NCBI RefSeq assembly: GCF_033115175.1
Contig: NC_084843.1
Location: 57,886,474-57,950,473, forward strand
Length of the DNA stretch: 64,000 bases
Direction of reading: 5' to 3'
DNA from: Lepus europaeus
Lineage: Eukaryota; Chordata; Mammalia; Lagomorpha; Leporidae
The notes beneath the pieces were generated by a model. It saw only the letters and a list, made by a program, of their open reading frames with translations, made no database searches and had not been told where the DNA came from. The translations under genes were made by a program, and so were the position numbers. This document shows, piece after piece, positions 1 through 64,000 of the stretch (positions within the stretch are counted from its first letter, which is position 1; every line of letters begins with the position of its first letter).

Positions 1-565
1 TGGACCTGATTCCTTCCTTTCTCAACCTTGGAAGGACCTAAGCGGACCCTGCTCTGTCTTTGTATCAGCTGTGGCCCATGTGTGTGTGACAAGAACCATG
101 GCCCTTGCTGTGCCCTGATGCATGCTGGGTGTGCAGGACACTCAGTGCAGCTGTCAGGCTGCCCATCAGCAAAAGTGGCAAGCTCACTGCTCATGCACAC
201 TCCCCAGGCAGGAGTCAGACCCTGACCCACCATGTCCTTCCTGCAGGATGCCCAGCATGCTCTGCCAGCCGGTGCATTTACTCTCCCTTGCTGGATGTGA
301 GGTAAAATGCAGATACCCTAGGCTGGGGAGGCAGGAAACTCACAGGCATTGATAGCTCCCTCCGAAGTCCTCTCACTGGACTTTCTCCCTCCTGACTCTT
401 GGACGTGTGACAGAGGTAAAAGTTTAAATCATCTAACCTGTCTTTAAGCATCTGCTTTGACATTTCTAGAGAATGAAATATTGCAAAATGACTTGTTTTC
501 TGATACCTAACCCATCCTGGTGCCTCAATAGAACTTTCTCATTGAGATCTAGTTATGGAGAGGCA

Positions 566-800
566 GGCTTTTGGTGCAACTTGGGACACCCCAGCCCATA
601 TTGGGGTGCCTTGGTTCAAGTTCCAGCTCCACTTTCAAATGTGCATTCTAGGAAGCAGCCAGTGGTGGCTCAAGCACTTGAGACCCTAATTGAGCTCCTG
701 GCTCCTGGCTTCAACCTGGCCCAGCCACAGCTGTTGTGGGCATTTGGGAATTGAGACGGTGGGTGGGAGACATCTCTCTGCCCTTCAAATAAATTTTAAG
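566..800 (+). mobile_element. C-SINE, old CSINE3-like
   Basis: Diverged copy ending in CTGCCCTTCAAATAAATTTT. The body phrases GAGCTCCTGGCTCCTGGCTT and GGCATTTGGG are typical. Confidence 0.8.
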
Positions 801-1465
801 AATAAGTACATAAATAATATGTAAAGGTAGCTGGTTATAATCATATTCTTAGTACCTGGCTTTGAATAGTATATTTTAAATAACTCCTTGAGTGTTCTGT
901 TTTCATTACCACCAATTTGTATCATTAAGAAAATAAATATATAATAAGAGGTGTACATTTTTATAGTAAAAATGTGCATATTTTCATAACATTGCTTCTG
1001 TAGTTCTTTTGGCTAATTCAATCATATATAAATTCTGTAATACCTTAAAATCAAGTTCTTAAATTGGCTGTTTGAAATAGATAGACACAATGTGATATTT
1101 ATATCCTCAGGCAGGAACTTAAAATATCCAGATATAGATATCATCTATTGTGTTCCTGCAATATAGGCATAATCATAACTTACCACCATGTACAATATCT
1201 CTTTGGAAAACAATTACGATTTCAGTACAGAATTTTAGAATCCCCCATAATAGCTGTGACAGTGTAATTAGCTAAGAACTTATCGTCCCTCACTAATCAG
1301 CTGGCAGAGCTGCAGAGAAGGTTCTGTAGCTTGGAACAAGGACTCTGCTAGAACAGAAGCTAGAGGTAGAACAAAATGAAATGGAAATTTGAGAACTTAA
1401 ATGAAACAAGAAGAGAAGCTGCAGAAGGCCAAGACCTCTTCTTGTCCATTGAAAACCCCTTGAGG

Positions 1466-1757
1466 GGCAGGCGTCTGCTGCAGTTAGGACCCTGCTTGGG
1501 ATGCCCACATTCCATATCTGAAGGCCTGGCTTTGAGTTCCTGCTCTACTTCAGATTCCAGCCTCCTGCTAATGTGCACCCTGGGAGACAGCCGGTGGTGA
1601 CACAAGTAATTGGGTTCCTGCTACCATATGGAAGACCTGGATTGAGTTTCTGGCTCCCAACTTCAGCCTCAACTCAGCCTAGCTGTTTCAGGCATTTGAG
1701 GAATGAACTAGTAGATGGGACTATTCTTTTTCTCTTTCTTAAGTACCTCAATTAAAT
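1466..1757 (+). mobile_element. C-SINE, old CSINE3-like
   Basis: Diverged copy recognised by the GGCATTTGAGGAATGAAC and TTCCTGCTAATGTGCACC phrases. The tail has decayed. Confidence 0.75.
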
Positions 1758-1793
1758 TTTTTTGTCAATTCCAAGAAACTGAAATACTTGGTT

Positions 1794-2119
1794 GGGGGCT
1801 GGTGTTGTGGTACACCCAGTTAAGCTGCCACTGTCATGCCAGCATCCCCTATCAGAGTGGCAGTTTGAATCCCAGCTGCTACTCTTCCAGATTCAGTTCC
1901 CTGCTAATGCACCTGGGTGGATAGTGGGAGATGGTCCAGGTACATGGCCCCCTGTAACTCATGTGGGAGACTTGGATGGAGTTCCTGGCTCCTGGCTTCA
2001 GCGTAGCCCAGCCCTGGCTGTTGTGGCCATGCAGGGAGTGAACCAGTGGATGGAAGCTCTCTCTCTCTCTGCCCCCATCCCAATCTGTTGTTCTGCCTTT
2101 CAAATAAATAAATCTTAAA
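1794..2119 (+). mobile_element. C-SINE, CSINE2-like
   Basis: Full-length copy starting GGGGCTGGTGTTGTGG (tRNA-like head) and ending TTTCAAATAAATAAATCTT. Confidence 0.9.
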
Positions 2120-2439
2120 AAGGACATTTGGTTTCTGTTTCCTAAATTCCAGTTATATCCAAATTCAAGTGATTATGTATATTACAATAACTAAAGGACA
2201 TTTGTACTGTAACTTAATAGCTTGAGAACACACAAGTCCTGAACTCAATGATTCTGCCAAAGACTTGAGCCAAGTGCCTATTAGCCATGTGCTTCTAAAT
2301 TTTGTATTAGTAGCATCCCAATACCCTTTCCATGGAATCCAACTAGATTATAAAATTATAGTTAATCAGAGTCACTGCAAGCACATGGCTCTGGATTCCT
2401 CAAAGATGCAGTAATGCTGAAATAAGTGATTACCTCTCT

Positions 2440-2790
2440 GTTATTCATGTAGTTACTCATTACTGAACATCTGCCATGGGGTAGGTACTATTCTAGGTGC
2501 TTTTTGATAACAGTGGCAAGCAAGACAATTAAGATCCCTGCTCTTGGGAAGCTCACATTCTAACATTTAGAGAGTCAATCACTCAATTACCAAACAAGAA
2601 AAGTACTGAATAGAAATAACTAGTGCTACATAGAGAGTGAGAATGGGGAGTTAACTTTAGACAAAGTGACTTACAGAGGCTGCTTTGGGGAGGTGACATT
2701 TAATCTTCATAGACAGAGTATGGCAGGGAGAGGGAGTGAAAGGAATCCAGGGAAGATGTAGGATTTAACTCAGTGAACTCAGAGTGTGCC
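2440..2790. repeat. L2-like LINE fossil
   Basis: Phrases such as GGTACTATTCTAGGTGCTTT and GAAGCTCACATTCTAAC are typical of ancient mammalian L2 3' ends. A further ancient, less certain repeat follows at about 2.99-3.5 kb. Confidence 0.6.
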
Positions 2791-4046
2791 AGCTTGGAAG
2801 CTCTGTCACATCTCTACCCTGAGATAAGATAGAAAGTGACAGTAACTATTAAGAATTTTTATAGTAACTTGATAGGGGAAATTTTATGTCTTAAATAGAA
2901 TAATTTTACATGCTTTTTATTTAATTTTTGCCATTCATTTTTGTTTTATTTTATAAAAATATAGGTTGGAAAATTTTTAAACCTGGTTGTCAGCATAGGC
3001 AGTGTGAGAATATTGGATTACTCACTTAACCAAGTGGATGAGTAGTGGTGCCCTATTCTGAGTTGAGGAAGAACAGGTTAAGAGCATCTCTGGGAGACTG
3101 AAATCTAGTGTGAGTTATTTGGGCCATGCTAAGATTGAGATGTCTGTTGGGTCTCATAACATAGAGTGGATCACTGGTTAATGACTCTGGAATTCTAGAG
3201 AGAGACAAGGCTTAGAGACAGGGATTTGGGAGTCATTAGCAAAGAAAGTGTCTGAGGTTGGGAGACTGTATGAGATCACCTAGAGCAGAGAAGTAGAAGT
3301 AACAAAGGAGACTGATAAGATGCAGCTAGAGAAAGAGGAACAGCCGACAGAAGAAATGTTTCCTAAAGGGAAAAGTAGCCATCTGTGTGCAATGCTGTAG
3401 AGAGGTCAAGTAAGGTAAGAACAGATAAGTAATGACTGACGTGGCAAGGAGACACTGACAGTAGCAATCTGTGGAGCAGTAAGAACGCAGCCTAATTCAG
3501 TAGGTTAGCCTGAGAATAAGTGACAAGGAAATGATAATGTAACAATAGGGAATTATTTCAAATTGTTTGGTTGTGAGGGGAGCAAAGAGAGGTGCAGTGA
3601 GGGCGGATGTGGGGTGAATTAAGAATTATTTAAAATGGGTTTTCCTCAAATGTACAGACAGGAATGTCCAGCAGAGGGAGGAAGTTCAGGATGCATTTGC
3701 CAAAATAACTCTATAGGTAGTTCTACTTTTTGAAATGAACACTAATAGTAGTTATGGGAATTGTATTTCATCGTCATTCCATTCCCTATAGAATTCTCCT
3801 GGTACTCCATGTTCAAGGGGAGGAATCAAGATTCACTAGGGCAGTTTGATATTATAGTAAAGATAGTGACAATTCTGTTAATGCTCCATGATGAGGAACT
3901 GGAAATGGAACATGCCTGGTTTATAGGAATTCCATGGTATAAAACTAACATCAGGATCTTAAAAAGCCATATCCTCAATTACACCAATGGACACATTCTC
4001 CTTCATCCTAGAAACTGAAATTGAAACATGTTTCTCATTTTTACAG

Positions 4047-4268
4047 GAGTACAAAATTTCAAGCTTTGAGCAGAGGCTGATGAATGAAATAGAGTTTCGT
4101 TTGGAGCGCACTCCTGTTGATGAATCAGATGATGAAATCCAGCATGATGAGATCCCCACGGGCAAGTGTATTGCTCCCATCTTTGACAAAAGACTCAAAC
4201 ACTTCCGGGTCACAGAAGGTTCTCCAGTCACATTCACCTGCAAAATTGTTGGGATACCTGTTCCAAAG
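4047..4268 (+). CDS. MYPN: Myopalladin exon: linker and start of Ig domain 3
   Basis: First of eight MYPN exons in the window. Myopalladin is a sarcomeric Z-disc and I-band protein of striated muscle that ties alpha-actinin, nebulin/nebulette and CARP together; human variants cause cardiomyopathy and nemaline or cap myopathy. The exon follows a pyrimidine-rich acceptor (ttacag) and ends AAG|gtaggg. It is 222 nt, phase 0 at both ends, 74 codons. It begins EYKISSFEQRLMNE, an acidic linker, then enters an I-set Ig domain at about residue 45 (APIFDKRLKHFRV), with the B-strand cysteine in TFTCK and the C-strand start GIPVPK. The match to MYPN rather than its paralogue palladin is decided by the last exon. 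The eight exons give 1260 nt, i.e. 419 aa plus stop, agreeing with about one third of the usual 1320-residue protein. Confidence 0.96.
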
Positions 4269-5447
4269 GTAGGGGAAGATGGCCTGCCAATTGGTCAATC
4301 AATGGTATAGAATTATAGACACTGCCTTCAAGAAAGTCTTAGACTCTAGTGAAATAACCACGCAAGAAATGAAAACCAATACAAGGAACCAATACCAGTA
4401 CTAAAAAGAGACCATCAGGAATAGAGTCACTAACTTTAGAATATAATTTTAATATAATCATTAAAATCACTACACCAAACAGAAATCAAGCTATGTCTAG
4501 GTTAGAATTCTAATGGAGGTTTAAAATTCTCAGCCATGATACTGTATTTTGGGCTATTTATTCTCTTAGCCATCAGACTCACCAAATTCATATTTTCTTT
4601 CCCTTTAACATCTATTGAATATCCACAGGGTGCCTGTTGTTTTACAAAGTGAGCTATATTTGTATCATTACTATTAGGTTGGTAAATGCCAAAAATGTCA
4701 TATCGTTATCACTGGCTGCTGAAAAATCTTATGAGTCACCAGATTTTTTGGCAGTCAACTGAGAGAAGGATTTACACCTGGTGAGACTGTGGTAGGGAAT
4801 CTCTCCACTCTGCTTTCACAAACAACAGTGTGGTGTTATCCTGTATGGTTAGGTAACCAGGAAAAGTACAGGAGGGCAGCTGCAACCGGTCCTTTATCTC
4901 CTCTGTCTTTGAGAGATCTCCTTGACACATGCAGAACATGACATGAAAAAATGTATGTGCACTTGTTTAAATGTGACTAGATGAGAAATTTAGCAAGTTA
5001 ATCCTAGCTTCATCCCATTAACCTACCGAGCAAGGTGAACTCTTCTAGGAGCTGAGATCTGCAGCTTCAGGAGACTTGAGCTTGTAAATAGGGTAATGGG
5101 GGAGAAAATCCAGGCTCCCAGTTATAATTATTTTGCTTCTGAAGATACATATGTCCTTAGAGTATCTTTTTAACTAATTCTGAAGTTGAATTAAAAATAG
5201 TCAAAAGCTTTGCCCTAATTTAAATTTAATTGCATATTTGTACTTAAATACTGTATAGGTGCAAGTGAAGGGGCATCTTATACAGCCATTTTGAATGTGA
5301 AACTTTTTTTCCAAGTGCTTTAGAAGGGTTGGATCACCTGTTAGAGAGGTAGCAATTAGCCCTTGCCTTACCTACTCCCTCATTTCCTGGCCTCTGAACC
5401 TGTACGGAACAGTGTATTTCTCCTTGATCTCATTTCTTCCATTCCAG
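4269..5447 (+). other. MYPN: MYPN intron
   Basis: Intron with gtaggg donor and ttccag acceptor, phase 0. It is AT-rich and I see no SINE or other recognisable repeat in it. Confidence 0.85.
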
Positions 5448-5597
5448 GTTTACTGGTTCAAAGATGGGAAGCAGATTTCTAAGAGAAACGAGCACTGCAA
5501 AATGAGGCGAGAAGGAGATGGGACGTGTTCTCTGCACATCGAATCCACCACCAACGACGACGATGGCAACTACACCATCATGGCCGCCAACCCGCAG
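5448..5597 (+). CDS. MYPN: Myopalladin exon: core of Ig domain 3
   Basis: This 150-nt exon is phase 0 at both ends (50 codons). It starts VYWFKDGKQISKRNE, which contains the invariant C-strand Trp of the Ig fold, and ends DDDGNYTIMAANPQ, the F strand. The usual D-x-G-x-Y-x-C pattern is present except that the cysteine position is Ile, so this domain cannot form the canonical disulphide. That is acceptable for a cytosolic I-set domain. Splice sites: ttccag|GTT and CAG|gtagac. Confidence 0.97.
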
Positions 5598-5919
5598 GTA
5601 GACACAGGGGCCTGCGCTGTGCTGCACTCTGACGCAGGCGCAGTTGATCTCATCGTGAATGAGGCCTTGAGAAACACGAGTGACTAGGGATTGCTGAGGA
5701 CATGAGTGAGGGGCACCTGCTCTGTTCACTTCTCAGGTCGCAAAATAAAAGTCATCACGGTGGTCTTAAAAACCTCCCCCCAACCCAGAATATTAGCAAT
5801 GAGGTCACTGAAAATACTAAAAAGCTGGATTGTTTTCATTCCTGTCTTCACCAAAGAAAAACTCATAGTAGCCAAAAAGTTTCACAATGTTCCGGTCCAG
5901 AAAATTTTATATATGGTAA

Positions 5920-5923
<4 letters not shown>

Positions 5924-5950
<27 letters not shown>

Positions 5951-5953
5951 TAT
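5924..5953 (+). repeat. A-run followed by (TA)n microsatellite
   Basis: About ten A then about twelve TA units, inside the MYPN intron and ending some 44 nt before the next acceptor. It is probably length-polymorphic. Confidence 0.9.
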
Positions 5954-5996
5954 GGCTTTCTCCTTATTTTAAACTTGTTCATTTTCTTTTTCTCAG

Positions 5997-6079
5997 GGGA
6001 GAATCAGCTGCTCCGGCCACCTGATGGTACAGGGTTTGCCCCTTCGTAGCCGACTAACTCCAGTTGGTCAGTCTCACAG
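5997..6079 (+). CDS. MYPN: Myopalladin exon: end of Ig domain 3
   Basis: An 83-nt exon (tctcag acceptor, CAG|gtaaag donor) encoding GRISCSGHLMVQ, the G strand closing Ig domain 3, then a basic Ser/Arg-containing linker (LPLRSRLTPVGQSH). It enters in phase 0 and leaves two bases (AG) of an Arg codon completed by the next exon. A TAG visible at about 6047 is out of frame. Confidence 0.95.
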
Positions 6080-6139
6080 GTAAAGACAGGAACAAGCCCC
6101 TCTCTGGACCCCCCAGCGTGTGCTCACCACAGGAAGCAC

Positions 6140-6470
6140 CCAAGTACATTTGGCTCCCCACATCCATGGGTTCCACATCCTAGGATTCAACCAACTGCAG
6201 AGCAAAAAGAGTAAAACAAAAATCCTGCCCAGAAAATTCCAAAAAAGCAAAAGTTACACACAACACTGAATGCACATGTTGAAGCGATGTATAGGAATGG
6301 TGTCATGGAGAGATGATTGAAACATACAAGAGGATGTGTGTAGGTTACACGTAGATCCACACTGTTTTATGGAAAGGTGTTGAACATCCAGGGGTTTGGG
6401 TATTCACAGGTAGGGAGGGATGGTCCCGGAAGCAATGCCTTCAGATACCAAGGGATGATTGTATATTGTT
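6140..6470 (-). mobile_element. Tigger-like DNA transposon fossil
   Basis: CATCCATGGGTTCCACATCC and GATTCAACCAACTGC at one end, and ATACCAAGGGATGATTGTA at the other, are decayed Tigger (pogo-type) termini. Confidence 0.55.
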
Positions 6471-6571
6471 ATAATTCTGCTATGAGGAATATTCAATAAG
6501 TTCATGGACAATACATATTATGAAAACACTATGGATGGATTTCAAAAGTTTTGTGCCAAAATAAACAAGTT

Positions 6572-6874
6572 TAAGATTTATTTTTATGTATTTGAAAGGC
6601 AGAGTTATAGAGAGAAAGAGACAGTGAGTGAGAGAGAGACAGAGAGATCTTCCATCTGCTTTTTCACTTCCCAAATGACCACAATGGCCCGCGCTGGGCC
6701 AGTCTGAGGCCAGGAGCCAGGAGCGTGGGCCACGCTTTGCTGCTTTCCCAGGCATATTAGCAGGGAGCTGGATCCAAGCAGAACAGCCAGGACTCAAACC
6801 AGCACCCAGCACCCATATGGGATGCCGGCATGGCAGGCAGCAGCTTTACCCACTATCCCACAACACCAGCTCCT
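6572..6874 (-). mobile_element. C-SINE, CSINE2-like, antisense
   Basis: Reverse copy: TTATTTTTATGTATTTGAAAGG tail side through to ACAACACCAGCTCCT head side. Confidence 0.9.
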
Positions 6875-6894
6875 AAAGTTAACTTTAAAAAAAA

Positions 6895-7129
6895 TTAAAG
6901 ATGTATCTATTTATTTGAAAGGCAGAGTAACAGAGAGGCAGAGGCAGAGGCAGAGAGAGAGGTCTTTCATCGCTGGTTTGCTCCCCATATGGCTGTAGTG
7001 GCCACAACTGGGCTGATCCAATCCAAAGTCAGAAGCCTGGAGCTTCATCTAGCACTTGAACCAGCACCCATATGGGATGCCAGCACTGCAGGCAGTGGCT
7101 TCACCCGCTACACAACAGCACCAGCCCCT
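6895..7129 (-). mobile_element. C-SINE, CSINE2-like, antisense, internally shortened
   Basis: Reverse copy directly following the previous one, only about 235 bp, lacking part of the centre. It ends ACAGCACCAGCCCCT. Confidence 0.85.
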
Positions 7130-7369
7130 AAAGTTAACTTTTAATTCCATTTTCCATGAACTTTTTCAAGTGCCCTTGTACTTTGTGAGTTATTGCCATT
7201 AACCTCTACTGTACTTGGTTTATAAATTAAACTTTATCATAGACAGCTAGGTATTGGAAAAAACATAGCATAAATAGGGTTTTTTTACTGTTTCAAGTTT
7301 TAGGTATCCACTGGGCATCTTGGAATGTATCCTACATATCACTGTATGTATTAGATCCAAAAATTGTTA

Positions 7370-7530
7370 CTTAAAGGTAGTCCTGCGGTATCAGCATCAC
7401 CTGGGAGCTTGCTGGAAATGCAGAATCCCAGGCCCCACGCCAGATCTGCTGGACCAGAATCTGCATTCTAATGAAATTCCCAGGTGACTCATAAATGCAT
7501 TGGAGTCTGACAAGCACTGGACTCTGGCAT
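7370..7530 (+). mobile_element. MER5A-like hAT fragment
   Basis: AGCATCACCTGGGAGCTTG and GGAAATGCAGAATCCCAGG are signature phrases of this nonautonomous hAT-Charlie fossil. Confidence 0.75.
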
Positions 7531-8031
7531 ACTTTAACTGATAATTGTCAGTAGTACCTGTGCACATAATAGAAAACTCGACTTCTTTGAATTAAATTAC
7601 CATCTTTTCTTCAAAAAACAGAAGTCTTTAATGATTATCTATGTAATAGATTGCATATTTTTGTTGTATCTAAGTTAACAGTTGATTTTCTACCTCTCTG
7701 ATCTCACTGACCACTAAGAAGAAAGACCTGGCTTTCCCCCTGGGTCTTACGGTGCCATAAAGTCTTAGCGAGGCATTCCATGGCTGCTGACACAGATGAA
7801 TTAAATGTGACTTACCAAAGGAACAAAAATAGTGACCCATGTTTCAGATGCAGTATTTCACCACCATTGCAACTATATCTTCCTCTCCTCCTCCTCCTGC
7901 CCCCTTTCTCTTTCTCCTCCTCCTCCTCTTTCTTCTTTCTTCAAGAACTACTGGTACTGTTAGTCTTATCCAGTTTATGATTATCTTTAATGGTCTGCCA
8001 TAATTTAAAGCCAGGTTAAATATTATTACTC

Positions 8032-8321
8032 GGGGCCAGTGCTGTGGCGTAGCAGGTAAAGCTGCCACCTGCATTGCCGGCATCCCATATGGGCGCCAGT
8101 TCTGGTCCCAGATGCTTCACTTCCCAACCAGCTCTTTGCTATGACCTGGGAAAGCAGTAGAAGATGGCCCACATCCTTGGGCCCCTGCACCTGTGTTGGA
8201 AGACCTGGAGGAAGCTCCTGGCTCATGGCTTTGGATCGGCGCAGCTCTGACCATTGTGGCCAACTGGGGAGTGAACCAGCAGTTGGAAGACTTCTCTCTC
8301 TCTCTCCCCCCCCCCCCCCCG

Positions 8322-8353
<32 letters not shown>

Positions 8354-8417
8354 TCTGCTTCTCCTCTCTCTCTGTGTAACTCTGCCTCTTAAATAAATAT
8401 TTAAAAAAAAAAAAAAA
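8032..8417 (+). mobile_element. C-SINE, CSINE2-type, full length
   Basis: Well-preserved copy with GGGGCCAGTGCTGTGG head, a long C12 plus (TC)n tract at about 8304-8352 and an A15 tail. Confidence 0.95.
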
Positions 8418-8718
8418 GGAGCTGAGCCACTTAAACCCAGGTTGACTTCAGAGAGAAGGAAGCTAAAGCCTGTTTCTTTGATTACAGATCTCACAAGATA
8501 ATCCTGTCATGTTGGAAACGTTTATCACTTTGTTTTTAACATCAGTACCACACATTATTTATTATTTATGATTATTCTTTGTTTATGGTCTAGCAACCCC
8601 TTTCTCCATCCAAAAACCACCTGTCCTGCAGGCTCTGTAGCCATGCCTAAATGCCTGTTGTGGTGAGTTGGTAAATGGGCCTCCATGTTAAATGTTGGCA
8701 AAATGTCTGCTGCTGCAG

Positions 8719-8845
8719 GGGCAGGTCCCGAGTGCAAGACAGAGACAAAGAGCCTCTCCAGGAACGCTTTTTCCGACCACACTTCCTGCAGGCCCCCGGA
8801 GACATGGTAGCTCATGAAGGGCGCCTCTGTCGGCTGGACTGTAAG
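8719..8845 (+). CDS. MYPN: Myopalladin exon: linker and start of Ig domain 4
   Basis: 127 nt: one base completes the split Arg, then 42 codons. It encodes a charged linker (GRSRVQDRDKEPLQERF) and the A and B strands of the next Ig domain (PHFLQAPGDMVAHEG, then LDCK with the B-strand cysteine). Acceptor ctgcag|GGG, donor AAG|gtagaa. The exon ends in phase 0. Confidence 0.96.
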
Positions 8846-9952
8846 GTAGAAACCGGCACGCATGCCTGGCTCCAGACCTGGTCTTAATTCCTGTTTGGCG
8901 GTTTGCGTTTACTTTTGTTTGTGTTTGTTTTGCGGTTGGTTGGTTGGTTTTCAGGGAAAAGGGAACCGGACAGAGGAGGGAGAGAGATCACTTGTTTTCA
9001 CACAGCTCTTTTGAGCATGTAACTACCAGAAATGGTTATTTCAAAGAAAGCTTTTACATCTTTATATCCTAATAAATATTACATCAACCAAAGAAGTGAT
9101 AGAATTCTGATATTTTCCAAACAGTGCCCCATTTGCTTTCTAACTCTGAAGCCTGAAGTGTGACCTTCACAGCCTTTGAAGGCCATGGTTGTGAGGGTGG
9201 CAGTCATGGCAGCTGAAGAGTGCACAAGGTGTTTTCTCACATCGAGCTGCCTCTACCACCTGTACAATCCTCATTCCAATTTTCCACCCAGATACTAGGC
9301 TTCTGTTGAGCCTTGTGGCTCGCTCTCAGTGGAGAACCTCATCACCCCTTCTGCCCTGGACAAAGATGCAGAACGCTATGGAAGATGTAGATGCTAACCG
9401 CTGAAGGCTTGAAGCAAAGCATTCGCGACTTGTGGTTCCTGCTCTCTCACTGGCTGCCTAATTAGTCTTTGGTTGAGTGTTACTTCCGCCTCACTAAGCC
9501 CAATGCCTAGGCCTATCCCCAGGGATTCTGGTTTTATACGAGAAGTGGGCATTGGGATTTTTAAACACTCCCCACATGATTGTAACATGCGCTGTGATTG
9601 GAGAACACTGGCATAATGTTTGGCCTTCTTTCACCTAATTCTTACTAACTATGTATGGAAGCAACATAGCCCTGAAATTGATGCTGCAGGCCTATTTCAT
9701 CTGTTTTCTTTTTAAATTCTTATTTATTCTAATTAAAACAACATACATTAATCCCGACCTGAATTGGAATCAAAATAGCATGCCTTTTAAATGAACACAG
9801 TCATTCACTTAGGCTCCTCTTGCCTAACTGGAAAGGGCTCCCATCAACCCATGTTTTCTCTCACTGCATATTTGGTGCCAAGCCCGGATGAGGAATTCAG
9901 CCACCAAATAAATCAGTCTGTCATTTGCCTCAGCTGTCCCGTTGTTTATTAG
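8846..9952 (+). other. MYPN: MYPN intron
   Basis: The intron carries a GT-rich stretch at about 8915-8950 and a MER5-like hAT fragment at about 9470-9615. No SINE is visible. The acceptor is tttattag. Confidence 0.8.
9470..9615 (+). mobile_element. MER5-like hAT fragment
   Basis: GGGATTCTGGTTTTATACG through CACATGATTGTAACATGC to GGAGAACACTGGC matches a MER5 3' half. Confidence 0.5.
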
Positions 9953-10160
9953 GTGAGTGGCTTACCGCCCCCGGAGCTGACGTGGCTGCTGAATGGCCAA
10001 CCTGTGCTGCCAGACGCCTCCCACAAGATGCTGGTCAGGGAGACCGGAGTCCACTCTCTGCTCATCGACCCACTCACACAACGTGACGCCGGCACCTACA
10101 CATGTGTGGCCACCAACAAAACCGGGGAAAACTCCTTTAGTTTGGAGCTCACTGTAGTAG
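9953..10160 (+). CDS. MYPN: Myopalladin exon: core and end of Ig domain 4
   Basis: 208 nt (69 codons plus one base). It starts VSGLPPPELTWLLNG, with the C-strand Trp, and runs through QRDAGTYTCVATNKTGE, a complete D-x-G-x-Y-x-C motif, to the G strand LELTVV. Of the three Ig domains here this is the only one with both canonical cysteines. Myopalladin's C-terminal Ig region is known to bind the EF-hand part of alpha-actinin. The donor is TAG|gtaagg. Reading on past it gives only intron. Confidence 0.97.
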
Positions 10161-10851
10161 GTAAGGTGCGCTGCTGGGACCCCTACACGGAACTGCCTCC
10201 CAAGTTACCGCCCAGACAGCAAGAATTCCCCAGTGCTTTGCCCCACCGTGTCTGTTCTGTTTCCCCTTCAACACGGTCAAGGCCATTTTTCCGACATTAC
10301 CTTCAAAGTGAAGCAGTCTTGAGATCAATCGTCTAGAAATGGAACGTGGCACCTGGTCCACGTGTCACATGATAAATGGTGGCCATAATGGCAAGATTGT
10401 GATTTTTGTGGGTTTTTTTTTTTTTTAAATGTATAGGATCCTGTAGATGTGAGATTTTTCAAAATAAGAAGTTGGGGCAAATTAAAGTATCTTCTTTGAA
10501 ATGAACTCCTCCCCAGTATAAAAGAATCTATTTAGACACAGAGGATACCGCTGCTCCACGTTCAATATTGTGCATAAAACAAACTCCACCCTTCTAACAC
10601 AGCCCACGTGTGCGCCCCGGGTCCTGAGCGTAGTCGCTCGTGGGAGGCACAGAGACAGCCGTGTGCGCCTTTGTTAACCACTTATGGAGACTTTTCCCAG
10701 GCAGTGACCCTCACCAAGGGGCACAAGTGCCCTGAGGCGGAGGCGGGGGTGGGCGCGTGCCCACTCTGCTGCCTCCCAGAGCTGCAGCGAGTGTGGGGCC
10801 CGAGGCTGCGGGCACTTAGGGCTCCACAAGAGCGGCCTTCTCCTCCTGCAG
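10161..10851 (+). other. MYPN: MYPN intron
   Basis: Short intron, GC-rich towards its 3' end, where an open frame runs into the next exon without being coding. It contains a T-run at about 10410-10425 but no SINE. The acceptor is cctgcag. Confidence 0.85.
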
Positions 10852-11017
10852 CCAAAGAGGTGAAGAAAGCGCCGGTGATCCTGGAGAAGCTGCAGAACTG
10901 TGGCGTTCCCGAAGGCCACCCTGTGAGACTGGAGTGCCGCGTGATCGGCATGCCGCCGCCCGTGTTCTACTGGAAGAAAGACAACGAGACCATCCCTTTC
11001 ACCAGGGAGAGGATCAG
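10852..11017 (+). CDS. MYPN: Myopalladin exon: start of Ig domain 5
   Basis: 166 nt, entering in phase 1 (G|CC gives Ala) and leaving two bases AG of a Ser codon. It encodes AKEVKKAPVILEKLQ, then the B strand RLECRVIG with its cysteine, then PPPVFYWKKDNETIP with the C-strand Trp. The donor is CAG|gtacgc. Confidence 0.97.
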
Positions 11018-11255
11018 GTACGCAGCCACCGAGCCCAGGGGGCTGTCCATGCTCGGGGCTTGCTGAGCCACCAGCTAAGTCTGTGGCCTTTTGAGTATGG
11101 CTGCATTCCTTGAGCATAGGGGCGTTGAGTCTCATGCGTGTTATTGTGCATAGCAAGAATTGACTCCTTTTTGTTACAGAGTGGTAGTGCATGGCAGGGA
11201 TGACTTGTGGCTTTAAAACTTATTTTTGTTACTGCGATTTTTAAAAACACTTTTT

Positions 11256-11578
11256 GGGGCTGGTGTTGTGGCTTGCCATATGAGTACCTGTTGGTGTTCT
11301 GACTGTTCTACTTCTGACCTAGCTCCCTGCTAATTGCCTGGGAACACAACAGAAGATGGCCCAAGTGCTTGGGCCCCTGCACCCACATGGGAGACTCAAA
11401 TGAAACTGCTGGCTCCTGGCTTTGGCTTGGCTCAGCCCTGGCTGTTGTAGCCATCTGGAGAGTGAACCAGCAGATGGTAGATCTCTCTCTCTCTCTGTTT
11501 CTCTCTCTTTCTTTCTCTGTCTCTCCTTCTCTCTCTGTAATTCTGCCTTTCAAATGAATAGATAATTCTTTTTTAAAA
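11256..11578 (+). mobile_element. C-SINE, CSINE2-like
   Basis: GGGGCTGGTGTTGTGGCTT head, CT-rich tract and TTTCAAATGAATAGATAATTC tail. Confidence 0.9.
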
Positions 11579-11591
11579 AAGAGAAAAACAA

Positions 11592-11921
11592 TTTTTTGAA
11601 GATTTTGTTTACTTATTTGAAAGGTAGAGTTACAGACAGAGAGGGAAAGACAGAAGAGAAAGGTCTTCCATCTGTTGGTTTACTCCCCAAGTGGCCACAA
11701 TGGCCACAGCTAGGCCGGTCTGAAGCCAGGAGCCAGGAGCTTCTTCTGGGTCTTCCACATGGGTGCAGGGGCCCAAAGACTTGGGCCATCCTCTACTACT
11801 TTCCCAGGCCATAGCAGAGAACTGGATCAGAAGAGGAATAGCCAGGACTAGAACCAGCGCCCATATGGGATGCCGGCACCACAGTGGAGGCTTAGCCCAC
11901 TACACCACAGTACTGGCCCCC
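11592..11921 (-). mobile_element. C-SINE, CSINE2-like, antisense
   Basis: Full antisense copy ending CACAGTACTGGCCCCC, facing the previous SINE tail-to-tail. Confidence 0.92.
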
Positions 11922-11933
11922 AAGAAATAAAAT

Positions 11934-12185
11934 TTTGTTAATTTATTTGAGAGAGTGCTCCCATCCACTGGTCCATGCCCCAGATGCCTGCAACCATGGA
12001 ACTGCGCCAGCCTGAACCAGGTCTCTCATATGATTAGCAGAAACTCAGTCCCTTTTAAACTAGCACCACTGCATCCTGGGAGCAGCATTAGAAGAAGCTG
12101 GAGTCAGGAGCTGAACCAGTATCAAACTCAGGCATTCACATAAGGGACACGGGCTCCTTAACCACCAGGCCAAATGTCTGCTCCT
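11934..12185 (-). mobile_element. C-SINE, old, antisense
   Basis: Diverged copy between TTAATTTATTTGAGAGAG and GGCCAAATGTCTGCTCC. Confidence 0.75.
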
Positions 12186-12189
12186 AAAA

Positions 12190-12561
12190 GTTTAATTTGA
12201 GTTTTTACTTACTTGTTTGAAAGGTAGAGAGAGGGAGAGAGGGAGAGAGGGAGAGAGGGAGAGAGGAAGAGAGGGAGAGAGGGAGAGAGGGAGAGAGGGA
12301 TTCTCCCATTTGCTAATTTACTAACCAAATGCCCTCAGCAGCCAAGGCTGGGCCAGGCTGAAGCCGTAGCCAGGAACTCAGTGTGGGTCTTACATGTGGG
12401 TGGCAGGACCCAAGACTGGAGCTGTCACTTGCTGCCCCCTGAGGGGCACTTTAACAGAAAGCAGGAATCTGAAGCAGCTGGGAACTGAACCCAGGCACTC
12501 AGATATGGGTTGCAGGCATCCCAAGCAGTATCAAAACTGCCAATACAAATGCCGGCCTCTA
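12190..12561 (-). mobile_element. C-SINE, old, antisense, with expanded GGGAGAGA tract
   Basis: Antisense CSINE3-like copy ending AAATGCCGGCCTCT. Its purine tract at 12226-12300 has expanded to about nine GGGAGAGA units. Confidence 0.85.
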
Positions 12562-13674
12562 AGACTTTAAGTTAAAAGATTCACAGGGAGTTTCTGAATG
12601 ATCTTGCATGTATTTTATCATGTTTCCTCTGTCATTTTAGCACCAGAGTAGCTCTTTGGAGTAGAAAGCTAAAACAAAACAAAACAAAACATTAAGGCAG
12701 CTGTACTCCTTTTCCATCACTAAATCATTATATATATTTTTTAAGTTCAAGGATCCAGTTTCTTAAAGTGGGGGCCTCACTCCATTTTCCATCAACCTTA
12801 TTTCCTTGTCATTTTGGTTTTATACCACAAGGGGGCAAGCAAGCAAAGGCAATTTCTGTACCAAACTTCCTTCTGGGCGTGAGGTCATGGTAAATGGTAT
12901 TTGTGCCAGAGGATGACGTAGCTGTTAACTTTTACAGGATGTCAGCATCAAAGATTTTCCTCTGGTACAACTTAAGTGAGTTAACCTTTCAGTCTAAACT
13001 AACATAACATCGATCAGATGAAATGGACAGGTAAATGTATTCTGCTAGGTAAACTGATCGTGTGTCCTTCCTAAACCGAGGGTCTCCAATTTTAAATACG
13101 GGGTTTTTTTGGGTGGAATCAGCAACATCTGGGCAGCACGTTTCCCGTCCGGGCTGATGGCTGGAGCTGGGTGACTACTCAGCCTTTGGACATTGGGCCC
13201 CATTTGGCTTAGTCCCCACTGCCAGGGGGGCCGGGCCCTTTCTAGAGAAGGGATTTTTGTATATTCATCTTGGTGCTCCCTTAGCACCTAAGGCAGTAGC
13301 ACTGTGCATTGTGTCCAACACAATATTCAATATTTACTAAAGAAATAGATCGATGAATTAATTCACCAGAATTAGCCCATGTGAAAGGGTGGTAAGACAG
13401 AGGGATGTTTTTAATTGCATTTATTATTATACTTGTTCTTACTTTATTTACTCTCGTTGATGTATTCTCACTACTTTATAAACTCTTGGTCATATAGAAA
13501 TAATTTTCAATTAAAGGGAATCATTTATTAATCCTCTGAGCTCAGGAAGTTACTGCTATTACCTCTGCCCTACCAATGAGCAGAGGCAGCAACAGAAGGG
13601 AGTTTAGGGTTTTGAACGGGAAAGAAGGAGTGTGGATAAGGGGTCGGGAAGATGTGGTCCCATGGTTGTTAATC

Positions 13675-13805
13675 CCTCAGATGCATTCTAGAATCACCTG
13701 AAGAGTTTCTAAAAATCCAAGTACTTGGGTCCCAGCCCGAGACTGGGATGAGATTATCTGGGATATGGCCTGGATTTCAGTGGACAGCAAAGGTTGAAGA
13801 CCATA
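13675..13805 (+). mobile_element. MER5-like hAT fragment
   Basis: TAGAATCACCTGAAGAGTTT and the CTTGGGTCCCAGCCC phrase match the MER5 body. Confidence 0.55.
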
Positions 13806-14229
13806 ATGTAGTGAAAACAGCAGGAGTTCCTCCTTTACTGCATTAAGCTCAGCACCACGCACGCTCTCCTGGCTGCACGAGGAAGGCTGTCAGTCCATCA
13901 GTCCCTGGGCTCTGGTTCTGCTTGCTTTCCCAGAGCTTCCTAACAAGTTCTTGTTGAAGTCTCCAACCTCATGTGGGAAAGGGGAGGCCTGGAGTGGAGC
14001 TGGAGCAGAGGCGAGCTGTCGGCCTCCTCCAAGCATTACTGGGTTCACTGCTGCTGTTCCGTGCTCCCTCCCCAACTTCAGATTTACCTCGATGTTTGTC
14101 TTGAGCTAAGTTCCCCTTCCTTCCCTGTAGGGAAGAAGAGCTCTAAGAGAGGTTCCCTACCCCCTGAATGTGACAAGGATGCTTCTGCTCCCAGCTAAGG
14201 TGTGCGTGTCTTCTTTCCTTTCTCCCCAG

Positions 14230-14363
14230 TATGCACCAGGACACAACAGGGTACGTCTGCCTCCTCATTCAGCCAGCCAAAAAGTCAGACGCGGGGTGGT
14301 ACACGCTGTCAGCTAAGAACGAAGCCGGCATCGTGTCGTGCACTGCCAGGCTGGATATCTACG
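14230..14363 (+). CDS. MYPN: Myopalladin exon: end of Ig domain 5
   Basis: 134 nt. It encodes MHQDTTGYVCLLIQPA and the F strand KSDAGWYTLSAKNEAG. The pattern D-A-G-x-Y is kept but Leu stands where the F-strand cysteine would be, as in Ig domain 3. It ends CTARLDIY with one base of the next Ala codon. Splice sites: ccccag|TAT and ACG|gtaagt. Confidence 0.97.
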
Positions 14364-15951
14364 GTAAGTGTCCTGCCCATGGCTGGGCATCTGTGCACGG
14401 CAGGCAGCTTCCAAATCTGCTCTTCTTAAAAGGGGTATAGTCAGTGTCTGTAAATGAACTGGGTAGATGACGCTAGAGCCCAGGAGATGGATTTTTAAAG
14501 TCATCTCATCTACGTCACCTCAGGACCTACGTACACATTTACGTTTTGCTATAAGCTTAACTTTCTTCCAAAAGAAGGTTTTGACTACTAGGAATTACAG
14601 CTCAGCTGGAGCTTACGTGCTTGGACGTCTGATCACCCAGCATCTTCATGCTGTCTCCTTGCTGCCTGGGCCACCCACTGGCTCTCCCCACGGCTGGGAG
14701 CTCCCAGCAAAATTTTCCCAACACCATTCATTTGTTTATTCATTCAGCAAATGTGTTTCCTTCTGCTCCACCAATCAGATTTCCCTAATAACACAGAGCT
14801 GGTCTGATGATAATAATAGCAAACAAAGTGTGTACAGTAACTTGCAATTAATAAGGTGATACTCTTGGGTCCTCCCAGATCCATGAGATTATTGTAAGTG
14901 TTGTTACCCTCAAATAAACACTAAAGAACCCAAAACTCAGAGAGGTAAGTAACTACATATAGGAAGGAAATTGAGGCCTTTGTGTCATTCCACTGAGCCA
15001 TGCCTCTAATTTTCAAAAAGATCTGACAAATTAATCATATTAACATATTTATGTTCTGATTCCTCTCCCCTACACATTTTGCATTAATTGGCATTTTCGG
15101 AAACTTATTTCTTAATCCAGAGGAGTACTTCTTTTGTCCTTCCTTCCTTCTTAAAAAAATTAGAATAAGTGTTATATTCGTAAGTGGCCTAACATGATGA
15201 ACCAGAACAGCAACTAAGGTTCTGTCACACACGAGGCTCCTGCTGTTTGGAGCTGTGCACCAAGAATTCACTTTGCTAGTCCCACAGAGGGACCATTGCC
15301 TGCCCTTTTCCCTAGGTGTAGTTTTTGGAGGAAATACACAGCTTTCTGATTATTCCCCCTTCTTCCTGGACTTGAAATTCAGCTGGGACGGAGGCTGGAA
15401 GCATCCAGGGGAGAGGAAGCAGTGATGTGTATCTTCACCCAGGCTAAGTCCTTAACCGTTTCCCACAATTCACCCTGGCAGGAGGCAGGAGGTCTCCTAC
15501 TGAGCAACTCAGCACCAACTGGTCCTGGAGTGGAGAATTCCAGGTCCAGTGGCTGAGTTTCCAAGTCAGTTTGTCCTGGCTCATCTGCCCAGGCTCCTGT
15601 CCTGATTCTGCAGCACCAACAGCAGGAGGCGCTGTTTCCTCAGTTGGGACTAGGGCCGGGGTTGGGAGGGGATGAAGACAGGCAAGAGTTAAGTTTCCTG
15701 TCCATCACCACACTTCCTACTTGCCTGAGCAATGGACACACTAGGCTCAGCTCTCCTCCAGAGGAGGGCTTCCAGTAGTAGGAATTACAAGAAGCCAAAT
15801 CACAAGGGCACTTGATGGTGTCTGAATCAGACAGTGGCAAGGACCGCAGCAGAGTTTGGAAAAATTTGGATTGAGGACAGCATGCATGTCTGATGCACCT
15901 GCTAGCCTGTGTTCCCTTTGATCATAACATGCTTTTGGGTCCATTTTCCAG
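14364..15951 (+). other. MYPN: Last MYPN intron
   Basis: Repeat-poor intron. I see only a short L2/MIR-like piece at about 14720-14800. The acceptor before the terminal exon is attttccag. Confidence 0.8.
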
Positions 15952-16121
15952 CTCAGTGGCACCAGCAGATCCCCCCGCCCATGTCCATCCGGCCCAGTGG
16001 CAGTCGCTATGGCTCTCTCACTGGTAAAGGACTTGACATTTTTTCTGCCTTTTCCTCCCTGGAAAGCACAATGGTGTACTCGTGCTCCTCGCGGAGTGTA
16101 GTGGAGAGTGATGAACTCTAA
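15952..16121 (+). CDS. MYPN: Myopalladin terminal exon: C-terminal tail and stop
   Basis: 170 nt: two bases complete Ala, then 55 codons and TAA at 16119-16121. It encodes QWHQQIPPPMSIRPSGSRYG and a Ser-rich tail ending VVESDEL. The tail differs from the palladin C-terminus and is the diagnostic myopalladin ending. Palladin-family proteins keep a short conserved tail after the last Ig domain; its exact binding role is not evident from sequence. Confidence 0.97.
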
Positions 16122-17560
16122 GAACGTCTGGGTGCCTGCTGCGTAAGGGGAGGAGGAGGACAAGCCTGCGGCTGTTTCCAACTCACCTGGGTTTGAGTGA
16201 GTCCCCACCCTGCTGGACCTGTGGCAAAGAGCACGCTGAATGAGCCAGCTGGGGAGAGACCCAGGGCTCTGAGAAGACAACGCAGACCAACCAAAGATGC
16301 CGCAGCTGCCATCCACTGCTCCGGGGAGAGCTAGCAGAGCCCCTGCCTCTTGTGGTGGGGGGGATGCTTCGGCCCTACCGGGAGCAATTAGGGGCCACAT
16401 GCCTGGGCTGAGAGGAGTTAGACAGTAGTGACCTTGGCCTTTACCTACCAAATGAAAGGAGGGGGAGAGAGGCCACCCCACCACCCTTCATGCATTATAT
16501 CCCCAGTAGGAGGTTTGGCAAATTCATTCAGTCAGCCTCTACTTAGCATTCACAGCACACAGATGTGGAGAAACACTTTTTAATTTGCACGTGCTGAGTG
16601 TAACTGAGCCACATGGTAAGGTGCCAAAATGTGCCTGAGATGCCCCCAATTCACTGAAACACTCACTATTGCACACAGCACTTATCCGGTGGACGCCTGC
16701 CCTGGGCCTGTCTGCACCATTTTCTTTTGCCTGGTGACTGGTTTTTCTTCTTTCTGCCTTTACATATCCCAAATGCTAGAGCTAAAGGGTAGTTAAAAAA
16801 CCAATCGGGAGGAAATCTCCTAGGAGTCACTTTAAAAACTACTACCTTCAATTGCCACTTGAAAAATGTGCAAGATTCATCATCATTTATTCATAAGATA
16901 CCAACCCCACAGACTCCCCCCCCCCCAAAGAGTGTGGAAGCCTACGAGGCAGTGAGGAAGCAAGAGGCACAAAGAGAGGAAGTTTGGGGGGATGGGGAGG
17001 AGGGAAGCTCTCGCCACAGCAGAGCAGCAGGTGCAGCGGGAGAGGTCTTTAATAGCTGTGAATCGCTCTGAGATCACCCCTCAGGTTGCACTGCCTGCAT
17101 AGGAACTATGAGAAAGTGAGTGGAAGGGGACTTTGCATCTTTATGCTAATGCACCTATTCAAAACCTGCCTCTCAACCTAAGGAATTTTTAGATCCAAGT
17201 TCAATGCTAGATTCTTAGTACCTGGAGGAGTACCTAGCAGGAAATAGGCATTTGAGAAATGTTTGCCGATGAGTGCATCTTATGTTAGGTAGAGGAATCT
17301 GCAGCTCACACCCCGGTCCAAGGACTGCCCTGGGGACGGGCAGCACAGCGAGTCTGCTCTGGGCTCAGCAGGGAAGTGAACAGAGGGATCTTTTGCCAAC
17401 TCCCTGTGCTCCACCTTCTGGTGTTTTCTGTGCCAGGCACCCTCAGCTGGCACCTTATTCAAGTGATTTAGATAGAAATAGTCATTGCTTAGAAGGGCTT
17501 GAAACTTTCTTCGCTTCAAGGCAAGGATTTCCAGTACAAAAATAAATTCATTCACTCAAA
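16122..17560 (+). other. MYPN: MYPN 3' untranslated region
   Basis: Sequence after the TAA to just past the first well-placed AATAAA. The implied length of about 1.4 kb fits the known transcript length of the family. No SINE lies inside. The end is inferred, not demonstrated. Confidence 0.65.
17541..17546 (+). terminator. MYPN: Polyadenylation signal of MYPN (AATAAA)
   Basis: Canonical AATAAA 1.42 kb after the stop codon, followed within 30 nt by a TTTGTGTGTCTG-like GU-rich stretch, as expected of a downstream element. Confidence 0.6.
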
Positions 17561-17564
17561 CAAT

Positions 17565-17680
17565 CCTTTGTGTGTCTGCTCTGTGTAAGATTCTATGCTA
17601 CCTACTGTGGGCAACACAAGGACAAGAGTGAGACGCAGTCCCCACCCAGAGAGGGTGCGCAGCCCAGTGGGAGGTATACC
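17565..17680. repeat. L2-like LINE fossil
   Basis: TGCTCTGTGTAAGATTCTATGC followed by CAGTCCCCACCCAGAG is an ancient L2-type 3' end, directly past the MYPN poly(A) site. Confidence 0.5.
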
Positions 17681-18299
17681 CAAGGCACGTAGAATGCTGC
17701 TTCGGGAGGCAAAAACCCATTCTTTGGCAAAGAGATGTTTCTCGGGCTGTTCATGTTATTTTTTTTCCTAACTTGCAAAATCTTTTTAACCTGTTTTCAA
17801 TCTTTGTTTCTTAATTAAACAAAATGCCATAGGTTGTATATCATTAAGAAATAAAGTTTTCAGTCCATTATTCAACAAAATTATTAGATCTTGTTTCCTT
17901 TCTGATGTATTCAGTAAAAGCAGTGAAACGAAGGCTTCTGTAGTGGGATAAAATGTATTACATATGAAAGGTAGTCTATAAAATGGGTTTTGTCCTGTGT
18001 TAATTTCTATTGTGAAATGTCTTATAACCCAGCACCTTCTAACACCAGAATTGCTTCTGGATTGCACAGATCACCTTCCGATCACACTTACTTATGTCAA
18101 TCATACACAGCTGTCCCACATATTCTTGAAAACATATTCTTTATCTCCATTTGTCTCAAGTTTCTGAATGTTTTTTATCTGTTGTCTAATTTTAGTGTTT
18201 AAGAGAATTAGGATAAAATACTATTCCTAGCCATTAGGTGGTGCCATCTCACCCAAAATACAACAAATCCAAAGCTAAATGTGAACCGCCGGGTTGTGT

Positions 18300-18520
18300 T
18301 GTAGCAGGTTTCTGAACCTCGCACTATTGACATTTTGGGCTGGATAATTCTTTGTTGTTTGCGGGGGCAGGGGAGGGCTGTCCTGGATATTGCAGGATAT
18401 CCAACAGCATCCCTGGCCTACCTGCTAGTTGCCAGTAGCAGCCCTTCCCTAAACTGTGGCTACCCAAAGTGGCCCCAGACGCTCCTACCTTCCTTGAGAA
18501 ACAGAATTCTTTTTTGTTGA
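18300..18520 (-). mobile_element. hAT-type DNA transposon fossil (MER family)
   Basis: GACATTTTGGGCTGGATAAT and CAGCATCCCTGGCCTAC are well-known phrases of an ancient mammalian nonautonomous element. A second copy in the other orientation is at about 51161-51245. Confidence 0.6.
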
Positions 18521-19572
18521 GGACCCCTGCACTAAACAAATCAGCGCCCTGCTTTAAGGATCCTATCAGGATTCAATTACAGCGGGGGATATTTGAAAAA
18601 GAAATGTTTGAATCCAGAATTTGTTCAGGATACGTCCAAAATCAGATTCATTATCTCCCCTCCATGCACCATTCATCAGCCTGGGGGAATGATTCCACAT
18701 TCCTCATCACCCAAATAAGAAGCGTGCAAGGCCTTTCTTGCTTCCTCTACCCAGTCCGTACGTCCTGTGCATGCTCAGTATGGCCCACGGCTCTAAGACA
18801 GGCCTTCCTTTCCATTCCCCTGCAAACTCCGAAGGTCAGACTTCCATTACTGTCTTCATTTCCCTCAATCCTCTGACATCAGCCATAACTGACTTCCAAC
18901 TGCTCTTCCTGCCTCTAGCCCTGCTCTTCCCTTCCCTCCACTGCCCCTCAGGTCTCAGCATCAATCATTCCTCCCCCAGAACTGTTATCATCCAGTGGTC
19001 AACCACCACTGCTAGCTGGAACCACCTGGGGCACCTGCTGTTCTGCTCTGGGGTGTTCAGACTCATGCCAATATGACCCCAAAGCTTTCCACTCACAACT
19101 AAGAAGGACATCCAGCACGCAGTAGCCCTCACACAGGCCCCTGGTTTCCAGCTACTCTTCTGCCTCCCCCTGAAAGGCTCACTCCCCAGTCTCCACCTAT
19201 GGAGCTCTCATCTGTTCCCTAAAGTCCATCTTGAATGCCACTGCCTCTCTGAAATACACACTCCAACCAAATAAAACTGTATTTTCTTTGAAACCTCATA
19301 ACAAATATCTTGGGTCTTGAGGAAGAGAAGATTACTGCAAATCACATTTTATACAGAACACAGTCTCTATCCACCTGCCTGCCCCTGCGCTTGCACAAGC
19401 CCACTCTTGCTTGCACTAGGCTTTACTCCTTGTTGGTATAGACTGTTGCCTTTACGCCTTATACAGAGTAGGCACTCAGTAAATCTTAACTGATCTGAAT
19501 TGCGTTTTGAACTCCATGGACATAGGTATGCCTCTATAAACCTCAGCACCACATTAGAATCTCCCAGGTAGC

Positions 19573-19930
19573 TTTTTTTTTTTCTGACAGGTATATAGAT
19601 AGATATAGATATAGATATAGATATAGATATAGATATAGATATAGATATAGATATAGATATAGAGAGAGGTCTTCCTTCCATTGGTTCACCCCCCCCCCCA
19701 AATGGCCGCTACAGCCGGCGCTGTGCCATTCCAAAGCCAGGAGCCAGGTGCTTCCTCCTGGTCTTCTATGCAGGTGCAGGTGCCTAAGCACTTGGGCCAT
19801 CCTCCACTGCCTTCCCGGGCCACAGCAGAGAGCTGGACTGGAAGAGGAGCAATGGGGACTAGAACCCGGTGCCCTTATGGGATGCTGGGACCACAGGCAG
19901 AGGATAACCAAGTGAGCCACAGCGCCGGCC
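19573..19930 (-). mobile_element. OcuSINEA-like young SINE, antisense
   Basis: Young copy with poly-T start, GGCAGAG region replaced by an expanded ATAGAT hexamer tract, and head AGCGCCGGCC. Flanked by CCAGGTAGC at 19564-19572 and 19936-19944. Confidence 0.93.
19592..19665. repeat. (ATAGAT)n hexanucleotide microsatellite
   Basis: About twelve ATAGAT units inside the SINE, probably expanded from its GA-rich tract. It is expected to be length-variable. Confidence 0.9.
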
Positions 19931-19944
19931 GCCTTCCAGGTAGC

Positions 19945-20310
19945 TTTTTTTTTTTTTTTTTTTTTTTGACAGGCAGAGTGGACACTGAGAGAGAGAGGCA
20001 GAGAGAAAGGTCTTCCTTTTGCCGTTGGTTCACCCTCCAATGGCTGCTGCGGCTGGCGTGCTGCGGCTGGCGCGCTGCGGCTGGCGCACCGCGCTGATCC
20101 AAAGCCAGGAGCCAGGTGCTTCTCCTGGTCTCCCATGGGGTGCAGGGCCCAAGCACTTGGGCCATCCTCCACTGCACTCCCGGGCCATAGCAGAGAGCTG
20201 GCCTGGAAGAGGGGCAACCGGGATAGAATCTGGCGCCGCGACCGGGACTAGAACCCGTTGTGCCGGCGCCGCAAGGCGGAGGATTAGCCTGTTGAGCCAT
20301 GGCGCCGGCC
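19945..20310 (-). mobile_element. OcuSINEA-like young SINE, antisense
   Basis: Starts with T24, ends GCGCCGGCC. It carries a local triplication of a GCTGCGGCTGGC-like unit at about 20043-20090. Flanked by CAGGTAGC (19937-19944 and 20312-20319), the same target as its neighbour. Confidence 0.95.
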
Positions 20311-20480
20311 TCAGGTAGCCTTTTAAAAGTCTCGACATAGGCCACACCCCAAATCAATTAAGTCATAAGCGCTGTGGCTGTGACATAGGCATCAGCAGTT
20401 TTTCAAGCTTCTAGGTGATTCCAGCACATGGCCATGGTTGAAAAGTTATTCTATAGCCATGATTTGATCACAGAACTTAC

Positions 20481-20577
20481 CCAGAAACATCCAAAGAGAT
20501 GCAGCTGGCTTTAAGTGAAGCTCCGTTGTTGGCCTCCATGAAGAATGTAACCTTCCTGACTGCCGCACTGTGCATGC
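20481..20577 (-). other. Orphan exon-like segment
   Basis: On -, a 97-nt stretch bounded by gtattttgcag and a consensus gtaagt donor, open in one frame from an ATG (MHSAAVRKVTFFMEANNGA...). I do not recognise the product. It may be an exon of an unannotated transcript or lncRNA, or chance. Confidence 0.3.
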
Positions 20578-22024
20578 CTGCAAAATACAAATAAGTCCAT
20601 TGGCTTTGTTAGACCTCACTATTTTATGCTGCACTCAATAGATGGACAACATTCATGAAGCCCCCAGGGGATGCTCAGAAACTGCAAAACTGGACCAGGG
20701 AAAGAGGGAAACTGGATGCAGTTTGCCTGTTCCTTCTGTTTACAAAAAAAAAAAAATGCAAGTTTCCTCAACACCCTTCTCTCCAAGCAACTGAGTGGCT
20801 TGTCATCACTTGGGTAGTCGTGGCTTTGGGACTGAGAGGGAAAATGAAGAAGGAAATGCACTATTCGAACCCAGCTGCCTTTTTGAGACAGTTTTCTTCA
20901 CCAAAATAAGAGTTTTGTCAGGATTTCCAAATAGTGGAACTGGTTTAAATGCACCCTTCTCCTTGTGCTCATCTCTTAACTTTGGGAGGCATCCAATGAG
21001 AAACTACATGGTCAAGAGCCCGGCAGGACTAGAACGGAGCTCTGAATGGCACGTCCCATGGAGAACAACTCCTGGAGGAGTCAAAAGCTGACTTTTGAAA
21101 GAATAGGTTCATTTGAATGATCTTCAAAGGATACATGGGTTGCCCTCCAAATGTCCACTTGTAAATTGGTTATTTATACTTGCTTATTTCCTTGTACATG
21201 TGTCATCTGGTGCTAGATTCTCAAGGGAATCCAGAAAAGCCCACCTAATTCTTAACTGTATTACCGTACCTATTATACTAGATTGGTTAGTGTCCCAACA
21301 AGAAGAGAAGAAAAATGACTGCCTCCTCCTCTCTGTGCTGTGTCAGTTACAGTGCCCACAGTCCCTTGTGCGTGGAGCTCCCGTTCCGTGTTTTTCCCTG
21401 CAGGCCACATGTTCCCCGTGTTCTACCATCTCACTGCTGTAGCTTGTCCCATCTCACCCTTTCCCCAAGGCCTGCCAGCGGGCTTCGCGCCCCACAATGA
21501 CCTAACTCCATTTCCACACATCTTGGCAGGGTGTTGGGAAGCATGCAGTGGAGCTAAACATCCGAAATGCCCGGAGACTGCCAACTTAACAGAGGCGCTG
21601 CATTTTTCAAGCACCTGTTTTCTCACTCCTATCAGCTGTGATTGATAGGCTTGCTGGTAGAATTGGGGGAAAAAAATCAGGTTGTCAGAGGAGATACAGG
21701 AAACTGAGTCAGACACCCAAAATGATCTTTGGATGACAGGCTCTTCGTTTTCTCCCCTCCCTCACACACTCCCAAAGTAGCTCCCAAGCTGGAATCTTGA
21801 GTCCATTTGTGTATGGCTATTTATAAGTTGTTGTAAGCTCAAAGCTGCCAGAGAATCTGCGGCCTTTATTCAAGGTCCCTGTAGGGTCCTTGAGTAACCT
21901 GCACTCAAAGTATTTCCACGAGTGATGGAGTTGAAAATCGTTATGCCTTACCAGAAAGATGCACAGTTACCTAGATTTCCATAGGATCTGTTCAAGTTCT
22001 TTTTAACACAGAAACACAGATAGC

Positions 22025-22350
22025 TTTTTTTTTTTTTTAGCAGATAGCGTTATAGACAGTGAGGGAGAGACAGAGAGAAAGGTCTTCCTTCCGTTGGTTC
22101 ACTCCCCAAATGGCCGCTACGGCTGGCTCTGCGCTGATCCGAAGCCAGGAGCCAGGTGCTTCCTCCTGGTCTCCCATGCGGATGCAGGGCCCAAGCACTT
22201 GGGCCATCCTCCGCTGCCCTCCCAGGCCACAGCAGAGAGCTGGATTGGAAGAGGAGTGACCGGGACAGAACCGGCGCCCCGACCGGGACTAGAATGCGGG
22301 GTACCGGCGTCGCAGGCGGAGGATTAGCCAAGTGAGCCATGGCGCCGGCC
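22025..22350 (-). mobile_element. OcuSINEA-like young SINE, antisense
   Basis: Poly-T start through GGTCTTCCTTCCGTTGG to head ATGGCGCCGGCC. Full length. Confidence 0.95.
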
Positions 22351-22990
22351 CTGTTCTTGTTTTAAGGGGATCAATCAATAGTTCAGAAAGTTAATTACTG
22401 AAGCACTGTTTGAAGAACACCTAGCATCTTCTCAACTTTGACAATGCCAGGGTCATCAGTATGCTTAGAAAGTTGCTAGTATCGTGTCTTTAAAAATCTG
22501 TGCAGTGCAAAACAAAAATTGCATATTTGTTAAAAATGTTTGCCTTTTATTTCTGTCTAATTAGGTAGTATAGTTGGTATAACAGAACCATAAACAAGCA
22601 TAAACAAGCCACCTGTGTTAATACGCAAATAATGGCTACTCCAAACCCGAAGAGCGATAGCCTTGAAACTGCAGGAGACAGAAGGTACACTTTTCAGTCC
22701 TCTGAGAATTGTGCTTGAGTGCTGAGAGTAAGCACAAAGAAACGATGCTGGAGAGGCACAGAAGCACTGACTTGCAAGATTCTGACCACATGGAAGTGAA
22801 CAGAAAATGTTTCCTCCATAATAATGATTAAAATAGTTCAACATTATTTGAAGATAAATTTTTAGGGCTGAAATAAATGTGGGTTTCTTTTCTTCATTTT
22901 TCATTAAAACACAGGGAAGAATTCTAGTTTCTCTGTTTGGGTGGTGACTGACCAAATATTTTAAGTTTTTGTTAAATTTTTCTTCATTTT

Positions 22991-23339
22991 GGCCGGCGCC
23001 GCGGCTCACTAGGCTAATCCTCCGCCTTGTGGCGCCGGCACACTGGGTTCTAGTCCCAGTTGGGGCACCGATCCTGTCCCGGTTGCCCCTCTTCCAGGCC
23101 AGCTCTCTGCTGTGGCTAGGGAGTGCAATGGAGGATGGCCCAAGTGCTTGGGCCCTGCACCCCATGGGAGACCAGGAGAAGCACCTGGCTCCTGCCATCG
23201 GATCAGCGCGGTACGCCGGCCGCAGCACGCCTACCGCAGCGGCCATTGGAGGGTGAACCAACGGCAAAAGGGAGACCTTTCTCTCTGTCTCTCTCTCACT
23301 GTCCACTCTGCCTGTTAAAAAATAAATAAATAAATAAAA
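22991..23339 (+). mobile_element. OcuSINEA-like young SINE
   Basis: Head GGCCGGCGCCGCGGCTCACT, tail (AAAT)n. Flanked by TTTTTCTTCATTTT on both sides (target-site duplication). Confidence 0.96.
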
Positions 23340-23352
23340 TTTTTTTCTTCAT

Positions 23353-23650
23353 TTTATTTGAAAAGTGGAGAGAGAGAGAGAGCTAGCTTCCATCCACTGT
23401 TTCACTCAACTGCTCAACTGTTCACGACAGCCAGGACTGAGCCAGGTTGAAGCCAGGAGCCTGGAACTCAATGCCAGTCTCCTACACGGGTGGTCGGAGC
23501 CCAAATACTTGAGCATTACCTGCTGCCTCCCATGGTGCACATTAGCAGGAAGCTGGAATCGAAGTGGAGCCGAGACTGGAACTCCAGCATTCTGATACAG
23601 TAAGTGAGCGACCCAAGAGATATCTTAACCACTGCACCAAATGCCCACCC
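23353..23650 (-). mobile_element. C-SINE, old CSINE3-like, antisense
   Basis: TTTTATTTGAAAAGTGGAG to CACCAAATGCCCACCC. The young SINE just before it landed at its tail. Confidence 0.85.
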
Positions 23651-23812
23651 AAAACTGATTAACTTCTTAACGTACATGCATATTTGACACTTAAAAGTGA
23701 CTTTTATAAATTATTCAAAGTGTATGAATTGCTCCATGAGTTATAACCCAGATAAAATATTTTTAGAGCAACAGAAAGCTAGCTAAATTTTGGTCTTACC
23801 AAAACATCCCTC

Positions 23813-24105
23813 AAGAGGCTGACAGTTGACCTAGCAGTTAAGATGCCCACATCCTGTCTCGGAGAACCTGGGTTTGATGCCCATCTCCAGCTCCTCACTC
23901 CGGCTTCCTGCCGCTGCAGACCCTGGGAGGCAGCAGTGAGGACTTGGGTACGGGTCTCTGCCACCCGAATGGGAGACATGGATTGAGGTCCAGGCTCCCA
24001 CCTTCAGCCTGGCCCAGTGCAGATCCTGCTGTTGCAGGCATTTGGGGAGTGAATCAGCAGATGGGAATTCTGTCTGTCTGCCTCTTAAATTTAAAAAAAA
24101 AAGTT
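23813..24105 (+). mobile_element. C-SINE, old CSINE3-like
   Basis: Recognised by CCTAGCAGTTAAGATGCCC and GGCATTTGGGGAGTGAATC, with a short A tail. Confidence 0.85.
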
Positions 24106-24241
24106 TAAAAATTCATATTTAAAAGAATAAATACGTACAGTAAAATAGTCAGTAAATCTGGTAGAATTCTAACTGAAAATAAATACATTTAAAAATGGGA
24201 TATAAAGATGGACAGGAATAAAAATGCTTTAAAAAATGCCT

Positions 24242-24552
24242 GGGGCCAGCACTGTGGTGCAGTGGGTTAACACCCTGGCCTGAAGCACCAGCATCCCATA
24301 TGGGCACCAGTTTGGGACCCGCTTGTTCCACTTCCGATCCAGCTCTTTGCTATGGCCTGGGAAAGCAGTAGAAGATGGCCAAAGTCCTTGGGCCTCTGCA
24401 CCCTCATGGGAGACTGGGAAGAAGCACCTGGCTCCTGGCTTCTAATTGGCGCAGCTCCGACGGTTGCGGCCAACTGGGGAGTGAACCAGCGGATGGAAGA
24501 CTTCTCTTTCTCTCTCTTTGTGTAACTCTGACTAAAAAAAAAAAAAAAAAGC
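24242..24552 (+). mobile_element. C-SINE, CSINE2-type
   Basis: GGGGCCAGCACTGTGGTGC head, A15 tail. Full length. Confidence 0.95.
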
Positions 24553-24559
24553 TCGAATT

Positions 24560-25205
24560 GGGGCCAGCACTGTGGTGTAGCAGGTAAAGTCACCACCTGC
24601 GTTGCCAGCATCCTATCTAGATGCCAGTTCAAGTCCTGGCTGCTCCTCTCACGATCTAGCCCCTTGCTAATGCATCTGGGAAAGCAGTGGAGGATGGCCC
24701 ATGTACTTGGGCCTGTGCACTCACATGAGAGTCCTGGAAGAAGCTCCTGGCTACAGCCATTGCAATCATCTGGAAAATGAACCAGCAGATGGAAGGTTTT
24801 TTTTTTTGTTTTTTGTTTTTTTTTTTTTTTTTGACAGGCAGAGTTAGAGAGAGAGAGAGAGACAGAGAGAAAGGTCTTCCTTCCATTGGTTCACTCCCCA
24901 AATGGCCAATACGGCCGGCATGCTGTGCCAATCCAAAGCCAGGAGCCAGGTGCTTCCCCCTGGTCTCCCAGGTGGGTGCAGGGCCCAAGCACTTGGGCCA
25001 TCCTCCACTGCCTTCCCGGGCCACAGCAGAGAGCTGGACTGGAAGAGGAGCAGCCGGGACAAAACTGGCGCCCCAACTGAGACTAGAACCTGGAGTATGG
25101 GCGCCGCCACAGGCAGAGGATTAGCCTAGTGAGCAGCGGCGCCGGCCACTCTCTCTCTTCCCTCTCTCTCTTTAACTCTTTCAAATAAATGAATAATTCT
25201 TTTTT
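24560..25205 (+). mobile_element. C-SINE, CSINE2-type, split by a young SINE
   Basis: The head and body occupy 24560-24796 and the tail resumes at 25148-25205 (CTCTTTAACTCTTTCAAATAA). The gap is an antisense OcuSINEA. Confidence 0.9.
24797..25147 (-). mobile_element. OcuSINEA-like young SINE inside a C-SINE
   Basis: Poly-T with two G interruptions, then GACAGGCAGAG, ending GGCGCCGGCC. Inserted at the CT-rich tract of the host SINE. Confidence 0.95.
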
Positions 25206-25211
25206 TTTAAA

Positions 25212-25370
25212 TGTCCAAATTCAAGTCTCGAGTTCAAATTCAAGTCCCACAGGTGATAACTCAAGTAGTTGGCTCCCTGCAACCCACATGAGATACCCAG
25301 ATTGAGTTCAACCCTTGGCTTCAGCCTGGCTCAGCCAGAAATATTGTAGCAACTTTTAGATTGCTTGGTA
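25212..25370 (+). mobile_element. C-SINE fragment, old
   Basis: Body fragment with GGCTCCCTGCAACCCACATG and TTGGCTTCAGCCTGGC. The head is missing. Confidence 0.65.
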
Positions 25371-25382
25371 ATCTAAACTCAG

Positions 25383-25505
25383 AGTATTTCAAAAAGTTCA
25401 TGGCAAATGTGTACTATGAAAAACTATGTATGGATTTCAAACTCTGGGGGACAAAAATAAACTTATTTGTTAATCTAATTTTCCCATGAACTTCCTGAAG
25501 TATGC
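25383..25505. mobile_element. Short inverted-repeat (MITE-like) element
   Basis: Left end GTATTTCAAAAAGTTCATGG and right end CCATGAACTTCCTGAAGTA are imperfect inverted repeats around 80 bp. The internal segment ATGGATTTCAAA is shared with the copy at 6494. Confidence 0.6.
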
Positions 25506-26153
25506 TCATATGAGATACAGTAATATACAAATCTTGACTTCATAAAGATTTTACACTTGCTTTACCTCAGTTCCTAATTCATGATGGTCTTCCCAACATG
25601 CTGGCTAAGGAGTTTTATAAAAATAGATTTACATCCTACTTCCTCCACGAAGGCCCCCAGCCCGCCCCCGCCTCCCCCACCGATACTTCCAGGAGTCCAG
25701 GAGTGGGACTTGGAAGCAGCCAGCACGCTCTAGCAGCCAGCCCTTAATCTACCTCTCCCTGCCACCGCCCTCCACACTGAGTAAAGTTGTCTAAGAATAA
25801 AAAAAAAAAAATTTAATTTGATCATTTACTTTTCCCCCAGTCTCTTCCAGGGAAATAAAATAGCACACCAAGTAGGATAGAAAGCTTAGGAGAAGAGTTT
25901 AAGTTGCTTCTATAAATTCCCTAAACATAGAAGCAGACAGCTAGAGGCATAATATTTAACATATTCCCATTCTTTCTGGAGAGTGACGCTAGGGAAGAAG
26001 AGATACTAGAGCCTGATCATTTTAATTATTTGATTTCATCCCATGTTGACCTTCACTACATACTGACCGTCCACAGGGAGGATGTGACATACTACATGAA
26101 AAATAAGTTATGGTCCTAATTTGTTTTTGAGATCTTCTCTGATGAACACACCA

Positions 26154-26460
26154 TTTTTTTTTTAGGGGACTGATTTTATTCATCTCAAACTCTACAAGTT
26201 TTCCGGTGTTAGTAATGAGGATTTTTAGGTCTAACTATGTAGACTTTGTGCCCAGCGGTGAGTAGAGCAAACGCCTTGAATGTGGCCTTGTAGCTCAAGC
26301 GCACACTGCAAAGTGGAGTGTGGCCAGAGAGGGGTCCAGCTAGAGCTACGCTGTCTCTCTGCTGGACCAAATAGGACTCCGTGGGAGTCATCAGAATCAA
26401 GAGATGAAGCATTTTACCCTCTGCTTGCCAGTGAGGAAGCACAATCCTGAGCTGTCTTCT
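26154..26460 (-). pseudogene. Possible processed retrocopy or 3' end of an unknown transcript
   Basis: On -, GATGAATAAAATCAGTCCCC is followed directly by A10 (26154-26163), i.e. a poly(A) signal 14 nt before an A-run in genomic DNA. Upstream is a 77-codon open frame (26209-26442) that I do not recognise. No target-site duplication was found. Confidence 0.3.
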
Positions 26461-26723
26461 GCTTCTTTTAAGATATGAGATGAAAAGGGGAATTCCAGCA
26501 TCTCTCTCCCAGTGGGTTTCTGGAGATACGTGTGCAAATTTGTGTTACTGGGTGGGCTGGGGAAGACACATTCCCTATTGCAAACCAAATGGATTTGAAT
26601 AATAGGGGATAACTAAGAAAATAAACATTGTAATGGAGTCTCTCTGTAAATAAATTGCAAATAGGAAGCTGGGTCTGAGGTTAGGCTCTGGAATCCATAA
26701 TAAAAGGGTTTAGAGAATCTCTC

Positions 26724-27055
26724 TTTTTTTTTTTTTTTTTTTGGACAGGCAGAGTGGACAGTAGAGGGAGACAGAGAGAAAGGTCTTCCTTTTTGCCATT
26801 GGTTCACCCTCCAATGGCCCCTGCGACCGGCGCACTGCGCTGATCCGATGGCAGGAGCCAGGTGCTTATCCTGGTCTCCCATGGGGTGCAGGGCCCAAGC
26901 ACTTGGGCCATCCTCCACTGCACTCCCTGGCCACAGCAGAGAGCTGGCCTGGAAGAGGGGCAACCGGGACAGGATCGGTACCCCGACCGGGACTAGAACC
27001 CGGTGTGCCGGCGCCGCAAGGCGGAGGATTAGCCTACTGAACCGCGGCGCCGGCC
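26724..27055 (-). mobile_element. OcuSINEA-like young SINE, antisense
   Basis: Poly-T start to head GCGGCGCCGGCC. Short flanking repeat GAGAATC on both sides. Confidence 0.95.
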
Positions 27056-27413
27056 GAGAATCATTTTTTTAAAATGACTGTGACAAATGCCAAGTGTATG
27101 GATATCTTAGAGTGCTTCTTTTCCTAATTATGAGCAAGACATTCCCCCCAAATGCCTAGCAAGCTGCGCACACCTTACATTAATGGTACAGTGTAGTCAT
27201 ATATGGCTGAACAAATTTACAAACGTTGTTCCAATCAATACCAAGTGGATTACTTTGCTCCGTTTTGATTAGCCTTGAAGGTAGTGAAGCCCTTATTGTC
27301 CAATAGGAAAACCCTTATTTGTTAGTTTTAGATATATTCCTAAAAATGTGTGTCTATACATACGAATGTATGTGTATACAGGAGTGCATTATATATCTAT
27401 TCCTATATATACA

Positions 27414-27585
27414 GGTATTTCAAAAGGTTCATGGAAAATGGAATTGAAGTTATTTTGGTTTTTCATAACATGCATTTCCATGAACTTTTTGAAGACCTGT
27501 GATCTGCAAGGATTTCAAAAATTTTTGCACCAACATGAACATACCTTTTAATTTCATTTCCTGAACTTTTTGAAGTACTACCATG
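27414..27585. mobile_element. MITE-like inverted-repeat element, two ends duplicated
   Basis: GTATTTCAAAAGGTTCATGG, an inner CCATGAACTTTTTGAAG, and an outer CCTGAACTTTTTGAAGTAC suggest either one element with an extra end or two nested copies. Confidence 0.45.
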
Positions 27586-27590
27586 TACCT

Positions 27591-28328
27591 CATTTAAAAG
27601 CTAATTATTATTTCAATTTAATCTTTTAAAAATAACCATGAAAAAAAAAAAACCTATCTTCCAAATTGACACAGAAAATATCCAAATTACTTGTACTTCC
27701 GTCAGCTTGTCTATTCTGCCAAAGTTACTACAACACAGCACGTCTGCCAACTGTGGGATGAGATGTCAGCATTCCGCAACCTTACTCAGAAAAGCACTCA
27801 CCTAAACTGGGCTTCAGCGCCATCAGAAAACCTGCCGGGTGCTTGTCAGGAAAAAGCAAGCCACGTTTTTGGTTTCCGTTTTATAAAATCTACAGTTTAA
27901 TGTGTACATAGCTTTTAAAAACACAGAGCACTCACGCCCGTGTATTCTACAACAGCAACAGCAAGTCTGAGTCTAACGCATGCAGGCACACACAGCGCAC
28001 CAAGCACAAACGCGTTTGCACGACGGGAGCGCAGCTCTGTCTCGAGCCCACGCGAGTAGCGGACAACTGTGGCCGCCCCGGGACCGGGACGCACTCTCCA
28101 AGTTCACGCATTTCTGAGGACTGACACTGCAGTTTAGTCCTGGTTTTTCCTCATGTTTGAGGAAGGGGGCTGGGCGGGGGCGTTATTTCCACACACAAAA
28201 TCGTCCGCGGCTCCGTTCACGAAATGGACCCGAGAAGCAGGGGGAAGCCGACCACACGACGATCGTGTCCGTAGGTCTGAGGGTGCGAACGGACGCCTCC
28301 TGCGAGTTCACGGAGCCACCGAAGGCGC
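27591..28328 (-). other. ATOH7: ATOH7 3' untranslated region (inferred)
   Basis: Repeat-free DNA directly after the ATOH7 stop codon (on -), about 0.74 kb. Its extent is inferred from the usual transcript length of about 1.5 kb. ATTAAA-type signals on - occur at 27896-27901 and at about 27617-27622; I cannot tell which is used. Confidence 0.5.
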
Positions 28329-29145
<817 letters not shown>

Positions 29146-29170
29146 GCCGGGTGGCTCTTGGAGGGAGGAG

Positions 29171-29179
29171 AATTTATAG
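29171..29179 (-). promoter_or_regulatory. ATOH7: ATOH7 TATA box (CTATAAATT on -)
   Basis: A good TATA element read on the minus strand, about 385 nt upstream of the ATG, with GC-rich flanks. It is the only such element near the gene start. Confidence 0.7.
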
Positions 29180-29198
29180 CGGAGGCCAAAGGAGGGAA

Positions 29199-29214
29199 CA
29201 GGTGGTGGCAGGTG
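29199..29214 (-). promoter_or_regulatory. ATOH7: Paired E-boxes of the ATOH7 proximal promoter
   Basis: Two CACCTG E-boxes (29199-29204 and 29209-29214 on +, as CAGGTG) lie 10 bp apart, one helical turn, just upstream of the TATA box. Atoh7 proximal promoters of other vertebrates are known to carry conserved E-boxes bound by proneural bHLH proteins, including Atoh7 itself. A further CATCTG is at 29359-29364. Confidence 0.6.
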
Positions 29215-29300
29215 GGCGGGCGTCCCTCGGCTTCCACCTCAGCACCTTCCTGCCCTGGGAACGGCGGGGGGCGGGGGCGACCCACAGCCGCATCCTGACG

Positions 29301-31835
29301 GTGCGGCCTTCGTCTGTTGAAGTTTCTCCAGAGCCAAGGCCAGCACTAACTAACGCACCATCTGGAGTGGCCTGGCTGTCCCCAGAAGAATAGCGGAGTG
29401 GGCGGGGGGTGGGCTTGGTGCACCTTTTTCCCGTACCAGCGGGAAGCTTACGTATCAAAAAACTCAGCTTCAAATGGTTAGAAATCCTGTGTGAGACGAA
29501 GTGGTTTGGGCATTAGTCGGCATACCAGACACTTATAAAGATTCAGTGTATGAAGAGGCAGCTTTGTGGAGAAGTGCGTCGATTTTGCATAATGCTGATC
29601 TAATATGTTGACGTTTTGATGTTAGCTGTTCAGTAAATTGGGACAAATTAGCCAGTCCTACTACTGTTGCAGACCTGGAATTTTATTATGCAAATAGTTT
29701 AGCGGTTCTTTTGTGAAATAATTTGTTCTAACATATCAAAAGATATTACTGGATAGATAGAAAACTTTTAATTATTCTAACCATATAATTGGATTGCATG
29801 ATCTTGAATAGTTAGGCAATACTTATAGTTCATTTCTCCTGACATAGTTTCATAAATGTTTGTGGGACATTGAGATGATAGCCAATTATTTAACATTGAA
29901 AAAGAAAACTAATCACACGTATATGTGCAAACATGTAAGTAATGTGTAAGGCTTTAAAAAATCATTCCTAATGGAAGACATTGGTCCACCTTGTGAAGCT
30001 GAAGTATTTCATACAACTTGGTTGTTGTGGCAGCTGTCCTCGAGAGTAATAATGAAGCATGATTTCCACTATTGATAATGAGGATCTGATTTATAAAGAA
30101 AAACCATTCATTTGATTTTCTCATCTCAGCTTATTTCTTGCTCATAAGAGGAACCCAGGGCTAAAGAAACCAGCTCCAAGCAAGTGCAATCCAGAATCAT
30201 TTCTGGATTCTTCAGGAAGATGAAGCAAGTTCTTGTTCCTTTTGGTATGTGGACATGTGCACATTATTCTCAGATATGTTTATTTCATTAAACTGTCAAC
30301 AAGCTCTCAGCAATCAGGAGTCTTCTCGCTGTGACTGGCTTCCCCCGCACTGCCTCTGACTGTTGCCCCATTGTGACTGCCCTGACTCCAAGTCCTGTCT
30401 TCCCATAAATAGTTGATTAACCCCCAGCTGAAGCAGTGACAATGAAATGAAGTTGAATAACATGAAGACAATGGGATGCAATTGAACATTAATGATCTTC
30501 AGCATGACAGATGTTGAACACAGACTTTTGCCTGGAGCCACTCAGCTCCGTTACTCTGAGTCCTAACAGTCTGCTCAGTCCTGTGACAGGAAAGACTGTT
30601 ATGTAGCCATCAAAACATCATATTTTTTTTTAATTTTCATGGAAAACTGCCCCATTCATGCAGTTGTTTCTCATGTTCATTTAGCTCATCCCTTTCCCAC
30701 AGAGCTCCCTCTGTGCTACTCTGTGGAGTGTTTTTTGCAAAATAGACTGTGGGTTCTTTCTAGATACTGTTGTCCAAAGTGCTAATGAGACGTGTGCTTT
30801 TGCAAGCCATGTACCCAGAGTTGGAGAGATTTTAGCCTGTGGACCAAGGGCATCGAAAGCCTAACTGGAAGAGAAAAAGGGAAACAGCACTGGGCACACA
30901 ACACAGCTATTTTAGAACATACACTAGCAGATATCTAAAATGCAAAATTGATCCAAGAACAGAGAACATTGCAACAGTAAAGGGGGCCCTTGAGGGCCTA
31001 TAGTAAGCTATTTCCTCAGTATGTTCTAAAAGTCAGTGTTAATACTACAAAGATGCTTCTGGGGAATACCTGCTATCTTCTTGGAAACTCATGAAGCAAA
31101 ATTGATGTGTAAAGTTTCAGAGAAGTCCCATAATAAAGAAACCTATTGACATCTGCATTTCCGAGACCTTGAATACAGAACCCCCTTGCCCCTAGAGAGA
31201 TTAACAAAGTTCCTTGAACACTTTCTCACATCTGCTGTAGTACCTTCCATTTACTTTATGGAGAAGGAAGCTGTGCCAGAGACTGAACACCATGCTCAAA
31301 GGCACTCAGCAATTTGATGACAAATGAAGACAAGATGTGGAGTCTATGTCCATTGATTTTGAAAGCTTTGAAATTATGTGATCGGTCAACACAAACCCCT
31401 CATTTGCCAGTGGGGTAACAGAGATTCCCCACTGACTTCCCAGAGCCAGATATATCATTAATAGAATTATAGGACTAGAAGTAGAAACACAGAAGGCTGT
31501 GTTATTTACATTTTATAACCCTAGTGTCTAGCACAGTGCCTAAAAGATGCCAGGTACTCAGTAACCCAGATGGAATGAATGGAACAGTAAGATAAATGGC
31601 AAGGATCAGAATGAGCTCATCAAAGGATGTGCATCCCCTCATATGCAGAGGACATGGCTAGCTGCATTTTTTGAATGTAGAATGGGTTCCTTCTTAGCAA
31701 AAAAAAAAAAAATCTGTAGCCATTTGGGCTCACAGAACACGCATACCAGAGTAATTTCCATAATATTTCTATATTGAGAGTGTGATGCTTCCAGGTAAAC
31801 TGGAAGTTACTGTTCTTAAACAAAATTTGTAAGGG
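29301..31835. other. SINE-free region upstream of ATOH7
   Basis: 2.5 kb without a C-SINE; about 31250-31580 holds MIR/L2-like scraps. Motifs such as TTTTGCATAATGCTGATC (about 29584) stand out, but no gene is seen. Confidence 0.6.
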
Positions 31836-32134
31836 GAGGAACGGTGCTATGGTGTAGCAGGTAAAGCCGCTGCCTGCAGTGCTGGCCTCCCATATGGATG
31901 CCGGTTTGGGTCCCAGCTGCTCCAGTTCCAATCCAGCTCTCTGCTATAGCCTGGGAAAGCAGTAGAAAGTGGCCCACGCGGGAGACCCTGCACCTGTGGT
32001 AGACCCAGAGGAAGCTCCGGCCGCTGTGGCCATTTGGGGAGTCAATCAGTGCATGGAAGACCTGCCCCCCCCCCCCCCGCCTCAGCCTCTCTATAACTCT
32101 GCCTTTCAAATAATAAATCTCTTTAAGAAAATTT
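31836..32134 (+). mobile_element. C-SINE, CSINE2-like
   Basis: Copy with C-rich tract at about 32066-32078. Flanked by near-identical AAAATTTGTAAGGGG and AAAATTTTGTAAGGGG. Confidence 0.92.
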
Positions 32135-34805
32135 TGTAAGGGGTGATTGCTTTGGACCAGGATTCTTTCTAGGCCCAATAGAACAAAGTAAATATGGAGT
32201 CAGTCATACTAAATGAAACTAGCCCAGGCGTATGCGCCTGTTAACAAATGGCTGAGTTTCAGTTTAGTTGTAGCAGCTGAGTGTTAGTCACTTGTAGGCG
32301 GCCAACTGATTCAAGCAAGGCAAATGCTGTTACCAGTGAGCTGCATCCCTCCCTCCATTCTCCACTCCTGACTATTGCATGACCACATTACTAGCCAGGG
32401 CTCTTTGAGCCTCTTCTGGTTCAGAGGGCTGCCTGGTTTTGGAATTGAGAGTAAATGCCAACTAAGATCTTACATTAAATTTTTGTCACTTCTGTCTTTT
32501 GTTACTATATGGCCAGAAATCAAAACTGGGATGTGGAGACAGGGAGTTGGGAGTAGGGGTGAGAGAGAAGAAACTTGCACCTGTAGAAGCCATAGAAAAA
32601 TCAGAGAAGTTTAGTGTTAGACATTAAAGACCAATGGCTGGAACTTATTACATAAGAGCTGTAGAATAGGTTTAGTAAACAGTCTTTTACTATGCAAAAT
32701 CATATTTAATTTTTAAATAGGAGAGTCTCCAAAAAGCCACACAATTAAAGAGCAAAGCACTTGGTGGAAAATGTCCATTCTGAGATTTGTAGAGAAAATC
32801 TGGGAAAAGAAAACTGGAGCTTTCTAACATAGCAGGGAGCAGTTAGGGACCCTGGGTCCCAGAAAGCCGGAGAGGTAAGCCCACAAAAGACAAAGGAGTC
32901 CCAGTGAGTGTCACGCTGATAAAGACCAGAGAATGGAAGGAGTTAGAAGAGTTCCCATATTTTATAATATGCTTTCTGGCTATTAGAGGGGAAATAACCC
33001 TAAAAGAATTTACAAGTAAGCATTTAGAGAGAGAAAGAGAGAGGCCAAGAATATTCCTTTGCTCCCTGCTTCCCAAAGGTGCAGAAACTAAGGGACAGAG
33101 ACTAATAATGGCATCTGCAGAAAAGTGACAATGGCGAGCCCCAGGAGGTCCGGTCCCAGACCCCAGAAGTGATTACTCACTAGAAAGCACAGGTTCTCCA
33201 AAGAGCCCCGGGAGATGCTCCAACCTGCAGTCAGCACACACTCAAGGACTCTGGCTCAGCTCAGCTGTCTGATCTTTCTAACCAAACTCTGCCTCACTCT
33301 TGGCCAGTGGATCTTAGACTCTCCCTCAGCAGCAGGGCCAGCGGGGCAGGGGTGTGGGGTGGCCCAGGGGGAACCATTTCGGAGTCTTTGGCGTCAGTTT
33401 TGAGTGTTGGATCTGCCACCTTCCAACCAAGCTGCGTGCTCTCGTGAAAATCACTTCTATTCCTCCATCCCACCTCACAGGCAGGAGTGGTTTTAAATGA
33501 CCTGTTCCTGTCAAGGACATTGGCCTCTAAGAAAGAAACCCTTTAAATGACAGCTGGTGTTCTGGATAGTTTTTTACAAATGACAATGACAATGAATTCA
33601 GTTTCTGCAGCTTTTGAGTGTCAGGAATCATTTTTGAACCTTTTACATGTAAAGCTCCAGTAAAATCATGATGTGAATCCCAGCTGTGTGACCTAGGGCA
33701 ACTTGCTTCACCTCTCTGTGCCTCTTACCTTATCTAGAAAGCAGGGGCAACAATAGAATCAATCTCCTAGGGCAGGATTAAGCTAGTTATTCTTTGTAAA
33801 GCACTTAGATTTATGGCTGGCGTATTATTAAATGCAATGTAGGTACCTGTTTAAACAAACAGCCCGTTGTAACCCAGGGGCTGGAATAACCACCCACTCC
33901 TTCTGCTTCTTTTTTCTTTGTCTTGCCCTTTAGCACTTATACTATGGGGTAATCAAAGACAGGAGAGAACAATAAATTCAAAGGAATTCATCTTCCTTTG
34001 GTATTGAAGCAAGCTGATGTTGAAATGTCAAAGACAGAGCCCCAGGAGCTCTCGGAGGAAGCCTTTCTGGGCAGTAGGGTTAGCGGTTTCATTAGAGTCT
34101 GAGATTCAGTTTTGTAGTTGTGGTTGCATGCTTAAAAGTGTGATTTTCAGAGGATGCCCTATTTTCCCAGGGTTGAAATATTTGCAGGTACCACTCGAGA
34201 CCCTCCCTTCCCGGCACTGAGGCATTTGAGAGGACAAATTGGTTGTCGTGCTGTTGACTCATAAGTGCAGAACCAGGCTTAAGGATGTGCTAGACTGTTC
34301 TGCAGAAGGGCCACTTCTCAGAATGCCCTTCCCTGTGTAGCTCCAGATCTGAGTTTGAACCCGTGTGAGCCTTGGGAGGCAGAAGCCAAGCCACCACACT
34401 CTGAAGAGAACCGTAGGCCACAGGCCATGAGCACAGACACGGAGATGCAGGGGCCCAGGGGGACACTGTTCTGTCTATACCCATGTGCTGCCCCACCTTG
34501 CAGGGCTCTGTCACCATGACCCACGCCAGCGCTGCTGGTGACTTCTCCTGTCCGCTGACAATCTGTTTTTGCACCTTTACATCCCTAATACTTCTTCTGA
34601 TTGTCTAAGGCCTCATGCTCATAACAAATACCTTCTGCCATCACACTTAGGTGGTCCTGTTCTCCTGGTTGGATCCCAGCTGAAACAAGAGCTACTTCAT
34701 GAAGGCCACAGTAAAGCCAAAAGTCTTATCCCTGCCTCCCTCTGGCGACCTCTACACACCAGGGCCCCAGTGTCTTGAGTCGAGGATTAGATATTTAATC
34801 TCTTA
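32135..34805. other. Intergenic DNA without recognisable genes
   Basis: Apart from the MIR at 33660-33845 I see no repeat or coding signature here. Open frames are short and lack splice or family support. Confidence 0.6.
33660..33845 (+). repeat. MIR SINE fossil
   Basis: The core CAGCTGTGTGACCTAGGGCA and CTTCACCTCTCTGTGCCTC identify a mammalian-wide interspersed repeat. Confidence 0.8.
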
Positions 34806-35075
34806 AGGGCTGGCGTTACAGCACAGCTGGTTAAGCAGACACTTATGGCACTGGCATCCCATACCGGAGCACCAGTACAAGTCCTGGCTGCTCTGCTTCT
34901 GATCCAGCTTCCCACTAATGAGCCTGGGAAAGCAGCAGAGGACAGGCCAAGTCCCTGCCACCCATGTGGGGGTACCAGGATGGAGCTCCTGGCTCCTGGC
35001 TGTTGCAACTATTTGGGCAGTGAACCAGTGGAGGAAATATCTCCCTCTTTCTCTCTGTTTTCAAATAATTTTTTT
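34806..35075 (+). mobile_element. C-SINE, CSINE2/3-like
   Basis: GGGCTGGCGTTACAGCACAGC head, decayed tail before a T-run. Confidence 0.85.
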
Positions 35076-35081
35076 AATGTT

Positions 35082-35394
35082 ATTTAAGATTTATTTACCT
35101 TATTTGAAATGCAGAGTTATGGAGAGAGACAGAGAGTCAATCTTCTATCCCTTGGGTTCACTCCCCAAATGGCTACAATGCCCAGAGCTGGGCCAGACTG
35201 AAGCCAGGAGCTGCATCTGGGTCTCCCCCATGGATGCAAGTACCCAAGTACTAGGGCTATATTCCGCTGCTTTCTCAGGCTCATTAGCAAGGAGCTGGAT
35301 TGGAAGTGGAGCAACCTGGACTCAAACTGATGCCCACACGGGATGCTGACATTGCTGGCAGCGGATTTACCCCTCCGCCACAGTGCCGGTCCCC
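35082..35394 (-). mobile_element. C-SINE, CSINE2-like, antisense
   Basis: TTTAAGATTTATTTACCTTATT to CACAGTGCCGGTCCCC. Confidence 0.9.
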
Positions 35395-35496
35395 ATAAGT
35401 CTTTTTTTAAGAAGAAAGAAATTTTATCTCTTAGACAGTAGTTACCATTTCCACCTGTGCCAGGCAACACCAAGGGTAAAATATTCTTTAGCCCGT

Positions 35497-35586
35497 TAGA
35501 ATTCAGCCAGGACTTTAACCATTTCTCTGACATGGAATGCTGGTGTTGTAAGTGGCAGCTTAGCTCACTGAACCACATCAGCCCCT
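35497..35586 (-). mobile_element. C-SINE head fragment, antisense
   Basis: Only the 5' part is left (CCAGGACTTTAACC to CCACATCAGCCCCT). Confidence 0.65.
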
Positions 35587-36705
35587 ACCTCATCCTTTTA
35601 ATTTCTATCTTGGGGTGTGTATTATAATACACAAAATATAAATGCATATATTTACATGTCCAAATTCACTGATGCTTTTCTGATGGGAGTGGGTGACAAA
35701 AGCTGGTGGCCTGACCTGGGGACAAGGCTGTACACAATTAGTACCATCAGGAGCTGAGAGTAAGGAAGGAACAGTGTACTTTGGGGGAAGAAGGATCTGG
35801 GCTGGTGGCCTCATCTCTCTGAGGTCACCTCTTACTGCTGCCCCTCCCCCCCCCCCCCCATCGCCTAGGTTCACTTCCAGCTTGGGCTTCTCCACTGGGT
35901 GCTCCCTCTGCCCCCAGCCTCCCTAGCCAGCTCTCTTCTGTCATTCAGCTCCTGTGCTACCTGTTTTATTTCCTTAGCAGTTTGTTTTCAAACTCCAGGA
36001 ATTTGGGGCCTGCCTCTGGACTGCTCCTCGCTGTGTTCCCAGCACCTAGAATTGTGTTTAGCACATAGTAGATACTAAAGAAATGGTGTTGAGAGAAACG
36101 AGGGAAAGGAGGAAAGGAGAAGAAAAAGTAGCTCCCCCAGCAACCCAACTCTCTTTCCTCCGGCCAACAGCCTCTTCTGGGCAGAAATGTGTCCTCTAAA
36201 AGCCACGGCCACAGAGCTGCTGCTTTTGTTTCTGGTCTGAAATTGTGGCATCCGCTGTTTTGCTGTGAGCAGGTGGCTGACGTCCCCCAAAGGGTGGCTC
36301 TCATTATGTTTTGGGTTTCAGGCAGTGCCTGAGTCAGCTCAGAGTCAACGGCAGAGGCTTCACAGGCCCAAGCCAGTGCTGTGTGGCTGATGCCGGCTGC
36401 CTGCCCCAGGGGGAAGCTCCCAGCCTTCTGTTTGTGATGGTTGGTGTTGCTTTTTTTGTTTTCTTGTGCAGTTTCAGCAGCTGGGCTGAACAAGTTGTGC
36501 TCAATGTCCAGACACGCGAATCCTCTGATTCTGGGGTTGTGTTGTCATCCTTCCTTGCTATTGTTCTTGTCTCTTACTCTCCCTGCTCTGCCCCAGCTCC
36601 CTGCTGACCTCCAGAGAGGGGTAGGGCAGTAAAAAGAGACCACGGCTGGCCGACCATCAGAATCCTATGCTTCCTCGAAGTGGAGTCCAAAATTAGGAGT
36701 CAGGG

Positions 36706-37014
36706 AAGGTTTTTGGCACAGCAGTTACGACCACTCGAGACGTCCCCATTCCGTATCAGATGGGGTGCCTGGATTTGAGTCCCAGCTCTGCTCCTGATTC
36801 CAACTTCCTGCTATTGTGCACCCTGGCATGCAGCAGGTGATGGCTCAAGCACATAGGTCCCTGCCACTCATGTGGGAGAACTAGATGGAGTTCCCAGCTC
36901 CTGGATTTGAACTGGTCCAGACCTGGCTGTTACGGGCATTTGAGGGAGTGAACTAGCAAATGGGAGATCTCTCATGTGTTTATCTCTCTGCCTTTCAGAT
37001 AAATAAAACTTTTT
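36706..37014 (+). mobile_element. C-SINE, old CSINE3-like
   Basis: TTTGGCACAGCAGTTACGACC head and TTTCAGATAAATAAAAC tail. Confidence 0.85.
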
Positions 37015-37023
37015 AAAAGTTAG

Positions 37024-37334
37024 GAACTGGGGTATTGTGCATAATGGGTAAAGCTGCCGCTTGCAGTTCAGGCATCCCATATGGGTACCGGGTCAGGTCC
37101 CAGCTGCTCCACTTCCGGTCCAGCTCTCTGCTATGGCCTAGGAAGGCAGCAGAAGATGGCCTGAGTCCTTGGGCCTTTGCACCCATGTGGGAGACCTGTA
37201 AGAAACTCTTGGCTCCTGGATTCAGATCAGTGCAGCTCCAGTCATTTGGGGAGTGAACCATTGGATAGAAGACCTCTCTCTCTCTCTCTGCCTCTCTATA
37301 AATTTGTCTTTCAAATAAATAAATAAATATTTTA
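37024..37334 (+). mobile_element. C-SINE, CSINE2-like
   Basis: Starts AACTGGGGTATTGTGCATAA and ends CAAATAAATAAATAAATATT. Confidence 0.92.
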
Positions 37335-37398
37335 ATGTTGGGAACTTTGAATACAGATTCTTTTCTATTTATTTGGCAGTAATCTGCCAAATTATTTC

Positions 37399-37709
37399 AT
37401 TTTTTTTTAATATTTATCTGTTTGAAATCTAGAGTTACAGAGACAGATTTTCCATTAGCTGGTTCACTGCCCTAAATGGCTGCAATGGTCAGGGCTGGTC
37501 CAGGCCAAAGCCAGGAGACTAGAACTCCATCTGGGACTCCCATGAGGGTGGCAGGGGCCCCAGCACTTAGACCATCTCCTGCTGCTGTCCCAGGCACATA
37601 AACAGGGAGCCAGACTGGAAGTGGAGCAGTAGGGATTTGAACTAGCACTCCTATGGGATACCAGTTGTAGGCAGCGGCTTTTCCTGCTGTGCCACAGTGC
37701 TGGCCCCCC
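37399..37709 (-). mobile_element. C-SINE, CSINE2-like, antisense
   Basis: TTTTTTTTTAATATTTATCTG to CACAGTGCTGGCCCCC. Confidence 0.9.
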
Positions 37710-37727
37710 ATTTCATTGTTTCAAACC

Positions 37728-37850
37728 CATTTTCATTTCTTCATTTATTTAACAAATGCTTATTGAACTTACTGTGAGTGAGTTGCTATTCTAGGCACCA
37801 GAGAGTGCCGGACACACTACAAAAGTCTCTGCCCCCTCATGAAAATTTTA
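37728..37850. repeat. L2-like LINE fossil
   Basis: TTTATTTAACAAATGCTTATTG and TATTCTAGGCACCAGAG are typical of L2. Confidence 0.6.
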
Positions 37851-38043
37851 AACTGGTATTGTTGCTGTCTTCTTGTAAGTTTAGGTCTCATTTCACCAAA
37901 TAGGTTATAGCTTCTTTTGGGGAAGGAGAAAATTTTAGATACTAGACATTCTTGCTTGAGTGTTCAATAAATACATATTTGCTGCCTAGTTGATTAAAGT
38001 TATTCAGCCTGACCTTCCTCACTATAAGAAATTTAACACTTGT

Positions 38044-38362
38044 GGGGCCAGAGCCATGGCACAGTGGGTTAAGGCCCTGACCTGCAGCACCGGCATCCCA
38101 TGTGGGCGCCAGTTCGAGTCCTGGCTTCTCCCCTTCCAATCCAGCTCCCAGCTATGACCTGGGAAAGCAGTACAAGATAACCCAAGTGCCTGGGCCCCTG
38201 TACCTACGTGGGAGACCTGGAAAAGGCTCCTGGCTCCTGGCTTCGGATCAGCACAGCTCCAGCTGTTGTGGCCATTTGGGGAGTGAACAAGCAGATGGAA
38301 GACCCCTCTCTGCCTCTGCCTCTATAACTCTGCCTTTCAAATAAATAAATCTTTAAAAAATT
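38044..38362 (+). mobile_element. C-SINE, CSINE2-type
   Basis: GGGGCCAGAGCCATGGCACA head, TTTCAAATAAATAAATC tail. The last SINE before a 4-kb SINE-free island. Confidence 0.95.
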
Positions 38363-41159
38363 TAACACCTTCAGAAATCACCAAATGCTTACCAAGTCTT
38401 GATTCTACCCTCACAAGAGCCCCTAAGCAGAGATTGCCATTTGAAGCCTGGTTAAACTGAGCAACATGGTGGTTCCATTTGAACTCAGCTCTCTTCACAG
38501 AGCTCATGCTCTCTACAGCCCTGGCTCTCACACCCACAGGACCTGCCTGCAGATAACCCCCGGCTGCTTCCCCACAGCCTGATTCCAGTGCCTTGAGTGT
38601 TGAAGAGAAGGGTGGAGAGAAAAGGAGATAAATGCAACGCACAGGAGTCTTCCAGAGGGGGTGCTCTGTGAGAATGTTATAACTACTAATTCATTAATGG
38701 AAGCATGAAGACTGCAGGAAAGTTGGAAGAGCTTTTGCTGGATCATGTAATGCCCATCCTACACTAGCACAACCCGTCTGATGCTAAGTTCCTACATAAG
38801 TGAGGATGTGTGTGCCAAGGGCAGCTGTCTGGGAGCATGGTGGTCAGTCACTGGGGCAGGACACACTCCTTGGCCAGAGAAGAGAAGAAATTGAACTGTC
38901 TTTAGCTCTGCTGCAAAGTTACCCAGCCCTTGGTGGCATCCTCTGAAGAGCCTCCCTTTTGGAGGGAGCTGGGACAGAGACTTTGATCTCTTGTTCAGGG
39001 GTTTTGCCCCAGCTTCAGAGCTGTCACAGAGAAATGGACCCAGTCTCACATTTGGATCCTCAGAGGAAGCCTTCTAGAGAACAATCAGCGCCTTTCTGGT
39101 CTGAGTCAATGCCCAAATGTGGCCTGGAAGGATGAGTATCACGGAAGAAGGCATGATGGCCATGGCTTTATTTCTGTTCATGGCTGAAGACATTACATAG
39201 ACAAAGGGGAAGAGGTGGACATTGCTATGTATGGGCCTTTGGCATTTGCAGCATTAGCACTCTCATGTCGCCCCAAGTTGCCAGGTGTGGAGGTGATCAG
39301 CAAGCCGAGGAGCAGGTTCAGCTGACAGATCCCCTGGCACCTGTGCAGAAGCCTTTATGGGGAAGCGGATGTTTCCGTGAGAATCCTGAGGTTTCAGCTT
39401 CAACCACGTGCAAGCATCACAAGCCTACTGTACAAAACTCACCATTCACTCCTTTTTTTTCTGCAAGTTTTTGGTGGGAAACAGTATCACTTAAGATTCT
39501 TTCAGGAGCAAAAAAGAAAAAAGGAAACAGAACCAATCTTTGGTTGATTTAAGCAAAAGGCGATTTATAGGAAACATACTAGACCAAATGAAGCTTAAAC
39601 AACCAGCTCTCTGGCAGGCCTGGAATGAATGACAGCCTGGGACCCTAGCAGCTGCTGCTCCTAGCCCTGGAACACCATTATAAGATGTCCCTGCACCCAC
39701 TCAACTATTCCAACTAAGTTTTTGAAAACGCTGGGAGGGAGACTTCGCTTGGCCAGCTTGTCAAGCACCTCTAGCTTTGGCCACAGAACAAGACAGGGAG
39801 TAGCAACATGGTCAGCCGGGGTTGGAGAGGACACTTGTGAGCCAGAGGCCGCTGCAGTTTGTTATCTGCCAGAGAAAGGAGGACCCATTCACCTTATCCT
39901 CGAGAAGAGACCTGGCTGACACTGTAGATTAGGGGAAAATGTACTCAAGCCTCCTAGGGAAATGAGGATTCTGCCTTACAGATAGGTGGTGGCCAACCCT
40001 ACCCATTAATCTTGTTCAGCATGAGAGCAACGCTCCAGCACCCATCTCTGCTACGTGGATTCTTCAGTGCAACTTGTGAATGGGATACAAAGACATCATA
40101 CTTTGTTGAAACGAGCAATCCTGGGAGGATGCTCTGAGCTCTGCTCTGCCCATTAGGACCTATAATTTTGTTCAAATAGCCAGAAAATTAAACCCACCCA
40201 GGGAGGGCCATTGATTTCCAATTGGCATAGTTCGCCAGATGCTGTTTGGCCCAAGAACCGCCTTGACCTCTGCTAGTGACGCCACCTGCCCTTGGCTTTG
40301 CAGGGTGTGTTCCCAGCAGGGAAGGCCTCTCCACTAATGTTGGAACTTGGGCTGAAGAAGGCGTGGCGGGTTCCCCATATGTTGCAGGGGAGAGGCCAGC
40401 CACGCCCAGCATGTTGGATTTGTCTTTTTATCCAGCCCTGGTGCTGAAGCCACCCCCAGGAGATTACAGACGCTGCCACTCCCAACTAATTAAATAGGTG
40501 GCTTCCTGCTGCTCAAAGGGAATGAGGGCAGAAAAACAGGACCAGGGGATGGAGCTGCACAGCCGGGCCCAGGAATCACCGATGCGTGCCTAAACAGTTT
40601 CTAATGGGTCAGAGTGGTTGAGATCCCGAGCTCTATTCCCAGCCACCTTCATCCTGCCAAAGCCTGAAGACCATAGTGTTTGTCATAGAAACTTTAACAC
40701 AGTGTTAAATATATTATCTATTAATGAGCACCTCTTACCATCATCCCAATCCTTGTGTTGTAAAAGTGACAGTTAAAGGTACTTTTTTTTTTTTTTTAAA
40801 TAGGACAACCTGAAGATAATGCTACCTCCTCATCCACACACATACACACACACACAGCCGGCTTCAGGATTGAAAGTGAAGTGCTTGCCTAAGCTTCCAG
40901 CACTAAGTCTAAATATCCGCACCACCATAAGTTTAGAAAGAAACTAAAATCATGGTTTGAATGAAGGGATGAAAAATCCTCTTGGGCTTTTCCAGCAGGT
41001 AAGCAAAACAGCGAGTCCCTATCTGAGTCCATTCTGCCTTTACCACAAATCACCTGGAAGGAAAGAAGCCAGGAGGTGCGAAGAGGAAGACAGTTGTAAT
41101 CACGGGAAATTGGACTAAATTAAAATGATCCTATGTCACAGCACAGATAGGCCTCTTCA
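38363..41159. other. SINE-free island, left part
   Basis: Unique DNA with a 15-bp palindrome TTAACACAGTGTTAA (40694-40708) and a (CA)n run at about 40835-40856. No coding signature. Confidence 0.55.
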
Positions 41160-41350
41160 CCACCAACTTTTGACATTCTAATTAGGGTAAATGGTTATGC
41201 AAATCTAGCCACTCTCATCCCTCCCAGCCTAGCGCCCCGCGATTGTTCAAGTGAGGACTGTTGGTGGCGTAATTAAAGCTCTCCTAAAAACTAATTGGGG
41301 ACTGGAGGACAGCCTCCAAAGATGCCCTAATTTGTGTGCAGCCCGGCACA
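41160..41350. promoter_or_regulatory. Candidate conserved noncoding element, ATOH7 -12 kb
   Basis: Repeat-free DNA with a palindromic CTAATTAG (41178-41185), a perfect octamer ATGCAAAT (41197-41204), TAATTA (41270-41275) and TAATTG (41292-41297) within 120 bp. The motif density suggests a homeodomain/POU-bound enhancer. Conservation itself cannot be seen from one sequence. Confidence 0.4.
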
Positions 41351-41703
41351 GCTGTCCTTTTGTCCTGCCTGCCACCAGGACGCCGAGTGTTTCCCCATCA
41401 AGGATAACAGAATGCGACACTCGAGATGTTCTCAGGCTGAGGGCCTCAAGAGAGGAGGAGAAGACAGGCGGCCAGGAGTTCCCCACACCCAGGTCTCCTC
41501 CTTCCAGGCATGCTCAGCTGAGAGAAGAACCCACGCGTGGAGCAGAGAAGGCTGGAGTTTGGGAACACTTATTAACAAAATTGCTCACGTGTTAATAATG
41601 GTTGAAACTGCATGATGGGTATGTGGCTAGGGGAAGGGGTGAGTAAAGCATTTGTTTTGCTTTTGTGAATATTCAAGGTTTTCCATAATAAAAAATACTT
41701 TGG

Positions 41704-41791
41704 GGTCTTCCTCTCTGGGAGCCCCCCTCCTGGCTGCTGCAGCAGGAGGTTTCTGACTGAAATAAATCTTGGTTTGTTAAAAAAAAAAAAT
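41704..41791 (+). repeat. Polyadenylated retroelement scrap
   Basis: GAAATAAATCTTGG followed by A11 after a CCTCTCTGGGAGCCCCCCTC stretch looks like the end of a retroposed RNA or an old LTR. Family not identified. Confidence 0.3.
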
Positions 41792-41925
41792 TTAATGCAT
41801 ATGCTACTGATGTGGGAGAAATAGGAGTTTAATTTAATCTAGGTCCTTGCCTTAAAAAGCATTTTAAGCGCAGGCACATATACAGTATACAGTGATAAAG
41901 TTTATTTAAAAGGTAAGAAAGCAAA

Positions 41926-41944
41926 CACACACACACACACACAC
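41926..41944. repeat. (AC)n microsatellite
   Basis: About nine to ten AC units. Confidence 0.9.
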
Positions 41945-42039
41945 GTGGGCATATTTGAGGGGTGGAGTAAGAAGAGAGAGAAGGGGTGGGGGAAGGGAAG
42001 CAGAGAGAGGGAGCAGCTCAGGACCTCCTCAGCCTTGGT

Positions 42040-42170
42040 CTCCACTGGAAGACAGTGAGCACCTGCCAGCAGCTCCTTTAGGAGGTAACAGTGGTCATCT
42101 GGGAAGTTTATGACACGTCCTTTAAATGCCACTTGGAGCTTAATTTGCATATTCACATGGCTCCCTCTCC
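42040..42170. promoter_or_regulatory. Candidate element with octamer site
   Basis: Carries TTAATTTGCATATTC with a perfect octamer ATTTGCAT (42143-42150), preceded by TTTAAATG. It lies in a repeat-poor island 13 kb upstream of ATOH7, beside an (AC)n run. Confidence 0.25.
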
Positions 42171-42384
42171 CTAGGCCTGACAGAAAAATGAGATGGAATT
42201 ACATGGGGCAGGCAGGGCCTTGCAGTTTGTGACCTCCAGCTCAGCAAGCTACCTTATCCCTTATCACTACCAAAAATAGCACCTGTCATGGGGAGAAAGT
42301 TCTGAATAGCAGAGATCAACTTCCCTTCATGGAGAAGAGTCAGAGAGAAGCTAATCTTTAAATGGGTACACTGCAGGGGTGAGC

Positions 42385-42650
42385 TTCTAGCCCAGTAGCT
42401 CAGGTGCTGGCTAGGACACCTACATCCCATGTTGGAGCCTCTGACTGTGCCTTCCGACTCTATCTTCTTGCTAATGAAGACCCTGAGAAGTAGTCATGAC
42501 CTGGATTGAGTTCCCACCTATTGGCTCCGCCCCAGCCCTGTCTTGGCTTTTGAAACCATTTGGGGAGTGAACCAACAGATGGGTAAGCTCGTTCTCTCTC
42601 TCTCGCTCTCTTCCACTTCACCTTTCAAATAAATTAACTTTTTAAAGATT
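42385..42650 (+). mobile_element. C-SINE, old
   Basis: Diverged copy with CATTTGGGGAGTGAACCAAC and TTTCAAATAAATTAAC. Confidence 0.8.
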
Positions 42651-42881
42651 TTGAAGCTATAGCCCTCTCGTTGTAGCAACATATGCCTAGATCCAGCTCT
42701 GACTCTTCCCACTTTAGCTCCAGCTTGGAGGATTAAAATGCTGGGTGGGAAGAAGGAAAGAAACGGGGCCAAGGGATAGGCAGAAGAGCTTCATGTGGGG
42801 AAGATGAGTGATGTCTGCAAAAGTCCGTCCAGAGGGTAAATAAGACATGACTGTGAATTACTTCTATGTTATAAAAAAAAG

Positions 42882-43200
42882 TTTGCTGTGGTGCAGCAGG
42901 TTAAAGCCCCTGCCTGCAGCACCAGCAGCTCACATGGGCACCAGTTTGAGTCCCAGTTGCTCCACTTCCTATCTAGCTCCCTCTACTAACGTGCCCAGGA
43001 ATGCAACGGAGGATGGCTCAAGTCCTTGGACCCTTATACCCACATGGGAGACCTGGAAGAAGCTCCTGGCTTAGGATCAGCTCAGCTCTGGCCATTGCAG
43101 CCATTTCGGGAGGGAATCAGCAAATGGAAAATCTCTCTCTCTCTCTCTCTGTCTCTACATCCCTCTATAACTCTGTCTTTCAAATAAATATATTTTTTTA
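42882..43200 (+). mobile_element. C-SINE, CSINE2-like
   Basis: Head slightly truncated (TTGCTGTGGTGCAGCAGG). Tail TTTCAAATAAATATATT. Confidence 0.9.
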
Positions 43201-43223
43201 AAAAGTTTACAATCCCATTTGAC

Positions 43224-43559
43224 ATTTTTTAAGATTATTTATTTGAAATTTAAAAAAAGAGAGAGTTACACAGAGAGAGGAGGGGCAGAGAGAGAGAGAG
43301 AGAGATGTCTTCCATCCGATGGTTCACTCCTGAAATGGCTGCTCCGACGAGAGCTGTGCCAATCCGGAGCCAGGAGCTTCTTCAAGGTCTCCCACGTGGG
43401 TACAGGGGCCCAAGGACTTGGGCCATCTTCTACTGCTTTCCCAGGCCACAGCAGAGAGCTGGATCGGAAGACAAGCTGCCGGGACTCAAACCGGCGCCCA
43501 TATGGGATGCCAGCACTTCAGGCCAGGGCATTAACCCGCTGTGCCACAGCACCGGCCCC
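43224..43559 (-). mobile_element. C-SINE, CSINE2-type, antisense
   Basis: TTTTTTAAGATTATTTATTTG to CCACAGCACCGGCCCC, well preserved. Confidence 0.95.
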
Positions 43560-43592
43560 TAAACCCATTTGACTTTAAAAGAAAAATAACTT

Positions 43593-43923
43593 GCCGGCGC
43601 CGTGGCTCAACAGGCTAATCCTCCGCCTTGCGGCCCCGGCACACCGGGTTCTAGTCCCGGTCGGGGCACTAGATTCTGTCCCGGTTGCCCCTCTTCCAGG
43701 CCAGCTCTCTGCTGTGGCCCGGGAGTGCAGTGGAGGATGGCCCAAGTCCTTGGGCCCTGCACCCCATGGGAGACCAGGAGAAGCACCTGGCTCCTGCCAT
43801 CGGATCAGCACGGTGCGCCGGCCGCAGCGCGCCAGCCGCGGCGGCCATTGGAGGGTGAACCAATGGCAAAGGAAGACCTTTCTCTCTGTCTCTCTCTCTC
43901 ACTGTCCACTCTGCCTGTCAAAA
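43593..43923 (+). mobile_element. OcuSINEA-like young SINE
   Basis: GCCGGCGCCGTGGCTCAACA head. Perfect 16-bp target duplication AAAAGAAAAATAACTT at about 43577-43592 and immediately after the tail. Confidence 0.97.
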
Positions 43924-44189
43924 ATAAAAGAAAAATAACTTAAGTCCCTAAATTATAATATCTTGCCAGAGAGACAAAGAAATTCTCTCCTAATAAGCTC
44001 CCATTGGCAGCCAGAAGTCAAGAGGCAATGAAAGAAGCAGTTGAGCTTCAGTCCTCCACGTGGAAGTTGCTTTGTGGGGAGTCCTTGGCAACAAGCATCA
44101 CAGCACAGGGCTCTGTAGCCCTCGGAGATCCCCACCCTCCCTGCTGCAGAACGGCGCTTTTTTCTTTATCTTTTACAAGTATCCATGTC

Positions 44190-44420
44190 TGGGGTGACAA
44201 TAATTAATGAGCTAGAAAAAAGCTGCCCAGCCAGGCTGGGCCCAGTATTTCCTAGCTTTGTTAGGAAAACTTGAAAGGATCAGTGTGTGTTAATTAATTG
44301 GTCTTCAGGTAGTAACTAAATCAAAGGTGTCTTGGGTTCCCTGGGAAGCCAGAGTCTCCTCTTTCCTGAGAATCAATCAGCACAAGATTGATGAAGGGCT
44401 GCTGAGGTCAGGCTTAGAAA
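44190..44420. promoter_or_regulatory. Candidate noncoding element with TAATTA cluster
   Basis: Unique sequence with AATAATTAATGAG, TTAATTAATTGG and AATCAATCAGCAC-type homeodomain or PBX/HOX-like sites, 15 kb upstream of ATOH7. It is flanked by SINE-free DNA on the right. Confidence 0.25.
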
Positions 44421-44424
44421 CACA

Positions 44425-45915
44425 AAACCATCTGCCAACTCTCCAGGGCTAGCGCCTGCAGTAGGGCAATTTTAGGAGAACAGGTGTTCACTTTCAACTT
44501 ACCTCTTCTTTTCTTTTATGCTGAAATCATGATTTTAGCTAAAAAGGGCCTCCAGTTGGTTGACGAAATTCACAAACTGTGTACTGTAACTTAAAATAAC
44601 CTGGCCCAAAGCATGGTGATAACCTCAACTGGCTGTTCCACAAAGTCGTGCAGCACACAGCCCTGACAGGGGTCACGCTGGCCTCCCCAGGAGCATCTGA
44701 CAGCATCAGGGAACAGTGACTTACAAGGCACCATCCTAGAAGTGGTAAACCAAGGAACACCGTGTCACCCCCCTATATAATGCAGGACTGCAGGAAAGAT
44801 CCAACTTGGTCCAGCTACTTTGCAGAGCATGTTTGAGGCCCTACATCATCCTAGAAAGCTGACACTTCAATGTTTCTGGGTCCTTGAAGCAACTTCTGGT
44901 TTAACAAGCTAAGGACACTTTCAAGTCTTTGATGATGACCTGCATCACACCCATACCTTGGTGACGGTGGCTCCATGACAGGAATCCCCTTTGCTCCCCA
45001 CCCCCGTCCCCCTCAAAAAAGCTCCTGGATTTATGTCAAGTTTTCTTCTTTTAAATGAAAGTATTCCCTGCTCCTGCTAACCAGGTATGTCACCAGTTTC
45101 CCAGCAATACCGGCAGTTTCCCAAAACTCTCTTGTGGTAGAGTGTATTGGTGCAAATATGTTTTCCCCTCCCATGTGTTTTTCTTGGAAAGTAACATTGA
45201 CATTCCGCCATCAAGAGGTGGATTTGTGTTGCTGCCCCTGGAGCAGGACAGACGTTTGTGAAGCCTCAGCCAGTAGAATGCAGCAGAAGTGAAACTCAAA
45301 GCTGACACAGCTTCCACGTGGCTCCCTTAGGTCACGTGTCTCAGGTGCCAAGCCAACAGAGAAGCAGTGCCACTACCCTCAGTCCGCCACACCGGAAACA
45401 TCACGTGGAGACACTCTACACTCATCCCAGGAGCTCGCCCCATTTCAGCTCCAGCTGTCTGCGTGTTCCCAACACAGGCTCCAAACACACGTGCAAACGA
45501 GACTTCAGATAGCCTCTGCATTTGTGCTGCCCCAGTGACACCAAGAGGAAGACAGACGAGCCCTGTTTCAACAGCAAAAGCAAACTATCTGGCTTTCCTC
45601 TGCTCTCACACCACAACCTCCAACACAAAAGACTTCTGGGATTCCAGATTTCTCCCCACCAGCCAGCAAACCAGCAATTTTGCAGTGGACACCAACTAGC
45701 TGTCCTCTAAGGCAATTCTAGTTTTGATGCTACCTACCCCCTGAAAAAATCAGATCCAACAGGTGGAGGGCTCTGTCCCCAAGACCTCCTCCCTACTGCA
45801 GACTTCAGTTGCAAATCCCAGGTGGCTTTACCTGTGCTTCTGCCCAACCCTCCTTGAGTGTGTGCTTGAGCAGCTCACAGAACTCAGGAACACACGTTTA
45901 CTGATGTATCATAAA
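44425..45915. other. SINE-free intergenic DNA
   Basis: Unique DNA. I see no gene, RNA or repeat that I can support. Open frames of 60-110 codons here lack any family resemblance. Confidence 0.55.
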
Positions 45916-45919
45916 GGAT

Positions 45920-46183
45920 GAAGGTTAGTGGCGCAGTGGAGAAAGTTACTGCCTGTGATGCCAGCATCCCGCACGGGCACTGGTTCAAGAGTGCTGGCTG
46001 CTCTACTTCCCATCCAGCTCCCTGCTAATGCACCTGGGAAAGCAATGGAGGATGGCCCTGGCTCCTGGCTTCAGATAGGCTCAGCTCCGGCCATTTTGGC
46101 CATTTGGGGAATGAACCAGTGGATGGAAGATCTTTCTCTCTAATTCTGCCTTTCAAGTAAATAAATAAATCTTAGAAAAAACA
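45920..46183 (+). mobile_element. C-SINE, CSINE2-like
   Basis: GGTTAGTGGCGCAGTGGAG head. The centre is shortened. Tail TTTCAAGTAAATAAATAAATC. Confidence 0.88.
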
Positions 46184-46209
46184 ATCTGGAAATAAAGAAG
46201 AAGGTTTCA

Positions 46210-46542
46210 TTTTTTTTTTTTTTTTTTTTGGACAGGCAGAGTGGATAGTGAGAGAGAGAGAGACAGAGAGAAAGGTCTTCCTTTGCCATTGGTTCACCCT
46301 CCAATGGCCGCTGTGGCCGGCGCATCTCGCTGATCCGAAGCCAGGAGCCAGGTGCTTCTCCTGGTCTCCCATGGGGTGCAGGGCCCAAGGACTTGGGCCA
46401 TCCTCCACTGCCTTCCCGGGCCATAGCAGAGAGCTGGCCTGGAAGAGGGGCAACCGGGACAGAATCCGGCACCCCAACCGGGACTAGAACCTGGAGTGCC
46501 GGCGCCGCAAGGCGGAGGATTAGCCTGTTAAGCTACGGCGCC
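46210..46542 (-). mobile_element. OcuSINEA-like young SINE, antisense
   Basis: T22 start to CTACGGCGCC. Flanked by AAAGAAGAAGGTTT on both sides. The last GGCC of the head is missing. Confidence 0.95.
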
Positions 46543-46748
46543 AAAGAAGAAGGTTTTCAATAGGAGACTGAGTGGACTGGTAGAATAAATGGTGGTGCAC
46601 CTATCCTCAAGAGTAAAGTTCAAACATTAAAAAGGATAAATTAGAGAAAGAGTTGAAAGAGCCATACTAGTTGACTTTCATCAAAACAAAGGAGATGCAG
46701 GGAGGGTTACAAAGTATGACACCATTACTTTAAAACAGATACAAAGGT

Positions 46749-47036
46749 GGCCAGCGCCCGGGCTCACTAGGCTAATCCTCCGCCTGTGGCACCGGCACTC
46801 TGGGTTCTAGTCCCAGTTGCTCCTCTTCCAGTCCAGCTCTCTGCTGTGGCCCGGGAAGGCAGTGGAGGATGGCCCAGTGGAGGAAGGGAGACCAGGAGGA
46901 AGCACCTGGCTCCTGGCTTTGGGTTGGTGCAGTGCGCCGGCCATAGTGGTCATTTGGGGGGTGAACCAATGGAAGGAAGACTTTTCTCTCTGTCTCTCTC
47001 TCACACTGTCTAACTCTGCCTGTCAAAAAATAAAAA
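46749..47036 (+). mobile_element. OcuSINEA-like SINE with small central deletion
   Basis: GGCCAGCGCCCGGGCTCACT head. About 40 bp around GGATGGCCCAGTGGAGG are missing. ATACAAAG duplicates flank it. Confidence 0.93.
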
Positions 47037-47221
47037 ATAACATAAAATAAAACAATACAAAGCAAAAGTCAGGCATAAGCATGCCCATAAGCTGATACAT
47101 TATGATACGAACATGGAGTACAAGTGGACAGAATGTATCTAATGTGCACCTAATGTATACACAGAAGGGGGACCCAGGGCAAGGGAACATGGGGTGGAGA
47201 GATGGGAGATGGATTGAATGC

Positions 47222-47563
47222 AGTTAGCCTGCACATCTGCAGGTTCTGTATCCACTGATTCGCCCAACTGAAGACTAAAAATATTTGAGGAAAAGAATTG
47301 CATCTGTACCACACATAAATTGACTTTCTTCCGTGTCATTATTCCCTAAACAATGCAGTATAACTATTCACATGGCGCTTACACTGTACTAGGTATCACA
47401 AGTAATCAAGATCATTTAAAGTACATGGAAGGACATGCATAGATTCTATGTAAATACCATGCCATTTCACATAAAAGATTTGAGCATTCAGGGATTCTGT
47501 AGCCACTGGTGGGAGTGAGGGTCCGGGAACCAATCCCCTGTAGATCCTATGGGATGGCTGCAT
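47222..47563 (+). mobile_element. Tigger-like DNA transposon fossil
   Basis: AGGTTCTGTATCCACTGATTC at one end and GAACCAATCCCCTGTAGATC at the other are decayed Tigger termini, with an AT-rich middle. A complete nonautonomous copy. Confidence 0.6.
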
Positions 47564-47730
47564 AGGAAGATTGATGAAATAAGCAGATACATTAAGAATA
47601 ACAGAAGCCAGATTTCTCACCGCTGGGAAAGGGAGTTACAAAGGCAGAAACGGCTAGCAATCTTGGATTAGAATTGGAGATATTCTCTTGAATTTATGGT
47701 TTTGAGAGATACTGAAGCAAATGTGTGCAG

Positions 47731-48045
47731 ATGGGCAGGCATTTGGTGCAGTGGGTTCGAGTCTAGCTTCCTGCCAATCAGCACCCTGGGAGGCAGCAGA
47801 TTTGAGTCCTGGCTGCTCCACGTCCCATTCAGCTCCCTGTAATGTGCCTGGGAAAGCAGCAGAAGATGGCCCACGCATTTGGATCTGTACCACCCACACG
47901 GAGACCCACATGGAGTTCCTGGTCCCTGGCTTCAGCCTGGCCCTACCTTGGATGTTGAAGCTATTAGGGGAAGGAAGTGCAAGGAAGATCTCTCACTCTG
48001 TGTTTCCCTCTCTCTCTGTAACTCTGCTTTTCAAATAAATAAGAT
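47731..48045 (+). mobile_element. C-SINE, CSINE3-like
   Basis: GGGCAGGCATTTGGTGCAG head, TTTCAAATAAATAAGATAA tail. Confidence 0.88.
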
Positions 48046-48100
48046 AATAGGGGAAGAGAGGGAGGGAGGAAGGGAATATTATTATATTCTTTCTTTATTT

Positions 48101-48261
48101 ATTTTTTTTGACAGGCAGAGTGGACAGTGAGAGAGAGAGAGAGAGACAGAGAGAAAGGTCTTCCTTTACCGTTGGTTCACCCTCCAATGGCCGCTGTGGC
48201 CAGAGCGCTGCGGCCGGTGCACCACGCTGATCTGAAGGCAGGAGCCAGGTGCTTCTCCTGG
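48101..48261 (-). mobile_element. OcuSINEA-like SINE, 5'-truncated, antisense
   Basis: Only the tail-side 160 bp are present. The sequence breaks off at GGTGCTTCTCCTGG and changes directly into an L1 3' end. Confidence 0.92.
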
Positions 48262-48342
48262 AAGTTTGGGGTGGGGGGGAGCCATTGTAATCCATAAACT
48301 GTACTTTGGAAATTTATATTCATTAAGTAAAAGTTAAAAAAA
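48262..48342 (+). mobile_element. L1 3' end fragment (rabbit type)
   Basis: CATTGTAATCCATAAACTGT and AAATTTATATTCATTAAG followed by an A-run is the terminal part of a rabbit L1 3' UTR, sense on +. Confidence 0.75.
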
Positions 48343-48605
48343 AAGAATGTTTTATTTGAGAGGTAGAATGACCGAGAGAAAGAGAGAGAGAGAGAGGAGA
48401 GAGAGAGATCCTCCATCTGCTGGTTCACTCCCCAAATGACCACAATAGCCAGATCCAGGCTGAGCTGAAGCCAGGAGCTTGGAACTCCATTTGGGTCTCC
48501 AATGTGGGCAACACAGACCCAAGCACCTGGGCCATCATCTGCTGCTTTCCGAAGAGCATTAGCAGGGAGCTGGATTGGAAAGTGGAGCAGCTAGGACTCA
48601 AACCC
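48343..48605 (-). mobile_element. C-SINE, CSINE2-like, antisense
   Basis: GTTTTATTTGAGAGGTAGAA to AGCTAGGACTCAAACCCC. The head side is missing. Confidence 0.88.
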
Positions 48606-48715
48606 CAAATCCTCAAAAGGCTCAGGAGTTGGTAGCACTGGGTCCCCATGGAAGCTGGGGCTAGTGGAGAAGTTGAAGATGCTAGAACAAGACTGGTCAT
48701 ACATTAAGAAGTGGT

Positions 48716-49044
48716 GGGGCCGGCGCTGCGGCTCAATAGGCTAATCCTCCTCCTGCAGCGCTGGTACTCCGGGTTCTAGTCCCCGTTGGAGTGCCGGTTC
48801 TGTCCCGGTTGCTCCTCTTCCAGTCTAGCTCTCTGCTGTGGCCCGGGAGTGCAGTGGAGGATGGCCCAAGTGCTTGGGCCCTGCACCCGCATGGGAGACC
48901 AGGAGGAAGCACCTGGCTCCTGGCTTCGGATCAGCACAGCGCCAGCCATAACAGCCATTTGGGGGGTGAACTAACAGAAGGAAGACCTTTCTGTCTCTCT
49001 TTCTCACTGTCTAACTCTGCTTGTCAAAAAAAAAAAAAAAAAAA
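48716..49044 (+). mobile_element. OcuSINEA-like young SINE
   Basis: GGGGCCGGCGCTGCGGCTCA head, A18 tail. Flanked by AAGTGGT on both sides. Confidence 0.95.
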
Positions 49045-49689
49045 GTGGTATTAAAATGCCCAAATCGGACCATCATAGAGTAGTTAATATCAGACTTCAT
49101 GTCCAGCCGTTAAAAAAATGAAACCCTAAAACTTGAGCAAAATATAATATGATCAGGGCTATGATCACTGAGCGAGGAGAAGCACACAGGTGAGGTCCAC
49201 ATTCACGCAGCTCTCTCCCCAGGGACATTTTTCAGGCCTGCCTGTGGGCCTGCAGGGGACAGTCGAAGAGAATGGCAACTTACCGGTTAGAAGTTGGCTT
49301 CAGAGTCAAAAACTAAGGTCAGTTGCTATCAAAGGCAGCTCAGGGTGCTGGAGAAGGGAGTGCTACAAAACAGGAACCCACACGTCTATGTAAAAACTCC
49401 TCTCAGGTCTTGGCCAGCTCCCAGGCCATGTGAGAACTCCTTCAAGGGACGGTCTCATTTCTTTCTCTGTCCCAACAGCACCCAGCAGTCAATCTTCTTA
49501 CTGTGTGACTCCACACTCGGGGAGGTCCTGGGCCTCTAGCAGTCCACAAGCCTCCACTCACCAGGTGTTCTCAATACAGTACCCGTATGTGGTTTTTAAC
49601 TCTTTCTTCTCTACTCCCATCCCATCAATCCATGGTCTCTGTTAAAATGGCTTGCACGTATGTAAAACAGAAAATATCACTGAGCAACA

Positions 49690-50200
49690 GTAGGGATCAA
49701 TTCCTGCCTGGAAAAGATTACAATATGAATATATACAGTGATTAATTAACATTGCCAAGTCCACTCCCTAATACTGCACAAAATAAAGTTTGCTTTGGCT
49801 TCCCTAAAAATGGGTATTTCTTATTCTTGCAGGTCTCAGCAGCCTAACTTGTTCTGCATATGTTTGCATGTTTAATTAGTGATCCTTCTGTAAGTGTCTG
49901 CAATTAGCACCATGATGATTAATAAAAGAACTCCTTTAAAGCTCCATTTAGCTAGCAGAACTGCACAATCAGGTATAATTAATTCATCATTAATAAATCA
50001 TGGCTGATCGACTAATCTGTTTATTACAACACATTACTGAAAAGTTCCCACCTGAGCACAGCTAATTTTTCTATGCTGAACAGAATTGGAAGCTAATTTT
50101 TAAACATTTTCTTATACAGCTTCCTCAAAAGTGCACTTTACAGCAAGTAAATTGGTATGGTCAGGGAGATTTTGAGGCAGTGAGCATTTAAATGTTACTG
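49690..50200. promoter_or_regulatory. ATOH7: Candidate ATOH7 distal (shadow) enhancer
   Basis: About 500 bp of unique DNA located 20.5-21 kb upstream of the ATOH7 TATA box, inside a SINE-free island. It is strikingly rich in homeodomain cores: TAATTA at 49743-49748, 49873-49878 and 49976-49981, CAATTA at about 49901, several ATTAAT/CTAAT sites, and TAATCT (OTX-like) at about 50013. It also has CATATG next to TTTGCATG (about 49858-49870) and one CACCTG E-box (50049-50054). It is known that the human ATOH7 locus has a remote retinal enhancer about 20 kb upstream whose deletion causes congenital retinal nonattachment. Equivalence here is inferred from distance, synteny and motif content. Confidence 0.55.
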
Positions 50201-50254
50201 AGCTGCATAGGCAGTTGTCACCTGGGAATGAAGAAGATGGTGGCTAAATCTGGA

Positions 50255-50415
50255 AGCCTGAACACCTGTTAGTCTGCAACTTTAAGCACACACTAGAATC
50301 TCCTGGAGGGCTTATTAAACCCCAGATCACTGGGCCCCACCCCGGAGGCTGTCTGATTCGTGTGACCGGGATAGGATCTGTGAATCTGCATATCTCACCA
50401 GCTGACGCTGATGGT
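50255..50415 (+). mobile_element. MER5A-like hAT fragment
   Basis: CTAGAATCTCCTGGAGGGCTT and CACTGGGCCCCACCCC are MER5A phrases. It lies immediately right of the candidate distal enhancer. Confidence 0.65.
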
Positions 50416-51160
50416 CCGCCACATTTGCACATTTTCTCATTCGCTGGAGACATCTCACAACAGCCATGATTTCCAGTTCCTTTCTATAGATTTTAATAGT
50501 TTTTTTAAAAAGCGATCATTGTCAGTCATGTTTATCTGTTCTTGTGTTTATGTTGACTATCAAATGTACTGTTAATTTAAGAATTATTTCTCTTTTATTT
50601 CTCACCTGGCCCCACAGAACCTATTTTCTAATTGTAGAAAACTGACACAAGCCCCACACAAGCCCCATGCACCTGGGGATCTCTGCTCATGTGCCAGTCC
50701 TTCTACACCCTATCCTTCAGCGCCTGGCTCTGCCACTGCCCTCCTGTCTGCCCCCTGCATGGACCCTAATCACAAACCAGCCAAGTGCTCATAATCTTTT
50801 CACAAAAGGATGAGCCTGGTCTTCCTGCTGAGAGTGAGCAAGCCCCTAGAGAGCTCTCAGCTCCCTGCCTAATCCCCTTTGCAGCCTGCCCCCCAGCTCT
50901 CCTCCCTGCCAGCCTCTTACACGGTGTTTAACAACAGCACACAGCAAATCTTACATTGTGAAATTATTTAACAGCAGATCTGAACCACAGGCCTGGAAAC
51001 CAGATCCCAGCTGGGCACCTAACACAGAGGGAGGGACAGCAAAGGGCGATTCCCGTCCAGAAAAGAGCTTGGAAATAGGAAAACAATCTACACTCTCCGA
51101 GTTAGACCATAAAACAAGCAAAGCAAGTCAAAGAAAAGGAAAACAAAGTCAATTCAAAGA

Positions 51161-51245
51161 TGTGGTTCTCAACTGGGTGAGGGATTTTGCTACCCTCCCT
51201 CCCAGGGAAAGGGTCATTTGGCAATGTCTAGCCACATTAAAGGAA
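51161..51245 (+). mobile_element. hAT-type fossil fragment (same family as 18300)
   Basis: GTGGTTCTCAACTGGG and GGTCATTTGGCAATGTCTAG form the other end of the family seen near 18.3 kb. Confidence 0.55.
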
Positions 51246-51375
51246 CAGAATGGTCTGACTATAATCTGATCGAAGTGGGTCAGCATGGAGGTACTGGGAA
51301 AGCTTGTTCAGGCAGACCAGCTTTGATAGGGCCCAGGAAGATCCTACCTGAGGGGCTGAGCCACGGCAAAGAGGA

Positions 51376-51525
51376 TGCAGGTGTGCTAAGGGGCAGGTTA
51401 GGCACAGCGGACTCACATCTCACACAGGTGCAGGCGGTGCTGAGCTAGTTAACAGACAGGAGCAGGCTGTGCTACAAGGCAGGTTGCTCACAGTGGAGTC
51501 ACATCCCACACAGGTGCAGACTACA
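51376..51525. repeat. Degenerate two-copy tandem repeat (period about 86 bp)
   Basis: TGTGCTAAGGGGCAGGTTAG (from 51382) recurs as TGTGCTACAAGGCAGGTTGC (from 51468). About 55 bp of each copy align, ending CACACAGGTGCAG in both. Confidence 0.8.
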
Positions 51526-51690
51526 CGCAGCATGTCTTACAAAAATACTGTAAAAAGAGGCATAAGGCAATCAGGGAAATAGAACTTTAACAGGATATTC
51601 AATATGTTATTTCTTCTTTGGAGGGTATTATATTACTTCCTATTGTTGCATATTACCATATTACCACATCTTCAGCAGCTGAAAACAACA

Positions 51691-52010
51691 CACCACTTTT
51701 TTAAAAAAAGTATTTATTTATTTGAAAGTCAGAGTTACTGAGAGAGAGGGAGAGACAGAGAGGGAGAGATCTTCCATCTGCTGGTTTACTCACCAGATGG
51801 CCACGATGGCTGTGGCTGGGCCAGGCTGGAGCCAGGAGCCAGGAGCTTCCTCTGGGTCTTCCCATGCACTTAGGCCATCTTCTACTGCTTTCCCAGGCCA
51901 TAGCAGAGAGCAAGATTGGAAGTGGAGCAGCCAGGACTTGAATGGGTGCACATATGGGACGCCAGCACTGCAGGCAGTGGCTTTATCCACTATGCCACAG
52001 TGCCAGCCCC
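51691..52010 (-). mobile_element. C-SINE, CSINE2-type, antisense
   Basis: TTTTTTAAAAAAAGTATTTATT to CACAGTGCCAGCCCC. Inserted in an older repeat. Confidence 0.93.
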
Positions 52011-52195
52011 ATATCTCACAGATTTTGTAGGTCAGAAGTCCAGGGATGATTGGGTCCCTGATATGGCTATAATGGAGGTGTTGGCTAGGACTGAATGCTC
52101 ACTGGGTAAAGATAGGCTTCTAAACTCACTCAGGTTATTAGTGGAATTTAGTTCATGATCTGGAACTGAGGGACTCATTTTTTTTTTCTGGTTAA

Positions 52196-52497
52196 AATTG
52201 TTTTTAATTTATTGATTTGAAGAGGTAGAGAAATGGAGAAATCCTATCTGCTGGTTCACTCCACAAATGCCTGTAGTGGCTAGGGTTGGGTTGCAGCTGG
52301 AGCCAGGAGCTGGGAATACAATCCAGGTCTTCCATGTGGCTGGCAGGGAACCAACTCCTTGAGTCATCATTGCTGCCTCCCAGGGTCTGCATTAGCAGGG
52401 AGCTGGAGCCAGAAGCCAGAAGCCAAGGATGGAGCCCCTGGTACTCTGATATGGGATGTGGGCATCCTAACAGCTAGACTAAACATCTGTCTAAGGA
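52196..52497 (-). mobile_element. C-SINE, old CSINE3-like, antisense
   Basis: TTGTTTTTAATTTATTGATTTG to AACATCTGTCTAAGG. Inserted in the same older repeat. Confidence 0.85.
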
Positions 52498-52944
52498 GGA
52501 ACTCATGTTCTTGCTGAGTACTGTTTGCCCTCAGCTGCAAGAGGCCACTTTCAGTTTCTTGTGAGTTCTCCAACATGATACCTTGCTTCCTCAGAGCCAG
52601 CAAAGGAGAAAGAGACTCCAGTAAGATTGCCACAGTTTTAGGTAACACACTATGAATATGTAATCACATACATTCCACAGTCCCTGTCAAACCTCAAAGA
52701 GGAGGATACGACCACCAGGAGGCAGGAATCATGGGGCTCTCTTAAGGGTCTATCTACCATAGACATGACATTAATGTTTAGGTTCCTTTTTTAAAAAAGT
52801 ACCTATATTTTAAAGATAAATATTGCAGTATTTGCTGGTGAAGAGGATAGCACGTCCATCTGGGATTTATCTCCAAATAATCAAGGAAGTGATGAATTGG
52901 TGGAGTGACAGATGGCAGGACATGTGTTAAAAATTGTTGGAATT

Positions 52945-53276
52945 GGCCGGCGCCGTTGCTCACTAGGCTAATCCTCTGCCTGCGGCACCGGCACACCGGA
53001 TTCTAGTCCCGGTTGGGGTGCCGGATTCTGTCCCGGTTGCCCCTCTTCCAGGCCAGCTCTCTGCTGTGGCCAGGGAGTGCAGTGGAGGATGGCCCAAGTG
53101 CTTGGGCCCTGCACCCCATGGGAGACCAGGAGAAGCACCTGGCTCCTGGCTTCGGATCAGCGCAGTGCGCTGGCCACAGCGCGCCGGCCGTGGCGGCCAT
53201 TGGAGGATGAACCAATGGCAAAGGAAGACCTTTATCTCTGTCTCTCACTGTCCACTCTGCCTGTCAAAAAATAAAT
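52945..53276 (+). mobile_element. OcuSINEA-like young SINE
   Basis: GGCCGGCGCCGTTGCTCACT head, (AAAT)n tail. Flanked by GTTGGAAT duplicates. Confidence 0.95.
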
Positions 53277-53299
53277 AAATAAATAAATAAAGTTGGAAT

Positions 53300-53600
53300 C
53301 TGGGATGGGCATTTAGTCTAGTAGTTAAGATTCCCAATTCCCACATCGGAGTGCTCGGATTCAAGTCCTGGCTCCAGCTCCCAAGCCCAGCTTCCTGTTA
53401 ATGCAGAACCTTGGAGGAATCAGAATTGGTTCAAGCAATTGAGGTCCTGCCTCCCACACTGGAGACCTGAATTGAGTTCTTGGCTCTCCATTTTGGCACC
53501 CCGCTCAACCCCAGCCCCCAGCCCTGTTGTGGGCATTTGGGGAGTGAACCAATAGATGGGTATGCTCTCTCTGTGTCTCTCTGCCTCTTAAATAATATTT
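53300..53600 (+). mobile_element. C-SINE, old CSINE3-like
   Basis: GGGCATTTAGTCTAGTAGTT head, TGCCTCTTAAATAATATTT tail. Confidence 0.85.
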
Positions 53601-53622
53601 TCCCCAAAGAAACCTTTTATTT

Positions 53623-53945
53623 TATTTTTTGACAGGCAGAGTGGATAGTGAGAGAGAGACAGACAGAAAGGTCTTCCTTTTTGCTGTTGGTTCACCCTCC
53701 AATGGCCGCTGCGGCCGGCGCATCTCGCTGATCTGAAGCCAGGAGCCAGGTGCTTCTCCTGGTCTCCCATGCGGGTGCAGGGCCCAAGGACTTGAGCCAT
53801 CCTCCACTGCCTTCCCGGGCCATAGCAGAGAGCTGGCCTGGAAGAGGGGCAACCGGGATAGAATCCGGCGCCCCAAGCGGGACTAGAACCCGGTGTGCCA
53901 GCGCCACAAGGCGGAGGATTAGCCTGTTAAGCCACGGCGCCGGCC
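53623..53945 (-). mobile_element. OcuSINEA-like young SINE, antisense, inside L1
   Basis: Perfect 15-bp target duplication AGAAACCTTTTATTT at 53608-53622 and 53947-53961. Head GGCGCCGGCC. Confidence 0.97.
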
Positions 53946-54663
53946 TAGAAACCTTTTATTTAATGAGTACAAATTTCATAAGTACAACTTTAGGAATATA
54001 GTGATTCTTCCCACCATACCTCTCCCCTTCCCAGTCCCATTCTCCATTAAGATTCCTTTTCAATTAACTTTATACACAGAAGACCAACTCTATATTAAAT
54101 AAAGAATTCAACAATTTGAACACACACACAAACTGTTTGAGAACAAGTTTTACAGTTAATTCTCTTAATACAACTCATTGAGGACAGAGGTCCTGCATGG
54201 GAAGTAACTGCACAGTGACTCCTGTTGTTAATTTAACAATTAACACTCATATATGATGTCAGTGATCACCCGAAGCTCTTGACATGAGCTGCCAAGGCTA
54301 CGGAAGGCCTTTGAATCCACAATCTCCATCAGTATTTAGATAGGGCAATAAGCAAAGTTGAAGTTCTCTCCTCCCTTCAGAGAAAAGTACATCCTTCTTT
54401 GATGGCCTCTTCTTCCCACTGGGGTCTCACCCACAGAGGTCCTTCATGTAAGACTTTTTTTTTGCCACAGTGTCTTGGCTTTTCATGCCTGAAATGCTCT
54501 CGTGGGTTTTTCAGCCAGGTCAGAGTGTCTTAAGGGCTGATTCTGAGGTCAGAGTGCTATTTAAAGCAAATGTCATTCTATGAGTCTGCTGTGTGGACTG
54601 CTCCCCATGTTGGAACATTCTTTCCTTTTTAATTCTATCTATTATTACCAGACATTTGATCAT

Positions 54664-54793
54664 ATTTATATGATCCCTTTAACACTTAATCCTATCTATA
54701 TGATCACTTTAACATTTAAACTTGCCATGGGACCCCAAATCCCATTAAGCTGGGTGGTAAAAATGCCATCTTAAGTGTTAAAGTGATCATATA
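54664..54793. repeat. Three copies of a 20-bp motif in the L1 3' UTR, one inverted
   Basis: ATATGATC[C/A]CTTTAACA occurs at about 54668 and 54698 in direct orientation and at about 54774-54793 inverted. The last two can pair as a stem of over 20 bp around a loop of about 55 nt. Confidence 0.75.
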
Positions 54794-54797
54794 TATT

Positions 54798-55052
54798 GGG
54801 GCCAGCACCATAGCTCACTTGGTTAATCCTCCGCTTGCGGCACCGGCATCCCAGGACCGCCTGGTTCCTGCCATCAGCTCCAGCTCAGCCCCAGTCATTG
54901 CAGGCATTTGAGAAAGGGAGCTTGTGGATGGAAATTCTCTGTCTCTCTTCTCTATCTGCCCCTCTCTAGTCTACCAAGTGAACTAAAAAAAAAAAAAAGA
55001 AAGAAAAAAAAGAAAGAAAGAAAAGGAAAGAAGAGAAAAGAAAAGAAAAAGA
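54798..55052 (+). mobile_element. Internally deleted C-SINE with (GAAA)n tail
   Basis: GGGGCCAGCACCATAGCTCA head and CTTGCGGCACCGGCATCCC, then a jump to the SINE's 3' part. The tail has grown into about 60 bp of GAAA/AAAG units (54987-55052). Confidence 0.85.
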
Positions 55053-55535
55053 TAGACCTCAGTGCCCATCCAACCATGTAGTTATACAAAATTTTTCCTA
55101 TTGTTCCGGCCCAGCTCAGAAAAGCCTCCCATTTAGAGAAAACCCTCCAGTGGCTCCCGCCTCGGAATGATGTCCTGTGGGTGTGTGCTGATGAGTGGCG
55201 AGGTCTGTGGGAGAGCACTGATCGTTCAGTAAGCTGAGGCACTGAACATGCTGAAGTGACTTACTCTGTTGGAATTCAGGGTAAACATAAAAGATTGCTG
55301 CTACACTGAGAAAAAATAGGTAATAAGGGGAAGCATGGTAGTAACTAAGGTACCCAACAGGAATTCCTAAGTGATTCTCCTGCAGTTTTGAGCTGGTTGA
55401 GAATTGCCATCAATGAGATCATCTTACACAAGTACTCTCTTGACAACTCGAGAAAGTCCCCATCCCAAAGTCAACTACCCTATGGAAATTCAACATCATA
55501 GTCTTAACTAAACTTGCAGGTATGTTAAAACCCAT

Positions 55536-55541
55536 TTTATT
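55536..55541 (-). terminator. PBLD: Possible PBLD polyadenylation signal (AATAAA on -)
   Basis: AATAAA read on -, about 755 nt beyond the PBLD stop, in an AT-rich stretch. An ATTAAA at 55936-55941 is an alternative. The choice is not decided by sequence. Confidence 0.35.
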
Positions 55542-56295
55542 ATTATTAGTTAATTAATTAACCCTTTTAAGTTAGCACTCTAATGCCACAAGTCATGAAA
55601 AAAAGTTTCCATAGTTTCAGTGTTTAATTTTACAACCACAGGAAGCAGCCTAAAACACACTTTAAAATTTTCTGGGTTTTGTCCTAGTTAATGTACATGG
55701 AGCAACAACAGAAGAAATAACTTTTCAAATATGTTAAAATTATTCCTGATCTTAAACCACCCCACACACAAACTGTTTTCACTTGGCTATTTTCATGGCT
55801 CATGCCTGTTCAAATAAATTCACATTCTCTACACACTTAGTAAAACATTGCTAATATTTTGTGGCCTTATTATAGCTTTCTTTACTTAATAGTCATCATA
55901 AAATGTTTCTATATTTCCACATAGTTATTATGTTTTTTAATAGCTACAAATATTCTACCAGGTACTTGCCCCTAAGTTTAAATGATTTAACCTCACTCTT
56001 CATAAATGCATTCCTCATTCTCTGACCAGTCAGCATAATCAAAATAAGTGACAAGATTTTTCTCTGTTATAGATTACATTTCAAATACACTAATGAGTGG
56101 AGCCAAAACTGCATTAGTTAATTAATCTGGAAGCATTATCAAATCTCCACTAGTATGTCTTCATTTTCCTGTTTTAACACAACAATCAAGCTGGTTACTG
56201 CCCACTATGTGAGTTTGCTAAAGGCAGCCCCTTGCATTTCTTTTGATGCAGAAAATGCTGTCACTAGAGATAGTGGCATCCCAGTGCAGCCATTT

Positions 56296-56408
56296 CTAGA
56301 CAGACAGCGTGCCCTCCACCACAACAGCCGCGTCTCCCCTAATGTCAACTCGTCCACCTGAACGCAGGGATAACTCCAGTTCTCCTCCTCGGCAGGAACA
56401 CTGAAAGG
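56296..56408 (-). CDS. PBLD: PBLD terminal coding exon
   Basis: Last coding exon on -, after acceptor ccttttag. Two bases complete Ala, then 36 codons and TAG (56296-56298). It encodes FQCSCRGGELELSLRSGGRV, then DIRGDAAVVVEGTLSV, the C-terminal strands of the PhzF-like fold with the usual GxxxVxxEG ending. The four PBLD exons total 444 nt and join without a frameshift. Compared with the human protein as I remember it, the ending differs slightly (SV instead of TA). Confidence 0.93.
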
Positions 56409-57467
56409 CTAAAAGGAACATAGGATGAGTCCCACAGGGAGTGCATTTTTCCCCGTATTAAATTAACAGAACACAGTGAAAGACCTCTTATTACAAACCC
56501 TAGAGCCCTCGCAGTCTATGCATGAACAGATTCCATCACCTGTCCACGGTACTGCCCACCCTCAACCCCATTCTCCTGAAGACTGAGATGGGCACAAATG
56601 CAATTCATCTACAGAACACACAGCTCCACATCTTCCCCTCCTGGTCACCTCTTTTGCTGCTCCCCATAATGACGCAGTCAACCCCAGCTGTGGAGTCTGG
56701 GAGGAAGCTAGCATGCGTGAGAAGAGAAAGCGTCACAGGCTCTCATTCTACGAAGATGCAGAGGGGCAGTGGTCTTGGCCCTCCTGAGAAGGCCCCATCT
56801 CAGCTCCGAACAGGACAGAGAGAGTTTGCTCACTCGCTCATATTCAAGCAACGCCATGGACCAGGCACCCAAAGGAGGCCCAGCCTCAGCCTTCCCGGAG
56901 CTCAGAGTTTAGGAGAATAATTAGACCCCTCCTCCCAAGGAAGGAAAGCAGCAACTCCGCCATCTCCACATCGGGGTCAGGGACGCCTGCCCCTCCTGCT
57001 GAGTAAGAATCTCCTTCCTGCAGGGTCAGGTTCTGCTGTGATGATCGGGGCAGAGCCGCTGCCATGTTGGCTGCAGTCTCTTTTCTACACCCCTGAGCAG
57101 TATACTAATCTCTAGGGGACTGGCTTTGAAGACAATGTGTTTGATTCACTCCTGTGACTAGCAACAGCAGTAAGGAAACTCGGTGATTGTCCAGTCTCAA
57201 CTTACCACGTTAATGTCACCTCTCTGCGTCAAAGTTATCCAGCAAGAGAATCTGACTCAATCAACATTTACTGGGGCACTCACTGTACCAGAGGTAATTT
57301 TGTGCTGGATGAGGCAGAGGTGCAATGTGATCCAGGGAGGAGGGATTTATTTCATTTTCATGGGAGTAATACACAATGCTTTATTGTATTTTCAGGGAAA
57401 TGATAGAGAAGGAATATGATCTCAGAGTTAGGAAAATAACAAAGAAATTGGAAAACAGTTATCCTAC

Positions 57468-57530
57468 CACGCATTTCTTTCTTGCCCAGCTGCTGGGACC
57501 AGTAGCTGCTGAGAACAGTGTGTGCAGATC
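57468..57530 (-). CDS. PBLD: PBLD penultimate coding exon
   Basis: 63 nt exon on - with acceptor ccttttag|GAT and donor GTG|gtagga. Read in the gene frame it gives (G)SAHTVLSSYWSQQLGKKEMR. The Gly is split with the preceding exon and completes the family motif EDPVTG-SAH, which lines the active-site region in PhzF-type isomerases. Confidence 0.95.
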
Positions 57531-57581
57531 CTAAAAGGAAGTAAAAGGTTAAGACAGAGAGTCCCACAGAAAACAGGGGTA

Positions 57582-57916
57582 AGCGTGTGGGTAAAGCTGC
57601 TGCCTGTGACGCTAACATCCCATATGGGCGCTGATTTTAGTCCTGGCTGTCCACTTCCAATCCAGCTCTCTGCTAATGGAAAAGCAGCAGAAGATGGCCC
57701 AAGTGCTTTGGCCCCTGCACCCAGAAAAGACCCAGAAGAAGCTCCTGGCTCCTAGCTTCAGCCTGGACCAGCTCCAGTTATTGCAGCTATCTGGAGAGAA
57801 AACAGGTGGATGGAAGATCGATCGATTGATCGATCGATCAGTCGATCGATCTCTCTCTCTCTCTCCCTCCCTCCATCCCTCCCTCCCTCTAACTTTTTCA
57901 AATAAATAAATAAATA
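57582..57916 (+). mobile_element. C-SINE, CSINE2-like, with (GATC)n tract
   Basis: GTAAGCGTGTGGGTAAAGCTG head. Between body and CT tract there is an expanded GATCGATC/GATTGATC run (57815-57850). (AAAT)n tail. Confidence 0.92.
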
Positions 57917-58235
57917 TTTTTTTGACAGACAGAGTTAGACAGTGAGAGAGAGACAGAGAGAAAGGTCTTCCTTCTGTTGGTTCACCCCCCAATGGCTGCT
58001 ATGGCCGGCATGCTGCGCTGATCCGAAGCCAGGAGCCAGGTGCTTCCTCCTGGTCTCCCATGTGGGTGCAAGAGCCCAAGCACTTGGACCATCCTCCACT
58101 GCCTTCCCGGGCCACAGCAGAGAGCTGGACTGGAAGAGGAGCAACTGGGACAGAATCCGGCACCCCAACCGGGACTAGAACCGGGGTGCCGGCGCTGCAG
58201 GTGGAGGATTAGCCAAGTGAGCCGTGGCACTGGCC
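57917..58235 (-). mobile_element. OcuSINEA-like young SINE, antisense
   Basis: Inserted in the AAAT tail of the previous SINE; AATAAATAAAT is found on both sides. Head CCGTGGCACTGGCC. Confidence 0.95.
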
Positions 58236-58268
58236 AATAAATAAATCTTTTTTAAAAATCACCTAATC

Positions 58269-58611
58269 GGCCGGCGCCGTGGCTCACTAGGCTAATCCTC
58301 CGCCTTGCGGCGCCGGCACACCGGGTTCTAGGCCCGGTCGGGGCACCGGATTCTATCCCGGTTGCCCCTCTTCCAGGCCAGCTCTCTGCTGTGGCCAGGG
58401 AGTGCAGTGGAGGATGGCTCAAGTGCTTGGGCCCTGCACCCCATGGGAGACCAGGAGAAGCACCTGGCTCCTGCCATCGGATCAGCGCGGTGCGCTGGTC
58501 GCAGCGCGCCAGCCGCGGCGGCCATTGGAGGGTGAACCAACGGCAAAAGGAAGACCTTTCTCTCTGTCTCTCTCTCACTGTCCACTCTGCCTGTCCAAAA
58601 AAAAAAAAAAA
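58269..58611 (+). mobile_element. OcuSINEA-like young SINE, near-consensus
   Basis: GGCCGGCGCCGTGGCTCACT head, long pure A tail. Perfect 15-bp duplication AAAAATCACCTAATC at 58254-58268 and 58612-58626. One of the youngest-looking copies. Confidence 0.98.
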
Positions 58612-58783
58612 AAAAATCACCTAATCAATATGTTGGCCAGGATACAGCAGAATGTGGAATTGTGAACAAAGATGGAAAAGAAGACACAGAATATATGGCT
58701 AAACTCCTTCAAATTATGTATCAAATATGTCTGACAGCTTCTGACAGCAGAATTAAACTGCAGAGTTTGCTTTAAAAAAAAAA

Positions 58784-59121
58784 AAAAAGAAAGGATTTAT
58801 TTATTTATTTAAAAGGCAGAGAGAGGGAAAGAGAGAGAGAGACAGAAACAGAGAGATCTTCCATCTATTGGCTCACTTCCCCAAATGGCCACAACAGCTA
58901 TGGCTAGGCCAGGTTGAAGCCAAGAACCAGGAACTCTGTCCTGGTTTCCCACATGAGCAGCAGGGGCCCAAGTACTTACATCATCTTCCACTGCCTTCCC
59001 AGGTGCATTAGCAGGAAGCTGGATTGGAACTGGAGCAGCTAGGACTTGAACTGGTCTCTGACGTGGGATGCCAGTGACACAGGCAATGGTTTAACCTGCT
59101 GCACCACAATACTGACCCCCA
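58784..59121 (-). mobile_element. C-SINE, CSINE2-like, antisense
   Basis: TTATTTATTTATTTAAAAGG to CACAATACTGACCCCC. Confidence 0.92.
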
Positions 59122-59382
59122 AATTCCTGGGATAATCTTTGTCTTATTTACAAGTTCACTGTCAGCCTTTGTTAGGGAAATCAATGCCTTGACATGAATC
59201 TGCATCTTTCTCCTTACCTCTACAGTGATATGCAAGGAAAGGGGGGAACGCTGACAAAAAGACAAATCTTCCACCGAGCCAAAAGAACCTTCTTATAGTC
59301 AGGTGGTTTTTCACATGATTGTACCCTAGGTTTATATCTGAAATTATACATTCACATGAAGAAACAAAACATAAAGTCAGAG

Positions 59383-59706
59383 GCCAGCACTGTGGTGTAG
59401 TAGGTTAAGCCTTCGCCTGTGGTGCTGGCATACCATATGGGCACCAGTTCATGTCCCAGCTGTTCCTCTTCCAATCTAGCTCTCTGTTAATGGCCTGGGA
59501 AAGCAGTAGAAGATGGCCCAAGTGCTTGGGCCCCTGCACCCGCATGGGAGACCTGGAAGAAGCTCCTGGTTCCTGGCTTTGGATCAGCCCAGCTCCGGCT
59601 GTTGCAGCCATTTGCGGAGTAAGCCAGTGGATGGAAGACTCTCTCTGTCTCTTCCTCTCTCTCTAACTCTGCCTCTCAAATAAATAAATATAAAAAAAAA
59701 AAAACA
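59383..59706 (+). mobile_element. C-SINE, CSINE2-type
   Basis: GAGGCCAGCACTGTGGTGTA head, A-rich tail. Confidence 0.94.
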
Positions 59707-59885
59707 AAGTAATAACTGATAGAAACATCTTTGGGGGAGAAAAGAACAGAGAGGAAAAGCTCCCATCTTCCCCCATTCAGGAAAATGTATTCCATGTTAT
59801 GGGGTCCAGGCAGGGTGGCCAACCATCCCAGGTGGTTCAAGACTGTCCTGGGGTCTTTAAAATCATATTTATTTATTTTCATTTT

Positions 59886-59934
59886 TTTAAAAATGTATTT
59901 ATTAGAAAGGCAGAGTAACAAAGGGTGGGGGAGG

Positions 59935-59970
<36 letters not shown>

Positions 59971-60100
59971 CTGCTTGATGATTCATTACCCAAATGTTCC
60001 CAACTGCCAGAGCTGGGGCAGTCTGAAGCCAGGAGCCAGGAACAAAATCCAGGTCCCCCATGTGGGAGTCAGGGACTCAACTTCTTGAGGCATGGGCTGT
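59886..60100 (-). mobile_element. C-SINE, antisense, head missing
   Basis: Tail and body (TTTAAAAATGTATTTATTAG to CATGTGGGAGTCAGGGAC), broken off before the tRNA-like part. Includes a (GA)n run at about 59938-59967. Confidence 0.85.
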
Positions 60101-60130
60101 TTTTAGGGTTTTGTTTGTTTGTTTGTTTGT

Positions 60131-60399
60131 TTGTTAATGCTTATTTTCATCTACCTAAAAGGCAGAGCGAGAGAGAGAGAGAGAAATCAATTTTCTATCC
60201 ATTGGTTCATTCAAGAGTCTGGAACTCCATCTAGGTCTCCCAAGTAGGTAGAAGGGGCCCAGCTAATCAAGCCATCACCTGCTATTTTAGTAGAAGCTGA
60301 ATTGGAAGCAGAGTAGCCAGGACTTAAACCAGCACTGTGATATGGGATGTGGATATCCTAAGTGGTAGCTTAACATGTTGCACCACAACGCCCGCCCCC
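60131..60399 (-). mobile_element. C-SINE, old, antisense
   Basis: GTTAATGCTTATTTTCATC to CACCACAACGCCCGCCCC, preceded by (TTTG)n at 60107-60135. Confidence 0.85.
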
Positions 60400-61106
60400 T
60401 TGGCCTGGTTTTAGCATTCAAAGTCCCACTTCTCAAGAAGCACCTCAATCCCAAGCAAACCTGGATGGTGGATCATCTCCATCCAAAGATCTTCACACTC
60501 TAGAGGAGCACTGTTACAGGGGAACACTGCCCTCCGTGCCAGTTAAGATCTCTGGGAAGCCGCTGCATGTGCAAATCCGCTCAGTACTTCTCTTCCGCCG
60601 GGAAGGATTGTGCTGGACTATTTGGATATTGCTGGGTATTTTCCTGAGTCTTTAAAAGTGTTTATTTTCTGAGCTTTGAATTCTATGTGATCTTTTTTTC
60701 CCCTCAGAGAGTAACTAAGTGAAGGTGCTGAAGCCATCCCAGCCCCTCCATGTGACCATCACAGGAGGTCCCAGGCCTCTGCCCAGCCTCCTTCAGTCCT
60801 AGACACTGCCCCACCCACCAGCCTCCCCCATCAAGTTCCCACCCTTTCCTTCTCACTGTTCTCAACAAGAAGGAAAGTAGGAGACATGACTCCTGCCCTC
60901 CCTTGATTCCATCCCTTTTCATAGGTCTGTTGGAAGTTCTGGAGGTGTTGGCTCAGGCAGCCAGTCTAGTTGCTATTAATGGGTGTTTACTGCGGGCCAG
61001 GCACTTCACTAACCATTGAACGCATCTTGTGTTTATAGAACCCTATGAGGTATCACCCACATTTTGTCAAGGAGAGAACTGAGCCTTTAAAAAGTTAAGC
61101 CACAGG

Positions 61107-61433
61107 GCTGGCATTGTGGCACAGCAGGTAAAACCACTGTCTGCAGTGCCAGCATCCCATATGGGTACCGATTCAAGTCCTGGTTGTTCCACTTCTGATC
61201 CTGCTCCCTGCTATGGCCTGGGAAAGCAGTGGAAGATGGCTCAAGTGCTTGGGCCCCTGCACTCATGTGGGAGACCTGGAAGAAGCTCCTGGGTCCTGGC
61301 TTTGGATCAGCACAGCTCCAGCCATTGTGACCATTTGGAGAGTGAACCAGCAGATGGAAGATCTCTCTCTCTCTTTCCATGCCTCTCTAACTCTGCCTCT
61401 CAAATAAATAAATAAATCTTTTTAAAAAATTAA
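61107..61433 (+). mobile_element. C-SINE, CSINE2-type
   Basis: GGGCTGGCATTGTGGCACAG head, CAAATAAATAAATAAATC tail. 250 bp from a PBLD exon. Confidence 0.95.
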
Positions 61434-61689
61434 ACATGTGCCGGAGGTGGAGAGGTAAGATACCAGGAATGCAAACCCAGGCTGTCAGGCACTTAGCTAT
61501 AACCTTGCTGTTCTGCCTCCTTGTTTTTCACATGTGACTTCAGTGAGGGTCTAGCAGGAGGGGGAGAGAGAGACAGAAACAAAGGCAACTCAAAACTCCA
61601 GCAACTTGAAAAGTCACATGAAGGACACTTAAATAGCTTTTTCTCCTATTCCGTAGTTTAACCCTCCCCTCAACTCAAGGAAAAAGCAC

Positions 61690-61868
61690 CTGTTACAGGA
61701 TCTTCAGCCACACCAAACCACGGTGCAAAATATCTGGAGTAAAAGTCGAAGGCATGGGTCTTCCCCCCAGACTCTCCTTTGAGGGTGAGAATGAGTCCTT
61801 TGATCTTCCCTGTGTTCTCAACTTGCAGCAGATCACTCGTGTTCACCTTCAGGTTCTCCAGAAACGAC
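61690..61868 (-). CDS. PBLD: PBLD coding exon
   Basis: 179 nt exon on -. It completes a split Arg, then 59 codons: SFLENLKVNTSDLLQVENTG, KIKGLILTLKGESGG, then DFYSRYFAPWFGVAEDPVT and the first base of Gly. Splice sites: gagcaag|GTC and ACAG|gtgctt. PBLD (MAWBP) is a cytosolic protein of the PhzF isomerase-like family that binds STRAP/MAWD and dampens TGF-beta and NF-kB signalling; its substrate is unsettled. The FxxRxFAPW and EDPVTGS motifs are the strongest family signatures in this half. Confidence 0.96.
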
Positions 61869-62115
61869 CTTGCTCATAAACAGGATGGATCAGGACAAAC
61901 CCAGTCACAGACCAGCCCCGAACCACTCTGTCACACAGGCCAGGCTGCAGGTTGCCCAAGCAGCTCAGCCGTGCGGGAGGCAAGAACAAGTAGAAATATC
62001 ATCCTACCAGGAAACTCTCTGGCTGCATCCGTCAGCACAGCCAGATCAAGCCAGAGCCATAAATCTGGAGCTCAGCCCTCCCCAAAGTGCTGACGTGACT
62101 AAAGATCGCGTTTAC

Positions 62116-62204
62116 CTGTCGTAGCTGTCACTGAGCCGGACAAGCAGACCTCGGATATCTGGAGAATAGCGGACATCCTGGACCAGTGTGTCCCCGATGG
62201 CAGT
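62116..62204 (-). CDS. PBLD: PBLD coding exon (most 5' one in the window)
   Basis: 89 nt exon on -, acceptor ctccacag|ACT, donor ACAG|gtaaac. It encodes TAIGDTLVQDVRYSPDIRG, then LLVRLSDSYD and two bases of Arg. The position matches residue about 142 of the 288-residue human protein. The catalytic N-terminal half therefore lies beyond the right edge. I found no further PBLD exon in 62205-64000. Confidence 0.95.
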
Positions 62205-62540
62205 CTGTGGAGAGAGACACAAAGTCCTCAGGAGCGTGTCCTGCTCCAGTCCTTGATCCCCTGAAACAGGGAGCGACCTCTCACTGAGCACCTGCTGTAG
62301 CCAGCCGCCTCCCTGCTCTGCCCCCACCATCTGCAGTGTCCAAGAATGTTGGTTCAGTCTGGGGACTCGCAGGGTGGCTCGGCTCAAGGGTGGCCAGTTT
62401 CCCTGCCACAGAAGCCTTTCAGAGCCCTTTTGGTTTTTCCTCTGTGAGCACTACACTCAATGGCTTCCTACATACCGCAACATACTCCTTCAAATGGGTA
62501 TTTCCCTAGAGAAAAGGAAATTGAGAGAGGTCCAGGGCCA

Positions 62541-62562
62541 CACACACACACACACACACACA
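62541..62562. repeat. (CA)n microsatellite
   Basis: About eleven CA units in a PBLD intron. Confidence 0.9.
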
Positions 62563-62847
62563 TATCCTGATCCAGGACTCCCGAACCTGGAGTCAAAACT
62601 CTGAACCCCTAACGTCTACCACCTTTAGACAGGGGGGCCTCATGCCCACCTTGTAGAGTGGTTGTGAGGATTAAATCAAAGAACCCCTGGGGAGGATGTG
62701 TAGCAGCAAGGAGAGCACTCTACATGGCCAAGACTAGGCCTGCAGCGGGACTGGCGGCACACACTGGAGGACTCGGCTGGGATGCCACCTTCGCTCAGAG
62801 GCTATGTTGCAGATCAACTCCAGCATCTTTCCTCAAGACACCTTGGT

Positions 62848-63197
62848 GGGCCGGCACCGCGGCTCACTAGGCTAATCCTCTGCCTTGCGGCGCCGGCACA
62901 CTGGGTTCTAGTCCCGGTCGGGGCACTGATCCTGTCCCGGCTGCCCCTCTTCTAGGCCAGCTCTCTGCTGTGGCCAGGGAGTGCAGTGGAGGATGGCTCA
63001 AGTGCTTGGGTCCTGCACCCCATGGGAGACCAGGATAGGCACCTGGCTCCTGCCATCTGATCAGCGCAGTGCGCCGGCCGCAGCGCGACAGCCGCGGCGG
63101 CCATTGGAGGGTGAACCAATGGCAAAGGAAGACCTTTCTCTCTGTCTCTCTCTCTCACTGTCCACTCTGCCTGTCAAAAAATTAAAAAAAAAAAAAA
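62848..63197 (+). mobile_element. OcuSINEA-like young SINE
   Basis: GGGCCGGCACCGCGGCTCAC head, A-rich tail. Perfect 13-bp duplication AAGACACCTTGGT at 62835-62847 and 63198-63210. Confidence 0.98.
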
Positions 63198-64000
63198 AAG
63201 ACACCTTGGTTCATTCTGCCTGTGGCACATAATTCTGCTCAAATCCATGACCACTGTTTCTCTGAGCTTGGTTTGGGGTGCTGAGGGAGATGACGTGGGG
63301 ATGAATCTCCCCAGGTCATCTTTAGGCACCACTCGTAGCTGCCAGGTGACAGCATGGAGCTGATGGTGATTACACAGTAATTCTGTGGCAGTCACTGGGG
63401 GCCTTCATGGTCCTAACCCTTGCAGTGAGGGCTCCCTCCGCCTTGGGTAGCACCTGGCCTTCCTGCCTCTGTGACCACTGGCTGATCAACGTCCCTTCCT
63501 TAAGACACGCACCTTCCCCAGCCAGATCCCGTCTGCTCTTTGGGGCTTCTCCGTCTCTCAAACCCTGCCCTTCTCTTTGTGGGTCCCCATGCTGATTTGA
63601 AACTGTCATTCTCAGAAGCAACACAAAATGACAATACTCATAAATAACTGTTATTCTGCTTTACAAATGTTGACCTTGAGGCTTCGAGAGGCTATGCTAG
63701 GTTCCTTCCACCATGAACAAGGCCTACCATGATGAATATTTTCCATTTTCTTACCAAGGTGCTCAATGCAGTCATGTATGACTTTAGTTCACCTCTAGAT
63801 CTCGAGGCACAGGTGGGATGGAATGTAAACTCAGAATCCATTATGCTTGTTCACACTCCTTGGAAACAGATAAAGCAAGACACTAAAGAGATTATAAATG
63901 CTGTGGTGGCAGCCACAATAGCCCATTCTGTGGAAAGGTCTTCTCCTTTTCCTTTTTCCTAATCTGGGCTCTTCCTTCTCTGCATGCCAAGCACCTGGTC

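Follow-up and report, generated by a model that had tools for sequence, protein, structure and literature searches.

A plausible distal regulatory element of ATOH7 among three homeodomain-site clusters in a short lagomorph ATOH7-PBLD spacer

Loss of the remote enhancer of human ATOH7 leads to congenital blindness, whereas deletion of the mouse counterpart fails to reproduce the disease (PMC8576187), and a review suggests that redundant elements buffer mouse Atoh7 upon deletion of the remote enhancer (PMC8908986). The human deletion in NCRNA is listed in a table of PMC8834682 as c.-22208_-15686del, i.e. 15.7-22.2 kb upstream, and for the mouse PMC6033939 gives 1.5 kb upstream for a primary enhancer and, counted from the ATG, 9.5 kb for a shadow enhancer. 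The mouse distal enhancer is furthermore described as two sub-regions with differing dynamics (PMC10018358), and the human distal enhancer as bound by ATOH7 itself, ATOH7-bound sites generally carrying Atoh1/NeuroD1-type E-boxes together with TAATT cores (PMC11240604). The distance between element and gene differs at least 1.6-fold between human and mouse. With the two elements placed at 15.7-22.2 kb and 9.5 kb, respectively, a distance of 'about 20 kb' can therefore not identify the element in a third mammal, and considering the mouse position we rejected a match in raw distance as an identifying argument. The number of enhancers in the spacer and their orthology in other mammals bears on the human/mouse difference upon remote enhancer loss; a segment merely orthologous to a known element would add one species.

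In the window, the whole 64-kb stretch of lagomorph DNA that was analysed, the bHLH gene is ATOH7 and lies where an earlier note on this DNA had put it (Table 1), with a protein that we take to be 88.8% identical to human ATOH7. On the other side of the gene, immunoglobulin-domain sequence at 9953-10336 would fit MYPN. By match to the human protein, we assign PBLD exons to 62207-62115, 61870-61685, 57531-57466 and 56415-56302 of the minus strand, and an AATAAA is present at 55541, beyond the stop of this gene. Because PBLD terminates within the window, the ATOH7-PBLD spacer is short, about 27 kb, compared with presumably ~50.5 kb in the human (hg19) and an assumed 19-24 kb in the mouse, a value that was varied in the positional model below. 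The segment under study lies upstream of ATOH7 and between the two minus-strand genes, 20.5-21.0 kb from the TATA box and 20.9-21.4 kb from the ATG, so that both the placement and the distance given earlier agree with the exon coordinates and with the measurement from the TATA at 29173. It is nearer to PBLD, the 3' end of which is ~5 kb away, than to ATOH7. No Rfam family matched the 64-kb window at the gathering threshold.

Table 1. Positions of the genes, sites and clusters discussed, in window coordinates.
Feature	Position	Strand	Description
ATOH7 single coding exon	28332-28787	minus	HLH (bHLH) domain, E 4.9e-21
ATOH7 TATA box	29173-29178	minus	
Probable primary enhancer, distal CNE	30331-30730	minus	E-boxes, RBPJ-like, SOX and MEIS sites
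41-kb cluster	41131-41530		CTAATTAG, octamer ATGCAAAT, two further homeodomain sites, CAGCTG
44-kb cluster	44051-44450		ATAATTAATGAGC and TTAATTAATTGG; 15.3-15.7 kb from ATOH7 ATG
Segment	49690-50200		511 bases, 35% GC, homeodomain-type site cluster; candidate distal regulatory element
TAATTA core 1	49743-49748		GATTAATTAAC
CATATG E-box joined to octamer-like site (CATATGTTTGCATG)	49857-49870	+	CATATG at 49857, TTTGCATG at 49863
TAATTA core 2	49873-49878		TAATTAG
TAATTA core 3	49975-49983	+	within ATAATTAAT, TAATTA at 49976
OTX-like TAATCT	50013-50018	+	
RBPJ-like TTCCCAC overlapping CACCTG E-box	50045-50054		CACCTG at 50049
Presumed MER5A-like DNA transposon remnant	50273-50413	+	72% to consensus; starts 73 bases past the segment
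PBLD last coding exon	56302-56415	minus	stop shortly after; far limit of spacer

All motifs previously named in the segment (three TAATTA, TAATCT, CATATGTTTGCATG and CACCTG) were recovered, and its richness in homeodomain sites exceeds chance. TAAT occurs 20 times vs 9.83 expected, a count reached by none of 2000 dinucleotide shuffles, and the same number of shuffles yielded P=0.008 for TAATT (10 vs 3.54) and P=0.012 for TAATTA (3 vs 0.47). Three TAATTA per 511 bases are encountered only here when the 64 kb are scanned in steps of 10, and the sequence holding the third core, ATAATTAAT, presumably resembles a POU4-type site. CANNTG E-boxes are scarcer than the window average (2 vs 3.68), consisting of one CATATG and one CACCTG, without CAGCTG or CAGATG. 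Measured against a background of 160 kb from 16 loci of the same genome, all three counts were as high in one of 892 GC-matched overlapping windows and in 3 of the 3040 overlapping windows overall, and among 93 non-overlapping GC-matched windows none held 20 TAAT and one held three TAATTA. The site cluster is unusual, yet not unique in its own genome.

Self-comparison confirmed a SINE-free island around the segment (49045-51694); however, six of the 13 listed SINE-free stretches of at least 900 bases are larger, and the island was for this reason rejected as evidence for an element. At least four further partial matches to the MER5A-like remnant adjoining the segment, at 80-89%, are present elsewhere in the genome. 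In a search of the animal's own genome (2.93 Gb, 649 contigs), the segment matched only itself, in two pieces covering 355 of the 511 bases; the earlier description as unique thus stands for these bases, the remainder being outside the returned pieces. A search of the own genome with part of the segment as query gave no match, the self-match included. Five exact patterns, three from the segment and two from the rival clusters, had no match in viral contigs, one exact segment pattern had none in prokaryote genomes, and six short DNA words of the window were absent from the text of the searched papers.

To rank the segment within the spacer, 400-base windows were scored for motifs. Uncorrected, the segment was top at 8.9 with the next window at 5.2, the 44-kb cluster being fourth (5.0), the probable primary enhancer fifth (5.0) and the 41-kb cluster seventh (4.0), but the word list included TTTGCATG, which is drawn from the segment and favours it. 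The corrected test dropped TTTGCATG along with two further octamer patterns and both the PAX6-half and the SIX family, and covered 15 windows, 12 from the uncorrected listing and three added by hand, with composition-corrected shuffling. The segment then displayed 10 sites in total vs 4.20 (P=0.006) and 4 homeodomain sites vs 1.08 (P=0.017), while the corresponding figures were 8 vs 2.17 (P=0.002) and 3 vs 0.23 (0/1000) for 44051-44450, and 6 vs 1.96 (P=0.008) and 3 vs 0.14 (0/1000) for 41131-41530. The probable primary enhancer region reached 8 sites vs 3.48 (P=0.018), the window 40131-40530 was significant neither in total (P=0.053) nor in homeodomain sites (P=0.214), and the window at 47091, third without correction, had P=0.619 once corrected. 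In a scan of 166 windows, homeodomain P<=0.005 was found in six, all within the 41- and 44-kb clusters, and the windows of the segment gave P=0.015-0.072. In total sites the segment is thus about equal to the 41-kb cluster, and in homeodomain sites the 41- and 44-kb clusters are stronger. Separately, the SOX/E-box-rich window 33531-33930 (total P=0.002, no homeodomain site) overlaps what we take to be a MIR-like ancient SINE remnant (33682-33821, 72% to consensus).

The 41-kb cluster is located 12.3-12.7 kb from the ATOH7 ATG, within a SINE-free 4.1-kb island (38366-42497), and CAGATG, CACCTG and CATATG are present at 40.2-40.4 kb, less than 1 kb from it; a query of 40000-41500 returned only the self-match from the own genome. 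The two site groups at 40160-41530 would fit two sub-regions, as in the mouse distal enhancer. Within the 44-kb cluster, the third homeodomain cluster of the spacer, ACAATAATTAATGAGCTAG and GTTAATTAATTGG are at most ~100 bases apart (44190-44310). The region 30331-30730, ~1.5-1.9 kb from the ATG, is judging by its position and sites probably the ATOH7 primary enhancer, close to the 1.5 kb of its mouse equivalent.

Expressed as a fraction of the spacer, from the TATA box to the last coding exon of PBLD, the segment lies at 0.76, with 0.41, 0.44 and 0.55 for the clusters located at 40.16, 41.18 and 44.20 kb, respectively, values that shift by at most 0.05 if self-repeats are excluded. We take the human deletion to occupy ~0.31-0.44 of the human spacer, translating here into ~37-41 kb, and the 41.1-41.5 kb cluster is slightly beyond this range. 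The raw distance of the segment fits the human interval, not the mouse, and its proportional position, given the presumed PBLD coordinates, fits neither. In a rough positional model of random insertions and deletions, which builds on our own assumptions and on presumed human and mouse gene coordinates, 0.9-2.3% of the runs brought the segment into the interval deleted in the human, as compared to 28-33% for the site at 40.16 kb, 26-28% for that at 41.18 kb and 15-17% for that at 44.20 kb; for the segment, the model mean corresponds to a human position about 38 kb upstream. The mouse position was matched in 0.6-4.3% of runs for the segment and in 19-21%, 20-26% and 11-23% for the three other sites, in the same order.

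Our main reading, with a probability of roughly 0.42, is that the segment represents a distal enhancer in the spacer, one of three clusters, and that the human remote enhancer more likely has its counterpart at ~40-41.5 kb (or 44.1-44.5 kb). Judged from its sequence, the segment could plausibly function as a distal regulatory element, with a presumed enhancer activity and a presumed target gene. It would act in neural or retinal progenitors, where its TAATTA/TAATTAG cores may be bound by paired-type and LIM homeodomain factors (of the VSX2, RAX or LHX2 type) and its CATATG by a proneural bHLH factor. That the same kind of score flags the probable primary enhancer, fifth before correction and significant after it, was counted in favor of an enhancer. 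As for the remote enhancer, the ranking points to the 40-41.5 kb pair as the more likely candidate, with orthology to the human element putative; in favor of the 41-kb cluster, ATOH7 binds the human distal enhancer and the cluster combines CAGCTG with CTAATTAG, the segment being devoid of the ATOH7-type CAGCTG and CAGATG. The segment may also constitute a third, distal enhancer of ATOH7 that is distinct from both the primary and the remote one and lies between the latter and PBLD, as one of the redundant buffering elements, a more specific proposal that we regard as rather unlikely.

The earlier note had proposed that the segment itself probably corresponds, in the lagomorph, to the core of the remote (shadow) enhancer deleted in human NCRNA, a view congruent with its presence in the same spacer and on the same side, at a distance from the ATG within the human interval, and with its top uncorrected score, albeit from a word list favouring it. 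The human remote enhancer is moreover reportedly, according to the Ghiasvand 2011 abstract, minimally similar to the primary enhancer, and BLAST of the segment against the primary enhancer region 29171-31800 detected no similarity at E<=1, such that the segment agrees with the human element in this respect. The proposal is nevertheless not supported: distance is unconserved, with the mouse element at 9.5 kb; proportion predicts 37-41 kb, the segment being at 0.76 of the spacer as opposed to ~0.31-0.44 in the human, with a presumed PBLD end; the model agrees with the human or mouse position in only 0.6-4.3% of its runs; and the corrected homeodomain excess is weaker than that of the 41- and 44-kb clusters, in a segment poor in E-boxes. 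Judged by position and site content, the segment is probably not the NCRNA remote-enhancer counterpart, and we consider this identity improbable, the segment being a secondary candidate for it.

A somewhat unlikely alternative is that we are dealing with neutral AT-rich intergenic DNA, in which a chance run of TAAT happens to lie beside an old transposon remnant. The base composition, a corrected homeodomain P of only 0.015-0.072 in the 166-window scan and the three background windows among 3040 reaching all three counts are in line with this notion, but none of 2000 shuffles matched the TAAT excess and several site types co-occur in the segment (P=0.006). It is highly unlikely that the segment instead serves another gene or tissue, be it PBLD or another neighbour; it is admittedly nearer to PBLD and its motifs are generic to homeodomain factors, yet among the genes of the interval ATOH7 is the one encoding a developmental transcription factor, and a homeodomain cluster is unlikely to act on PBLD, the product of which is an enzyme-like protein.

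Compared with the ATOH7 primary enhancer, the segment shares the gene, but its make-up is of homeodomain type, as opposed to the E-box, SOX and MEIS sites of the former. With the human remote enhancer of NCRNA it has in common the spacer, the side and the homeodomain cores that would be expected there, and it deviates in proportional position and in having fewer ATOH7-type E-boxes than would be anticipated from the sites that ATOH7 binds. The mouse distal, or shadow, enhancer is likewise upstream of the gene, however at less than half the distance of the segment, and its two sub-regions are better matched by the 40-41.5 kb pair.
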